Below are positions 1 through 64,000 of a stretch of 64,000 nt of DNA, piece by piece. The position numbers and the translations under genes were made by a program. The first letter of the stretch is position 1, and the number at the start of each line of letters is the position of its first letter. This DNA comes from Alkalibacillus filiformis (lineage in GTDB: Bacteria > Bacillota > Bacilli > Bacillales > Alkalibacillaceae): contig NZ_JAUSUP010000001.1 of NCBI RefSeq assembly GCF_030814115.1, positions 1-64,000 of the forward strand, written 5' to 3'. A model generated the notes under the pieces. The model saw only the letters and a list, made by a program, of their open reading frames with translations, was not told the DNA's origin and made no database searches.

Positions 1-10
1 ACATGAGGAT

Positions 11-40
11 TCCATATGAAAGCATCTTCTTTCATATGGA
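11..40. terminator. Perfect 12-bp hairpin, probable terminator of an upstream gene
   Basis: Positions 11-22 and 29-40 are perfect reverse complements around a 6-nt loop. The 3' side continues with TTAAAAG rather than a clean T-run, so the terminator call is tentative. The gene it would serve lies outside the window. Confidence 0.4.
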
Positions 41-80
41 TTAAAAGTTTGCCTTATGAGAGCAAAAACATGTCCAATAT

Positions 81-187
81 ATTGACAGAACGTCAATAAT
101 TGCCGGACGAAGTGGGGTTAATGTCGGACAAGGGGTCATAATTGCCGGACGGAACGGAATTAATGTCGGACACCCAACCCCATTTTA
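81..187. repeat. 21-nt phased repeat array, GYCGGAC core (array A1)
   Basis: Four CGGAC cores begin at 104, 125, 146 and 167, exactly 21 nt apart. The linkers alternate between TTAAT and ATAATT before the core. A small inverted repeat (ATTGAC and GTCAAT, 81-97) occupies the place of a preceding degenerate unit. The array lies just upstream of the pseudouridine synthase and shares its architecture with the arrays at 31745 and, in reverse orientation, 23708. Confidence 0.8.
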
Positions 188-227
188 TGCTAATATATGA
201 ACTACATCGTTAAAAAGGAGTATATAC

Positions 228-911
228 ATGAATAATTTCCATATTATTTTTGAGGATAATCATTTATTAGTCATTGAGAAGCCGGTCAATATGCCGGTGC
301 AGGAGGATGAGTCGAGGGATCTCGATTTGCTGACGGCTTTGAAAGATTATATTAAGGAACGTGATGAAAAGCCGGGGAATGTCTACCTTGCGCTTGTACA
401 TCGGCTAGATCGCCCAGTTGGTGGTGTGATGGTGTATGCGAAAACGTCGAAGGCTGCATCTAGATTGTCGGATCAAGTTCGTCGGCATGCGATGACTAAG
501 GAGTATCTTGCGGTGGTTCGAGGCTTCCCAGAAAAGCAACAGGCCCGCCTAGAAGACTATCTTTATAAAGATAAACGCAAAAATCAAGTTTATGTTACAT
601 CAAAAGATCACAACGAGGCGAGGAAAGCCACTTTAGAATACACAGTGCTCGGTCATGAAAAAGGATTATCGCTCGTTAAAGTGAATCTTCATACAGGCCG
701 TCCGCATCAAATTCGCGTGCAGTTTGCTAATATCGGTTGTCCGCTTTATGGTGATCAAAAGTACGGGGCAAAAGTGAACAAGCCAGGACAACAGATTGCG
801 CTATGGTCGCACCAACTTGGTTTAGCACACCCTACTTTAAAAGATGAAAAATTGTTCACGTCTACTCCACCGAATGATAGGCCGTGGCAACTTTTCAATG
901 ACCATATTTAG
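228..911 (+). CDS. RluA-family pseudouridine synthase
   Basis: A 227-residue protein of the RluA/RsuA-type pseudouridine synthase superfamily, which isomerises specific uridines in rRNA or tRNA. The catalytic motif is HRLDRPVGG (about residues 58-66), with the Asp as expected nucleophile. The C-terminal GRPHQIRVQ motif is also typical of RluA. The protein lacks an N-terminal S4 RNA-binding domain, so it belongs to the short single-domain members; the target nucleotide cannot be told from sequence. ATG 228 is preceded by AAAAAGGAG at good spacing. It appears to be a single-gene unit, and no clear terminator follows it. Confidence 0.9.
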   Translation: MNNFHIIFEDNHLLVIEKPVNMPVQEDESRDLDLLTALKDYIKERDEKPGNVYLALVHRLDRPVGGVMVYAKTSKAASRLSDQVRRHAMTKEYLAVVRGFPEKQQARLEDYLYKDKRKNQVYVTSKDHNEARKATLEYTVLGHEKGLSLVKVNLHTGRPHQIRVQFANIGCPLYGDQKYGAKVNKPGQQIALWSHQLGLAHPTLKDEKLFTSTPPNDRPWQLFNDHI

Positions 912-1134
912 TATTCCTTCCATATATTAATTCAAAAAAAGTTCATTTTTAAAATGTGGGTGAAATTCAAAGCAATTTTAAGCATTTTAAAGTATGTTTC
1001 TAATGTACACGCTTACATGCCGTTATGAGTTCCTCTTCCGCTGTGTTATGATGTTGAAGGTTTTGTGCGAAAAAATGCGTCATTAACGCTAGCTACAAAA
1101 CATCCGAGATTTACAGATGGAGAGGAAGTAAAAA

Positions 1135-2595
1135 TTGTTAGCAAAAATAAAACAAGAATGGTTTGGTAATGTTAGAGGAGATGTACTTGCTGGAATTGTT
1201 GTAGCTTTGGCGTTAATTCCTGAGGCGATTGCCTTTTCAATTATCGCTGGTGTTGACCCGATGGTTGGTCTATATGCGTCATTCTGTATTGCAGTTGTGA
1301 TTGCGATTCTAGGTGGTCGACCAGGTATGATATCTGGAGCGACTGGTGCGATGGCACTCTTAATGGTGACATTAGTAGCCGATCACGGTTTGCAGTATTT
1401 ACTCGCTGCGACGATTTTGACAGGTATTTTACAAATATTATTCGGAGTATTTAAATTAGCAGCTGTTATGAAATTCGTACCACGTTCAGTGTTGGTCGGA
1501 TTCGTAAACGCACTTGCAATTTTAATTTTTATGTCGCAGATCGAGCACTTCCATGGTGAAAATTGGATTATGTATGCCATGGTTGGTTTAACATTAGCTA
1601 TTATATATATATTACCGCGTTTCGTTAAGTCTGTACCAGCTCCACTTGTGGCACTTGTCGTCGTAACAGGTGCTGTTATTTACATGGGCTTTGACATGCG
1701 TACAGTTGGTGATTTAGGAAACTTAACACAACAATTACCAGTGTTCTTAATTCCTGAAATTCCGTTAAACTTTGAAACACTACAAATTATCTTCCCATAT
1801 GCGTTAGCGTTAGCGATGGTTGGTATTTTAGAGTCATTACTAACAGCGAATATTGTGGATGATATGACAGATACAGAAAGTGATAAAAACAAAGAATCAC
1901 GTGGACAAGGTTATGCGAACGTAACAACTGGTTTTTTCGGTGGTATGGCAGGTTGTGCGATGATTGGGCAATCGGTTATTAACGTTAAGTCTGGTGGTAC
2001 AGGACGGCTATCGTCACTCGTTGCCGGTGTTTTCTTAATGTTCCTGATCATTGCGTTAGGTAACGTCGTCGTTCAAATTCCAATGGCAGCTTTAGTCGGT
2101 GTTATGATAATGGTTTCAATCGGTACGTTTGATTGGTCATCTGCGCTTAACATACACAAAGTGCCTAAAACAGATGCCGCAGTTATGTTGACGACCGTTG
2201 TAACAGTTGTTGTTACACACGACTTATCAAAAGGCGTATTCGCTGGTGTGTTATTAAGCGCGATCTTCTTTGCGGCTAAAATTTCTAAAGTCAAAGTAAC
2301 TGAGCAACTTGAACAAAATGGTGCTAAGAGAAATTATTACGTCGAAGGACAAATTTTCTTCGCGTCTGTTACTGACTTTGTAAATAAAATCGATTATACT
2401 GAAAATACACTAGACGTAGTGGAAATTGATCTAACTCGCGCTCACCTCTGGGATGATTCAGCAATTGGTGCGTTAGATAAAATTGAAGGTAAGTTTGAAA
2501 ATCACGGTACAACTGTTGTTTACACAGGGTTGAACAGTGAAAGCCAAGAGCTAAAAGAACGCATTGGTGGTCTATCGAAAGCTTCAGGTCACTAA
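1135..2595 (+). CDS. SulP-family anion transporter with C-terminal STAS domain
   Basis: A 486-residue SulP (SLC26) permease. The hydrophobic transport domain covers about residues 1-390 and opens with the family signature region around [16 protein letters not shown] short STAS domain follows (about 400-480). Family members move sulfate, bicarbonate or other anions, usually coupled to Na+ or H+; the substrate here is not determined. At 486 residues it is at the short end of the family. The start is TTG 1135 behind GGAGAGGAAG. Only 21 nt separate it from the downstream UspA gene, an arrangement seen in other Bacillaceae, so the two are probably co-transcribed. Confidence 0.9.
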
Positions 2596-2616
2596 TGTCA
2601 AAATGGGGTGAACGTT

Positions 2617-3033
2617 ATGTATAAACGTATTTTACTAGCGACAGATGGTTCAGATCACTCGCTGCGCTCAACTGAACATGCAATCCATCTTGCGAAATGT
2701 TCAGAAGGTACAATCGATGTCGTTTTTGTTATTGATGGTGATACATCGAAAAAAGACGTGCTTCGACACGCGAATAAGATCGAAATTGAGAAACGTCGCC
2801 GTGAAAAAATCCAACCGGTAGAAGAACGTTTAGAACAATCAGATGTTCCACATGAAGTACACATGCTTCATGGTGAACCAGGACCAAGCATTGTTAAATT
2901 TGCCAATGAAGGCGAGTATGACTGTACGATTATCGGAAGTCGTGGCTTGAATCAACTACAAACACTCGTGTTAGGTAGTGTCAGCCACAAAGTTGCTAAA
3001 CGTGTTGAAAGTCCAGTCATGATTGTAAAATAA
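2617..3033 (+). CDS. Universal stress protein, UspA family
   Basis: A 138-residue cytoplasmic UspA-fold protein beginning MYKRILLATDGSDHS. It carries the late nucleotide-binding loop IIGSRGLNQLQTLVLGSVS (Gly-x2-Gly-x9-Gly-Ser/Thr type), which suggests ATP binding. An in-frame GTG exists at 2608, but the GGGGTGA binding site (2605-2611) is well spaced only for ATG 2617, so the shorter form is chosen. It is the second gene of the SulP operon. A UspA partner fused to or next to a transporter often tunes it, so a regulatory role on the SulP protein is a reasonable inference. Confidence 0.88.
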   Translation: MYKRILLATDGSDHSLRSTEHAIHLAKCSEGTIDVVFVIDGDTSKKDVLRHANKIEIEKRRREKIQPVEERLEQSDVPHEVHMLHGEPGPSIVKFANEGEYDCTIIGSRGLNQLQTLVLGSVSHKVAKRVESPVMIVK

Positions 3034-3038
3034 AAGCA

Positions 3039-3076
3039 GGCGAACGCTAAATATAAGCGTTCGCCATTTTTTTATT
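3039..3076 (+). terminator. Rho-independent terminator after the SulP-UspA operon
   Basis: A perfect 10-bp GC-rich stem (3039-3048 with 3056-3065) is followed by ATTTTTTTATT. It also lies at the 3' end of the convergent DUF2935 gene and may serve weakly in that direction. Confidence 0.9.
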
Positions 3077-3875
3077 CTGTACGCGGTGCAGTTGGATCAC
3101 AATCGGGTCCTGTCGTATTAGATGATTCAGCTAGTTTCATTAAGTAATAACATTCCTCTCGATACATATGATCAGCCATCAACTCAGAGAAAGTACTTAA
3201 TACTGTATTCGACAATTCCATCTCCTCAATTTCACTTAAAAACGTTCTAAATAAATTAAGCTCCACTTCAACATCACTATTAAAACGATCTAAAGCAGGA
3301 AAACTATCAACATTCGCACGTAAATAGCCGGTTAATTCAACTGCCTTTATGTAAAATTGGTCGAAGTGCTCGCGGAATTCATCACTTTTCTCCTTAAGCC
3401 TCTTTTCAACAGCATCTAAATCCTCATTAATCGCACCAGCATGACCTGAAGCATCCAATAACCAAACTAAATGATGATGCAATTCGTGAAACACAGGTGG
3501 TGCTTGCCCTTCGCTTAAATACTTCATCACATGTTGATACTCTTGCAGTTCGTTGACCATATGATTAATAAAAGTAGGGGACAAATGAATACCGATATCA
3601 CCAACTAAATGACGCGAAATAATCGATAGTTTAAAATTACGCATTTGTTCCGTCGCTCGAGCAGTTTCATGTGTGAATGGAATGGCTTCATTTTCGCTCA
3701 ACTGACGTGCTCTTTCTAATAATCGGTCAAACTCATTAATAAAATACTCAGCAATTTCAATATCATTTTCTTCGGTAGGGTAAAGAGAATCTCGAATAAA
3801 CCGAGCGTGGTCACCTAAAACTTGTAACCAAAATTCATGTTCAAACTTCGCACTTTCCAAAAAATTGCTCTTCAT
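3072..3875 (-). CDS. DUF2935 domain protein
   Basis: A 267-residue soluble, helix-rich protein that I recognise as DUF2935, a family of Bacillaceae and Clostridia usually built of two repeated four-helix units. Here the first unit begins near FLESAKFEHEFWLQVLGDHA and the second near EHFDQFYIKAVEL. Repeated Glu and His positions (for example EFWLQVLGDH and HELHHH) are consistent with metal binding, but no activity is established. ATG 3875 has AAGGAG eight bases upstream; the in-frame GTG at 3884 overlaps that site and is rejected. Single-gene unit, convergent with uspA. Confidence 0.75.
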   Translation of the reverse strand: MKSNFLESAKFEHEFWLQVLGDHARFIRDSLYPTEENDIEIAEYFINEFDRLLERARQLSENEAIPFTHETARATEQMRNFKLSIISRHLVGDIGIHLSPTFINHMVNELQEYQHVMKYLSEGQAPPVFHELHHHLVWLLDASGHAGAINEDLDAVEKRLKEKSDEFREHFDQFYIKAVELTGYLRANVDSFPALDRFNSDVEVELNLFRTFLSEIEEMELSNTVLSTFSELMADHMYREECYYLMKLAESSNTTGPDCDPTAPRTE

Positions 3876-4125
3876 AAAAGTCACTCCTTGTTAGTGTTCT
3901 GTAAAATATATTCAAAACTGAACATGCCTACCACTAAATTTATATACTGAATATTATGAATATTTGAAAGTTATGTAAGCGATTACCTACAAGCCACGCA
4001 TGAGCTATACTGACTCGCTTTAAAGTCATAACTTTTTAAACTGCTGAAATAATCAGAAAAAAGCTATAGACAACCTTGTTGGCCGGTGTTATAGTCATCT
4101 TTAAAACTAATTGGAGGGGTAAACA

Positions 4126-5292
4126 TTGGGCCAACTCATCAATGAACCATTAATCGCAACAACCTTAATTTTTGCACTTATTGCTTTCGGTGAATGGTTA
4201 TCGATTAAAACACGAGCAAGAGTGCCTATGCTACTAACCGCTATGGTCGGTTATTTAATTTTAGTGTGGACAGGGATCTTTCCTGATGATCTATTAGAGC
4301 GATCACAATTCGCTGCGTTAGGTGGAATTCTAGTTGCAGTCGCGATTGTCCATATGGGAACGTTAATTCCAATGGCGATCTTAAAAGTACAATATAAAGC
4401 TGTCATAATCGGCTTAGCTGGCGTTCTCGTATCAGGTATTATCGTCATTTCAACAGTGACATTCTTCTTTGATTACGAAACAGCAATCGCCGGTGTTGGT
4501 CCATTAAGCGGTGGTGTCGTCGCATTAATTATTACTTCAGAAAAACTAGCTGAAATTGGACTAACAGCACTCGTTGTCATTCCAGCTTTAGTCGTCGCAT
4601 TCCAAGGAATACTTGGTATGCCGCTAGCACTTAATTTTATGAGACGCTATGCGAAAGTTATTCAACAACAAATTGACGAAGGGACTTTCGTTCCAGTTAA
4701 AAAAGATGAAGACTTAAAAGAAGTGACAAGTAAAGATCCTGTTAAAAATAGCTTAACGATTCGTTTGTTTACCGTATTTGTCGGTGGTGCGATTGCTGTA
4801 GCTCTCGATCAGTTTACTGGCATTCACTATAGTTTATGGGCGTTAGCAATCGGTATTATCGGATTAAAAATCGGCTTTTACAAAAATGAATCATTACGTC
4901 ACGCCAACTCGTTTACAATGACGATGATTGCGATCATTTTCGTTGTAATCGGTACGATGGCTGATGTAACGCCTGGACAAGTACTCGATAACTTACCTGC
5001 AATTTTAACTATTTTATTAATCGGTACGTTTGGTATTGCACTTGGTGGTTATGTCGCATCGAAGTTAGTAAAATGGCACCCATACAAAGGTATGCCAGTT
5101 GCATTAACGGCACTATTTGGTTTCCCAGGAGATTATATCGTTTGTGAAGAAGTAAGTCGTAGTGCAGCTCGTAACGAAGAAGAAGAGAAGCTGATCTTCG
5201 ATGAGTTACTATCCCCGATGTTAATCGGTGGTTTTACAACAGTAACAGTCGCTTCAGTTGTTATTGCCGGAATTTTAATTCAAACACTTTAA
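4126..5292 (+). CDS. Polytopic membrane protein, unidentified transporter
   Basis: A 388-residue integral membrane protein with roughly ten hydrophobic segments and a charged cytoplasmic stretch near residues 170-205. Two glycine-rich re-entrant-looking segments (GVGPLSGGVVALIIT near 123 and GFPGDYIVCEE near 330) suggest an inverted-repeat secondary transporter resembling the GltS or 2-hydroxycarboxylate type, but I do not recognise the family. TTG 4126 follows TTGGAGGGG. The gene ends 12 nt before an amidohydrolase gene, so it probably imports the substrate or exports a product of that enzyme. Confidence 0.6.
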   Translation: MGQLINEPLIATTLIFALIAFGEWLSIKTRARVPMLLTAMVGYLILVWTGIFPDDLLERSQFAALGGILVAVAIVHMGTLIPMAILKVQYKAVIIGLAGVLVSGIIVISTVTFFFDYETAIAGVGPLSGGVVALIITSEKLAEIGLTALVVIPALVVAFQGILGMPLALNFMRRYAKVIQQQIDEGTFVPVKKDEDLKEVTSKDPVKNSLTIRLFTVFVGGAIAVALDQFTGIHYSLWALAIGIIGLKIGFYKNESLRHANSFTMTMIAIIFVVIGTMADVTPGQVLDNLPAILTILLIGTFGIALGGYVASKLVKWHPYKGMPVALTALFGFPGDYIVCEEVSRSAARNEEEEKLIFDELLSPMLIGGFTTVTVASVVIAGILIQTL

Positions 5293-5304
5293 GGAGGATG
5301 TTTT

Positions 5305-6546
5305 ATGACGAAAACGTTAATTCAAAATGCATTAGTAATTGATGGAACAGGTGCGGCACCGAAAGAAGGACAAGTCGTTGTCGTTGAAAATAACAAAATA
5401 GCTTATGTAGGGCCAAGTGAGAATTATGAAAAACAAGGTGATGAACAAGTCATTGATGCCAAAGGGGGTGCCGTCCTACCAGGGTTGATCGATACTCACG
5501 TTCATATGATGATGGAGTACTCACCGCTTTCGCAACGTTTAACAACACCATTTTCATACATGTACTACCAAGCTCAAGAGTATTTAAACGATACTGTTCA
5601 AGCTGGAGTAACGACTGTTCGTGATGCGCTAGGAACAGACTTAGGTGTAAAACAAGCAGTTGACAATGGATTAATTACAGGTCCTCGTCTCCAAATAAGC
5701 GTCAATGCTTTAACGATTACAGGTGGTCATGGCGATGGTACTCAATTAAATGGTGATGTGATTGACATTTTGCCATCCGGTCACCGTGGTATGCCAGATG
5801 GACGTTGTGACGGTGTAGCTGAAGTTCGTAAAAAGACACGTGAAATGCTTCGAGCTGGTGCAGATGTTATTAAAGTACACGCAACAGGTGGTGTGTTAAG
5901 CCCAACAGACCATCCAGAATTCACGCAGTTTTCTTTAGAAGAATTAGAAGCAATCGTTGAAGAAGCTAATTTCCGTAAAGGTGTTAAAGTGATGGCGCAT
6001 GCGCAAGGTTCTGAAGGGATTAAAAATGCTGTTAAAGCAGGTATCCATTCAATTGAGCATGGTATTTTCATTGACGATGAAGCGGCGGATTTAATGGTCG
6101 AAAATGGAACATACCTCGTGCCAACATTACTCGCACCAGTATCTGTTCTAGAAACAGCTGATGAAAAAGGAATGCCACAATCAGCAGTCGATAAAACAGA
6201 AGAAGTGATTGAACAACATAAGATCAGTTTCAAACTCGCTTACGACAAAGGGGTTAAAATCGCTATGGGAACTGATGCTGGTGTTATGAAGCATGGAACG
6301 AATTTACGTGAGTTAGCGTTAATGCGTGATGCAGGAATGGCCCCAATGGACACAATTGTTGCAACGACAAAAACAGCAGCTGAATGTTTAGGTTGGGATG
6401 AACAACTCGGTACGTTAGAAGAAGGGAAGTTAGCCGATTTAGTTATTACAAATGTTAATCCAGTTGAAGATTTAGACGCACTCGCAAATAACGATCACGT
6501 TCAATACGTTATGAAAGATGGTAAAGTCGAAAAGAATCAACTGTAA
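5305..6546 (+). CDS. Metal-dependent amidohydrolase (imidazolonepropionase/dipeptidase-like)
   Basis: A 413-residue amidohydrolase-superfamily enzyme. The metal and catalytic residues are visible in order: HVHMMM (about 65-70), a Lys expected to be carboxylated in VIKVHATGG (about 190), MAHAQG (about 231), SIEHGIF (about 251) and the Asp in MGTDAG (about 325). The subfamily includes prolidase-like and Xaa-Arg dipeptidases as well as imidazolonepropionase relatives, so the substrate is open. There is no signal peptide, so it acts in the cytoplasm. ATG 5305 has AAGGAGG upstream. Its pairing with the preceding permease suggests uptake followed by hydrolysis. Confidence 0.8.
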   Translation: MTKTLIQNALVIDGTGAAPKEGQVVVVENNKIAYVGPSENYEKQGDEQVIDAKGGAVLPGLIDTHVHMMMEYSPLSQRLTTPFSYMYYQAQEYLNDTVQAGVTTVRDALGTDLGVKQAVDNGLITGPRLQISVNALTITGGHGDGTQLNGDVIDILPSGHRGMPDGRCDGVAEVRKKTREMLRAGADVIKVHATGGVLSPTDHPEFTQFSLEELEAIVEEANFRKGVKVMAHAQGSEGIKNAVKAGIHSIEHGIFIDDEAADLMVENGTYLVPTLLAPVSVLETADEKGMPQSAVDKTEEVIEQHKISFKLAYDKGVKIAMGTDAGVMKHGTNLRELALMRDAGMAPMDTIVATTKTAAECLGWDEQLGTLEEGKLADLVITNVNPVEDLDALANNDHVQYVMKDGKVEKNQL

Positions 6547-6550
6547 AGTA

Positions 6551-6577
6551 AAAACCACCTCTTGTAGGTGGTTTTTT
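6551..6577 (+). terminator. Terminator after the transporter-amidohydrolase operon
   Basis: The stem AAAACCACCT/AGGTGGTTTT with a 5-nt loop is followed by a T-run. It sits between two convergent genes. Confidence 0.9.
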
Positions 6578-6579
6578 GC

Positions 6580-7353
6580 TTACTCAGATTGCTCATTGTT
6601 TGTTTCAACTTCAGATGGTTGTTCTGTTTCCATTTGTGATTCTTCTGGTTCTGGTGGAGCTGCTGTATAATCATAAGCACCTGCATCAGCACGGTTTTCA
6701 CTCGTATTAGACCCTACAGGGAATAATACAGGGCATTGCTCAGGACGAACAGGTGTAGGGCATGGCCCAACAGCTAAAGGCTCACGCGGTAGACAATAGT
6801 CAGCTTCAATTTCTAACGTTACTGGATAAACAGCCTGAATGCTCTGACACAATCGAACTGAGACTAGCGCATCAAACGTATCATCCTCATCTGTATCACC
6901 TAATTCACAGTCGAATGAAACGATGAAACAATCTAATTCAGTATACGTAACATCAATTTCAGTTCCTTCTGGTGCACAAAGTACGACCTGTTCACTTCTT
7001 GAAAATTCAATCTCTAACTCAACATCACCATTTCCATTATCCGTTGGGAAATTAAGAATGACGACGAAGTTTTTTCTAATCGTAACAATTTGTAGTTCAA
7101 TTTCTGTGCCATCAATTACAAACTGTCGGTCTTGAACATTGATCACTTCGATGGGGTCTATTTCTGCTGGGATAACAGTACATGTCACATCTTCACTATC
7201 GAAATCATCACATGTAATGCCATTAGGTAAATCTTCATCCGTTATATTTAAATCGAAATTGGCTTCGTTGACGATCCAATCATATACTTTTTCTGTATTA
7301 ATACATAGGACATCCTGGACTAGTTGTGTGGGACAATTTTTACGATAACTCAT
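6580..7353 (-). CDS. Acidic Cys-containing protein, paralogue of the product at 43971-44615
   Basis: A 257-residue very acidic protein with no signal peptide or membrane segment. It starts with a short Cys-containing lead and then the conserved block LCINTEKVYDWI, followed by beta-rich sequence with regularly placed Cys (in TCDDF, VTCTV, VLCAPEGTEIDV, LDCFIVSFDC, RLCQSIQAVYP). The C-terminal 45 residues are a Pro/Glu/Gln/Ser-rich tail absent from the paralogue. The family is not one I can name. The acidic, Cys-spaced, beta-rich layout and spore-forming context suggest a spore-surface or self-assembling protein, but that is inference. GGAGGTG precedes the ATG. Confidence 0.6.
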   Translation of the reverse strand: MSYRKNCPTQLVQDVLCINTEKVYDWIVNEANFDLNITDEDLPNGITCDDFDSEDVTCTVIPAEIDPIEVINVQDRQFVIDGTEIELQIVTIRKNFVVILNFPTDNGNGDVELEIEFSRSEQVVLCAPEGTEIDVTYTELDCFIVSFDCELGDTDEDDTFDALVSVRLCQSIQAVYPVTLEIEADYCLPREPLAVGPCPTPVRPEQCPVLFPVGSNTSENRADAGAYDYTAAPPEPEESQMETEQPSEVETNNEQSE

Positions 7354-7477
7354 CTTTACACCTCCATAGTCACTTTATTCAATATACTTTACCTTATGTG
7401 AAACCCCTCAAGAGGGTATAGTCTATTACCATCATTTCTAATGTTTGAAGTAGATTCATATAAACGTCTATAAATTA

Positions 7478-7509
7478 AAGCTCCTCACAAAAAAACTAAC
7501 GAGGAGCTT
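7478..7509 (-). terminator. Probable terminator of the 41-residue protein gene
   Basis: A 9-bp perfect stem (7478-7486 with 7501-7509) encloses an A/T-rich loop. On the minus strand it is followed by TAATTTA, so the T-run is weak. Confidence 0.55.
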
Positions 7510-7520
7510 CACATCATCCA

Positions 7521-7646
7521 CTACTTTCCGCTACATCCACAGCCACCGCGACGACGACGGCTACTTTTTACACCTCTGTGTGTCTTACTAGAATTGTCAG
7601 TAGCACGTAATTGTTTTAAATGACTTGTTGAACTTTTTGCACGCAT
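7521..7646 (-). CDS. Small basic Gly/Cys-tailed protein (41 aa)
   Basis: Reading the minus strand from ATG 7646 gives a 41-residue protein: a Ser/Thr/Lys-rich first half, then SSRRRRGGCGCSGK. An excellent AAAGGAGTGA binding site lies 5-6 nt upstream and a hairpin follows the stop, so it looks genuine despite its length. The arginine run with a Gly-Cys-Gly-Cys tail recalls small structural proteins of the spore or nucleoid, but no family assignment is possible. It lies between two genes of unknown function on the same strand. Confidence 0.6.
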   Translation of the reverse strand: MRAKSSTSHLKQLRATDNSSKTHRGVKSSRRRRGGCGCSGK

Positions 7647-7708
7647 AAAATCACTCCTTTAACTTTATACATTATCATAGTCGCACTTCATCTTTTCAGA
7701 TAGGGCGG

Positions 7709-8125
7709 TTATTGAGAGTTCATAACAATTGGGTAAGGGACATAAGAGTGAACATCTTCAATAAAATACCCCTTTAACTCTGGTGGGTTGACCTTTAATG
7801 AAAGGATTAGCATTAAAATCGCCTGATCTGGATGGTTGAGCCGATCAGTATAAGACGGAGTAGCTCTCGTTTTCGGGTGAGAGTGGAACGTTGCGATCAG
7901 TTGTTCATTTTTTCTACTAATCTCATATTTCACATTTTGATATTCACCAGGACTTACTCTGTAGTAAAGAGGTGATTGAGCTTCATTTTTTAACGGCCAA
8001 AACGTTGTCACTTGTAAATTACTCCCTGATAAAACGCCACAACATTCATTTGGTAGTTCAGTTTTGGCTAGTTTAACCATTTCCCCAACAATACGTTGTG
8101 GTAACACAAGCTTAGACTTTGCCAT
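7709..8125 (-). CDS. JAMM/MPN-type metallopeptidase (M67-like)
   Basis: A 138-residue protein made up of a single JAB/MPN domain. The full metal signature is present: Glu27 in NECCGVLSG, then His81-Ser-His83 followed after seven residues by Ser91-x2-Asp94. Bacterial JAMM proteins cleave isopeptide or C-terminal peptide bonds, commonly on ThiS/MoaD-like proteins, yet no ThiF, ThiS or MoaE gene is nearby. The gene begins one base after the stop of the upstream coiled-coil gene and has no good binding site of its own, so it is probably translationally coupled. The partner protein is therefore the best guess for its substrate. Confidence 0.82.
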   Translation of the reverse strand: MAKSKLVLPQRIVGEMVKLAKTELPNECCGVLSGSNLQVTTFWPLKNEAQSPLYYRVSPGEYQNVKYEISRKNEQLIATFHSHPKTRATPSYTDRLNHPDQAILMLILSLKVNPPELKGYFIEDVHSYVPYPIVMNSQ

Positions 8126-8126
8126 G

Positions 8127-9146
8127 TTACTTATTTTTGAAAAACTGAGAGGGGAGAATTTTCTCTAGCACTGATTCTTGCGTATTAGGTTGTTGTTTTT
8201 CAGTAGGCTGTTTTGGCTGTAAAGATTGTGTGTTTGATTGTTGTGATAGTTGGTTGTTATTGTGTTGTGCTTGATTTGCATTAGTGGGTTGAGATTCTCG
8301 TTTTTGTTCTGATTGTTCATGGCGTTTTAGATCTGTTTGGACAGTTGGTTTAGGTTGATCAGTTGCACTCTGTTTCGGTTTAGAACGTTTCCTCTTTCGT
8401 CTTTTTGTACGCGGCTGAATTTGGTCATACTTACTTGGATAGTTACGTGGTCTAAAAGTGTGAGAAAAATTGCCTGAAGATGTTGTTGTACGACCTGAGC
8501 TAACACGCGTTTTAAACCTTGGTGATGCGACAGATTGAGTGTTTTGACTAGTTTGATCAGGTTGGACATAACTCGTCGCATTAGATCGGATTAAATGTTG
8601 TAGTTGACGAAACTCAGGTGTTCTTTGTCTTCTTGGTTGTGTTGACCTTTTCGGTTGAGCAGTTTCGTTATTCGTTTTTTTAACTTGGGTTTGCTTTGCG
8701 TTTTGTAAGAAGCGTGAAGTTTGACTGTTAACTTGATTTGACGGTATTTGTACATGTTCTTCAGGTGAACTGTCTTCTATTTGTTCTACGTTCTCTGCCT
8801 GTTCCTCTTCAGTAGGCTGTTCAGTTGCTGAGTCATGCTCACCTTTTATTGAGGCCAGTTCAGTTTTAACTTCTTGAAGCAATTGTATAATCGCTTTTAA
8901 CTCTTCAGATTGACCAGATCGTTGGGCTTTTAATTTCTGGTCTTGTTCTTGTTGATGTTCATTCACCACTTTCAAAACCCCTTCTATTTTTACGATTTGC
9001 TTTTTTAAAGCGTGAACTTCATTTTTCATGAGTAAGTAGTCTTCGAATGCCTCGCTTTCATAAAAATCTTGAAACATATTCTCATAAAGCTTCAGTCGTT
9101 CTTGTAACTCTTCAACTTCTTTCATATTAAATAGTCGGTATTGCAC
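8127..9146 (-). CDS. Coiled-coil protein with long low-complexity basic tail
   Basis: A 339-residue protein of unknown family. Residues 1-110 are predicted helical coiled coil (EVEELQERLKLYENMF and following heptads). An acidic linker follows (about 110-135), then about 200 residues rich in Gln, Asn, Ser, Thr, Pro and Arg, including the basic cluster RTKRRKRKRSKPKQ near 255. There is no signal peptide. GTG 9146 sits behind AGAGGTGG. The composition resembles spore-coat or other structural proteins of Bacillaceae. It is immediately upstream of the JAMM peptidase gene, separated by one base. Confidence 0.65.
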   Translation of the reverse strand: MQYRLFNMKEVEELQERLKLYENMFQDFYESEAFEDYLLMKNEVHALKKQIVKIEGVLKVVNEHQQEQDQKLKAQRSGQSEELKAIIQLLQEVKTELASIKGEHDSATEQPTEEEQAENVEQIEDSSPEEHVQIPSNQVNSQTSRFLQNAKQTQVKKTNNETAQPKRSTQPRRQRTPEFRQLQHLIRSNATSYVQPDQTSQNTQSVASPRFKTRVSSGRTTTSSGNFSHTFRPRNYPSKYDQIQPRTKRRKRKRSKPKQSATDQPKPTVQTDLKRHEQSEQKRESQPTNANQAQHNNNQLSQQSNTQSLQPKQPTEKQQPNTQESVLEKILPSQFFKNK

Positions 9147-9332
9147 AAAAGACCACCTCTCATGTCCATATGAGTATTTTATTAAACTATTAACTTCATC
9201 GTGTAGGTTAATATTGGTAGATGACGAATTTCATGACAGTCATAATTGCCCGTTTTTGTCATAAATTTTATAAGTGGAGCCCTTATGGAGTTCATCAAGA
9301 TGTAATCATTATATGAAAGGGTGAAGAACCAT

Positions 9333-9905
9333 ATGAAAGTGTCTACCGTTAAGAGCATTGACGAGTGGCGCCAACAGCGAAGCGAATATTTTAAGCAAAT
9401 TAAACAAAAAATTGAGCAATCAACCAAGAAGGACTATGACGTTTTAAGCTACTTCACATTTTCACTTAATATGGACGAAGAAGGTGGTGAGCATTTAGCG
9501 CTCGGAAATTATGTAATTGAGAACATTGGTTCGCAACCAATTACAGGACCTTATATTTGTTTTAAATTCTCTGATGAGCATCCCTTTGAGTTTTTCGGAA
9601 AATATACTAGTTCTAATTCCAATGGTAATGAACAAAGTCGTAGGCAAGCGCAAGCCGAGTGGGAGCGAATCCATCATTCAGAGCAGAAAAATGAAATTTG
9701 GCTTAAACCATCACAAGAAATGACGATCAATCCTGGTGAACAGCTATCGTTTCCAAACTTCCAACTAAAGTGGCGAGGAGATATGCCATACAAAGCTACC
9801 ATGTTAGGGTTTACGTATTCAGACCAAAAGCCAAGCGGTACGCCTGCGATTAATCAGTTTAATATTACTGGTGGAAAGGCGAAAAAGGAGGAACAACATG
9901 ACTAA
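9333..9905 (+). CDS. Conserved hypothetical protein (190 aa)
   Basis: A soluble 190-residue protein I do not recognise. The N-terminal 35 residues are helical and charged; the remainder looks beta-rich, with a segment reading NYVIENIGSQPITGPYICFK and a later NPGEQLSFPNFQLKW that resemble an immunoglobulin-like or NEAT-like sandwich. GTG 9321 lies inside the AAAGGGTGA binding site, so ATG 9333 is taken as the start. The last eight bases overlap the next gene, so the two are coupled. It diverges from the coiled-coil/JAMM pair. Confidence 0.6.
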   Translation: MKVSTVKSIDEWRQQRSEYFKQIKQKIEQSTKKDYDVLSYFTFSLNMDEEGGEHLALGNYVIENIGSQPITGPYICFKFSDEHPFEFFGKYTSSNSNGNEQSRRQAQAEWERIHHSEQKNEIWLKPSQEMTINPGEQLSFPNFQLKWRGDMPYKATMLGFTYSDQKPSGTPAINQFNITGGKAKKEEQHD

Positions 9906-10128
9906 TCCAGAATCGGCTTTGTTGAAGCGGATTGCTGAACGGCAGTTGGAAGGGGACGAAAAGCGGGAAGTAGCACTCGATGCACTATTGTTATATATGT
10001 TAAAGCTTGAGGGGCAACCAGTTGAAAGTGGAGATGACTCACAATTAGCTTCAGTCGTTGATGAACTAATTAAAGAAGAACGAGACCAATTAGAAGGAAT
10101 TTTAAGTATACTAAAAGGTGAGAGGTAG
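9898..10128 (+). CDS. Small helical protein, partner of the preceding gene
   Basis: A 76-residue acidic, probably all-helical protein (MTNPESALLKRIAERQLEGD at its start). AAAAAGGAGG ends six bases before ATG 9898, which decides against the longer reading from 9871. The start overlaps the stop of the upstream gene by eight bases. No family is recognised; its size and coupling suggest a subunit or adaptor of the preceding product. Confidence 0.6.
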   Translation: MTNPESALLKRIAERQLEGDEKREVALDALLLYMLKLEGQPVESGDDSQLASVVDELIKEERDQLEGILSILKGER

Positions 10129-10185
10129 AACTTGCCAAAAACTAGTATGTTATAATAGAAGAAAATTTTTAAAAGTTGGAGAAAA

Positions 10186-10665
10186 ATGAAGAGAATATAT
10201 GTGTATTGGATTAGCGCTCTAGTCATTTCAGGGATTGGCTTTTACTTCGTCAATATAATGACCGTTTCACCAGACGTTATATCAGGTAATGGAAACCTTG
10301 GTTTATTAGTGGGGATTTTGTTTTTGCCTGTTTGGGTGATGGGATTGTATTGGAGTTATCAAGTGGCGATAAACTTAAGTCAGAACCAACACAAGGTTTA
10401 TTTATTCGTTTTGATTGTTGTGTTGCTTATTAGTGGTAGTTTGTTAGTTATTCCACTTATAAATAATGCTAATGAATTGATCGATCGTTTAGGTGGCCCT
10501 CCTAGTGAACCTGGATCTGTCATTTATCGATTTGGATGGTTAAATCAATATACGAATAGTATGTTTTTTAATTTATACACGTTTCTCATCATACACATTT
10601 TAACTGTAGTCATTGGGGTCATTGCAGCAATTTTCATAAGTAACAGAGACTTGGAAAACTTCTAA
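10186..10665 (+). CDS. Four-helix integral membrane protein (159 aa)
   Basis: A 159-residue membrane protein with hydrophobic segments at about 5-27, 40-60, 72-93 and 128-152. An external-looking loop containing LGGPPSEPGSV lies between the third and fourth. No family is recognised and no catalytic motif is visible. ATG 10186 follows GTTGGAG. It may have its own promoter (TATAAT at 10150-10155), and a terminator overlaps its stop codon. Confidence 0.6.
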   Translation: MKRIYVYWISALVISGIGFYFVNIMTVSPDVISGNGNLGLLVGILFLPVWVMGLYWSYQVAINLSQNQHKVYLFVLIVVLLISGSLLVIPLINNANELIDRLGGPPSEPGSVIYRFGWLNQYTNSMFFNLYTFLIIHILTVVIGVIAAIFISNRDLENF

Positions 10666-10678
10666 GTCTCTGTTTTTT
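10642..10678 (+). terminator. Terminator overlapping the stop of the four-helix protein gene
   Basis: The 11-bp stem 10642-10652/10664-10674 is followed by TTTT. The stop codon lies inside the loop and the 3' arm. Confidence 0.9.
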
Positions 10679-10797
10679 GTTTATAGTAATCTAACAATCT
10701 ACCAAAAATCTTACAATTTTCTCCTTAAAATGTCGACTTTTTCCGATTATTTTAATATAATTAAATTGAAATAATTGGTATAAAGGGTGCGGTAGAA

Positions 10798-11634
10798 ATG
10801 AAGCAAACATGGATCATTGTCGTTCTAGTTATCGTTTTAGTCGGATGTCAGCAAAGTGAGATGAAAAGCGCTACAGAGCACCTTAACTTACAAGGAGAAC
10901 AAGGTCACAAAGGGTATATCAGTTTTCATGAAGACCATCATGAAACCGTCGTTTCTGATTCTATTGAAGAGGAAGAAAGCATTGAAATTGACTTACCAAA
11001 TGATCATAATGCTGAGCTAACAGTTGATGAAGCTGATCAAATTGCAAAACAAGTGCTTAAAGACAATATTGAAACAATGGAAGAAATACAAGAAGACTAT
11101 TATACGGAATGGTTTCAGTTAGAAGAAGGAACTGAGCAATATGAGCAAGCTGTAGCCATCGTACAAGAAGCACTTGAGTCAACTGTCTCACAATCTGCTT
11201 TAAATAAATGGGCTGAGCTATATTTTAAAGAATTTTTCATATATCAATATACGTTAGCGGTATTGCAACCAGCCGATTTAAACATTTTATTAAGTGTGGA
11301 ACATGAAGGTGACGTATTCACACTACAATTCATTCAATTAGGTGATGTTGCCTATAGAGAGACGACGGAGTATGAAATGTCGTTTGTAAAAGAAGGTCGT
11401 TGGAAATTTAACGGTTATGAAATGGAACGTCTTGATGAATCGCTGAATTTAACATTTGATGATTTGAAATATGCGTACGTTAATGTTGAAACGTTAGAAC
11501 GTTATGAAGGTACGTTAGTAGATGAATTTGAGCATGAAGGTGATCCATATTTAGTCATTAACTTCGGCCCGCACGACCGAGCAATTAATTTACGTACAGG
11601 TGTCGACCGACCTGATGTATTGAATCAAATGTAA
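10798..11634 (+). CDS. Acidic lipoprotein (278 aa)
   Basis: A lipoprotein with a type II signal peptide; the lipobox LVGC places the modified Cys at residue 17. The mature part is strongly acidic and rich in Glu and Gln, with helices in about residues 60-140 (EADQIAKQVLKDNIETMEE) and a more beta-like C-terminal half. No family is recognised. It would be anchored on the outer face of the membrane. The acidity fits a salt-adapted secreted protein. GGGTGCGG lies ahead of the ATG, and a TTGAAA/TATAAA pair is present about 30 bases upstream. Confidence 0.65.
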   Translation: MKQTWIIVVLVIVLVGCQQSEMKSATEHLNLQGEQGHKGYISFHEDHHETVVSDSIEEEESIEIDLPNDHNAELTVDEADQIAKQVLKDNIETMEEIQEDYYTEWFQLEEGTEQYEQAVAIVQEALESTVSQSALNKWAELYFKEFFIYQYTLAVLQPADLNILLSVEHEGDVFTLQFIQLGDVAYRETTEYEMSFVKEGRWKFNGYEMERLDESLNLTFDDLKYAYVNVETLERYEGTLVDEFEHEGDPYLVINFGPHDRAINLRTGVDRPDVLNQM

Positions 11635-11635
11635 A

Positions 11636-11665
11636 AAGCGCTAGGAGTCCTAGCGCTTATTTTTT
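11636..11665. terminator. Bidirectional terminator between convergent genes
   Basis: A 10-bp stem (AAGCGCTAGG/CCTAGCGCTT) has ATTTTTTGA on its right. On the minus strand it is followed by TTTTTAC, so it can stop transcription from both sides. Confidence 0.88.
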
Positions 11666-12406
11666 GATTTTATATAAATCCTTTACCATCGGAATTAAAT
11701 GATAGAGGAGGACAATAGATAAGACAGCTGCCATCGCCCATGCACTATATTCAATTTCAGGTAAGTCAGGGCGGTTAATCGCAATACCTACAAGTGCCCA
11801 AATAAAGACCATCGGATAAATCAAATCAGTGTTTTGATACATAAACCAAATAGCCCAAACAGTCGACAACCAAATAAATAACACAGTCCAAGCTTCAGGT
11901 GTGAACAAAAGGTGAAGGTGGTGTGAGTTAAAGACAACAGCAATATTAATAACCGTCGCCACTGAGATCCAAGCTAAATAAATCGAAAATGGGACGCGCC
12001 ACAATAACCAGAATGAATCTGATCTTAGTCGGCGGTAAATAATGAGAAGGCTGTAAAATAACATTAACATGACGATCAGTGCTAAGAAGAAGTATTCATA
12101 ATGGAAGAAAAACAACCAACTTACATTTAAAATACAGCTAATAATAAACCAAAGTCCAATTTCGTTTGTCACTTTCGGGCCTTGAGGGCTTAAAAATAAC
12201 ATAACGACCCAAATAATTAATAACAAATAAATAAATCCCCAAATCGAAAAGGCATAATCTGCGGGTGTAAATAAAATATTAAGCCTGTCCGAAATTTCCC
12301 CAGTTGTTTGATTATTTAACGGTAACGCATTGGCTAAGTAATTCATAAAAATCGTCAAACCGAGCACAACAGCATTGGCAATAGCTAACCATGTTGTTTG
12401 TTTCAT
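11657..12406 (-). CDS. TspO/MBR-related tryptophan-rich membrane protein
   Basis: A 249-residue polytopic membrane protein with seven or so hydrophobic segments and many Trp. The stretch FTPADYAFSIWGFIYLLL resembles the signature around helix 2 of the TspO/MBR family, whose members bind porphyrins or act as tryptophan-rich sensory proteins. The protein is longer than the compact five-helix TspO (about 160 residues), as in the extended bacterial subgroup. ATG 12406 has AGGAG at suitable distance; the TTG at 12448 that would extend it lies upstream of that site. Function is not established. Confidence 0.7.
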   Translation of the reverse strand: MKQTTWLAIANAVVLGLTIFMNYLANALPLNNQTTGEISDRLNILFTPADYAFSIWGFIYLLLIIWVVMLFLSPQGPKVTNEIGLWFIISCILNVSWLFFFHYEYFFLALIVMLMLFYSLLIIYRRLRSDSFWLLWRVPFSIYLAWISVATVINIAVVFNSHHLHLLFTPEAWTVLFIWLSTVWAIWFMYQNTDLIYPMVFIWALVGIAINRPDLPEIEYSAWAMAAVLSIVLLYHLIPMVKDLYKIKK

Positions 12407-12470
12407 CCCCGTCAACTCCTTAAAACCATAGTGGTAAACTATATGCAACAGTGGACGAGGTTATGTTTTT

Positions 12471-12605
12471 TTAATCAGGATGATGACTAGTCACAAACGT
12501 ACCAGCAATGATGTCGTGGATTGAACGGTGATCATTACGATTATTATTTATCAGCAGTGCAAGGAATTTCTCAATAAATAAGGTGAATAGTCTCCAGCTA
12601 TTCAC
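12471..12605 (-). pseudogene. Remnant of an RDD-family membrane protein gene (C-terminal end)
   Basis: The minus strand from about 12605 to the stop at 12471 reads as 44 residues that match the C-terminal end of RDD-family membrane proteins: a helix ending in LFIEKFLALLINNN, then DHRSIHDIIAGTFV. The rest of the gene is absent: upstream on this strand is the stop of the FhuF-like gene and its terminator hairpin. The GTG overlapping that stop is probably fortuitous, because it lies inside the hairpin. The arrangement suggests that deletion removed the N-terminal two thirds and joined the tail to the siderophore operon. Confidence 0.6.
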
Positions 12606-12606
12606 C
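12582..12606 (-). terminator. Hairpin at the end of the siderophore operon
   Basis: GGTGAATAG and CTATTCACC form a perfect 9-bp stem with a 7-nt loop, directly over the FhuF-like stop codon. On the minus strand it is followed by TTATTTATT, so it is a plausible terminator. Confidence 0.6.
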
Positions 12607-13420
12607 CATTACGTCTAACCATATTACGCTCATATAAAGAATCTTTTGTTGCTCGACAAGCTGCTTTATTTAGCTCTGATTTTGGACAATTATTACAAAA
12701 GTTATGACCAACATTTACTTCATAATAAAAACAGCATGTCCGTCTAATTCGAATAGGATCATCATCAAGAGACACTAGTCGTTTGATCCCGTGGAAACGT
12801 TTTAGAGGCTGGAATGATTCTTGAAACTGTTTTGCTTCTAATTCATAAATTAATAAGCGGAAATCATGATGGACACGTGCCATGATATCCTCATCTATTT
12901 CTTCGCTTAATTTTACTTCATATAGCCAATAAATATAGACTGCAATGTTTTCCCATAATATCGGCTTTGGTACACGTGATATAGATGAAACGTTTTCGAT
13001 TAAGGTAGATATGTCAGTAAATAATTGTTCTAGATACTGTTTTAATAGCTTTTTACGTGAAGTTTCATCAATCGGTGTTACCGTATGATGATCTAAATAA
13101 AGGTTTGGAATCCACTGGTTATTATGAACACGAGGGATAATATATTGATTAGTCCAGCTAGCTGATAACCATTGATTATATTTCGTTAAATTGTACAGAG
13201 TTGGGGCGACAATTAAAAAGCCAATTCGTTTGATAAATTGCGAAGCTGCGATAAATAAATTATTTGTGTCAAAATCTACTTTGGCTTCTTCCAACACTTC
13301 ACACAAAAACTGCTCATCACGAAGCTTTGATAGAGCAAACATATTTGGATCCTTATCAGATTCTATACGAAAGTTTTCACTTAAGTCGTTAAATTGGCTG
13401 TTTGTTAACTGTTGGCTCAT
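12602..13420 (-). CDS. FhuF-like siderophore-iron reductase
   Basis: A 272-residue protein of the FhuF/IucA-C-related type. The C-terminal portion carries RRTCCFYYE, then CNNCP eleven residues later, the four-Cys pattern that holds the [2Fe-2S] cluster of FhuF. Such proteins reduce ferric iron to release it from siderophores in the cytoplasm. ATG 13420 overlaps the end of the ATPase gene by 32 bases, so it is the fourth gene of the Fur-controlled uptake operon. AAAGGTG lies rather far upstream (about 11 bases); a TTG at 13432 is the alternative start. Confidence 0.82.
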   Translation of the reverse strand: MSQQLTNSQFNDLSENFRIESDKDPNMFALSKLRDEQFLCEVLEEAKVDFDTNNLFIAASQFIKRIGFLIVAPTLYNLTKYNQWLSASWTNQYIIPRVHNNQWIPNLYLDHHTVTPIDETSRKKLLKQYLEQLFTDISTLIENVSSISRVPKPILWENIAVYIYWLYEVKLSEEIDEDIMARVHHDFRLLIYELEAKQFQESFQPLKRFHGIKRLVSLDDDPIRIRRTCCFYYEVNVGHNFCNNCPKSELNKAACRATKDSLYERNMVRRNG

Positions 13421-14225
13421 CTTTATTAACACCTTTCATATGACGACCTTTACTGTATGGAATGCATAGAGGTGAACCGCAAATAGGGTCACACGTCACT
13501 TGACACTGTAGTCCGAACACAGATTGAATAAGCTGTGGTGTAATAATCGTATCTGGATCGCCTTGTTGAAAGACTTTCTTGTCATGAATGGCTACGATGT
13601 GATCAGCGTAACGGCACGCTAAGTTTAAATCGTGTAGAACCATGATAATGGTACGATTCTCTTGTTCGTTTAAATCGTGTAATAAATCTAATATTTCAAT
13701 TTGGTGTGTCATATCTAAATAAGTTGTCGGTTCATCTAATAGAATCGTATCTGTATCTTGTGCTAATGTCATGGCAATCCATGCACGTTGACGTTGACCA
13801 CCAGATAATGAATCAACTTTACGATCAATTAAATCTTCTGTGCCGGTCACTCTAATGGCATAATTGACGGCCTCTTCATCTTCTTCTGTCCATTGTTTAA
13901 ACCAATTTTGATAAGGATAACGCCCTTGTTTTACAAGTTGTAAAACAGTTAACCCGTCAGGTGCAACGGGTGATTGTGGTAATATCGCTAAGTCTTTTGC
14001 AACTTTTTTCGTCGATGTATGGGCGATGTCCTGACCGTTTAAAACAATCGATCCTTCTTTCGGTTTTAATAGTCGTGCAAGTGATTTTAATAATGTTGAT
14101 TTACCACAGCCATTACTACCAATGAAAACGGTTATTTCACCTTTAGGTATGTGTAAATCCAATTCTTTTATAATATCTTCCTCACCATATCCTAGTGTTA
14201 AAGTGTTAGTTGTAATTGCGTCCAT
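13389..14225 (-). CDS. Siderophore ABC transporter ATPase (FecE/YusV type)
   Basis: A 278-residue ABC ATPase: Walker A GSNGCGKST (about 36-44), Q-loop near LAILPQSP, signature LSGGQRQR (about 142-149), Walker B TILLDEPT and the switch His in VLHDLN. The Cys-containing C-terminal end (CDPICGSPLCIPY) is typical of iron-siderophore ATPases. It energises the two permeases encoded just upstream. AAAGGAGG precedes ATG 14225; the gene lies 34 nt after the second permease gene. Confidence 0.92.
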   Translation of the reverse strand: MDAITTNTLTLGYGEEDIIKELDLHIPKGEITVFIGSNGCGKSTLLKSLARLLKPKEGSIVLNGQDIAHTSTKKVAKDLAILPQSPVAPDGLTVLQLVKQGRYPYQNWFKQWTEEDEEAVNYAIRVTGTEDLIDRKVDSLSGGQRQRAWIAMTLAQDTDTILLDEPTTYLDMTHQIEILDLLHDLNEQENRTIIMVLHDLNLACRYADHIVAIHDKKVFQQGDPDTIITPQLIQSVFGLQCQVTCDPICGSPLCIPYSKGRHMKGVNKDEPTVNKQPI

Positions 14226-14259
14226 AAAAATTGTCCTCCTTTACCAAAAGGGCAGTCAG

Positions 14260-15312
14260 TTATTGATTACGACTGCGATAAAGCAAATAAATGAAATAAG
14301 GTGCACCAATCGCTGAAGTGAAAACACCAGCAGGCACCTCAAGCGGCATAAAAGCTGTTCGTGCGATTAAATCCGCAATTAAGACGATAATGCCACCGAT
14401 TAAAGCTGATGCAGGAAGTAAGGAACCGAAAGCTGACCCGACAAGTCTTCTAGCAATGTGTGGGGCCATAAGTCCAACAAACCCGATCCCTCCAGCAAAT
14501 GCAACCGCACCACCAGCTAAAGCAGAGCTTAATAAGAGTAACATGAAGCGATCTTTTTGAACGAAACCACCAGCATTAACCGATAAGTCTTGACCAAGTT
14601 CTTGTATATTTAATCGTCTCGCATATATAAATAGGATGAATACCATTCCTACAATCCATGGCGTAATTGAGATTATTTCATTCCAGTTCGTTCCATTCAA
14701 GCTACCTGTAAGCCAAATATTAGCTCGTGAAGCTGTGTAAATAGGACCTAATATCATAATCATCGTCGTAACCGCTTGGACTGCCATCGCGATACCTACA
14801 CCAATTAAAACGAGTCTAATTGGTGTGATCCCACCATTTTTCCAAGCGAGAAAATAAACAATAAACCCTAAAGCAATTGCGCCGATAAAAGATGCAAGTG
14901 GTAGCCAGTGGATGCTTAAGGTTAAAGAATTACTTCGATCACTAAATACCGCTAAAAAGATGACAGTTGTTAAAGCGGCACCACCAGTTATACCAATGAT
15001 ATCGGGAGATGCAAGCGGATTTCGAATAATACCTTGTAAAATTGCGCCAGATAACGCTAACGCTGCTCCGGCTAGCACCGCGAGTAAAATGCGTGGCATT
15101 CGAAAAGATTGGACGACGAGATTTTCCATATCACCACTTGAGTTAAATAAAGCTTTTACAACTTCTATTGGTGAAATTTGCATTTGTCCGATGCCAAGAC
15201 TAATAATCATTAACACGATTGATATAAGCGTTAAGCTTGTAATCGTAATGAGCGATTTTTGATCAATTAGAAATGATATTTTATAAAAACGAAAAGGTTT
15301 ATACTTATTCAT
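14260..15312 (-). CDS. Siderophore ABC transporter permease 2 (FecCD family)
   Basis: A 350-residue FecCD-family permease with about nine to ten membrane segments. The hallmark region FVGLMAPHIARRLVG (about residues 276-290) is the coupling loop that contacts the ATPase. It forms a heterodimeric channel with the preceding permease. The start ATG 15312 overlaps the upstream stop by eight bases and has AAGGAGGGG in front, so expression is coupled. An N-terminal extension of about 20 charged residues precedes the first helix. Confidence 0.92.
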   Translation of the reverse strand: MNKYKPFRFYKISFLIDQKSLITITSLTLISIVLMIISLGIGQMQISPIEVVKALFNSSGDMENLVVQSFRMPRILLAVLAGAALALSGAILQGIIRNPLASPDIIGITGGAALTTVIFLAVFSDRSNSLTLSIHWLPLASFIGAIALGFIVYFLAWKNGGITPIRLVLIGVGIAMAVQAVTTMIMILGPIYTASRANIWLTGSLNGTNWNEIISITPWIVGMVFILFIYARRLNIQELGQDLSVNAGGFVQKDRFMLLLLSSALAGGAVAFAGGIGFVGLMAPHIARRLVGSAFGSLLPASALIGGIIVLIADLIARTAFMPLEVPAGVFTSAIGAPYFIYLLYRSRNQ

Positions 15313-16303
15313 TTATGCCCCTCCTTGCAATATAGATGAAGAAGGGAACACCGATTAAGGCCGTTAAGACTCCAACAGGTGCTTCTTGTGGGGCTATGAC
15401 ATAACGAGCTCCAATGTCTGCCGTAAGTAAAAGCATCGCCCCGAGTAAGCCACTATATGGAATAACCCAACGATAATCGATTCCGACAAACCACCTTGCG
15501 ACATGCGGAATGACGATGCCAATAAACCCAATTGGACCAGCAATTGCAACTGTACCACCAGCTAGTAATACGACGATTAAGGCACCAAATAACTTAATCA
15601 TTAATGTGCGTTGACCAAGTCCTTTTGCAACGTCTTCACCCATCGCTAATATGTTCATGTGTTTGCCGATTATGAGTGACAATAGCCAACCAACAAGAAG
15701 GTATGGAAGTAATCCAATTAGTAAATCAAGATCACGTCCTTGAATAGACCCAGCAAGCCAAAACAACACTTGGTCTAAGGAGCGTTCATTTAAAGTTAGC
15801 ATTCCTTGTGTTAAAGATGAGAATAAAGCTGCCATTGCAGCTCCAGCTAAAGTGATTTTAATCGGTGTTAAGCCATCACGTCCCATAGAACCAAGTACGT
15901 AAACGATGATCGCGGCAATAGCAGCACCTGTAAAGGCCAACCATGTAAAACCTTCAAGTGAAGTGACGCCAAAAAAGCTTACCCCTAGCACGACGAAAAA
16001 ACTTGCCCCGGCATTGATCCCGAAGATACTTGGAGAGGCTAGTGGGTTATGGGTTAATCCTTGCATAACTGCACCCGCAATAGCTAAGCTTGCACCAGCA
16101 GATGCAGCAATTAGAGCTCTTGGAATTCTTGTATCTTGAATAATAATATGTTGATTTGATCCATCAAAATTAAGAAAAGAATCAATGACGTCTTGTGTTG
16201 AAATTTTCGTTAAACCTAAAATAACACTTGACCACATAAGTAAGACGACAATTAAGATTCCTAAAAAAATCCCACTTATTTTGAATGTATGATGTTTTAA
16301 CAT
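15305..16303 (-). CDS. Siderophore ABC transporter permease 1 (FecCD family)
   Basis: A 332-residue FecCD-family permease with the conserved IGFIGIVIPHVARWFVG coupling motif and about nine hydrophobic helices. It is the first gene of the minus-strand uptake operon, about 160 nt from its Fur-overlapped promoter. ATG 16303 is chosen because AAAGG lies about 10 bases upstream; TTG 16321 would place that site inside the coding sequence. It acts in the membrane with the second permease, the ATPase and the divergently encoded binding protein. Confidence 0.9.
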   Translation of the reverse strand: MLKHHTFKISGIFLGILIVVLLMWSSVILGLTKISTQDVIDSFLNFDGSNQHIIIQDTRIPRALIAASAGASLAIAGAVMQGLTHNPLASPSIFGINAGASFFVVLGVSFFGVTSLEGFTWLAFTGAAIAAIIVYVLGSMGRDGLTPIKITLAGAAMAALFSSLTQGMLTLNERSLDQVLFWLAGSIQGRDLDLLIGLLPYLLVGWLLSLIIGKHMNILAMGEDVAKGLGQRTLMIKLFGALIVVLLAGGTVAIAGPIGFIGIVIPHVARWFVGIDYRWVIPYSGLLGAMLLLTADIGARYVIAPQEAPVGVLTALIGVPFFIYIARRGINE

Positions 16304-16349
16304 AAAAGAATGACCTTTCAACGTTGCAACTTATTTATTCCCTATATTA

Positions 16350-16401
16350 ATGATAAGGTGGTTGAGAATGATTGTCAATTAAACTTTGATAATCATTCTC
16401 A
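16350..16401 (-). promoter_or_regulatory. Promoter of the permease operon with two Fur boxes
   Basis: On the minus strand, TTGACA (16373-16378), a 17-nt spacer and TATCAT (16350-16355) form a good sigma-A promoter. Two 7-1-7 Fur-like palindromes cover it or lie just upstream: TGAGAAT-G-ATTGTCA (16363-16377), over the -35, and TGATAAT-C-ATTCTCA (16387-16401). Iron-loaded Fur would block RNA polymerase. Confidence 0.8.
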
Positions 16402-16420
16402 TTTATTTTGTGAGATAGTA

Positions 16421-16476
16421 TTGACTTTTAAATTGAATGGTCGTATTATAAGTTTTGTAAATGATAATCATTTTCA
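16421..16476 (+). promoter_or_regulatory. Promoter of the binding-protein gene with a Fur box
   Basis: TTGACT (16421-16426), a 17-nt spacer and TATTAT (16444-16449) form a sigma-A promoter. The Fur-like palindrome TGATAAT-C-ATTTTCA (16462-16476) lies over the start of the transcript. Confidence 0.82.
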
Positions 16477-16501
16477 ATTAAACTGACTAGGAGGATACAT
16501 A

Positions 16502-17494
16502 ATGTTTAAAAGGACGTTATTATTTTTAAGCATTTTAGGGCTTGTCTTATTTTTAGCAGCCTGTGGTTCAGAAAACAGTGAACCAGAAGAAGAAAACGGC
16601 GATACAAATGAAGGTACAGAGGAAACAACAGATACAGAAGAAAGCGCTGAAATTTACGAAGTGGAACACGCTATGGGTACAACAGAGATTGAAGGGACAC
16701 CAGAAAATATAGTTGTGTTAACAAACCACGGAACAGAAGCGTTATTATCATTAGGAATTACACCAACTGGTGCTGTCCAATCTTGGGTAGGTGACCCTTG
16801 GTATGATCATATTGCAGATGATCTGGAAGAAGTGAATGTTGTTGGCTTAGAAAACGATATTTCATTAGAAAGTATTGCTGAACTTGAACCAGATTTAATT
16901 TTAGGTAATAAAATGCGTCAAGAAGAGCATTACGAAGCACTATCAGCGATTGCACCGACAGTATTTGAAGAAACGTTACGTGGCGACTGGAAAATTAACT
17001 TTGAGTTAATCGCAGAAGCAGTGAATAAGGAAGAAAAAGGTCAAGAGGTATTAGACAATTATCAAGAGCGTATAGATCGTTTGAGTGAATCGTTAGATGA
17101 TCGTTTAGATACTGAAGTTTCCTTGGTTCGTTTTATGTCTGGTGACGTTCGTATTTATTATAAAGATTCATTCCCAGGCATTATTTTAGATGAAATTGGA
17201 TTGGCGCGCCCAGAAGCACAAGACGTTGATGATTTTGCGGCGACAGGTGTGACGAAAGAACGTATTGATGAAATGGAAGGTGACGTCATTTTCTACTTCA
17301 CCTATGAAACGGGTGATGGAGAAGGTTCAGGAGTTGAAGGTGAATGGACTGAAGACGCATTGTGGAACAATTTAGAAGCTGTGCAGGAAGGTAATGCTTA
17401 TAAAGTGAACGACACGATTTGGAATACAGCAGGTGGTGTCAAGGCTGCGAACTTAATGTTAGATGATTTAGAAGATAAACTGTTAAGTGAATAA
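16502..17494 (+). CDS. Iron-siderophore binding lipoprotein
   Basis: A 330-residue substrate-binding protein of the ferric-siderophore (FepB/YfiY-like, helical-backbone) class. The lipobox LAAC gives a lipid-anchored Cys21, followed by an acidic Glu/Thr-rich linker (about 22-50). The binding domain begins near YEVEHAMGTTEIEGTP and includes the standard LEPDLILGNK strand. It captures the ferric siderophore outside the cell and delivers it to the permeases encoded on the opposite strand. AGGAGG precedes ATG 16502. The siderophore type (schizokinen-like hydroxamate is one option) is not proved by sequence. Confidence 0.9.
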   Translation: MFKRTLLFLSILGLVLFLAACGSENSEPEEENGDTNEGTEETTDTEESAEIYEVEHAMGTTEIEGTPENIVVLTNHGTEALLSLGITPTGAVQSWVGDPWYDHIADDLEEVNVVGLENDISLESIAELEPDLILGNKMRQEEHYEALSAIAPTVFEETLRGDWKINFELIAEAVNKEEKGQEVLDNYQERIDRLSESLDDRLDTEVSLVRFMSGDVRIYYKDSFPGIILDEIGLARPEAQDVDDFAATGVTKERIDEMEGDVIFYFTYETGDGEGSGVEGEWTEDALWNNLEAVQEGNAYKVNDTIWNTAGGVKAANLMLDDLEDKLLSE

Positions 17495-17532
17495 TTGACT
17501 ATTTGCTTTACCCCCCTTAAGTAAATAGATAG

Positions 17533-17566
17533 AAAACGCTGGTCGAGTGGTAGGCCAGCGTTTTTT
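17533..17566 (+). terminator. Terminator after the siderophore binding-protein gene
   Basis: The 10-bp stem AAAACGCTGG/CCAGCGTTTT has a 12-nt loop and a T-run. Confidence 0.92.
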
Positions 17567-17612
17567 CGTGTATAAAAATGTATGCATGTTACAAGCATTT
17601 TTTTAATAAATT

Positions 17613-17635
17613 TGGTATAATTACTTTGAATTCAA
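17613..17635 (+). promoter_or_regulatory. Extended -10 promoter and 10-bp palindrome before the dioxygenase gene
   Basis: TGGTATAAT (17613-17621) is an extended -10 element; no strong -35 is seen. The perfect palindrome TTGAATTCAA (17626-17635) lies at the expected transcription start and could be an operator. It does not clearly match the known MhqR site, so the regulator is unknown. Confidence 0.45.
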
Positions 17636-17661
17636 GATATTTTGCAGACGGAGGTTTTCAA

Positions 17662-18645
17662 ATGGAAGGTTTAAGAGGATTGCATCATATTACAGCCATT
17701 ACGAGCAGTGCTGAGAAGAATTATGAATTTTTCACGTATGTGTTAGGCATGCGTTTAGTGAAGAAAACGGTTAACCAAGATGACATTCAGACGTATCATT
17801 TATTTTTCGCTGATGATAAAGGCAGTGCAGGAACAGATATGACGTTTTTTGATTTTCCTGGCATTCCTAAAGGTAGTCATGGAACGGATGAAATTTATCG
17901 AACTGGATTTCGCGTACCGAGCGATGCAGCACTTGACTATTGGGTGAAGCGATTCGATCGCTTAGATGTGAAACATGAAGGTATTCAAGACTTATTCGGT
18001 AAAAAAGTATTGCCGTTTGTAGATTTTGATGACCAACAATACCAACTCGTTTCTGATGAGCAAGATCAAGGCGTCGCATCCGGAGTCCCTTGGCAAGATG
18101 GTCCGATTCCATTAGAGTATGCGATTACTGGATTAGGTCCGTTACACATTCGCGTTTCTGAATTTGATCGAATGAAAATGATTTTAGAACGTGTTTACGT
18201 ATTTAATGAAGTTGATCAAAACGATTCAATTTATCTATTTGAAGTCGGTGAAGGTGGAAATGGTGCACAAGTCATTATTGAACATAACACTTCTTTACCA
18301 CAAGCGCGTCAAGGGTTTGGAACGGTTCACCACGCAGCGTTCCGTGTTGATGATGAAGCTGAGTTGAAGAATTGGGAAGACTGGTATTCGAATATCAAGT
18401 TGCCGAATTCAGGGGTCGTCGATCGATTCTACTTCCAGTCACTTTACGCACGCGTTGCTCCACAAATTTTATTCGAGCTAGCTACTGATGGACCAGGGTT
18501 TATGGGTGATGAACCATATGAAACACTCGGCGAAAAGCTCGCCTTACCGCCATTTTTAGAAAACCAACGCGAACAAATTGAACAAAAAGTACGCCACATC
18601 GATACCGTTCGAAGCACAAAAACATTTGAAAAAGAATACGAATAA
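17662..18645 (+). CDS. Ring-cleaving dioxygenase, MhqO/LinE-like (vicinal oxygen chelate fold)
   Basis: A 327-residue protein with two tandem glyoxalase/VOC modules, starting LRGLHHITAITSSAEKNYEF. Metal ligands expected from the family are His in LRGLHHIT, His in GTVHHAAFRV (about 230) and a Glu near ILFELATDGPG (about 280). Homologues in Bacillus (MhqO) are induced by catechol and quinone stress and are thought to open hydroquinone or catechol rings. GGAGG lies eight bases before ATG 17662; the upstream in-frame ATG at 17578 precedes the promoter. Single-gene unit. Confidence 0.88.
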   Translation: MEGLRGLHHITAITSSAEKNYEFFTYVLGMRLVKKTVNQDDIQTYHLFFADDKGSAGTDMTFFDFPGIPKGSHGTDEIYRTGFRVPSDAALDYWVKRFDRLDVKHEGIQDLFGKKVLPFVDFDDQQYQLVSDEQDQGVASGVPWQDGPIPLEYAITGLGPLHIRVSEFDRMKMILERVYVFNEVDQNDSIYLFEVGEGGNGAQVIIEHNTSLPQARQGFGTVHHAAFRVDDEAELKNWEDWYSNIKLPNSGVVDRFYFQSLYARVAPQILFELATDGPGFMGDEPYETLGEKLALPPFLENQREQIEQKVRHIDTVRSTKTFEKEYE

Positions 18646-18650
18646 CTTTT

Positions 18651-18682
18651 AAAGACCAATTCACTTAGAGTTGGTCTTTTTT
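18651..18682 (+). terminator. Terminator after the dioxygenase gene
   Basis: The 9-bp stem AAAGACCAA/TTGGTCTTT is followed by TTTCTTT. Confidence 0.9.
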
Positions 18683-18738
18683 CTTTGAAAGTTGGCAACA
18701 ATGATAGTGTAATGGACGTCATAAAAGGGGAAATGTTT

Positions 18739-19404
18739 ATGGATATGATTTTATTTTTCTTAATCATGATTTTTCATATATGTTTGTTCATTGTTGCGAT
18801 TGGTTTGGCATATCGTAACGGTTGGTTTGTTGTGTCTAATGTGATCATTTTAGTTCTTTTAGCACTTATTTATGACAACGGTATGCTAGCGTTTGGGAAA
18901 TTTTTTGGAGAGGGTGCACGGTTAGAATTTTATAATGAAATTCGCTTTTGGTTACACGCATTTATTACACCACTTTTATTACTTTACGCGTGGGATACGA
19001 TGAAGCGTGCTGGTGTGAAGTGGGTAAAGTGGCGGTCAGTCACATGGTTTGTGTTAGGGCTGACGTTATTTTTAATTATTTATGAAATGGTTAGTGAAGT
19101 ATGGGGGCTGGAGTTAGAGCCTTACGTGCATAACGGCGTGTTAGCATACACTAAAGTCGGTAGTGAGTCAGGTATACCGATTATGATTGTGGTCGTAACG
19201 ATCGCTTTACTCATCGCTTCTATTTACGTTGGCCGCATACAAAACTGGTTCTGGTATTTCACAGGTGTCTTTTTCATGACAACAGGGATGGCTGCACCGC
19301 CACCAGTAGAGACAGGAGTTTACGATAACTTTTTAGAGCTTGTTTTAATGTTTTCATTAACGACGACTAAAGCGTTTCAGGATCAGTATGATAGGAGGAA
19401 GTGA
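18739..19404 (+). CDS. Polytopic membrane protein (221 aa)
   Basis: A 221-residue integral membrane protein with six to seven hydrophobic segments. A Trp-rich cytoplasmic loop (KRAGVKWVKWRSVTWF) separates the middle helices. No family is recognised. AAAAGGGG favours ATG 18739 over the adjacent ATG 18733. A tiny overlapping ORF and then another membrane protein and flotillin follow, so it may belong to a membrane-organisation group, but that rests on proximity alone. Confidence 0.6.
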   Translation: MDMILFFLIMIFHICLFIVAIGLAYRNGWFVVSNVIILVLLALIYDNGMLAFGKFFGEGARLEFYNEIRFWLHAFITPLLLLYAWDTMKRAGVKWVKWRSVTWFVLGLTLFLIIYEMVSEVWGLELEPYVHNGVLAYTKVGSESGIPIMIVVVTIALLIASIYVGRIQNWFWYFTGVFFMTTGMAAPPPVETGVYDNFLELVLMFSLTTTKAFQDQYDRRK

Positions 19405-19499
19405 TGGTGGTTGGAGGAAGTGGAGCCACTGCCGCCATTACACCTACAAATCTTAGAATAACTTTTAATACATACTCCTCACCATTAAGGGAAAATTAA
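19404..19499 (+). CDS. Possible 31-residue coupled ORF
   Basis: ATG 19404 overlaps the stop of the preceding gene (TGATG) and is preceded by AGGAGG. The frame stays open for 31 residues, starting MVVGGSGATAAITP. The binding site and coupling favour translation; the unremarkable sequence and lack of any recognised family argue for caution. Confidence 0.3.
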   Translation: MVVGGSGATAAITPTNLRITFNTYSSPLREN

Positions 19500-19519
19500 A
19501 GGTGCGAGGAGATGATGGA

Positions 19520-19873
19520 ATGAACCAGTCATTAATTAAACTCATTTTAATCATGGCAGGGGTTTGGCTTGTTGTATCGTTGATCGGTAGGAGTCGTTTT
19601 CGGAGAATGGTGCCAACTTCGATGCTCGTTCCAGTTCTGTTTCGAGTGTTCGCTTACATAGGCGAAAGATCCAGTTCTTTTAATGTAAGTGAATGGGCTT
19701 CGAGAACGTGGCCGAGGATGCAAGTGAAAGTGGAGCCACTCGCAACAGGACTTTTACTCGGTGGCAAAAGGTTGTACGGACAAGCGATTAAATATTTCCC
19801 TCTTCATGCGCTCATTGAATTAACGCACCCAATTGCAAGAGAGTGGGAGAAAGCGAAAGTACGCATGCGCTAA
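19520..19873 (+). CDS. Small membrane-anchored protein upstream of flotillin (117 aa)
   Basis: A 117-residue basic protein with one N-terminal membrane helix (about 6-24) and a second amphipathic region near VPVLFRVFAYIG. The C-terminal half is soluble and ends in KVRMR. No family is recognised; in particular it is not NfeD-like. AGGAG lies eight bases ahead of ATG 19520, ruling out GTG 19502. It has its own terminator, so it is not in the flotillin transcript, though it lies directly before it. Confidence 0.55.
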   Translation: MNQSLIKLILIMAGVWLVVSLIGRSRFRRMVPTSMLVPVLFRVFAYIGERSSSFNVSEWASRTWPRMQVKVEPLATGLLLGGKRLYGQAIKYFPLHALIELTHPIAREWEKAKVRMR

Positions 19874-19904
19874 AACAACGGCCGAAATGGTCGTTGTTTT
19901 TTTG
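19874..19904 (+). terminator. Terminator before the flotillin gene
   Basis: AACAACGGCC pairs with GGTCGTTGTT (one G-U pair) around a 5-nt loop, followed by seven T. Confidence 0.88.
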
Positions 19905-19988
19905 CGCTTCAAAATTTGACGAGCATAATTTTCCACCGTTCTAATAAAGTGAATTGAGTGTATTTTATTGGAAATGTGGAGGGATTCA

Positions 19989-21530
19989 ATGGAGTTAGTA
20001 GGGTTTTTACTGTTTTTAATTCCGCTGTTAGTCATAGCAGCGATCGTCGGTTTGTTATGGTGGGTGTGGATGAAGCTTCGATACCGGACAGCAAAGTCAA
20101 ATGAAGCGCTTATTATTGCGGGTCCACGGCTTGGTAACCCGAGTAAAGAAACGAATATTTTCACCGATGAAGAAGGCCGTTCGATGAAGATTATTCGTGG
20201 TGGTGGGCATCTATTAAGAATGCACCAAACCGCGACACCGGTTGATTTAACAGCATTTCAGCTGAAAATTACTACACCTCGCGTATACACGAATGGTGGT
20301 GTGCCAATTATTGCCGATGCTGTCGCGATGGTGAAAGTTGCTGATACGTTACGTGGAATTGCAATTTACGCGGAGCAATTTTTAGGGAAAAAGCCGAAAG
20401 AGATCCAAGCTGAAATATCAGAAGTGTTGAATGCGAATTTGCGAGCTATTTTATCTAAAATGACAGTCGAAGGTATTAATGAAGATCGCGAGGAGTTTAA
20501 TAAACAAGTAACTAAAGTTGCTCAGCGTCAGCTAGATGAGATGGGTTTCAAGATTACGTCACTCGGTTTACAAGACTTGCGTGATGCTGACCCTGAAAAT
20601 GGTTACTTAGAGAACTTAGGTAAGCCTCGTATCGCACAAATTCGTAAAAAAGCTGAGTTGGCTGAGTCGGATGCTGATAAGGAAACGCGTATTCACCGTG
20701 CCAACAATGATCAAGAAGCAAAAGAGCAGGAGTTTGAACGTCAAATTGAAATTGCTGAATCCAAAAAGGAAAAAGACTTAAATGACGCATCAATTAAAAA
20801 AGAAACGGAACGAGCGCGTGCAAAGTCTGAGCAGTCGTACCAATTAGAAAAAGCACGACTTGATAAAGAAGTTCAAGAACAAGAATTGAAAGTCCATGCG
20901 CAAAAGAAAGAAGAACATTTGCGCTTGCAACATATGGAGCGCGAGCGTCTAGTGCAGTTGGAACATGAAGAAGCGAAAGTGCGTCAAGCGAAGGCCGATG
21001 CTGAATACTACGAAGTGACAAAACAAGCTGAAGCCGAAGCGAAGAAAGCACAAATCGATGGTGAAACCCGTGCGAAGATTAAACGTGAAGCTGGTTTGTC
21101 AGAAGCTGAAGTTATTCGGAAAAAAGGTGAAGCAGAGGCCGAGTCGAAGAGGTTGCTCGCTGAAGCGATCTCCAAGCACGGTGAGGTCGTCATCGTTGAA
21201 AAGTTAATCGAAATGCTTCCTGAATACGCAAAAGAAATCGCTAAGCCGTTATCCAATATTGAATCAGTTAAAGTCATTGACACTGGAGGCAGTGGCCAAG
21301 GTGGTATTTCAACTTATGGCCAGTCAATAACAAACACGATGACCCAAATCCAAGAGCCGTTAAAAGAGCTGACGGGATTAGATGTGAATCAACTTTTAAC
21401 GGATCTTGTGAATCGCGGCAATACGCACACAGTCGTGCGAGCGGAAGAGACGAAAGATGAGAAGGAAGAGCAACCTGAAATGACAGTCGAGGTTGAAGAA
21501 CAAGACGACAGGCCGGATGATAAGGGATAA
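19989..21530 (+). CDS. floT: Flotillin, FloT/YuaG type
   Basis: A 513-residue flotillin. One N-terminal membrane segment (about 4-28) is followed by a SPFH/band-7 domain (about 30-210, including the ALIIAGPRLG start and DPENGYLENLGKP end). A long Ala/Glu/Lys coiled coil (about 215-390) follows, with the EAEAE-type repeats of flotillins, then a C-terminal oligomerisation region. It scaffolds functional membrane microdomains. GGAGG sits six bases before ATG 19989, giving a start without the extra seven residues. In Bacillus subtilis floT is preceded by an NfeD-type gene; none is seen here. The stop codon is followed at once by repeat array B1. Confidence 0.93.
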   Translation: MELVGFLLFLIPLLVIAAIVGLLWWVWMKLRYRTAKSNEALIIAGPRLGNPSKETNIFTDEEGRSMKIIRGGGHLLRMHQTATPVDLTAFQLKITTPRVYTNGGVPIIADAVAMVKVADTLRGIAIYAEQFLGKKPKEIQAEISEVLNANLRAILSKMTVEGINEDREEFNKQVTKVAQRQLDEMGFKITSLGLQDLRDADPENGYLENLGKPRIAQIRKKAELAESDADKETRIHRANNDQEAKEQEFERQIEIAESKKEKDLNDASIKKETERARAKSEQSYQLEKARLDKEVQEQELKVHAQKKEEHLRLQHMERERLVQLEHEEAKVRQAKADAEYYEVTKQAEAEAKKAQIDGETRAKIKREAGLSEAEVIRKKGEAEAESKRLLAEAISKHGEVVIVEKLIEMLPEYAKEIAKPLSNIESVKVIDTGGSGQGGISTYGQSITNTMTQIQEPLKELTGLDVNQLLTDLVNRGNTHTVVRAEETKDEKEEQPEMTVEVEEQDDRPDDKG

Positions 21531-21720
21531 TTACCGAATAAGGTGAGGTTAATACCGAATAGGGTGGAGTTAATACCGAATGGAGCGGATAATTACCGAA
21601 TAGGGTGTGGTTAATACCGAATAGAGCGGATAGTTACCGAATAAGGAGCAGTTAATACCGAATAGACAGCAATAAGTACCGAACAAGGTGGGATAATTAC
21701 CGAATACAGACATGAACGGA
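21531..21720. repeat. 21-nt phased repeat array, ACCGAAT core (array B1)
   Basis: Nine TACCGAA cores begin at 21532, 21553, 21574, 21594, 21615, 21635, 21656, 21677 and 21698, so the spacing is 21 nt (20 in two steps). The linkers end alternately in GTTAA or GATAAT. The array fills the gap between the convergent flotillin and Nudix genes and starts at the flotillin stop codon. Read on the Nudix coding strand the core is ATTCGGTA, the same orientation as array B2 has to its Nudix gene. Confidence 0.88.
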
Positions 21721-21745
21721 ATAAATAAGCGGTGACGTCATCATG

Positions 21746-22252
21746 TCACCGCTCATTTTTATCAATTTTCAAAGCTTCATCCATTACAGCCTGATACAAC
21801 TCATGCCATTTTGGATAATACTCAGGAACATCGTCGTGGTCAATAAATGTTCGTCTGCTAGCTTCATATCCTCCTACAAAAGGGTGAATCTTTTCAATAT
21901 CCATTCGGTAAAAGACTTGATAGCCAACGATTGGATATGGACCGTTTGGATCGAAGTTAGGGTTTTCGTGGTGGTCAACAGCAATGGCGCCAAGCAGCTG
22001 ACACTTTCCACTTACATAACCTTCTTCATAAGCTTCGCGTTTAAAACATTGTAAAGGCGTTTCGTCTTCTTCGGTGTGCCCTCCTGGAAAGTCCCAGCCG
22101 CGGTCGTTTAAATCGACCATCAGTAATTGTCCATGCTGATCAAAACAAAACCCGTGTACACTTGTGATTAAATGGCGATCTGGTAGTGCGTCTCCGGCTT
22201 GCCAACTTAATTTAACACGTGAATTCCCCCAATTAACATAAGTTGAAATCAT
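21746..22252 (-). CDS. Nudix hydrolase family protein
   Basis: A 168-residue Nudix-fold protein. The Nudix box runs from GGHTEEDETPLQCF to REAYEEGYV (about residues 57-80), with the expected Gly, Glu, Arg and Glu-Glu positions. These enzymes hydrolyse nucleoside diphosphates linked to another moiety; the substrate is not predictable. An N-terminal 25-residue strand region precedes the core. It is a stand-alone gene on the minus strand whose 3' end faces array B1; upstream lies a 370-nt gap. Confidence 0.82.
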   Translation of the reverse strand: MISTYVNWGNSRVKLSWQAGDALPDRHLITSVHGFCFDQHGQLLMVDLNDRGWDFPGGHTEEDETPLQCFKREAYEEGYVSGKCQLLGAIAVDHHENPNFDPNGPYPIVGYQVFYRMDIEKIHPFVGGYEASRRTFIDHDDVPEYYPKWHELYQAVMDEALKIDKNER

Positions 22253-22387
22253 CGCATAACCTCCACTTTTTCATAATCCGCTATAGCATCTGTGAATTGT
22301 AATCTGTTTCCATTTTAAACCAAAAACCTTATAAAATCACTAAACTATTTGAAAATTGTATAACACCTCACTTCGTCCTCTTGCGAT

Positions 22388-22558
22388 TATAATATTGGAT
22401 CTACTAACAAAAAATTTTCACAGTGGAGGGAATATGAAAGTCAAGGTCGTAATAATTAGGGTAAAGCACATTTATTAAATTTGGTGGCATTAGTTGAGAC
22501 AGGTTTCGGACTGGTTGAATTTAATAGTAATGAGAGCATACATTATATCAAGCTATGA
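22388..22558 (+). pseudogene. Possible small frameshifted gene ahead of the amidase
   Basis: TATAAT (22388-22393) and GTGGAGGG precede ATG 22434, a convincing expression start. The frame from it closes after 14 residues (MKVKVVIIRVKHIY). Shifting by one frame near AGGGTAAAG opens a continuous stretch, starting AHLLNLVALVETGFG, to the TGA at 22556-22558. This fits a roughly 40-residue gene broken by one frameshift, or a short leader peptide. Otherwise the 370-nt gap before the amidase gene shows nothing I can support. Confidence 0.35.
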
Positions 22559-22622
22559 AGTTTGGATATGGGTATAAAAAGCAAAACAGCTCTTAGGGGG
22601 CTTTAATGTAAGGAGGGGTATT

Positions 22623-23564
22623 GTGGCAAACATTGAAGATTTGCGCGGTCAAACAATGGGTGGCAATCGTAGACGTAATTCGGTGAAACACATTGCAAGG
22701 CATCATAGTGCAACTGAAGGTGGCGATGTTTGGTCATTTGAAAGACATTGGAAAAGTCGTGGGTGGCAGACAGGTGGTTATCACGAAATTATTCTTCGTG
22801 ACGGTACTGTTCAGTTGTGCTATGACGAAGATGTCATAGTTAATGGAATAGCGAACCATAATCGAACGACATATCACATTTGTCTAGTTGGTAACGGCAG
22901 TTTCACTAACGAACAGGAGCGTGTGTGGGAAGAGCGAGCACGTTATAACATGAAACGGTTCGGTTTAAAGGTGGATAAAGTTTTAGGACACAATGAATTT
23001 ACAGGAGTGAGAAGTGGTTGTCCTGGTGTTGATATGGACCGCGTACGTTCGAGATTAGAAAATGGCAGTTCAGGATCTAGCGGAGATACCGACTCCTCAG
23101 GCTCTAATAACAATCTCCTTAGAAATGGCGATTCTGGCAGTGAAGTCGAGCAGCTACAACAAGATTTACTTGAAGTAGGTGAAAGGTTGCCGAGGTATGG
23201 CGCTGATGGAATTTTTGGTGACGAGACAGAATCGGCTGTGCGTTCATTCCAACGAAAAGCGGGCATACAGGTTGACGGTATTGTAGGACCTGAAACGCGT
23301 CAGGCGTTAGAATCGGCGAAGAATGATGATCGTGTTGAACTTCCAAGCGGTATTTACAGGCGTGGTAGCCGTGGCGAAGCAGTAAAGCAGATCCAAGAAG
23401 CATTGGACAGCGTAAGGTTTAGGCCCGGAGCAATTGATGGCATATATGGACCGAAAACTGAAGATGCGGTGCGGCGTTTTCAAAAGGTTCATATCCCTCA
23501 TGAAGTTGACGGAATATACGGGCCTAACACGAAAGCAAAACTAGAAGAAGTTTTGCGTGGGTAA
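22623..23564 (+). CDS. N-acetylmuramoyl-L-alanine amidase with two peptidoglycan-binding domains
   Basis: A 313-residue cell-wall hydrolase. An amidase_2/PGRP domain (about 20-140) carries the zinc ligands expected of the family: His in IARHHSA, His in LGHNEF and Cys in SGCPGVD. A Gly/Ser linker follows, then two peptidoglycan_binding_1 repeats, each with a DGIFG- or DGIYG-type motif (about 163-228 and 240-312). It cuts the bond between MurNAc and the stem peptide. No signal peptide is present, as in phage-type and some mother-cell enzymes. GTG 22623 follows AAGGAGGGG. There is no holin or other phage gene, so a sporulation or lysis role is open. Confidence 0.88.
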   Translation: MANIEDLRGQTMGGNRRRNSVKHIARHHSATEGGDVWSFERHWKSRGWQTGGYHEIILRDGTVQLCYDEDVIVNGIANHNRTTYHICLVGNGSFTNEQERVWEERARYNMKRFGLKVDKVLGHNEFTGVRSGCPGVDMDRVRSRLENGSSGSSGDTDSSGSNNNLLRNGDSGSEVEQLQQDLLEVGERLPRYGADGIFGDETESAVRSFQRKAGIQVDGIVGPETRQALESAKNDDRVELPSGIYRRGSRGEAVKQIQEALDSVRFRPGAIDGIYGPKTEDAVRRFQKVHIPHEVDGIYGPNTKAKLEEVLRG

Positions 23565-23631
23565 TTTGGTGGTATGACTCTAGGCGGTAAGAGTCATATG
23601 GTGGTGCAAAAGCAATCTCCTATTCCAATGT

Positions 23632-23664
23632 AACCTCCTCACGAGCGGTAGTGAGGGGGTTTTT
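23632..23664 (+). terminator. Terminator downstream of the amidase gene
   Basis: AACCTCCTCAC pairs with GTGAGGGGGTT (with one bulge) around the loop GAGCGGTA and is followed by TTT. A second hairpin without a T-run (ATGACTCT/AGAGTCAT, 23573-23597) precedes it. Confidence 0.75.
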
Positions 23665-23707
23665 ATGTGTGTGCTGATTCATCCGACTCGCGTTATAATG
23701 AGCGTTT

Positions 23708-24043
23708 CGTCCGACACTAATACCTGTTCGTCCGACAATTATGGCCAGTTGTCCAACATTAATGCCCACTCGTCCGACAATTATGGAGGTGTGTCCGACA
23801 TTAATGCCCGCTCGTCCGACAATTATGGCCAGTTGTCCGACATTAATGCCCACTCGTCCGACAATTATGGCCGGTTGTCCAACATTAATGCCCACTCGTC
23901 CGACAATTATGGCCGTTCGTCCGACATTAATGCCCGCTTGTCCAACAATTATGGAGGTTTGTCCGGCACTAATGCCTGCTCATCTGACAATTACGCCCGC
24001 TTGTCCGACACTACCACCCCATCGTCCGACAACAAACCGCCCC
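23708..24043. repeat. Long 21-nt phased repeat array, GTCCGAC core (array A2)
   Basis: Sixteen consecutive units, each exactly 21 nt, run from 23708 to 24043. Units alternate between the forms CGTCCGACAATTATGG and TGTCCGACATTAATGCCC. The core varies little (TCCAAC in three units, TCCGGC and TCTGAC once each). The alternating linker and period match array B1 and B2, whose core differs. It fills the space between convergent cell-wall hydrolase genes. Because 21 is a multiple of three, long repetitive ORFs arise on both strands; none has a credible binding site. Confidence 0.92.
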
Positions 24044-24047
24044 CATC

Positions 24048-24080
24048 AAAAAAGACGAACGCCAAATCCTGCGTTCGCCA
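24048..24080 (-). terminator. Terminator of the LysM-NlpC/P60 gene
   Basis: On the minus strand a 7-bp stem (CGAACGC/GCGTTCG, 24056-24062 with 24071-24077) is followed by six T. It lies directly at the edge of array A2. Confidence 0.85.
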
Positions 24081-24084
24081 AAAA

Positions 24085-25395
24085 TCAATAAATCCGATTT
24101 GCCCCAACGTAATACTGAGACCAATAACTATTGTCCATTGAGTATTCCCAAATACCTCTTGATGATGTTGCTGAAATAAAGCTGTTATTACCAGTATAAA
24201 AGCCAACATGAGAAATGCTATTCGGATCGTTAACAGCAAAGTAAACTAAATCTCCTGGCTGTAAATCACTTCGACTAATGGGTTCGCCTTGATTAAATAA
24301 TTTAGCCGATGTCGTACGTGTCGTGTCTACACCATGCTTTTTAAACATATAGTACACGAAACCTGAACAGTCAAAACCAACTTCCGGCGAATCGCCACCC
24401 CATACGTAAGGCACACCAGTGTATGTGTCTAAGTCATTTACTAGCTCTTGTTTCGTCAAAGCGCGGTCGACTTCGTGGAGTGTTGTTTGGTCGGCTGTAC
24501 CTGATACGTTCAGGCTGTAATCCCGCTGGAAATCTCGTACTGATTGAGATGTGATTGAGCCATAATAAGCTGTTGGATCTTGGTTAAAATACCCTAATGA
24601 AATTAAGTTTTGTTGTAAATTTTCAACGGCTGAATTTTCATCGCCAACGGAAAGAGGACCTTCCGCAGGAGTACTGTCTGGAATCGTTAATGTCTGTCCA
24701 GAATAAATGACATCGCTTTTTAAATGGTTAGCGCTTCTTAACGCATCAACTGATACACCATGTTTTAATGCAATGGTGTATAACGAATCACCACTTTGAA
24801 CGGTATAGGTTCCTGACGCACTCGTTCCAGTTGGAATCGTCAACATTTGCCCAGCATATATAATATCAGTCGTTAAGCCATTTGCTTGTTTAATCGAATC
24901 AACTGTCGTATCAAACTGACTAGCGATTAAATAAAGCGAATCGCCTGATTTAACTTTGTAATCATTTGATTGATGTGGAACCTCTAAACGTTGTCCGATC
25001 CAAATGGTATTTCCACTTAAGCCGTTTAATTGCTTAATGGCCTCAACTGTCGTGCCATATTGTTGCGCAATCAAATATAGTGAATCGCCACTTTCGACTT
25101 CATGAAAATGACTGTGAGCAGCTTGTTGTTGAGAGGTAGCTTCTGCTGAGCCGTAATCAGCTCCTAATGCAAAGGACATGACCAGAGCAGGCCCAAGCAT
25201 CACTTTTACTTTCGTTACATTTAAATGTGAAAAGTTCTTGATGACATATTGTTTAAAGTTTTTATACTTTCTCTTTGATGGGAGTCTAATCGCATCAAGT
25301 TCATCAGAAAATTCACTGTAATGCTCATCCAGATAAAAAATAATCGTAAAGCCAGTTTCATTCGGCTCAAGGCGATAGCCTTTCATGTAATCCAT
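24085..25395 (-). CDS. NlpC/P60 endopeptidase with three LysM domains
   Basis: A 436-residue cell-wall hydrolase. An N-terminal cytoplasmic-like domain (about 1-60) precedes a membrane or signal segment (about 62-80). Three LysM repeats follow (about 97-141, 147-190, 196-239; each begins YxVxSGDSLYxIA-like), then a peptidoglycan_binding_1 domain (about 247-305) and NlpC/P60 (about 318-436). The catalytic Cys is in GFDCSGFVYY and the His in ISHVGFYTG. It would cut D-Glu-diaminopimelate links in stem peptides. GAGGAGG precedes ATG 25395, but that site is locked in an 11-bp hairpin with the leader, described separately. Confidence 0.9.
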   Translation of the reverse strand: MDYMKGYRLEPNETGFTIIFYLDEHYSEFSDELDAIRLPSKRKYKNFKQYVIKNFSHLNVTKVKVMLGPALVMSFALGADYGSAEATSQQQAAHSHFHEVESGDSLYLIAQQYGTTVEAIKQLNGLSGNTIWIGQRLEVPHQSNDYKVKSGDSLYLIASQFDTTVDSIKQANGLTTDIIYAGQMLTIPTGTSASGTYTVQSGDSLYTIALKHGVSVDALRSANHLKSDVIYSGQTLTIPDSTPAEGPLSVGDENSAVENLQQNLISLGYFNQDPTAYYGSITSQSVRDFQRDYSLNVSGTADQTTLHEVDRALTKQELVNDLDTYTGVPYVWGGDSPEVGFDCSGFVYYMFKKHGVDTTRTTSAKLFNQGEPISRSDLQPGDLVYFAVNDPNSISHVGFYTGNNSFISATSSRGIWEYSMDNSYWSQYYVGANRIY

Positions 25396-25401
25396 AAAGC
25401 T

Positions 25402-25440
25402 GACCTCCTCATCACTTAGTTTCTGCCGAATGAGGAGGTC
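25402..25440 (-). promoter_or_regulatory. Hairpin that sequesters the ribosome binding site of the NlpC/P60 gene
   Basis: On the minus strand, GACCTCCTCAT (25440-25430) and ATGAGGAGGTC (25412-25402) are perfect complements around a 17-nt loop. The 3' arm contains the GAGGAGG binding site eight bases before the start codon. No T-run follows, so it is not a plain terminator. It should hold translation low until opened. Confidence 0.7.
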
Positions 25441-25465
25441 TATGTTCTGTAAAAACTGGCGTGTA

Positions 25466-26692
25466 TTATTCAGCTTGCATGAGAGCCTTTGCTTTGAACG
25501 CTAGCCAAATACTACATATTAAACCAATTGCCGCAGTCCAAGCTAAAACGTTATGAATCGTTAATCCAATACCGACAAATAAAGACACTACCGCAAATGC
25601 AACCGGTGCAAAACCTTCTGATGCAACAGTGGCAATACTCATGACACGACCTTGACGATCATGTGGCGTATGTTCTTGAATGACCGTTAGCATTTGTAAG
25701 TAGACGATCATCGCCGCAAAGCCAACAACTGCAGCCAATATCATTAACGTAGGTAGCAACTCCATCCGACTAAAAATGAAAAAGCCAACCATCGTTGCAA
25801 TTAGTGTCAACACAATAATTCGGCCGCGCCGTTTATTAGCCGAAATTTTATAGACAATAATGCTACCAGTAAAAGTCCCGACTGATAAACCAACTTCTAA
25901 TAAACTTAAATGAAAAGCTGTTCCATCTAATGCATCAACAATCAACGGAAAGCTAATAATAATAGGACCGATCACAAATAAGTTAACCAAACTAATTGTT
26001 ATAATACCTGAAGAAATAATTGGTGATTGTCTTATGTAACGCATTCCTAATACGAAGTCATCTTTAATTTTGCTGAACTCTGCCTCTTGCTTTGGCTTGT
26101 CGTCTTGAATTAATTTTGGATGAACGAAAATGACTGATAACGAAACAAAAATCGCGGCAACAGTCATCGTCGTACCAAAGGTTGATACAGTAAGCAAAAC
26201 CCCTGCAATAACCGGCCCAAACATAAACATAAGTTCAATTGTGCCGTGGAAAAGCGAGTTTGCCCTTTGAATATTTTCACGCCCGACTAAAATAGGAATT
26301 AGCGCTGTTACAGCCGGGTAGAAAAAGGCATCAAAAAAGCCGAATAAAAATGTAATCAAAACTAACGCTGCTACACCTAATTGATCTTGGGTGACTAAAT
26401 AAGCCATCGTCGAAATGAGTAGCGTTTGCAGTAAATTAGTTGTGAACATAATTTTTGATTTTTTTATTCGATCGGCAACTACACCACCGAAAATCATCAT
26501 AATAACCCGTGGGACAGTAATCATGACTAGCACGAGACCGACAAGTGCTGGTCGTTGTAATTCATCAATGACATACCACGATGTTGTTAAAAATAGCATC
26601 GCAAAGCCAAGCATCGCACAAAGCCCTGCCAACCAAACAAAAATAAACGGCTTATTGTCACGAAGCCGTCCGTAATCTTGAATCTCACTCAT
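25466..26692 (-). CDS. MFS transporter, MFS_3 exporter type
   Basis: A 408-residue major facilitator with 12 predicted helices. The loop between helices 2 and 3 reads GGVVADRIKKSK, the standard MFS motif A variant. The resemblance is to the macrolide-efflux/enterobactin-exporter subgroup, which exports drugs or siderophores; the substrate cannot be told. It starts at ATG 26692 after GGAACTTCA-type leader sequence with a modest AGAAAGGAAC binding site. It lies divergent from the FAD oxidoreductase gene and upstream of the NlpC/P60 gene. Confidence 0.85.
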   Translation of the reverse strand: MSEIQDYGRLRDNKPFIFVWLAGLCAMLGFAMLFLTTSWYVIDELQRPALVGLVLVMITVPRVIMMIFGGVVADRIKKSKIMFTTNLLQTLLISTMAYLVTQDQLGVAALVLITFLFGFFDAFFYPAVTALIPILVGRENIQRANSLFHGTIELMFMFGPVIAGVLLTVSTFGTTMTVAAIFVSLSVIFVHPKLIQDDKPKQEAEFSKIKDDFVLGMRYIRQSPIISSGIITISLVNLFVIGPIIISFPLIVDALDGTAFHLSLLEVGLSVGTFTGSIIVYKISANKRRGRIIVLTLIATMVGFFIFSRMELLPTLMILAAVVGFAAMIVYLQMLTVIQEHTPHDRQGRVMSIATVASEGFAPVAFAVVSLFVGIGLTIHNVLAWTAAIGLICSIWLAFKAKALMQAE

Positions 26693-26807
26693 ATTGAAGT
26701 TCCTTTCTAGACTGTTTCGAATAGTTTCATCTTAACATAATCACTTCTCGAAGTGGGGTGGAACTGCTACACTAAAAGGGTGAGCATGAAATTAAAGGAG
26801 AATCATT

Positions 26808-27899
26808 TTGACACAATACCTCATAATTGGAGCAGGAATTCTTGGCGCATCAACAGCTTATCATTTAGCAAAAGCAGGACGTGATGTGACGTTAGTTGAT
26901 CACGAAAATAATGGCGAAGCAACTCGCGCAGCAGCGGGCATTATAAGTCCATGGCTTTCGCAAAAACGAAATGAAACATTGTATGATATCATTAAATATG
27001 GTGCAGCTTATTATTCTAAGATCATGAACCAACTAAAAGAAATCGGCATTACTGAGACAAGCTACGCCCAAGTCGGCTCACTACATTTACATAAAAGTGA
27101 TGACAAATTAGCTAAAATGGTTGAAGACGTCGAGGCAAGACGTGAAGAAGCACCTGAGATTGGAGAAGTCACACAACTAACTGATGAACAAGTGCCTCAA
27201 GCTGTTCCTGTTATGTCTGACAGAATGGGTGCGGTTAAAATTGGTGGCGGTGGACGCGTTAATGGTGCAGTCCTTCGTCAAGCACTCTTGCAAGGTGCAC
27301 AACATTTTGGTGCTAAAGTGATTAAAGGTTATGCACAGCTTAATGCGGATGGAAAGCGTGTAGCCGTGAGTGGCGAAACGTTTCACCCTGAACAAATTAT
27401 CGTGACAAATGGCGCGTGGGCACAGCAACTATTACAAACATGTGGTGTCGAGTTTCCTGTCACCTCAACCAAAACACAAATCATTTATTTAAGCATGCCA
27501 GAAGAACAGACTGGAAAATGGCCAGTTGTCATGCTACCGAACAATAAATATATCGTTGGTTTTGATGGCGGTCGTATCGCTGTCGGTGCAGAACACGAAG
27601 CAAATGATGATTTTAATCCGAATATAAAAGCGAAGAGCGCTTTTGACATTTTAAAAATCGCTTTTAAATTTGCCCCTGGCTTAGAACCTGCGGATATGAT
27701 CGAAACGCGAGTTGGCTTTAGGCCACAAGTCAGTCAAAACCAGCCTGTATTTGGCTTCTTACCAGACCAACCACACATATATGTCGCCAATGGCCTCGGT
27801 GCTTCAGGCATTACGAGCGGCCCATTTTTAGGTTCAGAAATTGCTAAACAACTAATAGGAGAGAGCTTAACGTTAAATCCAGATCTTTATAAAGTTTAA
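26808..27899 (+). CDS. FAD-dependent amine/amino acid oxidoreductase (DAO family)
   Basis: A 363-residue DAO-family flavoprotein related to glycine oxidase and DadA. The Rossmann motif IIGAGILGASTAYHLAKAG opens the protein; a second FAD contact lies at RAAAGIISPW (about 40-49). The C-terminal GLGASGITSGPFLG is the usual flavin-proximal closing motif. It should oxidise an amino acid or secondary amine; the substrate is undetermined. TTG 26808 follows AAAGGAG by seven bases. Single-gene unit. Confidence 0.85.
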   Translation: MTQYLIIGAGILGASTAYHLAKAGRDVTLVDHENNGEATRAAAGIISPWLSQKRNETLYDIIKYGAAYYSKIMNQLKEIGITETSYAQVGSLHLHKSDDKLAKMVEDVEARREEAPEIGEVTQLTDEQVPQAVPVMSDRMGAVKIGGGGRVNGAVLRQALLQGAQHFGAKVIKGYAQLNADGKRVAVSGETFHPEQIIVTNGAWAQQLLQTCGVEFPVTSTKTQIIYLSMPEEQTGKWPVVMLPNNKYIVGFDGGRIAVGAEHEANDDFNPNIKAKSAFDILKIAFKFAPGLEPADMIETRVGFRPQVSQNQPVFGFLPDQPHIYVANGLGASGITSGPFLGSEIAKQLIGESLTLNPDLYKV

Positions 27900-27944
27900 T
27901 CGCAGCTAATATTCATTACCACGTTCAATTATTGGTCAAAAAAT

Positions 27945-27978
27945 AAGCACAACCTCCATTCCAGAAGTTGTGCTTTTA
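27945..27978. terminator. Bidirectional terminator between convergent genes
   Basis: The perfect 9-bp stem AAGCACAAC/GTTGTGCTT is followed by TT on the right and by TATTTTTT on the minus strand. Confidence 0.85.
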
Positions 27979-28380
27979 CACTTCTAATTTTTGAAACGAA
28001 AAATGAACCACATATTTTACATGGTAAAATAGCAAAGCTGCAAAAATACCGAAGTACAATAAAGCTTTAGTATCAGCAGAATACCCATAAGTAAAAGTCG
28101 ACGTTAAGAAGTAAATATTAGCTAAAACACCACCAACAGCGTAAACGAGGATTCCAATTATGTAGTAAAGCCACTGTTGTTTGATCGAAAGTTTGTTCAA
28201 GACGTAATCACCTAAGTAAGAAAAACCAACACCGACTCTTATGAAAAGTAAAGTCGAATACATCATCAACATAAATAAACTAGGCCAAAACTCACTCAAG
28301 CTGAAAAGGCTAAATGATAATATAATCGAAAATACTAACGCAGACAATAGGGCTGTCACAAAGCGCGTAAATAAACTCAT
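27976..28380 (-). CDS. Tandem membrane protein paralogue, downstream copy (134 aa)
   Basis: A 134-residue protein with four hydrophobic segments. It is clearly homologous along its whole length to the adjacent upstream gene product: both have FxRFVTAxLSA near the start, FSYxGDYV in the middle and LLFYHxxYVVxFSFQ at the end. No outside family is recognised. AAGAGGGGG touches the first ATG (28386), so ATG 28380 is chosen. The pair is probably co-transcribed (21-nt gap). Confidence 0.65.
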   Translation of the reverse strand: MSLFTRFVTALLSALVFSIILSFSLFSLSEFWPSLFMLMMYSTLLFIRVGVGFSYLGDYVLNKLSIKQQWLYYIIGILVYAVGGVLANIYFLTSTFTYGYSADTKALLYFGIFAALLFYHVKYVVHFSFQKLEV

Positions 28381-28401
28381 AAACATCCCCCTCTTGTAGT
28401 C

Positions 28402-28812
28402 CTATTCCTTAATTACAAATCGCTGAAACGAAAATCGCACGACATATCTCAAGTGATAAAACAAGAGCGCGCCTAATATACCATTGATCATCATTGGGAT
28501 CGTGTAGCCAGCAAAACCTTCATGATACAAGCCAATGAAGAAAAAGATATTCCCAATGATTCCTCCGATGACGTAAACAATTACCCCGGTTAAATAACTT
28601 AGCCACATATGACTCACGCCAATTTTTCGAATGACGTAATCGCCAACATAGGAAAACGAAATTCCTGCAATTAGAAAAATACCAAGCGAATAGGCCATCA
28701 CAATTGTAAAGCTAATCCAAAAGCCACCCACATCAATTAACATAAGAGCCAAAATAAATGAAAAAATAAATGCAGATAATATTGCAGTAACAAAGCGATT
28801 TAAAAACGCCAT
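28402..28812 (-). CDS. Tandem membrane protein paralogue, upstream copy (136 aa)
   Basis: A 136-residue four-helix membrane protein, the first gene of the duplicated pair. The conserved elements shared with its neighbour are RFVTAILSAFIFSF, SYVGDYV and LLFYHLRYVVRFSFQ. The conserved GDYV and the C-terminal basic/aromatic stretch are the likely functional positions. AAGGGGGAT precedes the ATG. Confidence 0.65.
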   Translation of the reverse strand: MAFLNRFVTAILSAFIFSFILALMLIDVGGFWISFTIVMAYSLGIFLIAGISFSYVGDYVIRKIGVSHMWLSYLTGVIVYVIGGIIGNIFFFIGLYHEGFAGYTIPMMINGILGALLFYHLRYVVRFSFQRFVIKE

Positions 28813-28916
28813 ACGAATCCCCCTTAAACAAAGTTTATCATAGGTAGTTTGTCAAAACCTGTCGCCTACAATAAAATTCGTGTCACAAAATAATTTAAAA
28901 AAATAACGTAAAATTG

Positions 28917-29010
28917 TAGACATTTTTCAAGTTAAAGCATTATAATATAATAGAGATTTGCCCTAGGTAAAAAAATGTGAGCGAGTACAAATGATTGTCC
29001 TTAAGAAAAA
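28917..29010 (+). promoter_or_regulatory. Promoter with MntR-like operators before the metal transporter operon
   Basis: TAGACA (28917-28922), an 18-nt spacer and TATAAT (28941-28946) form a sigma-A promoter. TTTGCCCTAGGTAAA (28957-28971), just after the start point, closely matches the MntR operator consensus TTTGCCTTAAGGAAA. A weaker second match with CCTTAAG at its centre lies at 28995-29009. No Zur-type palindrome is seen. The rest of the 308-nt gap (28813-29120) shows nothing else I can support. Confidence 0.65.
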
Positions 29011-29120
29011 TTGGAACACTATACGTAAAACTGCAATAAATATGTATGTATAAATGTTGAAATGGCCTACGAAACAAGCAACTTTTAGCTGTTTACGAGG
29101 TAATAAAAGGAGGCTTACAA

Positions 29121-29882
29121 TTGACTTCATCTGTAAAAGTCGATCATTTATCGGTCTCTTATCACGGCGAAATGGCTTTAGATAATATTACGTTTGAAGC
29201 ACCTACACAAGAGCTCATCGGGATTATCGGTCCGAATGGTGCAGGGAAATCAACGTTAATTAAAGCTATTATGGGAATGGTTCCGAAAAATCAAGGAGAT
29301 ATAAAAGTTTTTGATCAATCAGTTTCGAGAATGCGTCAAAAAATCGCATACGTGCCGCAGCGAAGCATGATTGACTTTGATTTTCCGGTATTAGTTGAAG
29401 ATGTCGTTGTGATGGGTCGTTATCCACACTTGAAATGGTGGCAAAGACCGAGTAAAAAAGATCGTGACAAAGCTTTAGAATGTTTAGAACAAGTCGGAAT
29501 GGAAGATTTCCGCAGACGACAAATAGGTGAATTATCAGGTGGTCAACAGCAACGTGTTTTCATTGCGCGAGCGTTAGTGCAAGAATCAGATCTTTTGTTT
29601 TTAGATGAACCGTTTGCTGGTATTGACTTATCTTCAGAACAAATCATTATTAATTTACTAAGAAAAATTCGTAACCAAGGTAAAACACTTTTTGTCGTAC
29701 ATCATGATTTAAGTAAAGTTGAAGAGTATTTTGATAGCTTAATGTTATTAAACCAACGTTTAGTTGGATTTGGAGCGCAAGAAGATGTTTTCAAACCACA
29801 GCTCATTAGTGAAGCATACAACGGTAATATAGCAACGCTTCACAGTGAAGACGGTGATGGCCAAATGGTGGTGGTGAAGTAA
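29121..29882 (+). CDS. mntB: Manganese (or zinc) ABC transporter ATPase
   Basis: A 253-residue ABC ATPase of the metal-ion (MntB/TroB/ZnuC) group: Walker A GPNGAGKST (about 37-45), signature LSGGQQQR, Walker B LLFLDEPF and switch HHD. The segment YVPQRSMIDFDFPVLVEDVV matches the strongly conserved Mn/Zn-ATPase region after the Q-loop. TTG 29121 follows AAAGGAGG. The permease start overlaps its stop codon by one base. MntR-like operators upstream favour manganese over zinc, which is why the symbol is given, at moderate certainty. Confidence 0.82.
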   Translation: MTSSVKVDHLSVSYHGEMALDNITFEAPTQELIGIIGPNGAGKSTLIKAIMGMVPKNQGDIKVFDQSVSRMRQKIAYVPQRSMIDFDFPVLVEDVVVMGRYPHLKWWQRPSKKDRDKALECLEQVGMEDFRRRQIGELSGGQQQRVFIARALVQESDLLFLDEPFAGIDLSSEQIIINLLRKIRNQGKTLFVVHHDLSKVEEYFDSLMLLNQRLVGFGAQEDVFKPQLISEAYNGNIATLHSEDGDGQMVVVK

Positions 29883-30748
29883 TGGAAGGCATAGGTTATT
29901 TTATTGACGCGGTTATGACGTATCCATTTTTACAAAATGCGCTAATCGCAGGTGTTTTAGTCGGTATTGTTTGTGGTGTTGTTGGCTGTTTTATCATATT
30001 ACGCGGGATGGCACTGATGGGAGAAGCGATTTCGCATGCAGTGTTACCAGGTGTTGTGATTGCTTACATGTTAGGCGCAAGCTTTTTCATCGGTGCTGTC
30101 ATTACGGGTGTTTTAACGGCACTTGGTATTGGCTATATTTCACAAAACAGCCGTATTAAAGATGATTCAGCAATTGGTATTTTACTGACGGGTACGTTTG
30201 CTTTCGGTATTGTGCTAGTGACGACAATTGGAAGCACAAGTGTTGACGTTTGGCACATTTTATTCGGAAATGTCTTAGCAGTATCACGTTCAGATTTATG
30301 GATGACGTTAGGTATTACTATAGGTGTTTTAATACTAATTTTTGTTTTCTACAAGCAGCTGCTTTTAAGTACGTTTGATCCAACGATGGCTAAAGCGATT
30401 GGCTTGCCAACAAGATTGATCCACTATATGCTTATGTTCATTTTGTCACTCGTTACAGTGGCATCACTGAACACAGTAGGGATTATTTTAGTCGTTGCAA
30501 TGCTCATTACGCCAGGGGCAACAGCTTATTTATTAACAGATCGTTTGCCGGTTATGCTGACGTTATCAGCGGTGTTCGGCGTGACCTCAGCTGTTGTCGG
30601 TGTTTATTATTCATACATTTATGACGTGGCAACAGGTGCATCAATCGTGATTGTGGCAACATTGTTATTTACGTTAGCCTTTTTATTCTCACCGAAACAA
30701 GGTGTATTTGTCCGTTGGTTTAGACGTATGACGACAAGCAAAGCTTAA
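29882..30748 (+). CDS. mntC: Manganese (or zinc) ABC transporter permease
   Basis: A 288-residue ABC-3 family permease with about eight membrane helices. The motif GEAISHAVLPGVVIAY (about 51-66) is the hallmark of Mn/Zn/Fe permeases and includes the ATPase-contacting helix. It forms the homodimeric channel for the operon. The start ATG overlaps the ATPase stop (TAATG). Only one permease gene is present, unlike the two (mntC and mntD) of Bacillus subtilis. Confidence 0.82.
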   Translation: MEGIGYFIDAVMTYPFLQNALIAGVLVGIVCGVVGCFIILRGMALMGEAISHAVLPGVVIAYMLGASFFIGAVITGVLTALGIGYISQNSRIKDDSAIGILLTGTFAFGIVLVTTIGSTSVDVWHILFGNVLAVSRSDLWMTLGITIGVLILIFVFYKQLLLSTFDPTMAKAIGLPTRLIHYMLMFILSLVTVASLNTVGIILVVAMLITPGATAYLLTDRLPVMLTLSAVFGVTSAVVGVYYSYIYDVATGASIVIVATLLFTLAFLFSPKQGVFVRWFRRMTTSKA

Positions 30749-30780
30749 AATATATAAAGGAACCAGGAGGAAGAGGGAGA

Positions 30781-31689
30781 ATGTTTAAAAAGAAATTTTT
30801 CAGCATGATCAGTATCATCACTTTAGCAAGTATTTTATTAGTTGGTTGTAATACTGGGGAAGATGAAACGAGTGAGTCAGAAGAGCTTCAAATTACAGCA
30901 AGCTTCTCAGTAATTGCAGATGTTGTAGAACAAGTCGCAGGTGAGCGTGCTAATGTGGATTACGTTGTACCAATTGGTGAAGAACCTCACGAGCATGAGC
31001 CTGTTCCAAGTGATTTTCAAAAAGTTACAGATTCTGATGTGTTCTTCGTCAATGGCTTAGGTCTTGAAGAGTGGTTAGAATCATTGATGGATAACGTAAC
31101 AGATACCCCAGCTGTAGAAGTATCTGCAGGAATTGAGCCAATTAAACTTTCGGACGGGGAAACAGATGACCCACATACTTGGTTAGACCCGAATAATGTA
31201 AACGTATTTGTCGATAACATTTTAGAGAAACTTATCGAAATTGACCCAGACGGTGAAGACCTTTATCGAGAAAACGCAGAAACTTATAAGCAGGAATTAG
31301 CTGAATTAGATGAAATGATTCAAGAAAAGGTTGAGCAAGTACCTGAAGAAAATCGTTTAATCGTTTTAAGTGAAGATGCGTTCATTTACTTCGGAGCAGC
31401 TTACGGATTTGAAACTGAAGGTGTTTGGGAGTTAAACGCTCACGAAGAAGGAACACCACAACAAATCGCACGTGTTGTTGACCTTCTAGGAGACCACGAC
31501 ATCCCATATGTCTTTTTAGAATCAACGATTAATCCAGTTCATATGGAAACAGTATCATCCAATTCAGGTGTTCCGATTTACGACATGACAGTCTATACGG
31601 ACGCCGTTGCTGAAGAAGGCGATGCTAGCAGCTACATCGGTATGATGGAACACAACGTTGAAGCGATCACAAGCGCATTAAGTGAATAA
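30781..31689 (+). CDS. mntA: Metal-binding lipoprotein of the Mn/Zn transporter
   Basis: A 302-residue cluster A-I (TroA-like) solute-binding protein. The lipobox LVGC gives Cys23. Metal ligands expected from the family are His in EPHEHEPVPSD (about 62), His in DPHTWLDPNN (about 125), Glu in LNAHEEGTP (about 190) or a nearby acidic residue, and Asp late in the C-lobe. There is no His-rich loop of the kind found in ZnuA, which also favours manganese. AGGAGG precedes ATG 30781. It is the last gene in an ATPase-permease-binding-protein order. Confidence 0.8.
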   Translation: MFKKKFFSMISIITLASILLVGCNTGEDETSESEELQITASFSVIADVVEQVAGERANVDYVVPIGEEPHEHEPVPSDFQKVTDSDVFFVNGLGLEEWLESLMDNVTDTPAVEVSAGIEPIKLSDGETDDPHTWLDPNNVNVFVDNILEKLIEIDPDGEDLYRENAETYKQELAELDEMIQEKVEQVPEENRLIVLSEDAFIYFGAAYGFETEGVWELNAHEEGTPQQIARVVDLLGDHDIPYVFLESTINPVHMETVSSNSGVPIYDMTVYTDAVAEEGDASSYIGMMEHNVEAITSALSE

Positions 31690-31697
31690 AGTTTTCT

Positions 31698-31732
31698 AAG
31701 CCCTCTAAGTGATGAACTTAGGGGGTTTTTCA
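31698..31732 (+). terminator. Terminator after the metal transporter operon
   Basis: CCCTCTAAG pairs with CTTAGGGGG (one G-U pair) around GATGAA-type loop sequence and is followed by TTTTT. Confidence 0.88.
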
Positions 31733-31744
31733 TTTTGATTGGGA

Positions 31745-31830
31745 GTTAATGTCGGACACGGAGGCATAATTGTCGGACGGAGCGTGCTTAATGTCGGACG
31801 CGCACCTATAACTGCCGAACAAAACGACTT
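31745..31830. repeat. 21-nt phased repeat array, GTCGGAC core (array A3)
   Basis: Cores begin at 31753, 31774, 31795 and (as CCGAAC) 31816, exactly 21 nt apart, with the alternating TTAAT and ATAATT linkers of array A1. The array lies between the metal-transporter terminator and the first surface-glycan gene. The last unit has an ACCGAAC-like core intermediate between types A and B. Confidence 0.82.
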
Positions 31831-31980
31831 AAAATTACGAAATTACCTTGTTTGCTCGACCTTTTCGTTTCGATCTCCACAACACCAATACCAAACCTTC
31901 CTGTAAATGTATTCCAACCGCTCACACTCTCATCTGAAATCTTTCATATATTATACAAAACGGAAGAAGGCGGCGATTTG

Positions 31981-33204
31981 ATGACGTATTTATTTTTACC
32001 AGTAGAGGTGAAAGTGCGTGAGTTAGATGCGAAGATGTTGCTCGCGTATTATGCAGCGCAAGAAGGTTTTCGAGTTGTGATTGGTGAGCAAACGGCAGTA
32101 GAACGAGCTGCACTTGAATTGCCACAAGGCATCTTTTTTGCTAAAGGTTATCCTGACCGCTATCGTTCGCGTGTTGTGAAGAAAATGAAGGCAAAAGGAC
32201 ACCGCTTAATTGAGCTTGATGAAGAAGGATTAATCATGTCAGATCGAAATCATTACTTAGAAGACCGCATGAACAAAAGCAGTACGAAACAGTTCGACCA
32301 AATTTATTGTTGGGGCACAGATCAAAAAGAATTAATCGAAAGCCATATACCAAATCAAGAACTCATCTTAACCGGGAACCCTCGATTCGACTTATTAAAA
32401 GAAAAATTCCGTCCTCTATACAAACAACGAGTAAAAAGCATTCAAACTAGCTACGGCTCTTTTATCTTATTAAACACACGATTTTCGATTTATAACCCTA
32501 AGAAAAAAAACAATCAAAATGAACATGAGCAATACGACTATATGAAGCAGTTGTTTCAACACTTCATAAAACTAACTGAAGCAATCGCTCGAGAAATACC
32601 GTACCAAACGATCATCATTCGTCCGCATCCATCAGAAAATCTCCACACTTATCAAAAACGCTTTGAATCATATGACAATATTGTCATCGCCCCGTTCGGC
32701 AACGTCATTGACTGGATTTTAGCATCACAAGTCATTATTCATAACGGCTGTACGACAGGGCTTGAAGCCTTTTTGTTAAATAAGCCGTCGATTACTTACA
32801 TGCCAATTGAAGACGATCGTTACGATGTTTTTTTACCGAATCAGTTTAGTGAAAAAGCAACGACTATTGACAGTGTGTTAGACGCAATCCAAAACATTGA
32901 AACCATTCATCCAACACGAAAGCAGCACAATATTTTAGACCATTACGTTGCCAGTTGGTCTGCAGGTCAAGCATACGAAAAGATTATTAATGCGCTAAAA
33001 CAACTCAATGTGCAACCAAAACAATCATCTTCCTCAAATACCTTACAGATTAAAAAAAGTAAAAAAGCAAAGTACCGATTCTCCCGCCTTTCTGAAGAAG
33101 ACCTAAAGCAATTCTTTAAAAAGATCAATCAAATAGAAAAGAAGAGTTCATCCTTTCAAATCAAACCACTCGGGCAGGATGTTTATGAAATTACGCTCAG
33201 ATAA
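31981..33204 (+). CDS. Surface carbohydrate biosynthesis protein, GT-B-like
   Basis: A 407-residue protein resembling the surface carbohydrate biosynthesis proteins found beside nonulosonic-acid genes. It begins MTYLFLPVEVKVRELDAK. The central LTGNPRFDLL (about 127-136) and IIIRPHPSENLHTY (about 205-220), followed by HNGCTTGLEAF (about 260), are the fold motifs of CDP-glycerol- or sialyl-type GT-B transferases. The C-terminal 80 residues are basic and Ser/Lys-rich. It likely moves a sugar or polyol phosphate onto the glycan. The upstream in-frame start at 31852 is discounted: it has no binding site, and GAAGGCGG fits ATG 31981. Confidence 0.75.
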   Translation: MTYLFLPVEVKVRELDAKMLLAYYAAQEGFRVVIGEQTAVERAALELPQGIFFAKGYPDRYRSRVVKKMKAKGHRLIELDEEGLIMSDRNHYLEDRMNKSSTKQFDQIYCWGTDQKELIESHIPNQELILTGNPRFDLLKEKFRPLYKQRVKSIQTSYGSFILLNTRFSIYNPKKKNNQNEHEQYDYMKQLFQHFIKLTEAIAREIPYQTIIIRPHPSENLHTYQKRFESYDNIVIAPFGNVIDWILASQVIIHNGCTTGLEAFLLNKPSITYMPIEDDRYDVFLPNQFSEKATTIDSVLDAIQNIETIHPTRKQHNILDHYVASWSAGQAYEKIINALKQLNVQPKQSSSSNTLQIKKSKKAKYRFSRLSEEDLKQFFKKINQIEKKSSSFQIKPLGQDVYEITLR

Positions 33205-33206
33205 CG

Positions 33207-33238
33207 ACGCACAGGACACCATCCCCTGTGCGTTTTAT
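33207..33238 (+). terminator. Terminator between the first glycan gene and the pse operon
   Basis: ACGCACAGG pairs with CCTGTGCGT (9 bp) and is followed by TTTATT. It implies that the pse operon has its own promoter in the 33240-33350 gap. Confidence 0.85.
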
Positions 33239-33361
33239 TGATTTCTACATATCATCTGCTCATGTCCATACCAAATCTACTAATTAAGAATAAGAATGTG
33301 ATATATTGAGCCTTTTGTTAAACAAACGGTCAATGATTGTTAGTAGAAAAGAGGGAGCGAT

Positions 33362-34348
33362 GTGTCTTATACAGGCAAAAAAATATTAATTACTGGTGGA
33401 ACAGGTGCCATTGGACAGTGCCTTGTTCATAATCTATTAAGGGAAGAAACAGAATTAATTCGAATATACAGTCGCGATGAGTATAAACAGTATATGCAAC
33501 AAGATGCTTTAAGCAAATACGACAACATTCAATTTGTAATTGGAGACGTAAGGGATTATGCCAGTTTGTACAGTGCAATGGAAGGCATCGATTACGTCTT
33601 TCACCTTGCAGCGATGAAACACGTTCCGGCTTGTGAGAGTTACCCTTATGAAGCGGTACAAACGAATGTAAAAGGAACGTATCACGTCATTCAAGCAGCT
33701 AAAGCACAACAAGTAAAGAAAGTATTGCTTTCAAGTTCTGATAAAGCCGTTTTACCGACTAATACGTACGGCGCAACGAAACTAATGGCAGAACGAATCA
33801 TTCAAGCAACTGAAAAAGACTCAAATGATCTCGTTGTCTCAGCTGTTCGATTCGGCAATGTGATCGGTTCTCGGGGCTCAGTCATTCCATTGTTCCAAAG
33901 ACAGATTTTAAAGCGTCAAGCAATTACCGTAACAGACTTAAAAATGACGCGGTTTATGATGACAAAGGACCAAGCTGTATCCCTCATGATGAAGGCGATG
34001 AATCGATCTATAGGTGGCGAAATCTTCGTACTGAAAATGCCAGTCATTCAGTTAAAAGACTTAGCTGAAGTCGTCATTGATTCAACATGTAAACGAAACA
34101 AAATTAACCAAGACAATATAAAAATCGAAGAAATCGGCTTACGCCCAGGTGAAAAACGGTATGAAGAACTGATGACTTACGATGAGTCGCTTAAAGCCTA
34201 CGATTTAGGCGATATGTATATGATTAGCAACCGTATGCAAGATTGGCCCAATGCTGAGGTTGGAACATATTCATCAAATATACCGACACCAAATACAAAG
34301 GAAGAGATCGTTAAACTATTACAATCAGCTCAAGTGTTAGAGGGGTGA
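33362..34348 (+). CDS. pseB: UDP-N-acetylglucosamine 4,6-dehydratase (inverting), PseB type
   Basis: A 328-residue SDR enzyme for the first pseudaminic-acid step: UDP-GlcNAc to UDP-2-acetamido-2,6-dideoxy-4-hexulose with C5 inversion. The NAD(P) motif GGTGAIG opens the protein; the catalytic region SSSDKAVLPTNTYGATK (about 121-137) carries the Asp-Lys and Tyr pattern of FlaA1/PseB. RPGEKRYEEL (about 263) is typical of the CapD/PseB group. GTG 33362 follows GAGGGAG. The start of a seven-gene operon. Confidence 0.88.
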   Translation: MSYTGKKILITGGTGAIGQCLVHNLLREETELIRIYSRDEYKQYMQQDALSKYDNIQFVIGDVRDYASLYSAMEGIDYVFHLAAMKHVPACESYPYEAVQTNVKGTYHVIQAAKAQQVKKVLLSSSDKAVLPTNTYGATKLMAERIIQATEKDSNDLVVSAVRFGNVIGSRGSVIPLFQRQILKRQAITVTDLKMTRFMMTKDQAVSLMMKAMNRSIGGEIFVLKMPVIQLKDLAEVVIDSTCKRNKINQDNIKIEEIGLRPGEKRYEELMTYDESLKAYDLGDMYMISNRMQDWPNAEVGTYSSNIPTPNTKEEIVKLLQSAQVLEG

Positions 34349-34355
34349 GAAGAAG

Positions 34356-35774
34356 ATGGACAAACAACTGTATGAGCAACAGTATTGGACCCTTTACACC
34401 GATTTTTTAGATATGTTTCAAAGTGTTAAATATAAAGGCTATAACTTAGCTTACTTATGTCATTTTAGAAGTTTAATTAAAAAGAACGAATCCTTGTTTA
34501 ATCGGCTAGGAAATTTTAGTTTAACGAATAATCTTATTCATACACGACAAACTGGAGTGGAAATTCAAGATAAGTTCAATGAATTTTTAACGAAGTATCC
34601 TATTAAAAAACGGAACTCTAACGTAAGAGGTCCAGTTGCTTATCATGATGTATATCACTTGCTGAGATTACCCAATGAACAGTTTCATAGAATGAACTCA
34701 ATTCTTTTATTAGAAAAATCATCTCGTAAGCCAACTATTACTGATAGAACAATCCCAATTCATTATTTACAAGATTATATGAATGAACCGGACTTAGAAG
34801 GTGAGGTTCTGATAGTAAATAAAAGCGCAAGCAAGATTATGAAGAAAAACCAACACCACCCACTAATCCATCCGGCGTTTAAACAGAGACTACTTGAGCA
34901 ATTTGAAGTTATTATTAAACGGATCAATGAAGCCGAAGATTTCTTTCAAAAGGTAAAACCATCTTGTTTAGTCGTGGGATCAACTCATTATCCGCAATCG
35001 AGAACGTTAGTCGTCGTCGCAAGAAAGTATGGAATTCCTACAATTTGTATGCAACATGGCATTATTTCTAGTGAGTTTGGCTATATTCCAAAGGTTGCCC
35101 AAGTTGACGCTGTGTACGGTGAGTTCGAAAAACAGTGGTTTCAATCGCATTTAGTAGATCCAGATGGTTTAGAAATTGTCGGGCATCCACGATTTGATTT
35201 ATTGAAAAATGGTGCTGCAATGTCAAAACTGAACTTTTATAGAAAATTAAAGCTAAGTCCAAAGAAGAAAACGGTTCTCATCGTTGTGCGAGGGAAAAAG
35301 GAGCTTCTTGAGTGGCGTCAGTTCATCAAAAGATTGAATCGGCTTGGAAGTTACAACTTAATATTGCGTGATTTCCCTAATAATGGTAAACATTCTTTAC
35401 TTCATGAATTTTCTAACTTGAAATCAACTAAAAATATCCCACTATATGATGTGATTAACCACGCTGATGCTGTCGTTGCCTACTCATCAACCGTAGCTTT
35501 GGAATCGATGTTAGCCAACAAACAAGTGTTTATTTTTAATAGACCATTCCCAGGGTATGTAGGTTATTTTGACCAACTCGGTGACTTAGTTCATACAAGT
35601 CCTAAAACGCTAGCAAGGGCTGTACACCAATATCTCAACAAAACGATTAAGATGAGGAAAATTAATAAAAAACAAGTAGAGTTTTTGAAACTAGCATATC
35701 CGAACCAAAACAAACCATCAGGTGTTCGGTTAATAAAGTTAATTGAACGACTAACAAGTGGAAAAGGGAGGTAA
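34356..35774 (+). CDS. SpsB-like transferase of a surface glycan locus
   Basis: A 472-residue soluble protein with a GT-B-like second half: CMQHGIISSEFGYIP (about 230-245), IVGHPRFDLLKN (about 270), and VVAYSSTVALESMLA (about 370-385) are the motifs seen in CDP-glycerol-type and capsule transferases. The first 190 residues are helical and of unknown fold. Size and context resemble SpsB of the Bacillus spore polysaccharide locus, but the acceptor and donor are not deducible. It lies eight bases after pseB and 4 nt before the epimerase start. Confidence 0.65.
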   Translation: MDKQLYEQQYWTLYTDFLDMFQSVKYKGYNLAYLCHFRSLIKKNESLFNRLGNFSLTNNLIHTRQTGVEIQDKFNEFLTKYPIKKRNSNVRGPVAYHDVYHLLRLPNEQFHRMNSILLLEKSSRKPTITDRTIPIHYLQDYMNEPDLEGEVLIVNKSASKIMKKNQHHPLIHPAFKQRLLEQFEVIIKRINEAEDFFQKVKPSCLVVGSTHYPQSRTLVVVARKYGIPTICMQHGIISSEFGYIPKVAQVDAVYGEFEKQWFQSHLVDPDGLEIVGHPRFDLLKNGAAMSKLNFYRKLKLSPKKKTVLIVVRGKKELLEWRQFIKRLNRLGSYNLILRDFPNNGKHSLLHEFSNLKSTKNIPLYDVINHADAVVAYSSTVALESMLANKQVFIFNRPFPGYVGYFDQLGDLVHTSPKTLARAVHQYLNKTIKMRKINKKQVEFLKLAYPNQNKPSGVRLIKLIERLTSGKGR

Positions 35775-35778
35775 AGTT

Positions 35779-36735
35779 ATGAATCTATTAGTAACAGGCG
35801 GAGCGGGGTTTATCGGAAGATGGGTGGTTAAGCAGTTACTCGATGAAGGTCATCGTGTTTGGGTTTATGATGATCTATCAAACGGACGGTTTATAAATAT
35901 TGAGGAATTTACAACTAACCCACAATTTATGGGGTTTATTCAAGGTGATATTAAAGACGAACAGCAACTAGACCGTTTGTTTTCATCTATTCAATTCGAT
36001 ATTTGTTATCACTTAGCAGCTAGTATAAACGTTCAAGATAGTATCGACGACCCGAAGACGACGTTTATGAATGATACAGTCGGTACTTTTCATATTTTAG
36101 AGCGTTGTTTGCAAGACCGTGTGAAAGTCGCGTTTATGAGTACGTGTATGGTCTATGACCGTGCTCATTCGGAAGACGGAATAAAAGAAACAGATCCTGT
36201 TAAACCAGCTTCACCTTATGCAGGTGCGAAAATTGCCGCTGAAAATATGGTGCTCTCTTATTACCATGCTTACGGTCTTCCAATCGTCGTCTTAAGACCA
36301 TTTAATACGTATGGACCTTTTCAAAAAACAGGTGGAGAAGGTGGTGTTGTGGCGATCTTTATTCACAATTATTTAGCGGGAAAGCCATTACAAATTTACG
36401 GCGATGGGACGCAAACGCGTGATTTATTGTATGTAGAAGATTGCGCTAGGTTTGTCGTCGCTTCAGGATTTTCAGACCGTGTAGATGGCAAAATTATTAA
36501 TGCTGGCCTTGGTAAAGACGTCACGATCAACGAATTAGCTACAACTATCGTCAAAGATGAAACGCAGATTGAACACATCGAACACATTCATCCTCAAAGT
36601 GAAATTCAAAAGTTAACGTGTAATTACGATTTGGCTAAATTATTACTCGGTTGGGAGCCTTTAGTATCATTACAAGAAGGAATCAAACGAACAGAAGATT
36701 GGATTCGTTCGACAACTGAATTAGGTGAAGGGTGA
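35779..36735 (+). CDS. NAD-dependent sugar nucleotide epimerase/dehydratase
   Basis: A 318-residue extended SDR. GGAGFIGRW is the NAD site; YAGAKIAAENM supplies the Tyr-x3-Lys pair (about 145-149), and a Thr in STCMVYDRA sits where the catalytic Ser/Thr is expected. NTYGPFQ and the GDGTQTRDLLYVED motif are those of UDP-glucose 4-epimerase and related enzymes. It is extra to the six canonical Pse steps, so it probably provides a second sugar for the same glycan. AGGGAGG precedes ATG 35779; the upstream alternative at 35758 lies inside the preceding gene. Confidence 0.8.
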   Translation: MNLLVTGGAGFIGRWVVKQLLDEGHRVWVYDDLSNGRFINIEEFTTNPQFMGFIQGDIKDEQQLDRLFSSIQFDICYHLAASINVQDSIDDPKTTFMNDTVGTFHILERCLQDRVKVAFMSTCMVYDRAHSEDGIKETDPVKPASPYAGAKIAAENMVLSYYHAYGLPIVVLRPFNTYGPFQKTGGEGGVVAIFIHNYLAGKPLQIYGDGTQTRDLLYVEDCARFVVASGFSDRVDGKIINAGLGKDVTINELATTIVKDETQIEHIEHIHPQSEIQKLTCNYDLAKLLLGWEPLVSLQEGIKRTEDWIRSTTELGEG

Positions 36736-37937
36736 TGAAGCCTTTAGCGATTCACGGTGGAAAGCCTGTAAGAGATCGTTATTTGCCTTATGGGCGTCAG
36801 TCGATTAATGAAAAGGACATTGAAGCAGTAACAAACGTATTAACGAGTGATTTTTTAACGACAGGTCCAGCGATCGATCAGTTTGAACAGGCGATTGCTA
36901 ACTATGTCGGTGCTCAATATGCTGTTTCATTTTCGAACGGAACTGCCGCTTTACATGCGGCGTGTTTTGCTGCGGGGATTGAAGAAGGGGATGAAGTGAT
37001 TACATCACCGCTAACGTTTGTCGCAAGTTCAAATGCTGCTTTATATCAAGGAGCAAAAGTGAAGTTTGCCGATGTTGATCTTCAAACGTTTAATCTTGAC
37101 CCTCAATCAGTGGAGAAGTTAATTACCGATCAAACGAAAGCGATCATCGCTGTCGATTTTGCCGGTCAACCATGTAATTATGAAGCATTTCAAAAACTAG
37201 CTTACGAATACGATTTAACGTTAATTGAAGATGCAGCTCATGCGATTGGAGCTTCATATAAAGGAAGGTCAGTTGGTTCAATTAGTGACTTGACGATGTT
37301 CAGCTTCCACCCAGTGAAACAAATGACAACAGGTGAGGGTGGTGTGATCACAACAAATGATGCTGAACTTTACCGTAAGCTTCTTCGCTTCCGAACACAC
37401 GGTGTAACACGTGATCGAAAGCAGCTTTTAACAGATGAAGGCCCGTGGTATTACGAAATGCATGAGTTAGGCTATAATTATCGGTTAACAGATATGCAAG
37501 CAGCACTAGGTTTAAGCCAATTGAAACGGCTTAATCAATTCATTGATCGCCGTCAAACGATTGCTGAACGGTACAATAAAGCGTTCGAATCTTTATCAAC
37601 CGTAACGCTCCCTTTTGTCTCACCTAATGTGAAATCAAGTTGGCATTTATACGTTATTCAACTAAACGAATCACAGTTAACAACGGATCGAAAGACGATT
37701 TTTGAAGCGTTACAAAAAGAAAACATCGGCGTTAACGTCCATTATATCCCTGTCTATTGGCAGCCGTACTATCAACAGTTAGGCTACCGAAAAGGGATAT
37801 GTCCAAATGCTGAACGACTCTATCAATCTTTTATAACTTTGCCACTTTTTCCAAGTATGACAGATGACGATGTCTCTGACGTGATTCAAGCAGTAGAAAA
37901 AGTGCTGAAATATTACGAAGTGGGTGATATGACATGA
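36735..37937 (+). CDS. pseC: UDP-4-keto-6-deoxy-HexNAc aminotransferase, PseC type
   Basis: A 400-residue PLP-dependent DegT/DnrJ/EryC1 aminotransferase, second step of the pseudaminic pathway. The Schiff-base Lys is in SFHPVKQMTTGEGG (about 183), a sequence characteristic of PseC. PLP phosphate contacts are FSNGTAALHAA (about 57-67), and LIEDAAHAIG (about 156-165) holds the ring-binding Asp. It is homologous to SpsC of Bacillus subtilis. ATG 36735 overlaps the epimerase stop (TGATG). GTG 36732 is the alternative. Confidence 0.88.
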   Translation: MKPLAIHGGKPVRDRYLPYGRQSINEKDIEAVTNVLTSDFLTTGPAIDQFEQAIANYVGAQYAVSFSNGTAALHAACFAAGIEEGDEVITSPLTFVASSNAALYQGAKVKFADVDLQTFNLDPQSVEKLITDQTKAIIAVDFAGQPCNYEAFQKLAYEYDLTLIEDAAHAIGASYKGRSVGSISDLTMFSFHPVKQMTTGEGGVITTNDAELYRKLLRFRTHGVTRDRKQLLTDEGPWYYEMHELGYNYRLTDMQAALGLSQLKRLNQFIDRRQTIAERYNKAFESLSTVTLPFVSPNVKSSWHLYVIQLNESQLTTDRKTIFEALQKENIGVNVHYIPVYWQPYYQQLGYRKGICPNAERLYQSFITLPLFPSMTDDDVSDVIQAVEKVLKYYEVGDMT

Positions 37938-38662
37938 AGATCGTTGCGATCATACAAGCGCGTATGGGTTCAACAAGACTACCAGGTAAAGTGTTAAAAC
38001 CTGTTTTAAATAAACCGTTACTAGCCTATCAAATCGACCAGCTGAAACGAACACAATTAATTGACCAACTCGTTATTGCGACAACAATCGAAAGCCAAGA
38101 TGATCTTATAGAACAATTTTGTCAATCAAATGGTTTGGCTTACTTCAGAGGTTCAGAAACTGACGTGTTGAACCGTTATGAAGAAGCAGCGAGAAAGTTC
38201 AACGCTGATGTCGTCGTTCGTTTAACCTCAGATTGTCCATTAATCGACTCGACAGTTGTCGATTCGGTTATTGGGCATTTTTTTACGAATCGCGCGTATG
38301 ATTATGTATCGAATACGATTAAAAGAACTTTTCCACGGGGGATGGATACTGAAGTTTTTACGTATGAGTTACTAAAAGAGGCAGAACAAAAGGCGACATT
38401 TGAGCGAGAACGTGAGCATGTCACACCATATATGACTAACCCCAAAAATGGTTTTGCTATAGGTCATTGGTTAGGTGAACAAGATTATAGCCACATTCGT
38501 TTAACAGTTGATACGGTTGAAGATTTTCAGTTAGTCGAAAGGATTATAAAATCTCTTGCATCGGAAAAAGACTACTTCACGTTAACGGATGTTCTTAAAC
38601 TGTTAAACGACCACCCCGAATGGACTTTAATTAATAACCATATAGAACAAAAAAAGGATTGA
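37934..38662 (+). CDS. pseF: Cytidylyltransferase, SpsF/PseF type
   Basis: A 242-residue nucleotidyltransferase beginning IIQARMGSTRLPGKVLK, the SpsF signature. It is expected to activate pseudaminic acid with CTP in the last step of CMP-Pse formation. RLTSDCPLID (about 94-103) holds the acidic residues for metal binding. The SpsF fold replaces the classical NeuA-like PseF in Gram-positive loci, so the role assignment relies on the neighbourhood. The start overlaps pseC by 4 bases (ATGA). Confidence 0.8.
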   Translation: MKIVAIIQARMGSTRLPGKVLKPVLNKPLLAYQIDQLKRTQLIDQLVIATTIESQDDLIEQFCQSNGLAYFRGSETDVLNRYEEAARKFNADVVVRLTSDCPLIDSTVVDSVIGHFFTNRAYDYVSNTIKRTFPRGMDTEVFTYELLKEAEQKATFEREREHVTPYMTNPKNGFAIGHWLGEQDYSHIRLTVDTVEDFQLVERIIKSLASEKDYFTLTDVLKLLNDHPEWTLINNHIEQKKD

Positions 38663-38667
38663 TGAAT

Positions 38668-39699
38668 ATGAACATTGTCATTCGAACTGATGCATCAAGA
38701 CAGATTGGTTCTGGCCATGTCATGCGTTGTATAACACTCGCAGAGCAACTACAAAAAAGAGGCGCAACGATCACTTTTATTTGTAGTCGGCTAAAAGGTC
38801 ATTTAATCGAAATGATTAGAGCGCGTGGATTTCGTTGTGAATCACTTACGCCAACGTATCACTGGTTAGAAGATGCCAGAGCAACTAAAGCCGTGTTAAG
38901 AAATAAAACGGTTGATTGGGTTATTATTGATCATTACAGCATTGATGTGAAGTGGGAAAGAGAGGTACGCCCATACACGAGGAAGATCATGGTTATAGAC
39001 GATTTAGCAAACCGTGAACACGACTGTGATTTATTACTAGATTATCAAGTTGACTCAAATCATCATTATGAATATGAGTCACTCATTCCTAAAAATGCGA
39101 TTAAGTTGTTAGGGACTAAATTTCTAATATTACGTCCTGAATTCTATCAAGCTAGGAAACAATCAAAAGTTCGTAAAAAAGCCTCTCATCTATTAGTAGC
39201 AATGGGTGGAACTGATCCGACTGGAGAGACGCTTAAAGTATTACAAGCGATAGATCAAGTTAATCAATCGATCGATGTCGACGTTGTAATTGGTCACAAT
39301 CATCCACATCAAAAGCAAATTGAGGCATGGTGTGATCAGCATATGAATGCGACATGCCATATTGCAATTCATTATATGGCTGATTTGATGCAAGCAGCCG
39401 ACTTTGCCATTGGCGCAGGGGGAACATCGACATATGAACGTGCCTTCCTCGGTTTACCTGCTATTGTCATAGAAACAGCCAGTAACCAAACAGGTGTCAT
39501 TCAAGGTGCTGAATCACTAGGAATCATCGAATCTTTAGGTACAAGTGAGACGGTCACCATTTCAGCAATCGCTCAAGCAATAGAACATTTCATTCAAAAC
39601 ACTGGTTCATTACAACGCATGAGTGAAAGTGCTTTTTCATTATTTCCAGAGAAGAACCATCTCGAGGACATTACGAAATGGATCTTGGGAGGGGATTAG
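38668..39699 (+). CDS. pseG: UDP-sugar hydrolase, PseG/SpsG type
   Basis: A 343-residue GT-B-fold hydrolase that releases 2,4-diacetamido-2,4,6-trideoxyaltrose from its UDP form, step four of the pathway. It opens with the characteristic MNIVIRTDASRQIGSGHVMR, which contains the glycine-rich loop and catalytic His region. AIGAGGTSTYERAFLGLPAI (about 245-264) is the nucleotide-binding part. ATG 38668 is preferred over 38662 because AAAAGGA is better spaced. The six-base gap to pseF and one-base gap to pseH mark one operon. Confidence 0.85.
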   Translation: MNIVIRTDASRQIGSGHVMRCITLAEQLQKRGATITFICSRLKGHLIEMIRARGFRCESLTPTYHWLEDARATKAVLRNKTVDWVIIDHYSIDVKWEREVRPYTRKIMVIDDLANREHDCDLLLDYQVDSNHHYEYESLIPKNAIKLLGTKFLILRPEFYQARKQSKVRKKASHLLVAMGGTDPTGETLKVLQAIDQVNQSIDVDVVIGHNHPHQKQIEAWCDQHMNATCHIAIHYMADLMQAADFAIGAGGTSTYERAFLGLPAIVIETASNQTGVIQGAESLGIIESLGTSETVTISAIAQAIEHFIQNTGSLQRMSESAFSLFPEKNHLEDITKWILGGD

Positions 39700-39700
39700 C

Positions 39701-40240
39701 ATAGGTTTACACACATTTTATTTAAAAGATTTATGCGAAAAGCATTTAGATCAAGTTCTCATGTGGCGTAACCAATCGCATATTCGCAACATGATGTATA
39801 CTGATCGAATGATTACTAAAAGCGAACACGAGCAGTGGTATCAAAACATTTTGGCGAATAATCAAATGATTGTCAAACTATTATTTCAAGAAGACCAACC
39901 ACTTGGGCTCATACAGTTTACTCATATACATGAAGACTTTAAACGTTGCCATTGGGGGTTTTATGTTGGAGAATCTGATGCACCAAAAGGAACAGGGACT
40001 GTTTTAGGACTTTTGGCGCTCGATTATATTTTTACAGATTATCAGATTAAAAAAGTATGTGCTGAAGTCATTGAAGAAAACGTGCGTAGTTTTCATTTTC
40101 ACAAGAAGCTAGGGTTTATAGAAGAAGGGCGATTTAAGAAGCACATTATGAAAAATGGTGTACCAATGGACGTAACTCCAATGGCGTTATTCTATGAAAA
40201 TTGGCAAGAAGTTCGCTTACAATTATTAGAGGAGTTGTAA
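39701..40240 (+). CDS. pseH: N-acetyltransferase, PseH type (probable AUA start)
   Basis: A roughly 179-residue GNAT acetyltransferase, third step: acetyl-CoA-dependent 4-N-acetylation. The HLDQVLMWRN motif is near residue 20, as in PseH/SpsD-like enzymes, and EVIEENVRSFHFHKKLGF (about 130-147) is the acetyl-CoA and catalytic core. The start is odd: a strong GGGAGGGG (39687-39694) sits six bases before ATA 39701 and no ATG, GTG or TTG lies near it. The nearest upstream in-frame starts, 39623 and 39629, are deep inside pseG without a binding site. The next ATG downstream would remove the first strand. Confidence 0.78.
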   Translation: MGLHTFYLKDLCEKHLDQVLMWRNQSHIRNMMYTDRMITKSEHEQWYQNILANNQMIVKLLFQEDQPLGLIQFTHIHEDFKRCHWGFYVGESDAPKGTGTVLGLLALDYIFTDYQIKKVCAEVIEENVRSFHFHKKLGFIEEGRFKKHIMKNGVPMDVTPMALFYENWQEVRLQLLEEL

Positions 40241-40243
40241 CAG

Positions 40244-41296
40244 ATGGAAACGATATATATTAATGACCGTCCAATCGGCCCGAAACACCGACCGTTTATT
40301 ATTGCAGAGCTTTCTGGTAACCATAATCAGTCATTAGAGAGGGCATTATTAATGGTAGAAAAAGCAGCGGAATCAGGGGTTGATGCCATTAAGTTGCAGA
40401 CGTATACGGCCGAGACGATGACGTTAAATGTGGATCAATCAGACTTTGTCATTCAAGATGAACAAAGTATTTGGAAAGACAGATCGCTTTATCAATTATA
40501 CGAAGAGGCGCATACACCATGGGAATGGCATGAGGCGATATTTAACAAATGTAAGGAACATGGTGTAATCACCTTTAGCTCTCCTTTTGACAGTTCAGCA
40601 GTCGATTTTTTAGAAACCCTAGGTGCACCATGTTATAAAGTAGCATCATTTGAATGTACGGATTTGCCATTGATCCGAAAAATCGCAGAGACGGGTAAAC
40701 CGATGATCATTTCAACAGGGATGGCGACTGCCTCAGAAATTGATGAAGCGGTTAAAACGGCTGAAGAAGCAGGTTGCCAAAACTTGATCTTATTAAAATG
40801 CACGAGCACTTATCCAGCAACACCTGAAAACTCTAACCTAAGTACTATTCCACACATGCAACAGTTATTCGGCTACCAAGTTGGCTTATCAGACCATACG
40901 TTAGGAGTCGGCGTACCTGTTGCAAGTGTAGCATTAGGTGCAACTGTTATAGAGAAGCATTTCACATTAGCGCGGGCAGACGGTGGGGTTGATGCTGAAT
41001 TTTCACTTGAACCGAACGAATTTAAAACATTAGTTGAAGAAACAAAACGAGCGTGGCAATCGATTGGGAAGATCCAATATGGACCAATAAGTGAAGAGAA
41101 AAATTCAAAACAACTTCGCCGCTCAGTCTATATTACAAAAGACTTAAAAGCAGGCGAAGTTTTGAATCAAAACAATATTCGCATCATTCGACCAGGCTAC
41201 GGATTACCACCGAAGTATTTCAAAACATTAATTGGTAAACGAGTTAATCAGGATGTTAGATGTGGTACACCGACTTCTTGGAACTTAATCGGATAA
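40244..41296 (+). CDS. pseI: Pseudaminic acid synthase, NeuB family
   Basis: A 350-residue NeuB-type synthase that condenses the free diacetamido-trideoxy-hexose with phosphoenolpyruvate, fifth step. The TIM-barrel catalytic domain (about 1-275) carries [22 protein letters not shown] and KVASFECTD motifs; [12 protein letters not shown] (about 235-246) is typical of PseI rather than sialic or legionaminic synthases. A C-terminal SAF domain follows (about 288-345). AGAGGAG precedes ATG 40244. Its 3' end overlaps that of sat by 12 bp, so the two operons meet tail to tail with no terminator. Confidence 0.9.
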
Positions 41297-42415
41297 ACCA
41301 TTGATTAATGTTTTAATGACTTCTGGTCGGCTAAATTCAGGCGGGGGTTTAACCCCGCTTTTTATCATTTCTCTTACTTTAGTGCCTGATAAATGAAGGT
41401 GGTTAGATGAATCATGAGGACAAGTTTTCTTCGTAACAATGGACTTACAACATTGACAATAAAAAGCATGCTCAAAAAATAACGGTTTAATGCCAATCTC
41501 CTCTAAAGCAAACTGTGAAAAAATAGTTTGAGCATCATAAGTTCCATAGTAGTTTCCGACACCAGCGTGATCTCTACCGACGATAAAATGTGTACACCCA
41601 TAATTACGTCTTATTAGTGCATGAAAAATGGCTTCCCGAGGCCCAGCATAGCGCATCGATGCTGGGAAAACACCGAGAGTTACACGATCTTTTGGATAGT
41701 AACAATCTAGCAACACCTCATAACTTTTCATCCGTACATCGGCTGGTAAATCATCCCGTTTTGTATTACCTACTAAAGGGTGAAGAAACAAACCATCAAC
41801 AGTTTCTAGGGCACACTTTTGAATATATTCGTGAGCACGATGAACCGGATTGCGCGTTTGGAAACCGACAATCGTCTTCCAACCGTTTTGAAGAAAAAGT
41901 GACCTTGTTTCTTTCGGTGTGAAATAATACTTTTGAAATGGATGGGACTTTTTTTGGTTTTTAAAAAATGTAATTGGTCCTGCTAAATAGACATCACCGC
42001 GAGTAAACAACTTCTTAACACCGGGATGTTTGCGGTCGACCGTTTGATATACGAGCTTAGCTTCTTCGTATAAGTCTGGCTCAAATTTGTCGGTGACTTT
42101 TAATGTACCGATTGGTTGTTTATTAAATATAAGCTCAATTAAATCACCAACTTTTATAGGAACACTCATTTGTTTTGATACAGGTAACGTAATTGGAATT
42201 GACCAAATGAGTCCACTCGCAAGACGCATCTCATGAACTACTGTCTTGTAGTCTTTTTGAGTCATAAAACCTTTTAAAGGACTGTAAGCACCCGTTGCAA
42301 TTAACTCTAAGTCTGATGCTGCAGTTTCATCTACAGAAAGTGAGTAGTCAAATTGATAATGTGCCTTGTCTTCTATTAGTTGAATTAATGTCCCGCCGTG
42401 TGGTGAAATCGTCAT
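41285..42415 (-). CDS. sat: Sulfate adenylyltransferase (ATP sulfurylase)
   Basis: A 376-residue ATP sulfurylase (single-chain type): sulfate plus ATP gives APS and pyrophosphate. Motifs are [12 protein letters not shown] (about 194-205) with the HRAH nucleotide site and [15 protein letters not shown] (about 277-291). A Cys-x2-Cys near FYCQCCKS and a CPH later make the usual zinc-binding loop. It starts four bases inside the end of cysC, so translation is coupled. No cysH, cysP, cysI or cysJ gene is adjacent, unlike assimilatory operons, and a sulfotransferase gene lies just beyond cysC. Confidence 0.93.
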
Positions 42416-43014
42416 GTTCGATCCTCCTTAACTTTTGAAACGATATAGTGAACTAATGTAAGACTTGCTTGTTCAATGTTTAGTTTGTCAGTAGGTAAAG
42501 TTAATTTAGGGTTAGTAGGAGGTTCATAAGGTTGATCCACACCTGTAAATTGAGGGATTTGCCCAGAACGCGCCTTATGATAAAGCCCTTTAGGATCTCT
42601 TTGTTCACAAACTTCTAGAGCGCAACTGACGTACACCTCATGAAAGTATTGTTCAGAAATAATGTCACGAGCAAGTTCGCGGTTACTTTTATAAGGAGAA
42701 ATAGTGCTAACAATCGTTACTAGACCAGATTGACGTATAGTGTGCGCAACCTCGGCTATGCGTCTAATGTTTTCAGTACGGTCATGTTCTGAAAATCCAA
42801 GATCTTTGTTGAGTCCCTGTCTAATATCATCCCCGTCAAGTAAATAAGAGTGAATTCCTTTTTGATATAGTTGTTTTTCTACAAAATTACTAATTGTAGA
42901 TTTACCTGATGCGGATAAACCAGTTAACCAAATTACTAAACTTTTATGTCTCATCAAACGTTCACGGTCAATAGGTTTAATAGCATGTTGTTGCCAATTA
43001 AGGTTGTTGTTCAT
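42412..43014 (-). CDS. cysC: Adenylylsulfate kinase
   Basis: A 200-residue APS kinase that makes PAPS from APS. Walker A is GLSASGKST (about 32-40); [10 protein letters not shown] (about 60-69), [14 protein letters not shown] and the [11 protein letters not shown] lid follow. The gene is first in the cysC-sat unit and is 184 nt from the divergently transcribed sulfotransferase gene. The making of PAPS next to a PAPS user, and away from PAPS-reducing genes, indicates sulfonation rather than cysteine synthesis. Confidence 0.92.
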
Positions 43015-43198
43015 TTCGATTCCCCTCGCTTTTCATCGATACTATTATCATATGTACGTTAATAGTTTTGTTGTAGGTTGTTACACGAAGAGCATCTAGA
43101 TGGTATGCCTTTTTTTACTACAGTCTTACTTTTGTCTATACCATTTCAATTGGAATGACTATATTAAATTAGGAACGTTTAAAGAGAGGGGAATGGAC

Positions 43199-43921
43199 AT
43201 GATACAGTTTGATCAAATACCGGTAAATGAGAAGGATCCGGTTATTTATATTCACATTCCGAAGACAGGTGGCAAGACGATGTGGAGTTTGTTTGAACAG
43301 CAAAATGAGCTTATACACATTTGGCACAATAGGTATTTTAAAAAGTTAAATAAACGAGCTAATTATTTAACGATGCTACGCCATCCTGTTGATCGAGTAA
43401 TATCAACCTATTATTACATTAAACAATATAAAAGAGATCCTTTAAATAAAATAGTAAACAGTATGACTTTAGAAGATTTTATTGAAAAGATGCAAGATAA
43501 TAAGGTGGAAAATAAGCGGTATAAAAGCAAGTCAGATATTCGTAATATCCGTTATCGCACTGTTAACTTATCGACCCGTTACTTAGCAGGCGGAGACCCA
43601 GGTGCAGTAAAGCGAGCACAACGTAACATAAGAAGACATTTTGCTTTTGTCGGTACTTTGGATTTGTATCTTGAATCGCTTTATGTGATGCAAAAAACGT
43701 ATGGATGGGATCTAACGAGTATTAAGCAAAAGAATGTCACTAAAGGAAGGCCAAAACTAACAGAAATAGATCCTAATATTATTCAAGCTATTGAGACTTG
43801 TAATCAACATGATCTTGTAATATATAACGATGCCAAAATAGCACTAGAAAAACAACTTAATCAGTTAAAAGAACAAGAACGGTATGAGCTTGATCATTGG
43901 TTACAACAACATATGGCTTAA
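43199..43921 (+). CDS. PAPS-dependent sulfotransferase, family 2 type
   Basis: A 240-residue sulfotransferase. IHIPKTGGKTMW (about 18-29) is the 5'-phosphosulfate loop and LRHPVDRVISTYYY (about 60-73) the 3'-phosphate site; both are close to those of carbohydrate 2-O-type sulfotransferases. No signal peptide or membrane anchor is present, so it should act in the cytoplasm, on a sugar nucleotide or on a glycan before export. GAGAGGGG eight bases upstream fixes ATG 43199; the longer reading from 43100 is a promoter-region artefact. The acceptor is most likely a product of the adjacent Pse locus. Confidence 0.8.
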   Translation: MIQFDQIPVNEKDPVIYIHIPKTGGKTMWSLFEQQNELIHIWHNRYFKKLNKRANYLTMLRHPVDRVISTYYYIKQYKRDPLNKIVNSMTLEDFIEKMQDNKVENKRYKSKSDIRNIRYRTVNLSTRYLAGGDPGAVKRAQRNIRRHFAFVGTLDLYLESLYVMQKTYGWDLTSIKQKNVTKGRPKLTEIDPNIIQAIETCNQHDLVIYNDAKIALEKQLNQLKEQERYELDHWLQQHMA

Positions 43922-43924
43922 TAG

Positions 43925-43963
43925 AAAAACACCTCAAAAGTATTATTACTTTGAGGTGTTTTT
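43925..43963. terminator. Bidirectional terminator between the sulfotransferase and acidic-protein genes
   Basis: A 13-bp A/T-flanked stem (AAAACACCTCAAA with its complement at 43950-43962) around an 11-nt loop gives T-runs in both directions. Confidence 0.92.
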
Positions 43964-43970
43964 AAACTTT

Positions 43971-44615
43971 TTAGCCATTATTATTATTTGCTGTAGGGAA
44001 TAATACTGGGCATTGTTCAGGACGAGTAGGTAGCGGACAAGGCTGTACTGGTAACTGGTCTCTTGGTTCACAGAAGTCAGCTACTAGCTCAAGTGTTACT
44101 GGGTATACAGCTTGAATGCTTTGGCATAGACGAACTGAAATGACAGCGTCAAATGTATCGTCTAATTCTGTGTCACCAGGTTCACAGTCAAATGAAACGA
44201 CGAAGCAATCAAGTTCCGTGTACGTTACATCAATCTCTGTACCTTCTGGTGCACAAAGTACGACTTGTTCACTACGAGAGAACTCAAGGTCTACTTCTTC
44301 ATCACCGTTGTCTGTTGGTAAGTTGATTGTAACGACGAAGTTTTTACGGATTGTAACAACTTGTAGTTCGATCTCAGCACCGTCGATGACAAAAGTACGA
44401 TCCTCACGGTTGATAATCTCAATTGGATCTTCTTCTGCTGGTTCAACAGTACAAGTTACGTCATCTAAATCGATGTCGTCACAGTCTAAGTCGTTCGGTA
44501 AATCTTCGTCTACAACGTTTAGATCAAAAGTTGCTTCATTAATGATCCAGTCGTAAACTTTTTCAGTATTAATACATAGAAGCTCTTGGCCTCCAGTTAA
44601 ACCTTTTTCATGCAT
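43971..44615 (-). CDS. Acidic Cys-containing protein, paralogue of the product at 6580-7353
   Basis: A 214-residue acidic protein sharing near-continuous identity with the 257-residue paralogue over its whole core: LCINTEKVYDWI, VTCTV, VLCAPEGTEIDVTYTELDCF, SVRLCQSIQAVYPVTLE and RPEQCPVLFP. It lacks the long C-terminal tail and ends in an Asn run. Six to eight Cys are conserved between the two. No signal peptide. GGAGGTG precedes ATG 44615. It is convergent with the sulfotransferase gene, so a link to the glycan locus is possible but unproved. Confidence 0.62.
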   Translation of the reverse strand: MHEKGLTGGQELLCINTEKVYDWIINEATFDLNVVDEDLPNDLDCDDIDLDDVTCTVEPAEEDPIEIINREDRTFVIDGAEIELQVVTIRKNFVVTINLPTDNGDEEVDLEFSRSEQVVLCAPEGTEIDVTYTELDCFVVSFDCEPGDTELDDTFDAVISVRLCQSIQAVYPVTLELVADFCEPRDQLPVQPCPLPTRPEQCPVLFPTANNNNG

Positions 44616-44861
44616 TGATAGGACACCTCCGAAATTATTAAATTACCTTTCATACGTAGCATATGTTTTAGAGTAAGTTGTGACTAATGCTAACGCTCAT
44701 TTTTTAATAAATGGGTGATAACACTATCAAGAAATTAATAGAGTTAATAGCACAGTTTAGTATGGAATTAACATGAAAGAAGACACCTTTAAGTTAAAGG
44801 ATGTCTATACATAATAAGCTTTTAGGTTTGTTACAATAAGATAATAGATGGGTGGAGGTAA

Positions 44862-45005
44862 ATGATGGTAAAGTATTCGTTCATAACCTTAATTATACTT
44901 ATGGTTGGCTGTGAAAATGGTGAGGAACAAACAGTTTAATATGGTGAAATAGGCGAAGATTCTATTGTAAGAGTTGTTACGGACGACGAAGAAAGGTGTG
45001 TTTAA
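44862..45005 (+). pseudogene. Small lipoprotein gene with an internal stop
   Basis: ATG 44862 follows GGTGGAGG and encodes 25 residues with a lipobox (LMVGC, Cys17), then TAA at 44937-44939. The same frame stays open for another 21 codons, starting YGEIGEDSIVRVV, to TAA 45003-45005. The sequence thus looks like a small lipoprotein of about 47 residues interrupted by one nonsense change. A genuine 25-residue lipopeptide is the alternative. Confidence 0.45.
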
Positions 45006-45006
45006 T

Positions 45007-45270
45007 ATGGATTGGATGCTCTATGTTTTACTCTTTTTAGTAGGGATTGGGATTGGTTTATTACTTCATTCAATTATGAGAAGAAAGCCAAGCTTATTAC
45101 GCCCAATGAACACGATTGTTACGCTCGTTTTGGCGACTGGTATGATTCTAACATCCATTGGTTTATTAGTGGCATCACTTATGCTATTTCAGCTTGGATT
45201 TTATTTAATGATACCGAGCGTTGGGGTTTATGTGACTAAGTTAATGGTAGGTCGAAAGAATCTTTTGTGA
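45007..45270 (+). CDS. Small membrane protein (87 aa)
   Basis: An 87-residue protein with three hydrophobic segments (about 4-22, 34-53, 56-76) and a basic loop SIMRRKPSLLRP between the first two. No family is recognised. AAAGGTG precedes ATG 45007, and the reading from 44974 is rejected. It is immediately downstream of the interrupted lipoprotein gene and was probably co-transcribed with it. Confidence 0.55.
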   Translation: MDWMLYVLLFLVGIGIGLLLHSIMRRKPSLLRPMNTIVTLVLATGMILTSIGLLVASLMLFQLGFYLMIPSVGVYVTKLMVGRKNLL

Positions 45271-45282
45271 ACAAGTAATTTA

Positions 45283-45477
45283 TTATAGGTTGTCAGTCAG
45301 TTTTAAAGCTAAAATCATCGAAGTGGGAATAAAGACAACGATTATAATTAGAATAGACGTTAAGCTTGAGAGAGCATTCCAAATAAAAAAAGTATTAAAA
45401 ATGTACTCATAAGCTTTAAAAAGAATGAAGAAAATAGCGATAGAAAGTAAGTAAAACACAACTGTTTGTTTGTTCAT
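45283..45477 (-). CDS. Small membrane protein (64 aa)
   Basis: A 64-residue protein with two hydrophobic helices (about 7-25 and 36-57). AGGAGTGA lies nine bases before ATG 45477, which decides the start. Downstream of the HIT-like gene on the same strand with a 22-nt gap, so likely co-transcribed. No function can be proposed. Confidence 0.5.
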   Translation of the reverse strand: MNKQTVVFYLLSIAIFFILFKAYEYIFNTFFIWNALSSLTSILIIIVVFIPTSMILALKLTDNL

Positions 45478-45499
45478 TTCGATCACTCCTATCAACTGT

Positions 45500-45802
45500 T
45501 TAATGTTTGCTTGTAATGAGCCAGTAAAGATGTTTTGTATTATGTGAATGAGTTAGGTGAGTCGTAACACGGCAATTTCCGTGTTCACGTATAACTTTAG
45601 AGGTAATAATTTTAATAACACCAAGTATTTCTGACATAAGAGGTGAGTTGTGAAGTGACCTTGAAGGTGTTTTAACAAAAGTGATGATCTGGATACTTGG
45701 TTGTTGTTGGTTGTAGTAAGCTAAAACATGGTTTGTTTCATATACGATTTTAGTTGGTGTCAGCCCATTTAATAACATTTCCGCACAAAAGTCATCAGGC
45801 AT
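45500..45802 (-). CDS. HIT-fold-like protein lacking the histidine triad
   Basis: A 100-residue protein whose order of segments follows the HIT family: IVYETNHVLAYYNQQQP resembles the early VYEDEHVLAFxDxxP region, IITFVKTPSRSLHN the middle PK-H strand, and REHGNCRVTTHLTHSHNTKHLYWLI the end. The catalytic His-x-His-x-His-x2 at the end is replaced by KHLYWLI, so nucleotide hydrolysis by the normal route is unlikely. AAGGAAGGGG precedes ATG 45802. The family assignment is from pattern only. Confidence 0.5.
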   Translation of the reverse strand: MPDDFCAEMLLNGLTPTKIVYETNHVLAYYNQQQPSIQIITFVKTPSRSLHNSPLMSEILGVIKIITSKVIREHGNCRVTTHLTHSHNTKHLYWLITSKH

Positions 45803-45921
45803 TGATGAGCCCCTTCCTTTTATATTTGACACACTTTTCTGATATTATAACAACTTTTCCGAAACTATTCCACAGGTATTTCGGCTTACCTTTGATTTCG
45901 GTTAAATGATAATGGTATAGT

Positions 45922-46048
45922 TATAATAACTTAATTGAAATTCAAATGAGGTGGGACAGTGAAGCGAGAGTATAAAGTACTCGTCATTGCCTTAGTAGCT
46001 GCTGCATTTATTTTAAGCTTATTTGCATTCAGATTACTAGTTCAATAG
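45922..46048 (+). CDS. Single-helix micro-protein (29 aa) with its promoter
   Basis: GTG 45959 starts a 29-residue protein: a basic MKREYK head and one membrane helix (VLVIALVAAAFILSLFAF). GAGGTGGGA precedes it and TATAAT (45922-45927) is a good -10, which begins the interval given here. The coding part is 45959-46048. The secreted-protein gene begins 23 bases later, so the two form an operon. Confidence 0.5.
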
Positions 46049-46070
46049 ATTGATGAAGGAGTTATGAACT

Positions 46071-46667
46071 ATGGTTAAAAGGTCGTTAATCATCATAGTA
46101 ACAGCATTTCTATTAATAGGTGGCAGTGTCATGGCGGTAAACGCATGGATGACAGATGAGTCTATGTACGTAGATGAAACTGGTTGGGCATTTTATGCTG
46201 AACTAAATGAAGAGCTGATGCAACAGTTCTCTGAGGAAGACGTTATGTATAGACAAGCTTTAGAAGAAAAGGTTGATTATGATTTTTCAGATCAGTATGG
46301 TGCTATAGAAGTCGTATTAACAGAAGTTCGACGCGAAGAAGGAAATCCACATATATTAATAGGCGAAGGACATGCTTATTTTCAAACGAACGACTTTATA
46401 TTTGAAACAGATTTCGACGATGTCCAAGTTTATCAAATAGAAGGTGAAGAAGGACCTATTCGTGGCATGAGTATTGATGGTGAGTTCACGACGGCTGAAG
46501 GTGAGTTGGACATGCTGTCATTTAATACATATTGGAGCCCTGAAACTGGAAAAGTTTATGCGGTTGGAAGTGTTGGCTTTGTGACGAACTATGGTATGTT
46601 AGCATTTGGAGATCCATTTGTTGACCAAGACGATTTTTCAGAAGAAAATTTAATTGAATTTGAATAG
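46071..46667 (+). CDS. Secreted or membrane-anchored acidic protein (198 aa)
   Basis: A 198-residue protein with an N-terminal hydrophobic segment (about 5-25) that could be a signal peptide or anchor. The extracellular part is very acidic and beta-rich (GEGHAYFQTNDFIFETDFDD). No family is recognised. AAGGAG precedes ATG 46071. Second gene after the 29-residue membrane protein. Confidence 0.55.
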   Translation: MVKRSLIIIVTAFLLIGGSVMAVNAWMTDESMYVDETGWAFYAELNEELMQQFSEEDVMYRQALEEKVDYDFSDQYGAIEVVLTEVRREEGNPHILIGEGHAYFQTNDFIFETDFDDVQVYQIEGEEGPIRGMSIDGEFTTAEGELDMLSFNTYWSPETGKVYAVGSVGFVTNYGMLAFGDPFVDQDDFSEENLIEFE

Positions 46668-46676
46668 TTTGATGAG

Positions 46677-46709
46677 AACTTCCACTATGAATTGGTGGAA
46701 GTTTTTTAG
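46677..46709 (+). terminator. Terminator after the acidic secreted-protein gene
   Basis: The 9-bp stem AACTTCCAC/GTGGAAGTT has a 9-nt loop and is followed by TTTTTAG. Confidence 0.9.
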
Positions 46710-46775
46710 TTTGCGGGAGTATCTATTTCTGGTAAAATATTCTTATAATTAATTTAATAAAAGAGGCGTTTGTGA

Positions 46776-47228
46776 TTGGGATACATAAAAGAACTAAGAG
46801 AACTAGTAGGGCATCGACCATTAATATTTGTTGGTGCTGTAATTTTACTTGAAAATAATGAAGGAAAGTTATTGCTTCAACAAAGAAAATTTCCACATGG
46901 TGCATGGGGGCTTCCGGGTGGGCTAATGGAGTTAGGTGAATCGACTGAAGATGTTGCAAGAAGAGAATTAAAAGAAGAAACAAACTTAGAAGTTGGTAAA
47001 CTAAACTTGATTAATGTTTATTCGGGTCCTGATCAGTATATTAAAGCAGAGAATGGTGATGAATTTTATGTTGTAACCATCTCTTATTACGCCAATGATT
47101 TTACTGGTGAAATTAAAGCAGATCTAGAAGAATCCATTCAATTTAGTTTCTTTTCGCCAGAACAATTGCCAGACCATATGGTTGGTAGCCATCGAATGAT
47201 GATCGAAGACTATTTAACAAAAAAGTGA
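46776..47228 (+). CDS. Nudix hydrolase
   Basis: A 150-residue Nudix protein. The box GGLMELGESTEDVARRELKEE (about 48-68) fits the consensus fully, preceded by the GAWGLPGG strand. The first 15 residues resemble the N-terminal helix of the YjhB-like group, whose substrates include nucleoside diphosphate sugars. TTG 46776 has AGAGGCG upstream. Eight bases separate it from the following DUF4083-like gene. Confidence 0.85.
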   Translation: MGYIKELRELVGHRPLIFVGAVILLENNEGKLLLQQRKFPHGAWGLPGGLMELGESTEDVARRELKEETNLEVGKLNLINVYSGPDQYIKAENGDEFYVVTISYYANDFTGEIKADLEESIQFSFFSPEQLPDHMVGSHRMMIEDYLTKK

Positions 47229-47236
47229 GTTGACGT

Positions 47237-47443
47237 ATGAACTTATTCATTAATCAACTAGCAACAGTAACAGTAGGTTTTTCAACGGCTGACATGGTTA
47301 TTCAGCTCATCATGTTTGTATTTCTAGTCGCTTCTCTATCTGCATTAATCGGACTAGCTGTCGTTTTCTTTAAACGGAATAATGAAGTTAAAGGGTTAAA
47401 AGAACGCGTCGATCAATTAGAAAAAGAACGTAACAACGGGTGA
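47237..47443 (+). CDS. Small membrane protein with coiled-coil tail (DUF4083-like)
   Basis: A 68-residue protein: one membrane helix (about 18-42), then a charged coiled-coil segment (EVKGLKERVDQLEKERNNG). The layout is that of DUF4083 small membrane proteins of Bacillaceae, which have no known role. It lies directly after the Nudix gene and is probably co-transcribed. Confidence 0.5.
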   Translation: MNLFINQLATVTVGFSTADMVIQLIMFVFLVASLSALIGLAVVFFKRNNEVKGLKERVDQLEKERNNG

Positions 47444-47508
47444 AGGCTAGTGTCATGTCATATGTTGTGGTACGCTTTTTGTAGACTAACGTAAGGAGCA
47501 TCTATGAT

Positions 47509-47718
47509 ATGTTTGACTTTTTAAAACCAGAGAAAAAATACGGTGTTGTCGGACTGGCATTATTAATTGTTGGTGTTGCCGGTTTTGTCATATTAGAATT
47601 GTACTATACCCTATGGTTACATGAGTATCAGCTTGCTAGCTTGTTTTTCTGGGGAGTTGGATTCATTGGTAGTATCCTTTACATAGTAGATTTAATTAGA
47701 AAAAGAACGAATACGTAA
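47509..47718 (+). CDS. Small two-helix membrane protein (69 aa)
   Basis: A 69-residue protein with two hydrophobic segments (about 12-31 and 43-61). AAGGAGC precedes ATG 47509. The helices contain Gly and aromatic residues but no recognised motif. Eleven bases lie between it and the next small gene. Confidence 0.5.
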   Translation: MFDFLKPEKKYGVVGLALLIVGVAGFVILELYYTLWLHEYQLASLFFWGVGFIGSILYIVDLIRKRTNT

Positions 47719-47729
47719 GGAGAGTTATT

Positions 47730-47966
47730 TTGTCAGAGTACTTAATGGCAATGACATACGATGAGTGTCCGGTAGAAAACGTTTGGGAAGAAATGAATGA
47801 TTATATTCTTGATGAATCGATTGAGCTAAACTCTCAGCTAAAAACGATCGCAAAAGCTGACGTTGCACCTGTAGTACGTGTGTTTAAAATTAACGATAAA
47901 CAATCGACCTTTATTAAAGAAATTCGTTATGAAGAATACCAATGTAACTATGAAAAATGGGCCTAG
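47730..47966 (+). CDS. Small acidic soluble protein (78 aa)
   Basis: A 78-residue acidic protein starting from TTG 47730 behind AAGGAGAG. It has no signal peptide and no recognised family. An internal VAPVVRVFKINDKQST stretch looks beta-stranded. A terminator overlaps its stop codon. Confidence 0.45.
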   Translation: MSEYLMAMTYDECPVENVWEEMNDYILDESIELNSQLKTIAKADVAPVVRVFKINDKQSTFIKEIRYEEYQCNYEKWA

Positions 47967-47984
47967 AAATAGGCTCATTTTTTA
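47955..47984 (+). terminator. Terminator over the stop of the 78-residue protein gene
   Basis: An 11-bp stem (one G-U pair) around a GAAA tetraloop is followed by TTT. The stop codon lies at the top of the stem. Confidence 0.88.
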
Positions 47985-48104
47985 ATAAATAGAAAAAATA
48001 TACATTTTATTCTAATTTAGAAGGAAATTTGTTTAATTATGTTGAAGTAGGTAAAGAGGCTTATATTTCTATAGTTATAATGTAACAAACAAAGGCGGCG
48101 TGCT

Positions 48105-48632
48105 ATGAAGCGAACTATTTTATTATTGTTGATTTGTTTAATTTCAGTTGGTTGTTCGTCGGGGGCTGATGGTGGAGGGGGAGAGGGTGCAGTTCTTCCA
48201 GCTCAAATGCCTGATGACTTTGATTTTGTTTATCAATATGGTTTTGAAGAAAGGCATGAATTAAATACATTTGATGATCTTTATACGAAGGATTTAGTTG
48301 ACGACGGTGAAATCTCAACCGTTTTAGTCATTAACGATCAAGATAAGAAAGACATTTATAAGAAGGTGCGGGAATCAAATATATTAGAAGCACCAGATGA
48401 ACTGACTAGAGAAGCGGTTGATGGTACGCAATGTAGTAGTAATCCTTACACAACACATAATCTCAACATTAAAGCGAACGGGGATGAACATTCAGTCAGT
48501 TGGACGACGAACAATTGTTTGACAGACGAATTAATGGATTTAATCGATTTTACGAATTACTTGCACGAAGATGTTATTATGTCACATGAATCATACCGAG
48601 CTTTACCAGAAGCAGAAGGAACTTACGAATAA
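48105..48632 (+). CDS. Lipoprotein (175 aa)
   Basis: A lipoprotein with lipobox SVGC, Cys17. A Gly-rich linker (SSGADGGGGEGA) follows, then a 140-residue extracellular domain with two Cys (DGTQCSSNP and TNNCLTDE) that may pair. No family is recognised. A TATAAT -10 lies at about 48077. Single-gene unit closed by a terminator. Confidence 0.6.
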   Translation: MKRTILLLLICLISVGCSSGADGGGGEGAVLPAQMPDDFDFVYQYGFEERHELNTFDDLYTKDLVDDGEISTVLVINDQDKKDIYKKVRESNILEAPDELTREAVDGTQCSSNPYTTHNLNIKANGDEHSVSWTTNNCLTDELMDLIDFTNYLHEDVIMSHESYRALPEAEGTYE

Positions 48633-48649
48633 TCCTTCTGCTTTATTTT
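48611..48649 (+). terminator. Terminator after the 175-residue lipoprotein gene
   Basis: AGCAGAAGGA pairs with TCCTTCTGCT (10 bp), followed by TTATTTTTT. The stop codon is in the loop. Confidence 0.9.
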
Positions 48650-48708
48650 TTATTTATATGATAAAATGAAATCTAGTTAAAGTTGTAGACGGAGGAGGCC
48701 CAATACAT

Positions 48709-48894
48709 ATGTGGAGGAAATTTTTGTTCGTTTGGTTACCGATTATTTTAGGCTTATTCATTATATATTTTATTTATGACTTATGGCGTAGTGATGAAGC
48801 GGACCTCGGCTTTTTTGGTCAACTTATGATTGTAGCTTTAGCCGGCATTTTCATAGGAGCGTTCATCCGGAAGTTTGTCATGAAGAAAAACTAA
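48709..48894 (+). CDS. Small two-helix membrane protein (61 aa)
   Basis: A 61-residue protein with hydrophobic segments at about 5-23 and 36-54 and a basic C-terminal end. GGAGGAGG precedes ATG 48709. A terminator follows. No family is recognised. Confidence 0.5.
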   Translation: MWRKFLFVWLPIILGLFIIYFIYDLWRSDEADLGFFGQLMIVALAGIFIGAFIRKFVMKKN

Positions 48895-48917
48895 TAAGGT
48901 ATATGTTTTAAAGTTGG

Positions 48918-48948
48918 AGGTTGATTGTTAGATCAGCCTTTTTTTTAT
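48918..48948 (+). terminator. Terminator after the 61-residue membrane protein gene
   Basis: AGGTTGAT pairs with ATCAGCCT (one G-U pair) around a 6-nt loop and is followed by eight T. Confidence 0.85.
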
Positions 48949-49019
48949 TTTGTTGTGCTATGATAGACTAGTAAAAATTTGAATAATAGACAACTAGAGT
49001 TAGAAAGGTGTATGCATCT

Positions 49020-50213
49020 ATGTTACATAACCCAAAAGGAAAAGAGCGAATTGGTCTAGCATTACTACTTGGTATGTTAGCTGTATTAGGCCCGCTTAAT
49101 ATTGATATGTATTTACCGGGATTTCCAGGTATCTCAAATGATTTAGAGGCTAGCGCTTCGCTCGTTCAATTAACACTGACAACGTGTTTGATCGGCCTTG
49201 CTTTAGGACAAGTTGTCGTTGGTCCTATTAGTGATGCACGTGGTAGAAAGAAACCATTATTAATTAGTATATTTTTATTTGCGTTAGCCTCTTTTTTATG
49301 TGCGATCGCGCCTAATATTACAACGTTAATTATTGCTCGTTTCTTACAAGGCTTTACAGCAGCTGCTGGTATTGTCTTATCTCGAGCTGTTGTACGTGAT
49401 GTTTTTTCTGGTAAGGAGTTAACGAAGTTTTTCGCATTATTAATGGTTATTAACTCAACGGCTCCAATGCTCGCACCAATGGCTGGTGGAGTGATTTTAG
49501 CCTTTCCGTTTGCTACTTGGCACACGATCTTTTACTTCTTAGGTTTGTTAGGAATTATAATTGTTATCATTACAGCTTGGAAGTTACCTGAGACGTTAGA
49601 GGAAGACAGACGTATTCCGAGTTCAATTGGTAGTACCGTTAAAACGATGGGAAGCTTATTTAAAGACAAAACGTTTATCGGTTATGCTTTAACATTAGGA
49701 TTAATTCATGGCGGAAGCTTTGCTTATGTGGCCGGGACGCCATTTGTGTATCAAGATATTTACGGTGTATCACCACAAGTCTTTAGTGTGTTGTTTGGTA
49801 TAAATGGACTTGGCATTATTATCGGAAGTTTTCTTATTGGTCGTTTAGCGGGTGTGTTTCATGAACGTACGTTACTTAAAACAGCAGTCATTACAGTAGT
49901 GACAATGACGTCCTTTTTAATTGTCATGACGATCATTGAAGGGCCACTCATATCGTTAGTCATTCCAATCTTTATCTACATGACCGCGATGGGGATGGTG
50001 CTGACGAGTACGTTTACATTAGCTATGCAACATCAAGCTAACCGAGCAGGGAGTGCCAGTGCTTTATTAGGTACATTACCATTATTATTAGGTGCAGCTG
50101 TTTCCCCACTTGTCGGCTTAGATGAAACGACTGCTGTACCGATGGGAACAGTGATGTTTGTAACGTCCGTACTAGGTTTTGTGGCATTTTTCGGTTTGAC
50201 GAAAGAGGAGTAG
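49020..50213 (+). CDS. Bcr/CflA-family multidrug exporter (MFS)
   Basis: A 397-residue major facilitator with 12 predicted helices. LGPLNIDMYLPGFPGI (near 22-37) is the signature of the Bcr/CflA group, with the family-specific Asp. GPISDARGRKKPLL (about 70-83) is motif A. Members export bicyclomycin, chloramphenicol and other drugs, driven by protons; the substrate here is open. AAAGGTG nine bases upstream favours ATG 49020 over GTG 49008. Confidence 0.88.
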   Translation: MLHNPKGKERIGLALLLGMLAVLGPLNIDMYLPGFPGISNDLEASASLVQLTLTTCLIGLALGQVVVGPISDARGRKKPLLISIFLFALASFLCAIAPNITTLIIARFLQGFTAAAGIVLSRAVVRDVFSGKELTKFFALLMVINSTAPMLAPMAGGVILAFPFATWHTIFYFLGLLGIIIVIITAWKLPETLEEDRRIPSSIGSTVKTMGSLFKDKTFIGYALTLGLIHGGSFAYVAGTPFVYQDIYGVSPQVFSVLFGINGLGIIIGSFLIGRLAGVFHERTLLKTAVITVVTMTSFLIVMTIIEGPLISLVIPIFIYMTAMGMVLTSTFTLAMQHQANRAGSASALLGTLPLLLGAAVSPLVGLDETTAVPMGTVMFVTSVLGFVAFFGLTKEE

Positions 50214-50339
50214 TGCATGAACTCTAGAACAAGTTAATGATCGTTTTCGTTATCTAGTTTATTTGAACTATATAGGGTTCGGAGACTTTAATTTAGTTAT
50301 ACAAATCAATTTGAAGTATAGCAAGGAGGATACAAATAA

Positions 50340-50729
50340 ATGAACTTTCGTGAATTTGGATTACTTTTATTTGTTGAAAGATATGATGAGTGTCTTGCTT
50401 TTTATCGAGATTTTCTTCAATTAGAAGTAAGAAATGTGAATGACACACTTGTTTCTTTTGAATTGCCACATGGTTATTTGATGGTTGAACAAGGTGGATC
50501 CGGATTTCATGAGGAGAAGTCGCGACATCAAAACCCCACTGTACTTCGGTTTGATGTTGTATCATTATCTGAATCTGTTAAGGAATTAGAAGAACGTGGT
50601 GTACAGTTTATCGAAAAGTTTAAAACGTTTGACTGGGGAACAATTGCTGTACTAAACGACCCTGATGGTAATCGCATTGAATTAGGTGAAATTAATCAAA
50701 GTAGTGGGTCTTTCAAAGGTAATCATTAA
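50340..50729 (+). CDS. Glyoxalase/bleomycin-resistance-fold (VOC) protein
   Basis: A 129-residue single VOC-module protein with the strand pattern GLLLFVERYDECLAFYRD and a closing DPDGNRIELGE, the second containing a metal-binding Glu. It may be a lyase, dioxygenase or binding protein; the substrate is unknown. AAGGAGG precedes ATG 50340. It is a single gene between the Bcr/CflA exporter and nitric oxide synthase genes. Confidence 0.78.
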   Translation: MNFREFGLLLFVERYDECLAFYRDFLQLEVRNVNDTLVSFELPHGYLMVEQGGSGFHEEKSRHQNPTVLRFDVVSLSESVKELEERGVQFIEKFKTFDWGTIAVLNDPDGNRIELGEINQSSGSFKGNH

Positions 50730-50819
50730 TCTGTTTTAGATTCCTCACAATTGCTTAGCTTTTTTGAATCCTCCTTATGATAATATGAATATAATAAGCA
50801 TCCATAGGGGGTGGTCGTT

Positions 50820-51905
50820 ATGGAACAAATACGTCAAGAAGCGCGCGAGTTTATGATCAATACTTATTACGAGCTTGGAAAAACTGAAGAAGAAGCGTTA
50901 CATCGGATCGAAGAAGTTGATCAAGAAATTGTTGACAAAGGTTTTTATGAACAGACATTTGAAGAACTGGAATACGGAGCTAAAGTTGCATGGCGAAACA
51001 GCAACCGTTGTATTGGCAGACTGTTTTGGGACCAGCTTCACGTGATCGACAAAAGGCATTTAAAGACAGAAGAAGCCATTTTTCAAGCCTTAGTTGAACA
51101 TATAGATTTTGCGACAAATGGTGGTCGTATTCGTTCGACGATCTCTGTCTTCCCACAATTGAAACAAGGTGAAAAGGTTCGGGTGTGGAATCACCAACTC
51201 ATTCGCTACGCTGGTTATGTAACAGAGCAAGGTGTTATTGGTGATTCTGACTCAATCGAGTTTACGAATAAGTGTATTGAACTTGGTTGGGAGCCGAAGT
51301 ATGGCCATTTTGATATTTTACCACTCGTCATTCAAATTAACGACAACGAACCAAGATGGTTTGAAATTCCTGAAGATGTTTTAATAGAAGTGCCGATTCA
51401 TCACCCTGAATATGACTGGTTTTCTGACCTTAATCTACAATGGTATGCTGTTCCAATCATTTCAGACATGTCATTAGATGTTGGTGGGATCACTTATCCA
51501 GCTGCCCCGTTTAATGGTTGGTATATGGGAACTGAGATTGGCGCACGCAACTTCGCTGATGAATATCGTTACAATATGTTACCGATGATTGCTGAATATA
51601 TGGGGTTAAATGTTAAACGGCAATCGACACTTTGGAAAGATCGTGCGTTACTCGAATTAAATACAGCAGTTTTGCACTCTTTTAAAGAAGCTGGTGTCAG
51701 CATAGTGGATCACCATACAGCTGCTCAACAGTTTAAAAAGTTTGAAGAAAAAGAAGCGACCGAAAACCGTGATGTAACTGGTAAATGGACGTGGCTTATC
51801 CCCCCAGTCTCACCTGCGACAACACATATTTTTCATAAGCCTTATAGTAATGAGATTGTTAAGCCGAATTACTTTTACCAAGGCAAGCCGTTTAAAGAAG
51901 GATGA
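50820..51905 (+). CDS. nos: Bacterial nitric oxide synthase (oxygenase domain)
   Basis: A 361-residue heme enzyme that makes NO and citrulline from arginine. The proximal heme Cys is residue 64 in AWRNSNRCIGR. The substrate Glu is in NGWYMGTEIGARN (about 240-252), and DHHTAAQQF (about 295) contributes to the pterin region. There is no reductase domain, as usual for Bacillus enzymes, which borrow electrons from other flavoproteins. NO protects against oxidative stress and some antibiotics in Bacillus. AGGGGGTGG favours ATG 50820 over GTG 50811. The stop overlaps the start of a Nudix gene. Confidence 0.95.
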   Translation: MEQIRQEAREFMINTYYELGKTEEEALHRIEEVDQEIVDKGFYEQTFEELEYGAKVAWRNSNRCIGRLFWDQLHVIDKRHLKTEEAIFQALVEHIDFATNGGRIRSTISVFPQLKQGEKVRVWNHQLIRYAGYVTEQGVIGDSDSIEFTNKCIELGWEPKYGHFDILPLVIQINDNEPRWFEIPEDVLIEVPIHHPEYDWFSDLNLQWYAVPIISDMSLDVGGITYPAAPFNGWYMGTEIGARNFADEYRYNMLPMIAEYMGLNVKRQSTLWKDRALLELNTAVLHSFKEAGVSIVDHHTAAQQFKKFEEKEATENRDVTGKWTWLIPPVSPATTHIFHKPYSNEIVKPNYFYQGKPFKEG

Positions 51906-52426
51906 TTGAAGTGAAGTTAAAGCAATTTGCCGCAGCGTTTTTGTTTAATGAAAGTGAAGAAGTTCTTTTATTACAGAAAAAGGCTGATGCTAAATTTTTG
52001 GCTGGTAAGCGCGTGCCGATCGGAGGACATATGGAAATCGGCGAGATGAATGACCCCGAATCAGCATGCATCCGAGAAATTAAAGAAGAGACAGGTCTTG
52101 AGCAACACCAAGTTAGCAACTTAACACTTAAATATGTCGTCCACCGCATGAAAGGTGATTACATTTATATACAGTTTATTTTCTTCGGTAAGCTTCAACC
52201 CAATGTGGACGTGGTCGAAAGTGATGAAGGTGAGTTGAATTGGATTCCAAGTGATCGCCTGAAAGATGAAAATGTTACAGAAGCCATTCGTGAGTTGGCG
52301 AGGCATTATGAGGAAAAAGGTCAATATGACGATGAGGTCTATGTTGGCGCAATGTTTTCTAATGAAGGTCAGCCTCAAATGTCATGGAGTGTTTTACAAG
52401 ATTGGGAGCGGCTTTCAGCTAAATAA
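51902..52426 (+). CDS. Nudix hydrolase, coupled to nitric oxide synthase
   Basis: A 174-residue Nudix protein with a slightly altered box, GGHMEIGEMNDPESACIREI then KEETGLE (about 39-65): the spacing between the first Gly and the REx2EE is one or two residues longer than the consensus. It could act on oxidised nucleotides or a pterin or ADP-ribose compound. ATG 51902 overlaps the nos stop (ATGA), so it is expressed with nos; GTG 51911 is an alternative. Array B2 begins just after its stop. Confidence 0.8.
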   Translation: MIEVKLKQFAAAFLFNESEEVLLLQKKADAKFLAGKRVPIGGHMEIGEMNDPESACIREIKEETGLEQHQVSNLTLKYVVHRMKGDYIYIQFIFFGKLQPNVDVVESDEGELNWIPSDRLKDENVTEAIRELARHYEEKGQYDDEVYVGAMFSNEGQPQMSWSVLQDWERLSAK

Positions 52427-52435
52427 CATGTTAAG

Positions 52436-52545
52436 GCTTTCTATTCGGTAATTAACTGCTGTTATTCGGTATTAACTCCGTGCTATTCGGTAATAATCGT
52501 CTCTATTCGGTAATAACTCCATCTTATTCGGTAATAATCAGACTA
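52436..52545. repeat. 21-nt phased repeat array, ATTCGGTA core (array B2)
   Basis: Five TCGGTA cores begin at 52445, 52466, 52487, 52507 and 52528 (21, 21, 20, 21 nt apart), with linkers AATTAACT and AATAAT alternating. It is the reverse complement form of array B1. It lies directly behind the Nudix gene and ahead of a lipoprotein gene; no hairpin terminator is visible between them. Confidence 0.85.
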
Positions 52546-52623
52546 GATATCCAACTAATAAGCAATCACTTAACAGAAACATTACTACGCCAAGTTGTAA
52601 GATGAACATAAAGGGGAATAACA

Positions 52624-53202
52624 ATGCGGTTAATCATCATATGTATCAGTCTAAGTATTGTTTTAATAGCTTGTCAGTCGGAGCCAGAAGGAGTTTCTGA
52701 AGAACAAGTTCAAGAAATGTCATCAACAATTGAAAGTCAGCAAGAACAAATTCAAGCCTTGCAGTTAGAGTTAGAAGAAAAGACTCGTGAACTGCAACAG
52801 GAAAGACAAAAGTCGTCTGAAGAACAACAACAAACAGAAGAAAGTGAACAAGATCATGTAGAGGAAGAAGTTGAGCAAACGAGTAACCCGCAAACAGAAA
52901 ACTTCGAACTCCACTCACCACAACAGAACACCGTCATTACTGATAGAATCTCGATTGAAGGGATGATCCACGTTGACGCCGTCAATCAAGTGGAGTTAGA
53001 AATCGTTGATCACTTAGGTGAAACGATCGAGCATGTCGAGATCGATGACGACTGGTTCGGTGATTTATCAAGTGACTTTGATTGGACGGGGATTGAACTA
53101 AACATGACGATGACAGAACAACCAAGTTCAGGTGAAGGTTATCTTCACATTCATGACTTAAAAGCAAACGAAGAGCGTTCCGTTCCGATTATATTTGAAT
53201 AA
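52624..53202 (+). CDS. Gmad2-domain lipoprotein with coiled-coil stalk
   Basis: A 192-residue lipoprotein, lipobox LIAC (Cys17). A Gln/Glu-rich coiled coil (about 22-70) and an acidic linker lead to a C-terminal beta-sandwich (about 95-192) of the Gmad2 type, an immunoglobulin-like domain found in spore germination and sporulation lipoproteins. It would extend from the membrane surface. AAGGGGAA precedes the ATG. The GNAT gene follows after 11 nt, so both may share a transcript. Confidence 0.7.
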   Translation: MRLIIICISLSIVLIACQSEPEGVSEEQVQEMSSTIESQQEQIQALQLELEEKTRELQQERQKSSEEQQQTEESEQDHVEEEVEQTSNPQTENFELHSPQQNTVITDRISIEGMIHVDAVNQVELEIVDHLGETIEHVEIDDDWFGDLSSDFDWTGIELNMTMTEQPSSGEGYLHIHDLKANEERSVPIIFE

Positions 53203-53213
53203 ATGAGGTGATG

Positions 53214-53798
53214 ATGCTGGAAAAAGTTAATCAAGCACCATTAATTTTGGGAGAACGTGTGACTTTAAGATTACCTAAAAAGCAAGATATTGATGATCGC
53301 TTTCAGCTCGGACGTAACCCTGAAGTCGTTAAAATGTTCGGTGGCGATACTCATAATCTATCAGAGTTTACTTATGAAGATGCCAAAGCGTTTATTGAGA
53401 AAACTGAGCAACATCCACTAGAGTGGTGTGTTGAGTATCAAGGACGGTGGATCGGCCATGCTCGGCTTCGTCAAGATCAACGTAGCAATCGTGCTAGTTA
53501 TTCAGTTGGAATCTTTGACCCTACTGTATGGGGATTAGGCTTAGGTACAGAGGTTACTCAACTCGTCTTACAATACGCTTTTGAAGAGTTAGAACTTCAC
53601 CGTGTCGGTCTTCGGGTGCTCGATTTTAATAAGCGTGCCATTGCTTGCTATGAAAAGTGTGGCTTTGTTCAAGAAGGGATGGAGCGGGAAAATGTCCCAA
53701 TTGATGGTGAATATGCATCAGATGTTTTAATGGGGATTTTAGACCGAGAGTATCACCAAATTAAAAGCCAATTTAAATTCAAAGCTGTAACAAAATAG
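53214..53798 (+). CDS. GNAT N-acetyltransferase, RimJ/RimL type
   Basis: A 194-residue acetyltransferase. LILGERVTLRLPKKQD is the typical opening; YSVGIFDPTVWGLGLGTEV (about 96-114) holds the acetyl-CoA loop, and RVLDFNKRAIACYEKCGFVQEG the core helix. Targets may be ribosomal protein N-termini or small molecules. GAGGTGATG lies ahead of ATG 53214; ATG 53211 and GTG 53208 are alternatives. Confidence 0.85.
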   Translation: MLEKVNQAPLILGERVTLRLPKKQDIDDRFQLGRNPEVVKMFGGDTHNLSEFTYEDAKAFIEKTEQHPLEWCVEYQGRWIGHARLRQDQRSNRASYSVGIFDPTVWGLGLGTEVTQLVLQYAFEELELHRVGLRVLDFNKRAIACYEKCGFVQEGMERENVPIDGEYASDVLMGILDREYHQIKSQFKFKAVTK

Positions 53799-53835
53799 TA
53801 AAACATGGTCATTCAATTAACCTCATAATCTATGA

Positions 53836-53968
53836 TATAATAAAATCTGTGAAAATCACATAAACAAAATCCGATTAAATAATCGGGAGAGGTTCTAGCC
53901 AAAACCCTCTATAAAAAACTAGGGATACTTAACTGTCCAGCCATATCCTTAGGGGTGTGGCTTTTTTT
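53836..53968 (+). promoter_or_regulatory. preQ1-I riboswitch with terminator and promoter, controlling queCDE
   Basis: TGATATAAT (53833-53841) is an extended -10. A hairpin (CCGATT/AATCGG, 53871-53886) leads into the aptamer 53888-53924: AGAGGTTCTAGC, then CCCTCTATAAAAAACTA, which matches the preQ1-I consensus (P1 plus A-rich pseudoknot tail). The terminator stem is 53939-53948/53953-53962 with seven T. Binding of preQ1 should stop transcription before queC. Confidence 0.95.
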
Positions 53969-54021
53969 ATGACTTTTTTACATGTATCTGTTGGCTAAAT
54001 ATGAAAAAACAGGTGATGAAG

Positions 54022-54678
54022 ATGAAAAACGAAAAAGCTTTAGTCGTATTTAGCGGCGGTCAAGACAGTACAACGTGTTTGTTTTGGGCACTAGAAAATT
54101 TTAAGGAAGTTGAAACCGTAACATTTGATTACAACCAACGTCATGACCTTGAAATTGAAGTCGCTCAAGAGATCGCAAAAGAATTAGGTGTGAACAATCG
54201 TGTGCTCGATATGTCACTTATTAGCCAATTATCAGCTAATGCGTTAACACGTGATGACATCGAGATTGAAGAGAAAGATGGTGAATTACCATCTACATTC
54301 GTAGAAGGTCGTAACCATTTATTTTTATCATTCGCTGCCGTTTTAGGTAAACAAATTGGCGCGAAACATATTATAACAGGCGTATCAGAAACAGATTTTA
54401 GTGGTTATCCTGATTGCCGTGATGGGTTTATTAAGTCATTGAACGTCACTTTAAATTTATCAATGGATGATCAATTCGTTATTCATACTCCTCTCATGTG
54501 GCGTGATAAAAAAGAAGTTTGGCAGCTATCAGATGAATTAGGAGCACTCGATTTTGTTAGAGAAAAGACATTAACGTGCTATAACGGGATTATGGCCAAT
54601 GGTTGTGGTGAATGTCCTGCATGCCAGTTAAGACGTGAAGGCTTAGAAGCATACTTAACAGAAAAGGGTGTTTCATAA
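54022..54678 (+). CDS. queC: 7-cyano-7-deazaguanine synthase
   Basis: A 218-residue ATP-dependent enzyme turning 7-carboxy-7-deazaguanine into preQ0. [13 protein letters not shown] (about 8-20) is the PP-loop; the zinc Cys cluster is in [26 protein letters not shown] ahead of ATG 54022 decides the start; ATG 54001 would include the binding site. First gene of the riboswitch-controlled operon. It ends on the base where queD begins (TAATG). Confidence 0.95.
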
Positions 54679-55154
54679 TGTGGGATTTTAAAATTGTGGA
54701 TCGATTAGAGAAGTTAGATGAGGACATTAAACGAGAACAATTAAAATATCATAACAAACGCGTCATGGTCAGCAAAGAATTCACGTTTGATGCAGCCCAC
54801 CATTTACATTGTTATGAAGGTAAGTGTAAAAACTTACACGGTCATACGTACAAAGTCATCTTCGGCGTTAGCGGTTATGTTGATGATACCGGTATTTTAA
54901 TCGACTTTGGTGACATTAAGAAGATTTGGAAAGAGTTAATTGAAATCTATTTAGATCATCGTTATTTAAATGAAATGCTTCCACCAATGAACACAACAGC
55001 AGAAAATATGGTCGTCTGGATTTATGAAAAGATGGATGAAGCTTTACAACAAGATGAAAATCGTTATGACGGTGCACGAGTTGAGTTCGTCCGACTATTT
55101 GAAACACCGACAAGTTATGCTGAAGCGAGACGGGAGTGGATGGAAGATGAGTAA
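54678..55154 (+). CDS. queD: 6-carboxytetrahydropterin synthase
   Basis: A 158-residue T-fold enzyme. Zinc ligands are His in FDAAHHLHCYEGKCKN and NLHGHTY; the catalytic Cys is in the CYEGKCKN loop. It makes 6-carboxytetrahydropterin from dihydroneopterin triphosphate. The N-terminal 30 residues (to KRVMVSKEF) are longer than in many QueD proteins. The start overlaps queC; the end overlaps queE. Confidence 0.93.
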   Translation: MWDFKIVDRLEKLDEDIKREQLKYHNKRVMVSKEFTFDAAHHLHCYEGKCKNLHGHTYKVIFGVSGYVDDTGILIDFGDIKKIWKELIEIYLDHRYLNEMLPPMNTTAENMVVWIYEKMDEALQQDENRYDGARVEFVRLFETPTSYAEARREWMEDE

Positions 55155-55875
55155 AATTCCCGTTTTAGAAATCTTTGGTCCAACGATTCAAGGTGAAGGC
55201 ATGGTCGTCGGGAAAAAGACGATGTTTGTCCGTACTGCAGGTTGCGATTACTCTTGTTCTTGGTGTGATTCAGCATTCACTTGGGACGGATCCGCAAAAG
55301 ATGAAATCGTTCAAATGACAGCAGATGATGTATGGAAGAGACTTCAAGAGATCGGTGGTCGTCGCTTTAACCATGTAACCATTTCAGGTGGTAATCCAGC
55401 ACTATTGAAAAACTTAAATGGGTTAATCAACTTATTAAAACAAAATGAAATTGAAGTCGCTTTGGAAACGCAAGGCAGTCGTTGGCAAGATTGGTTTGTT
55501 CAGATCGATGATTTAACAATCTCCCCAAAGCCCCCAAGTTCCAATATGAAAACAGACTTTGATAAATTAGATGACATTATTCATCAACTATCGGAGCGCA
55601 ATCGATTAAAGTATGTGAGTCTAAAAGTGGTGATTTTTGATGAAGCGGATTACCAGTATGCAAAAGGAATCGGAGAGCGTTACCCGCAAGTTCCGCTTTA
55701 TCTTCAAGTTGGAAACCACGATGTTCATGGTGAAGATATTGAAAACTTAACAAGTAACCTGCTCGATCAATATGAACAGTTAATCGATCGAGTGGTGCAA
55801 GATGAACAACTGAATGACGTTCGCGTACTACCTCAACTTCATACGCTAGTTTGGGGGAATAAGCGAGGTGTTTAA
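55147..55875 (+). CDS. queE: 7-carboxy-7-deazaguanine synthase (radical SAM)
   Basis: A 242-residue radical SAM enzyme. TAGCDYSCSWCDS has the Cys-x3-Cys-x2-Cys cluster motif (about residues 32-39), and GPTIQGEG at residue 9 is the QueE opening. It converts 6-carboxytetrahydropterin to 7-carboxy-7-deazaguanine. ATG 55147 overlaps the queD stop. The next pathway step, queF, is not in the operon here, though queF is commonly clustered in Bacillus. Confidence 0.92.
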   Translation: MSKIPVLEIFGPTIQGEGMVVGKKTMFVRTAGCDYSCSWCDSAFTWDGSAKDEIVQMTADDVWKRLQEIGGRRFNHVTISGGNPALLKNLNGLINLLKQNEIEVALETQGSRWQDWFVQIDDLTISPKPPSSNMKTDFDKLDDIIHQLSERNRLKYVSLKVVIFDEADYQYAKGIGERYPQVPLYLQVGNHDVHGEDIENLTSNLLDQYEQLIDRVVQDEQLNDVRVLPQLHTLVWGNKRGV

Positions 55876-55883
55876 GCTATACG

Positions 55884-55921
55884 AGAATGGATTTTCTATT
55901 ATTAGAAGGTCCATTCTTTTT
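55884..55921 (+). terminator. Terminator after queE
   Basis: AGAATGGA/TCCATTCT forms the outer 8-bp stem with an inner TTCT/AGAA stem, followed by TTTTATT. Confidence 0.85.
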
Positions 55922-56008
55922 ATTTTACCTATTATTAGTTGGACTGCGTATAAATGCCAACATGTTTTCTCATTATAAACTTAGGGTCATATATAGAAGG
56001 TGAGCTAT

Positions 56009-57094
56009 ATGAAAAATGAGCGGGTCAATTTTATTTATGTATTATTATTGCTTGTGACATCTGTTGGACTCTTGAATCACGTCATCATGATTCCAGCGTT
56101 ATATGAAGCGGCTGGGCGAGACGCGTGGCTTAGTATTATCGGTACTTTTATCGCATTAGTTCCATGGGTATATATCATTCCATTTATTGCGAAGAAAACA
56201 AATCAAGAACACATTATTAAATGGATGCAAGATCGAATCTCGAAATGGATTGTTTATCCGATTGTTGCATTTATAAGTCTATTTTTATTACTTACTACGA
56301 CCGTGACGCTATATGATCTAACGATTTGGACGAGTATTACGTATTTACCAAACACACCCAAATTGATATTACTTATAATGTTTCTTTTCATTTGCCTATA
56401 TTTAGTTTCGATGAGTATTCGAACGATTGTAATTGTTAATACCATTTTACTTCCGATCGTAATCTTTTTAGGTTTCTTTGTCGCAACAACGAATTTGCCA
56501 AATAAAAATTACTCATTATTATTTCCTGTATTAGTAGATGGGTTTCACCCTATGTTAATGGGAATGATCTTTACAACAGCGTGTATGGTGGAAGTTTTTA
56601 TTATAGTTTTTATCCAACACAGAATTAAGACCAAAATTCGTTATAGTGGCATTTTAATGATAACAGCTATTTTAATGATGCTCGGGTTAGGCCCAGTCAT
56701 GGGAGGAATTGCTGCTTTTGGACCTGAAGTTGCGATGAAACAACGCTTTCCTGCTTATTCACAATGGCAACTAGTTACGATTGGACGATACATTGAACAT
56801 TTAGATTTTTTCTCAGTTTACCAATGGTTATCTGGTGGTTTAATACGAATTTCGTTAAGTCTCTTTATGTTAATGGAGATTTTACGTATTAATCAAGTTA
56901 AAAAACGAAAAATTATATTACCGATCATTTGTTTATTTGTATTGACTATTGCGATGCTACCGATTAATGACATGCTTTTTGTCTCTTTTTTAAAGAATTT
57001 TTACTTACCATTTAATTTAATCTTCATTACGACATTATCATTTGTTCTCCTGATTATTGTGATGATAAAAGGAAAGGGGAAGGGATCTTCATGA
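56009..57094 (+). CDS. Spore germination protein, GerB family (endospore permease)
   Basis: A 361-residue amino acid permease-like protein with ten or so membrane helices, the B subunit of a germinant receptor in the spore inner membrane. The first helix starts NFIYVLLLLVTSVG. It is thought to bind the germinant. AAGGTGA precedes ATG 56009, discarding GTG 56000. First in a B-A-C order, overlapping the A-subunit gene by 4 bases (ATGA). Confidence 0.9.
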   Translation: MKNERVNFIYVLLLLVTSVGLLNHVIMIPALYEAAGRDAWLSIIGTFIALVPWVYIIPFIAKKTNQEHIIKWMQDRISKWIVYPIVAFISLFLLLTTTVTLYDLTIWTSITYLPNTPKLILLIMFLFICLYLVSMSIRTIVIVNTILLPIVIFLGFFVATTNLPNKNYSLLFPVLVDGFHPMLMGMIFTTACMVEVFIIVFIQHRIKTKIRYSGILMITAILMMLGLGPVMGGIAAFGPEVAMKQRFPAYSQWQLVTIGRYIEHLDFFSVYQWLSGGLIRISLSLFMLMEILRINQVKKRKIILPIICLFVLTIAMLPINDMLFVSFLKNFYLPFNLIFITTLSFVLLIIVMIKGKGKGSS

Positions 57095-58533
57095 ATTCAC
57101 AGCTTGATTCCCAAAAACTTAAAGACCTCTTTAAAGATTCTGAAGACGTACAAACTTATGACCTTACTATTGAAGGTAAGAAACTATTGTTTATTTATTG
57201 TGAAGGTTTATGTGACGAGCAGTTTTTAAATGAAGAGTTTCTTCCGACTTTTAAAAGTCATTTAATAAATTCACATTTTAAGACAGCTACTGAAGCGATA
57301 GAAAATTTTCATAAAATGTCTCACAAACGTGTATATAAGGAAGAAGAAATTATAGAAAAAGTATATTCTGGCGAGCTTATTATACATCTCTATGAAAATA
57401 AAGAAAACTACCTCTACGATTTAGCGAGTCCACCCGCACGACAGACGGAGGAAACCAGTGCTGAAGTAACTGTAAGAGGGCCGCGTGATGGATTTGTTGA
57501 ATCAATGGAAATCAATGTGGCACTGATCCGGAAGCGTCTTAAAACTAATTCGTTAGTTTATGAAACGTTTACGGTCGGTGAACGTTCTAAAACGCCTGTT
57601 GGGTTATTATTTGTTAATGATATAGCACGTGATGAGACGATTAACCATATTAGGTCGTTACTTAAAAATATAGACATAGATGCCTTAGTGAATACAAATC
57701 AGCTGGAAGAGTTAATTCACGAAACACCACTAAGAATTTTACCAATGTATCATTACACGGGGAGACCGGACTTTGCGGTTAATAGCTTGTTAATGGGGCG
57801 TTTTGTACTGTTCATTGATGGTTCCCCAGTAGCACTTACTGCACCTGTAAACTTACCGTATATTTTAAAAACAGGCGAAGATCAAGTGTATCCTTGGTTT
57901 TTTAATTCATTCGAACGTATTATGCGATTGGCTGGATTAATCATTGGCATATTACTACCAGGGTTCTGGGTTGCACTTTCAGCTTTCCATCAAGACCAAA
58001 TTCCATTAGTCTTCTTATCAAGTGCTTCTCAAGCGAGGCAAGGTGTACCACTCCCAACACCAGTAGAAGCATTATTGCTCGTTTTATTGTTTGATTTGTT
58101 AAAAGAAGCCGGTTTGAGGCTCCCTTTTAATGTTGGTCAAATACTTGGTGTCGTTGGTGGATTAATTATTGGTGATGCTGCTATACGTGCAGGAATTACA
58201 AGCCCAGCGAATGTAGTGATGGTGGCCACTTCGACTGTCGCAACATTTACAATCGCTAACCAGTCTTTATCAGGTGTCGTCAGTCTATTGCGGATTTTTG
58301 TATTAGTAATTGCTTCTTTTACTGGTTTATATGGCTTTTTTGTAGCTAGTTTTTTACTTCTAATTTATATGGCAAACTTAAGGTCATTTAATATGCCATA
58401 TTTGGCACCCATTGCACCGTTTAACTTAAGAGGTGCAGTTAAAGCTATCATTCATCCACCAGAAAAGCTAAAAAAGAAAAGGCCCACAATGTTGGATGTA
58501 AAAGACACAGATCGAGGGAATACACCAAAATGA
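57091..58533 (+). CDS. Spore germination protein, GerA family
   Basis: A 480-residue A subunit. The N-terminal soluble part (about 1-270) contains the family motif FVESMEINVALIRKR and IDGSPVALTAPV. The C-terminal half has five or so membrane helices with INNNP-like turn region LPTPVEALLLVLLFDLLKEAGLR. It forms the oligomeric channel of the receptor. Both ends overlap the neighbouring genes by 4 bases. Confidence 0.92.
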   Translation: MNSQLDSQKLKDLFKDSEDVQTYDLTIEGKKLLFIYCEGLCDEQFLNEEFLPTFKSHLINSHFKTATEAIENFHKMSHKRVYKEEEIIEKVYSGELIIHLYENKENYLYDLASPPARQTEETSAEVTVRGPRDGFVESMEINVALIRKRLKTNSLVYETFTVGERSKTPVGLLFVNDIARDETINHIRSLLKNIDIDALVNTNQLEELIHETPLRILPMYHYTGRPDFAVNSLLMGRFVLFIDGSPVALTAPVNLPYILKTGEDQVYPWFFNSFERIMRLAGLIIGILLPGFWVALSAFHQDQIPLVFLSSASQARQGVPLPTPVEALLLVLLFDLLKEAGLRLPFNVGQILGVVGGLIIGDAAIRAGITSPANVVMVATSTVATFTIANQSLSGVVSLLRIFVLVIASFTGLYGFFVASFLLLIYMANLRSFNMPYLAPIAPFNLRGAVKAIIHPPEKLKKKRPTMLDVKDTDRGNTPK

Positions 58534-59657
58534 ATAAGCGATTATTAATTGTAATGTTGTTAGTTCTGTTGTCTGGGTGCTGGGATTCGGATGAAATTGA
58601 AGATATGTATTATATCCATTCGATTGGTTTGGATTTTCAAGACAATCAATATGAAATTTATGCACAAGTCTTTAACTTTCAAGCCTTACCTAGTGCCGGT
58701 GGTGAGCAAGGTGGCGAAGGACTTCAAGCTATTGTTGGTAAAGGACAAGGTGAGACGATTGTCGATGCTGTTCATGATTTGTACCCAGCTGCACAACGTC
58801 GTATATTTTGGGGGCATTTATCTAGTGTAGTTTTTACAGAGGAAGCTTTGAATAATGATATAGAGGGTGCAATCGATGTATTATCACGCTTTTATGAAAT
58901 ACGACCGAACTTATGGATGTTCGCCACAGACGAACCATTAGAAGAGTTGTTAAATACATTCCCAATTATGAATTTAAATGTCATCTTTTCTTATTTTGGA
59001 GAACCGAAAGAAAGCCACGGACAAAGTTCTTATATAAGTCCAATTATATATAATGAGTTTAATGCTAATAGAAATGAGCCAGGTCGTACGGTGTTGCTAC
59101 CGGTTATTGGTATAGAAGATGACCGTTGGATTGATGAAGGAGGCTATAAAAGCAACTTATCAGTTAACGCTGTTTCGTTAGTTCAAGGTAAACAATACTA
59201 CGGGATTTTAAAAGATGAAGAAATGTTAGGTGTACGGTGGATTCAAGAAGAGACGAGACGAAGCCCGATCGTTGTGTACAATGATGATTTAGAACCGAGT
59301 GGATTAGCAGTTTTTAGAGTGAAAGATGTTAAAATAATCCCTAATCAAAATGAGGATCCGGTTACATTTGACATAGAAATTGAAGTGCAAGGAAGGCTTA
59401 TTGAAATGTTAAATGATATTACAGAGGAACAGATCGTTGCTTCTGCTGAAAAGACTATTAAAGAAGATGTTCGAAAAACGTTTGAACAAGCACTTGATTT
59501 TGAAGCTGACGTGTATAGTCTGTCTTATGAATTGTTTAGACAAGATCATCAAAAGTGGAAGGAGTTAGGTGAGGATATAGAACTAGGTGAAGATACGTTA
59601 CAAGAAATTAAAATCGATGTGAATTTAATGGATTCAGGTGTAGAAAGGATTCCTTAA
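58530..59657 (+). CDS. Spore germination lipoprotein, Ger(x)C family
   Basis: A 375-residue C subunit with lipobox LLSGCWD (Cys17), the Cys-Trp-Asp being typical of GerC. Domains I-III follow. RRIFWGHLSSVVF (about 88-100) is a conserved GerC segment. It anchors to the outer face of the spore inner membrane and completes the receptor. The order B-A-C differs from the A-B-C order of gerA in Bacillus subtilis. Confidence 0.9.
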   Translation: MNKRLLIVMLLVLLSGCWDSDEIEDMYYIHSIGLDFQDNQYEIYAQVFNFQALPSAGGEQGGEGLQAIVGKGQGETIVDAVHDLYPAAQRRIFWGHLSSVVFTEEALNNDIEGAIDVLSRFYEIRPNLWMFATDEPLEELLNTFPIMNLNVIFSYFGEPKESHGQSSYISPIIYNEFNANRNEPGRTVLLPVIGIEDDRWIDEGGYKSNLSVNAVSLVQGKQYYGILKDEEMLGVRWIQEETRRSPIVVYNDDLEPSGLAVFRVKDVKIIPNQNEDPVTFDIEIEVQGRLIEMLNDITEEQIVASAEKTIKEDVRKTFEQALDFEADVYSLSYELFRQDHQKWKELGEDIELGEDTLQEIKIDVNLMDSGVERIP

Positions 59658-59708
59658 TAAAGAGTTAGGATAAATGTTAAATATAAGTGACATTTGTCCG
59701 ATATAATG

Positions 59709-59744
59709 GTTAAGCCGCTATAAAAGGTGGCTTAACTTTTTTTA
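59709..59744 (+). terminator. Terminator after the ger operon
   Basis: A 10-bp stem (GTTAAGCCGC with GGTGGCTTAAC, including one G-U pair) is followed by seven T. Confidence 0.9.
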
Positions 59745-59854
59745 ATTTCTTGTGAAGTTTGACCCTAAGTTTATGAGGGTATAAGGTCCTAAAGAATATA
59801 AATAATAATTAAACTAAAAAATGCAGCTGTTTGATGTGTTTAAGGAGTGGCATA

Positions 59855-61816
59855 ATGAGTGATCTAGTATTTGAGCGACAAGATTTTTTGTCAGCTATAA
59901 GTAATGATGAATTTAAATTAGCCTATCAGCCACAAATCAGTTTAACAACAGGAGAAGTTGTTGGGATCGAAGCGTTACTTCGTTGGGAACATCCTACAAA
60001 AGGGTGGGTTTCACCGGCGGACTTCATTCCTATGGCCGAAAAATCTGGTGCAATTACTGAAATCACGAAATGGGTGCTAAAAGAATCATGTAAACAAAAT
60101 AAACAGTGGCATGATGAAGGCTTACAAAAGGCAGTCATCTCTGTTAATATATCACCGATTGATTTTGAACAAAATGAACTTTACGAAGTCATTATGGATA
60201 CATTGGCAGAAACCGGACTACCAGCACATTATTTAGAACTTGAAATTACAGAAAACGCCGTTATGAGTGATGTTTCAACCGTTATATACACATTGAAAAG
60301 AATCTCAAAAACGGGTGTTAGAGTTGCGATTGATGACTTTGGTAAAGGAAATTCAACATTGGTCTATATGCGTGATTTACCCATTACGACAGTTAAGTTA
60401 GACCGTTCTTTTATGAGCAACATTCCTTACAGTCATAAAGACTCAACGATCGTTAAAAACATTATTCAAATGTGTCACAACTTAGATTTGCAAATTATAG
60501 CTGAAGGTGTTGAAACTGAAGAAGTTGTTACTTTTTTAGCGTTGCATCACTGTTCAGTAGCACAAGGATTCGTGTTTAGTAAACCGATGTTAGCAAATGA
60601 CTTTGAAGCAAATATAACACACTATGAATCTAAAGCGATCGAAATGATTTATCGATTAGAAGAGAAAGTTAATTTAAGGTCAGCCCAAATACATGATCAT
60701 CGTTTCAAGTCATTGTTTGAACAAAACCCCGATCTCGTATGTTCCTTTAGTATGACTGGTAAGATTTTAAGTGTGAACCCAGCCGTTGAAAAGATATTAG
60801 GGTTTGGTCAGCACGAAGTTTTAAATAAAGAACTCGATGTACACGTACACCCAGACGATGCTGAGAAAACGCAGGAGCATTTTGAAGACGTTGTAATGGG
60901 TGGTGAGCCAGATCCAATTGATGTTCAGCTCATTCATAAAGATGGTGGTTATGTTTCATGTAATGTTAATTGCTTTCCAATGCGCTTAGGAGAACGGGTT
61001 GTTGGCGTATATAGTGTTATTAAAGATATGACAAAACAAAAAGGCCTAGAGCAAGCATTGATCGATAGCGAACAGAAGTACCGCCTGATTACTGAAAATA
61101 TGTCTGACTTTGTGATCTCTGTAAGTAGTGAAGGAATTATTGAGTATGCATCAACATCTAATAATAAATTGCTCGGCTATGACCGTTCACAAATGGAAGG
61201 GCAATTAGTTTTTAACTTCATTTCAAAGAAGGATCTTGAACATGTTAAAGAAGAGTTCAAACAACTATTTATAGCGAAAGAGTCCCGTTACGTTGAAGCA
61301 AGACTGAAAGATGCTAAAGGCAATGAAATATGGGTAGAGGCCCATGGTAACCCTGTTTTAAATAAAGATGGTTCAATCTCACATATCATCATCGTATCTC
61401 GTGATATTACAAGAAGGAAGAAAGCTGAACTAGAACTAAAACAGCTACAACGCGATTTGAAAAATACATTAAGCCAACAACAAGGCATGACGCTTAAATT
61501 TATTAAGACGAGCCGCGGGTTTGTCCATACGTTGTGCGAAGGCGAGTTAGTTCGAAGGCTTGGCTTAACCTCTAATGATGTTGTTGGACAAACATTATAT
61601 GATTTTGTTCCAAACAAACAAGCTAAAGAAAAAGAACAGTTCTATGCTCAAGCATGGGAAGGTCATGAAGCAAGTTACGAAGCCGAGCTTAATGGTATAT
61701 ACTACATTGCGAAGCTAAGGCCAATTATTGAGAATGGTGAAGTCATCGAAGTAATTGGTTCTTGTGTGGATATAACAGAGAAGAAAGCATTAGAGGAAGA
61801 ATTAAATCATTATTAA
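59855..61816 (+). CDS. EAL phosphodiesterase with three C-terminal PAS domains
   Basis: A 653-residue cytoplasmic protein. EAL is N-terminal (about 15-255): EALLRW (39-44), VNIS, LELEITEN, IDDFGKGNS, VKLDRSF, AEGVETEE and AQGFVFSKP keep all metal and catalytic residues, so cyclic di-GMP hydrolysis is likely. The loop GKGNS replaces the more common GTGYS. Three PAS modules follow (about 283-395, 410-525 and 545-650), the first two ending in conserved PAC-type sequence. No GGDEF and no membrane helix. The usual order is sensor first, so the layout is unusual. AAGGAGTGG precedes ATG 59855. Confidence 0.9.
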   Translation: MSDLVFERQDFLSAISNDEFKLAYQPQISLTTGEVVGIEALLRWEHPTKGWVSPADFIPMAEKSGAITEITKWVLKESCKQNKQWHDEGLQKAVISVNISPIDFEQNELYEVIMDTLAETGLPAHYLELEITENAVMSDVSTVIYTLKRISKTGVRVAIDDFGKGNSTLVYMRDLPITTVKLDRSFMSNIPYSHKDSTIVKNIIQMCHNLDLQIIAEGVETEEVVTFLALHHCSVAQGFVFSKPMLANDFEANITHYESKAIEMIYRLEEKVNLRSAQIHDHRFKSLFEQNPDLVCSFSMTGKILSVNPAVEKILGFGQHEVLNKELDVHVHPDDAEKTQEHFEDVVMGGEPDPIDVQLIHKDGGYVSCNVNCFPMRLGERVVGVYSVIKDMTKQKGLEQALIDSEQKYRLITENMSDFVISVSSEGIIEYASTSNNKLLGYDRSQMEGQLVFNFISKKDLEHVKEEFKQLFIAKESRYVEARLKDAKGNEIWVEAHGNPVLNKDGSISHIIIVSRDITRRKKAELELKQLQRDLKNTLSQQQGMTLKFIKTSRGFVHTLCEGELVRRLGLTSNDVVGQTLYDFVPNKQAKEKEQFYAQAWEGHEASYEAELNGIYYIAKLRPIIENGEVIEVIGSCVDITEKKALEEELNHY

Positions 61817-61824
61817 GAAGTTGT

Positions 61825-61855
61825 AAGAGGCTGTGAAGAACAGCCTCTTTTTTAA
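61825..61855 (+). terminator. Terminator after the EAL-PAS gene
   Basis: AAGAGGCTGT pairs with ACAGCCTCTT (10 bp) around GAAGA and is followed by TTTTT. The next 200 nt show nothing else I can support. Confidence 0.92.
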
Positions 61856-62066
61856 GTTGCTTATCATCCGATTTGCTCTCAAATATATTCATTTTCATAG
61901 ATGATCAATTCTTTTTTCAACTTTGTGATAATATTACAAAATATACAAGAAATAATCTTCTCCTCCTGAAATCATTTTTATCCATTATACACATTAACTT
62001 GCGTTTCCTTTGCACACTGACTACTAATGGCCTACATTAGATGTTAATACTAAAGGAGGCATTTTC

Positions 62067-62351
62067 ATGGATGTTTATATAAACGATTATTTAATAACAG
62101 CAGAGGATTTTGAGTCTAGTCAAATTTATGTTGCCGCTGAAGTCAAAAGGTTAATTAAGTTCAGTTTTAAGGTGAAACACGAAGATTATCATGACGTGAC
62201 TACGTTACTGTATAAAAATGATTTCCATGTATCAGTACCAGGTGAGCAAATCAACATGGAAGCAACGATTTACAATTATTCGACGTCGTTTACAAATCTA
62301 TATGAAGAAGGTTCTGTAGGAGATTTTTATTTAATGCTGGTAGAAAAATAA
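62067..62351 (+). CDS. DUF3219 protein (YkvR-like)
   Basis: A 94-residue beta-rich protein. The segments EDYHDVTTLLYKNDFHVSVP and YNYSTSFTNLYEEGSVGDFY match what I know of the DUF3219 family, represented by YkvR of Bacillus subtilis. No function is known. AAAGGAGG precedes ATG 62067. Single-gene unit. Confidence 0.75.
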   Translation: MDVYINDYLITAEDFESSQIYVAAEVKRLIKFSFKVKHEDYHDVTTLLYKNDFHVSVPGEQINMEATIYNYSTSFTNLYEEGSVGDFYLMLVEK

Positions 62352-62440
62352 TCCGTTTGAATAAGAGTAGTCACATGAAATAAGGGAAAAATACTATTTA
62401 ATGCCAACAACTAAGCAGTGTATTAGAAAGGCTGGTCAAA

Positions 62441-64000
62441 GTGAACAGACCCTTTATTATTTTTCTCTTATTAGTATTGTTTAGTTTAACTTCAGGTTGT
62501 TCAAATGATTCTGCTGAGAATGAAAAGGATCAAGAACAGGTGGATAGTTCATTTTCTGATAAAAAGGTCGTCATGGTTATGATTGATTCATTGATGGATC
62601 ATACATTAAATCATGTTATTGAAGAAGGCGATGCACCTGCCCTGCAATTTTTAAAAGAGAACGGTCAGTACTATCCAGAATTAGTTGCGCCTGCACCGAG
62701 TATGTCAGTTACCATTGAGAGTACAATTCTTACAGGTGAAATGCCTGATCAACATCACGTTCCAGGCCTTTCTTGGTATGATGATAAAGCCGATCGTATT
62801 GTTAACTACGGAACGACGTGGCAATTTTGGGTAAAAAATGACTTCACCGAATCAACATATGATGTATTATACCGTTTGAATAATGAGCATCTAAACAAAG
62901 ACGTCACAACAATTTTTGAAGATCTAGATGATGAAGGATTAACTTCAGGTTCCATTAATCTTGTGGTATATCGTGGTAATCATACTCATCAACTCAATGT
63001 TCCGTTATTTTTAGACGAAGTAACTGATTTACCTGAAACAGTCGAAACGAAAGGACCTAACGTATTAGCGTTAGGGCGCGTGACTAAACCTGAGATTATT
63101 GAAGATGATGAGAACTTATCTGATAGTTTATTTAAACGTATTGGGTTTCAAGATGAATATTCAATGGAAGTCGCTCAACAGCTAATCGCACAAGATGATC
63201 AACCTGACTTTACTTTTATATTTTTCCCGAAAAATGACCGAGAAACGCATAAGAAAAGTCCAAGTTATACTGGTGGAGTTGAGGATGCTGATGGCTATTT
63301 ACAAGGCATATTAAACAGTTATAACAGTTGGGAAGAAGCATTAGAAGAAAATATCTTCATTGTATTTGGTGACCACGGACAAGACCAAATGCTTGAAAAA
63401 GGAGAAGATATCGCGATAGATCTAGAAAGTCTCTATAATCATTATAGCCTTTCTAAATTAGGTGAACCAGTCAGTCAAGGTGATGTTGCGTTTGGGATTA
63501 ATCAGCGTTCAGCTTATGTATATGATGTACATGATGCTGACCTGCTCCCAGAACTAGCTGAACATTCTTTACAGGATGACCGAATTGATTTTGTGGCTTG
63601 GCAAGAAGGGGATGAAGTTCGTGTCATTAGCCCTAATGATGAAGTGTCTTTATACTTTAAAGAAAATGGTGAATGGGTAGACCCATATAATCAAAGCTGG
63701 TCGATCGAAGGTAATGAACAGATTTTAGATTTAGACATGAACGGAAATGAAGTAGTCTATTCTAATTATCCAGATGTTCTTAACCACATAATGACAGCAT
63801 TAAATAGTCATGACACACCTAAAATCATGTTAGCTGCTAAACCAGGACATTCTTTTCGGGCAGAAGGAATTACAATTCATGAAGCCGGTGGAGAACATGG
63901 AGGGCTTCATCGAAATGACTTACTGGCTTCTATGATTGTAACTGGTACAGATCAAACACCCGAATATATCCGTATGGTGGATTTGAAAGAGTATATTTTA
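62441..64000 (+). CDS. Alkaline-phosphatase-superfamily phosphodiesterase lipoprotein (partial)
   Basis: The frame runs open from GTG 62441 to the window end (520 codons, no stop). The lipobox TSGC gives Cys20. The body is a type I phosphodiesterase/nucleotide pyrophosphatase-like domain: VVMVMIDSL (about 45-53) has the first metal Asp, APSMSVTIESTILTG (about 82-96) the Ser/Thr nucleophile region, FPKNDRETHK (about 260) and IVFGDHGQDQM (about 305) further metal ligands, and GGEHGG near 485 the last His. It would act on phosphodiesters outside the membrane. The binding site is AAAGG, ten bases from the start. Confidence 0.82.
   Translation, partial: MNRPFIIFLLLVLFSLTSGCSNDSAENEKDQEQVDSSFSDKKVVMVMIDSLMDHTLNHVIEEGDAPALQFLKENGQYYPELVAPAPSMSVTIESTILTGEMPDQHHVPGLSWYDDKADRIVNYGTTWQFWVKNDFTESTYDVLYRLNNEHLNKDVTTIFEDLDDEGLTSGSINLVVYRGNHTHQLNVPLFLDEVTDLPETVETKGPNVLALGRVTKPEIIEDDENLSDSLFKRIGFQDEYSMEVAQQLIAQDDQPDFTFIFFPKNDRETHKKSPSYTGGVEDADGYLQGILNSYNSWEEALEENIFIVFGDHGQDQMLEKGEDIAIDLESLYNHYSLSKLGEPVSQGDVAFGINQRSAYVYDVHDADLLPELAEHSLQDDRIDFVAWQEGDEVRVISPNDEVSLYFKENGEWVDPYNQSWSIEGNEQILDLDMNGNEVVYSNYPDVLNHIMTALNSHDTPKIMLAAKPGHSFRAEGITIHEAGGEHGGLHRNDLLASMIVTGTDQTPEYIRMVDLKEYIL

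Follow-up and report, generated by a model that had tools for sequence, protein, structure and literature searches.

Repeat Arrays in the Window

The window analysed here, i.e., the first 64,000 nucleotides of contig NZ_JAUSUP010000001.1 of Alkalibacillus filiformis, carries a tandem repeat array between the genes for a flotillin and a convergently oriented NUDIX protein, both identified by Pfam. The original prediction had described nine units with an ACCGAAT-type core and a period of 20–21 nt at this site, and we confirmed the array (cores at 21533–21705) as well as its position between the two genes. The features of the window needed in the following are:

1..95, no strand assigned: contig start, formed by end E1 of IS-like element A; an identical end is present at 9 contig ends
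96..171, plus strand: GYCGGAC array with four cores (102, 123, 144, 165), flanked by the IS-like element end and a pseudouridine-synthase-like gene
19968..21530, plus strand: flotillin gene (Pfam Band_7 and Flot), upstream neighbour of the nine-unit array
21527..21705, plus strand: array of nine ACCGAA(T/C) units with a period of 20–21 nt, 3′ of the flotillin gene
21746..22252, minus strand: NUDIX gene (Pfam NUDIX), convergent and downstream of the array
23706..24032, minus strand: GYCGGAC array with a period of 21/42 nt, 3′ of a LysM/NlpC-P60 gene on the same strand
31746..31820, plus strand: GTCGGAC array of three units, the last of which is the intermediate GCCGAAC (31814–31820)
52441..52539, minus strand: second ACCGAAT array with five cores, flanked by NUDIX-like and lipoprotein-like genes (names from sequence)

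The nine cores behind the flotillin gene start at positions 21533, 21554, 21575, 21595, 21616, 21636, 21657, 21678, and 21699, at spacings of 20 or 21 nt, and the core at 21678 reads ACCGAAC. They are preceded, in this order, by the linkers ATAATT, GTTAAT, GTTAAT, ATAATT, GTTAAT, ATAGTT, GTTAAT, ATAAGT, and ATAATT, the first of which shares bases with the flotillin stop codon. The alternation of linkers proposed earlier is thus real but imperfect. The intermediate GCCGAAC unit was indeed recovered as the closing unit of a GTCGGAC array, and the second ACCGAAT array had been overlooked.

The ACCGAAT paired pattern matched 44 times in the own genome (G000; 2.72 Mb in 30 contigs) and the TCGGAC paired pattern 28 times, versus no match of either reversed-pattern control. 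Exact pairs 20–21 nt apart were found six and four times on the two strands of the window and never in 200 mononucleotide shuffles; a looser window test with a fixed spacing of 20 nt and up to three mismatches gave no discrimination (3 found vs. 1.92 expected). The nine-unit array, which was the one array folded, showed no folding beyond that of shuffled sequences, either as RNA (z = −0.77) or as DNA of the other strand (z = +1.75), and a function as RNA or hairpin was rejected because it folds no better than the shuffles.

Two further observations concern open reading frames of the window. At 23620–24141, the period-21 GYCGGAC array leaves frames of 91 and 158 amino acids open on both strands, so gene calling can be misled by such an array. 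An ORF at 50811–51905 presumably resembles a bacterial nitric-oxide synthase oxygenase.

Relationship of the Two Cores and Insertions into Arrays

We parsed 35 arrays in sampled stretches of G000 and of G003, one of two genomes of Alkalibacillus haloalkaliphilus used here (G003, strain NBRC 103110; G004, strain C5). The units are spaced by 21 nt (164 cases) or 20 nt (56), with a few at 22 or 41–42 nt. Between neighbouring units, 127 transitions stayed within ACCGAAT-like and 88 within GTCGGAC-like cores, five led from ACCGAAT-like to GTCGGAC-like cores in 5′ to 3′ direction, two ran in the opposite direction at the last units of the arrays, and ten passed via units equidistant from both cores. 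A check on core mixing within arrays had been suggested together with the original prediction, and both types indeed occur in seven of the 35 arrays. L211 and L216 of G003, where an ACCGAAT block is followed by a GTCGGAC block, were split by the parsing script and come in addition to these seven. Intermediate cores in the same set are GCCGAAT (6), GTCGAAC (6), ACCGAAC (5), GCCGAAC (4), ATCGAAT, ATCGAAC, and ACCGGAT (1 each). One orthologous site consists of a gene for a NERD protein (see below), an array, and a pseudouridine-synthase-like gene; here, G000 and G001 have the GYCGGAC core and G004 has ACCGAAT; ACCGAAT is also found beside the NERD gene in G003, where the contig ends inside the array.

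The contig ends of G000 bear on the same relationship. Thirty of the 52 ends of contigs C1–C26 consist of one of four sequences (9, 8, 7, and 6 copies), which we read as both ends of two IS-like elements, A and B. A script found at least two repeat units behind the element at 23 of these 30 junctions; by eye, C6.s, C9.s, and C12.e add three more, C5.s and C14.s have one unit each, and C8.e and C20.e, apparently the two sides of one insertion, have none. Arrays make up 0.61% (2824 bases) of a 464-kb sample of G000. Inspection by eye places the insertion of element A in the linker, two bases ahead of the core, and that of element B at the core's end; both show what looks like a 4-bp duplication and have an identical offset in both core types. 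The elements also enter the repeat GAGCGCYGATAAA (family III) and a TGAGC family (IV). The four bases after E1 in the window (ATAA) are compatible with a 4-bp duplication. Two IS-like elements use arrays of several families as landing sites, despite the small share of arrays in the sample. Among the small contigs of G000, C24 (L154; 3.7 kb) has ends sharing sequence and a replication-initiator-like ORF and is perhaps a small plasmid, and C27–C30 (L156–L159; 1.2–1.6 kb) consist entirely of N.

Mixed arrays, intermediate units, shared insertion offsets, and the core switch at an orthologous site support the earlier proposal that ACCGAAT and GYCGGAC are variants of one superfamily.

NERD-ZnR Genes Adjoin the Arrays

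A gene for a protein with a NERD (nuclease-related) domain was first noticed adjoining arrays in G003 and G001. The six Alkalibacillus genomes contain 29 matches to the NERD family PF08378 (G000, 4; G001, 8; G002, 4; G003, 5; G004, 5; G005, 3), all above the cut-off. We aligned the 22 proteins of this set which bear a C-terminal zinc ribbon and are called NERD-ZnR in the following; PF08378 is matched by all of them, with 63.6 bits vs. a cut-off of 22.1 for member 1. Their NERD domain, in which E, D, and E-x-K residues are invariant, is N-terminal and precedes the zinc ribbon and a helix-turn-helix-like tail. Residues G45, G48, E49, Q79, D81, E94, K96, and four cysteines are among those invariant in all 22 members, and nuclease activity is predicted from the nuclease-like residues E49, D81, E94, and K96. 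Comparison with solved structures yielded zinc-ribbon-type matches only (best E value 0.0052).

Using TRF with a score of at least 40 and about 1.5 kb on each side where the contig allowed it, we detected a tandem array at 20 of the 22 NERD-ZnR loci. The two negative loci are L236 and L244, the latter of which has three ACCGAAT units by eye; at L225, the TRF array lies more than 1 kb from the gene, and nearer repeats are visible by eye. Of the seven remaining NERD genes, L220 and L221, in neither of which a ribbon was seen (L221 is truncated by a contig end), are located close to arrays resembling family V. No array accompanies L222 and L242, both of which lack the ribbon, or L237, and arrays are present at the broken copies L223 and L246. 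In the own genome, the NERD gene of family IV (L223; G000:C22) is apparently broken near the zinc ribbon, and its arrays persist. The NERD genes and the repeats adjoining them are:

G000:C25 and G001:C6: GYCGGAC-type repeat
G003:C6 and G004:C104: ACCGAAT repeat
G000:C16, G004:C2, and G003:C26: GAGCGCYGATAAA or a variant of it
G003:C16 and G004:C98: two different TGAGC repeats
G000:C7, G003:C17, and G004:C145: CGCCGGA(A/T)TAT repeat
G002:C9 and G005:C5: TTGTTWAACAAT
three G001 genes forming a clade of their own: units of 52–53 nt

The last three genes (L234, L238, L247) form a separate NERD-ZnR clade whose units correspond to about five helical turns, in a tree for which the program warned of long branches; arrays of 51–53 nt were also seen in G256 and G156.

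At the locus of the two cores treated above (families I and II), the NERD gene in G001 and G004 is followed by the array and then by a gene which is presumably pseudouridine-synthase-like. The NERD contig C25 of G000 ends in an array and an element end (E2), and the window starts with E1, an array, and the pseudouridine-synthase-like gene; from this we infer that a single insertion separates the window from the reader gene immediately to its left, and the array at 96..171 is probably the right part of the array adjoining it. The NERD proteins encoded beside GYCGGAC and those encoded beside ACCGAAT group in a single clade, to which each of these genomes contributes one gene, so the paralogous proteins suggested to read these two cores are to be replaced by one orthologous reader. 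True paralogs of this gene adjoin other repeat families.

Distribution of NERD-ZnR and Comparison with Control Genes

A profile of the 22 NERD-ZnR proteins matched 197 of 249 genomes and 81 of 105 genera of the order at a threshold of 1e-20, with up to ten matches per genome, although these copy numbers may be lower bounds (some candidates were scored per genome). In a sample of the phylum, 15 of 398 genomes matched the profile; six of these matches span nearly the whole model, five of them from the order (the own genome included) and one from the class, and nine reach only model position 246 or less.

We compared 30 NERD-ZnR loci, a non-random set of best scorers, with one NUDIX gene from each of the same 30 genomes. 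An array with a period of 17–24 or at least 34 nt was present within 500 nt of 25 of the 30 NERD-ZnR genes and of none of the 30 NUDIX genes (Fisher test, 5e-12). The arrays of these 25 loci lie on the 5′ side in 16 cases, on the 3′ side in 17, and on both sides in eight; L316, L319, L322, L328, and L333 have no array within 500 nt. Because three of the 30 genomes are Alkalibacillus, 22 of 27 genes are array-flanked outside the genus. If the arrays were slippage minisatellites and the NERD genes had come to lie by chance in repeat-tolerant places, their local homogeneity would be expected, but neither the difference from the NUDIX genes of the same genomes nor the matching of families to genes and the C-terminal co-variation with the repeat (both below) would follow. 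This passive explanation is strongly disfavoured, and we give it hardly any credence.

Abundance and Placement of Repeats

Pairs of ACCGAAT units occur in three of the 22 genomes of the family (G000, 44; G003, 76; G004, 43), and GTCGGAC (family I) pairs occur in G000 (28), G003 (32), G004 (12), and G001 (45), i.e., in all four Alkalibacillus genomes with a gene of the I/II clade; both are absent from G002 and G005. The GTCGGAC arrays of G001 use other linkers (e.g., GACA, GACG, CACA) instead of TTAAT and ATAATT. Among the family's other genera (16 genomes), neither core was found save for one isolated GTCGGAC pair in G006, and the reversed-pattern controls gave no match in array-bearing genomes and 1–2 matches in three others without arrays (G016, G005, G011). 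With regard to species distribution, which had been proposed as a check, the ranges of the two cores overlap but are not identical. Family III pairs number 67, 39, and 36 in G000, G003, and G004, the three genomes with a family III gene, vs. 0, 3, and 1 in G001, G002, and G005 and none in the 16 genomes of other genera. GGCCCAA, the repeat adjoining a NERD gene of G012, gave 209 pair matches in G012 and one in the 29 other genomes. A wider contig pattern scan returned at least 115 stretches; among the 16 richest, only L119 from A. haloalkaliphilus has the core-linker architecture by eye, the 21-nt period of L047 looks like a coding repeat, and the others were dismissed by eye as 6-nt repeats or chance.

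To relate scattered arrays to NERD genes, we ran TRF over parts of G000 (464 kb), G001 (400 kb), and G005 (400 kb), which gave 16, 34, and 19 arrays, respectively. After excluding one array beside a NERD gene, the flank matching the remaining 68 best belonged to a NERD gene of the same genome in 29 cases and of a sister genome in 19 (48 of 68 in total), with G000-G003-G004 and G002-G005 as sister sets of our own choosing, and in no case to a gene of a non-sister genome. The other 20 arrays have no NERD flank above the matching rule; several of these are apparently coding repeats, and unassigned 52-nt families of G001 are among them. As a counterexample, 9 of the 19 G005 arrays match the flank of L231, a G002 gene to which none of the NERD genes found in G005 corresponds. 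It also counts against the pairing that ACCGAAT pairs outnumber GTCGGAC pairs in G000, although the reader gene there adjoins GYCGGAC. In a comparison resting on four genomes and 200 kb of each, neither of the two genomes lacking a NERD-ZnR match has an array whose period is 20–21 nt or a multiple of it, with two arrays of longer period in one of them, and two genomes with nine matches each have six and two arrays of 20–21-nt period plus a few of other periods.

According to a crude ORF census, 21 of 44 arrays lie in convergent gaps vs. 90 of 621 background gaps (p = 6e-7), and 4 of 44 lie in divergent gaps vs. 129 of 621 (p = 0.08). The census does not include one array at a contig end or 24 arrays that overlap an open frame, in some cases a true coding repeat and in others a frame that stays open across the repeat. 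The scattered arrays of the intergenic sample mostly occupy convergent or co-directional gaps. The flotillin site of A. haloalkaliphilus G003 also has an array of the same core, which is separated from the NUDIX gene by an extra gene. Both the excess in convergent gaps and the retention of the flotillin site between species would be expected if the arrays had a host function, with NERD-ZnR using them as binding platforms (in nucleoid organisation, insulation, or 3′-end processing) and selection, not nuclease-driven spread, both keeping and renewing them. We consider this main rival explanation unlikely, because G001 has no comparable array 3′ of its flotillin gene, entire repeat populations differ between species, and the nuclease-like residues are invariant, which pure binding would not require.

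Divergence of the C-Terminal Part with the Repeat

In the tree, the NERD genes with family III repeats group as sisters of those with TTGTTWAACAAT, and both occupy one chromosomal slot, flanked by a DegV gene and a helicase gene (both assigned by Pfam for L228). The 5′ neighbour (DegV) shows 77–79% identity between L224/L225 and L228/L232, and the 3′ neighbour (helicase domains), presumably ComFA-like, shows 65–67% identity between L224/L225 and L228/L232/L233.

For pairs of NERD-ZnR proteins, we determined the identity (%) of the N-terminal and middle part and, separately, that of the zinc ribbon and C-terminus. Both values are similar in pairs with the same repeat, with 92/93 (L228-L232), 94/94 (L224-L225), and 100/98 (L239-L240), and also where the repeat is the same with differing linkers (57/57, L235-L248). 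Slightly altered repeats go along with values of 81/78 and 82/78 (family V) or 90/76 and 89/76 (variant of family III), and altered repeats with 93/64 and 92/70 (family I vs. II) and, in the extreme pair, 95/46 (family IV, G003 vs. G004). The pair L230-L236 gave 71/44, with an ambiguous repeat on the L236 side. L244-L245 speaks against co-variation with 96/81 at the same repeat, the last residues of L244 differing as in a shifted frame, and distant pairs show little or no excess divergence of the C-terminal part (33–36/38–44 for III vs. TTGTTWAACAAT; 57–58/50–52 for II vs. G001). The detached 3′ piece of L223, the broken gene of G000, is closer to G004 (71% identity) than to G003 (54%). By these alignments, the C-terminal domain is shown to be the most diverged part among close orthologs with differing repeats.

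Comparison with Known Systems

Published work on the REP/RAYT system describes flanking REPs, gene-repeat co-evolution, and correlated abundance (PMC2817692), as well as single gene copies with genome-wide REPs and a spreading mechanism still to be elucidated (PMC8266576). NERD-ZnR resembles these REPtrons in that a fixed, probably chromosomal gene for a presumed DNA-processing protein is flanked by its own repeat, on at least one side in 25 of 30 cases and on both in eight, with many further extragenic copies, in that repeat abundance follows the gene (families I and III in Alkalibacillus and GGCCCAA in G012, with G005 as an exception), and in that gene and repeat evolve together. It differs in the protein, which is a NERD (PD-(D/E)xK-like) protein with a zinc ribbon instead of an HUH transposase (no HUH-type tyrosine transposase is among the ten Pfam families listed for the 22 members), in the repeats, which are direct tandem units of 20–21 or 52–53 nt instead of palindromes and, in the array folded, form no hairpins beyond shuffles, and in its occurrence, found here in an order of Bacilli.

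Two other known kinds of repeats invite comparison. Like the iteron arrays of replication origins, the arrays described here are composed of direct repeats that span about two helical turns and have a presumed reader protein whose gene is close by; they differ in being scattered over the chromosome and in that their neighbour protein is nuclease-like, not an initiator. CRISPR arrays consist of regularly spaced repeats beside a nuclease-like gene, in contrast to the many dispersed loci with short, semi-conserved spacers and no visible Cas partner found here; the PADLOC matches of the 22 NERD-ZnR proteins include no Cas family.

Because NERD domains occur in defence proteins, NERD-ZnR might also be an anti-phage or anti-plasmid nuclease with the arrays as decoys or self-marks. 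Matches at E values up to 0.01 would fit such a role (PADLOC: PglW for 18 and MkoA for 9 of the 22 members; NCBIfam: MADS6 for 20 and BREX_PglW for 10), but the MADS6 score of the member shown is 20.4 bits vs. a cut-off of 460, so these matches presumably reflect the shared NERD domain only, and the neighbours at one locus are the DegV and helicase genes. A defensive role therefore appears very improbable. Carriage by phages or plasmids found no support either: one viral-contig scan revealed no relative, and one tblastn query with one protein against 72,556 plasmid records at 1e-10 gave no match, both searches being weak at distant identity.

PMC9040797 (2022) describes bacterial NERD function as unstudied prior to that work. 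Within PF08378, NERD-ZnR represents a subgroup with a C-terminal zinc ribbon and tail which is tied to cognate repeats, and among the open-licence papers listed we found no description of NERD proteins paired with repeats. We regard the system as categorically new because the enzyme, the repeat, and the host group are all different from those of the known analogue; if every pair of a gene and a dispersed repeat were counted as one kind, NERD-ZnR would become a variant of REP/RAYT.

Proposed Mechanism and Significance

Comparing sequences across genomes, we could show that NERD-ZnR genes and arrays are paired, that the pairing is specific between genomes, and that the C-terminal part co-varies with the repeat. 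We are fairly confident that, in a REP/RAYT-like manner, the arrays serve as dispersed partners of a nuclease-like gene with a fixed place on the chromosome, and we propose the following steps. Each NERD-ZnR gene would adjoin, or sit between, arrays of one repeat, with more copies dispersed in the genome. The C-terminal domain may contact the repeats in their double-stranded form, from one side of the helix, which is favoured by periods of 20–21 and 52–53 nt, i.e., about two and five turns of B-DNA, and by the lack of single-strand structure beyond shuffles in the one array folded. The NERD domain would then cut at or near the repeats, and repair of the cuts may expand, homogenise, and spread the arrays. 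We regard such nuclease-driven expansion and spread as the likeliest cause of the species-specific repeat populations. ACCGAAT and GYCGGAC would represent two target states of a single orthologous protein, the recognition domain of which would have drifted from one species to another.

More tentatively, and with distinctly less confidence, NERD-ZnR may be a domesticated, re-targetable nuclease which both copies helically phased tandem repeats actively and maintains their populations in genomes of the order, as a counterpart of REP/RAYT that evolved independently, and in which a change of the C-terminal domain starts the replacement of a repeat population. Replacement following a change of the recognition domain is suggested by the occurrence of GAGCGCYGATAAA vs. 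TTGTTWAACAAT next to sister NERD genes in one slot and by the ACCGAAT/GYCGGAC switch.

NERD, a domain family of unclear function in bacteria, thereby gains a testable partner sequence, and the natural protein pairs with 95% identical N-terminal parts and different repeats are ready-made specificity tests. NERD-ZnR also allows an independent comparison with REP/RAYT. Since the gene is present, often in several copies, in most of the genomes surveyed in the order, many unexplained intergenic repeats of these bacteria may share one cause.
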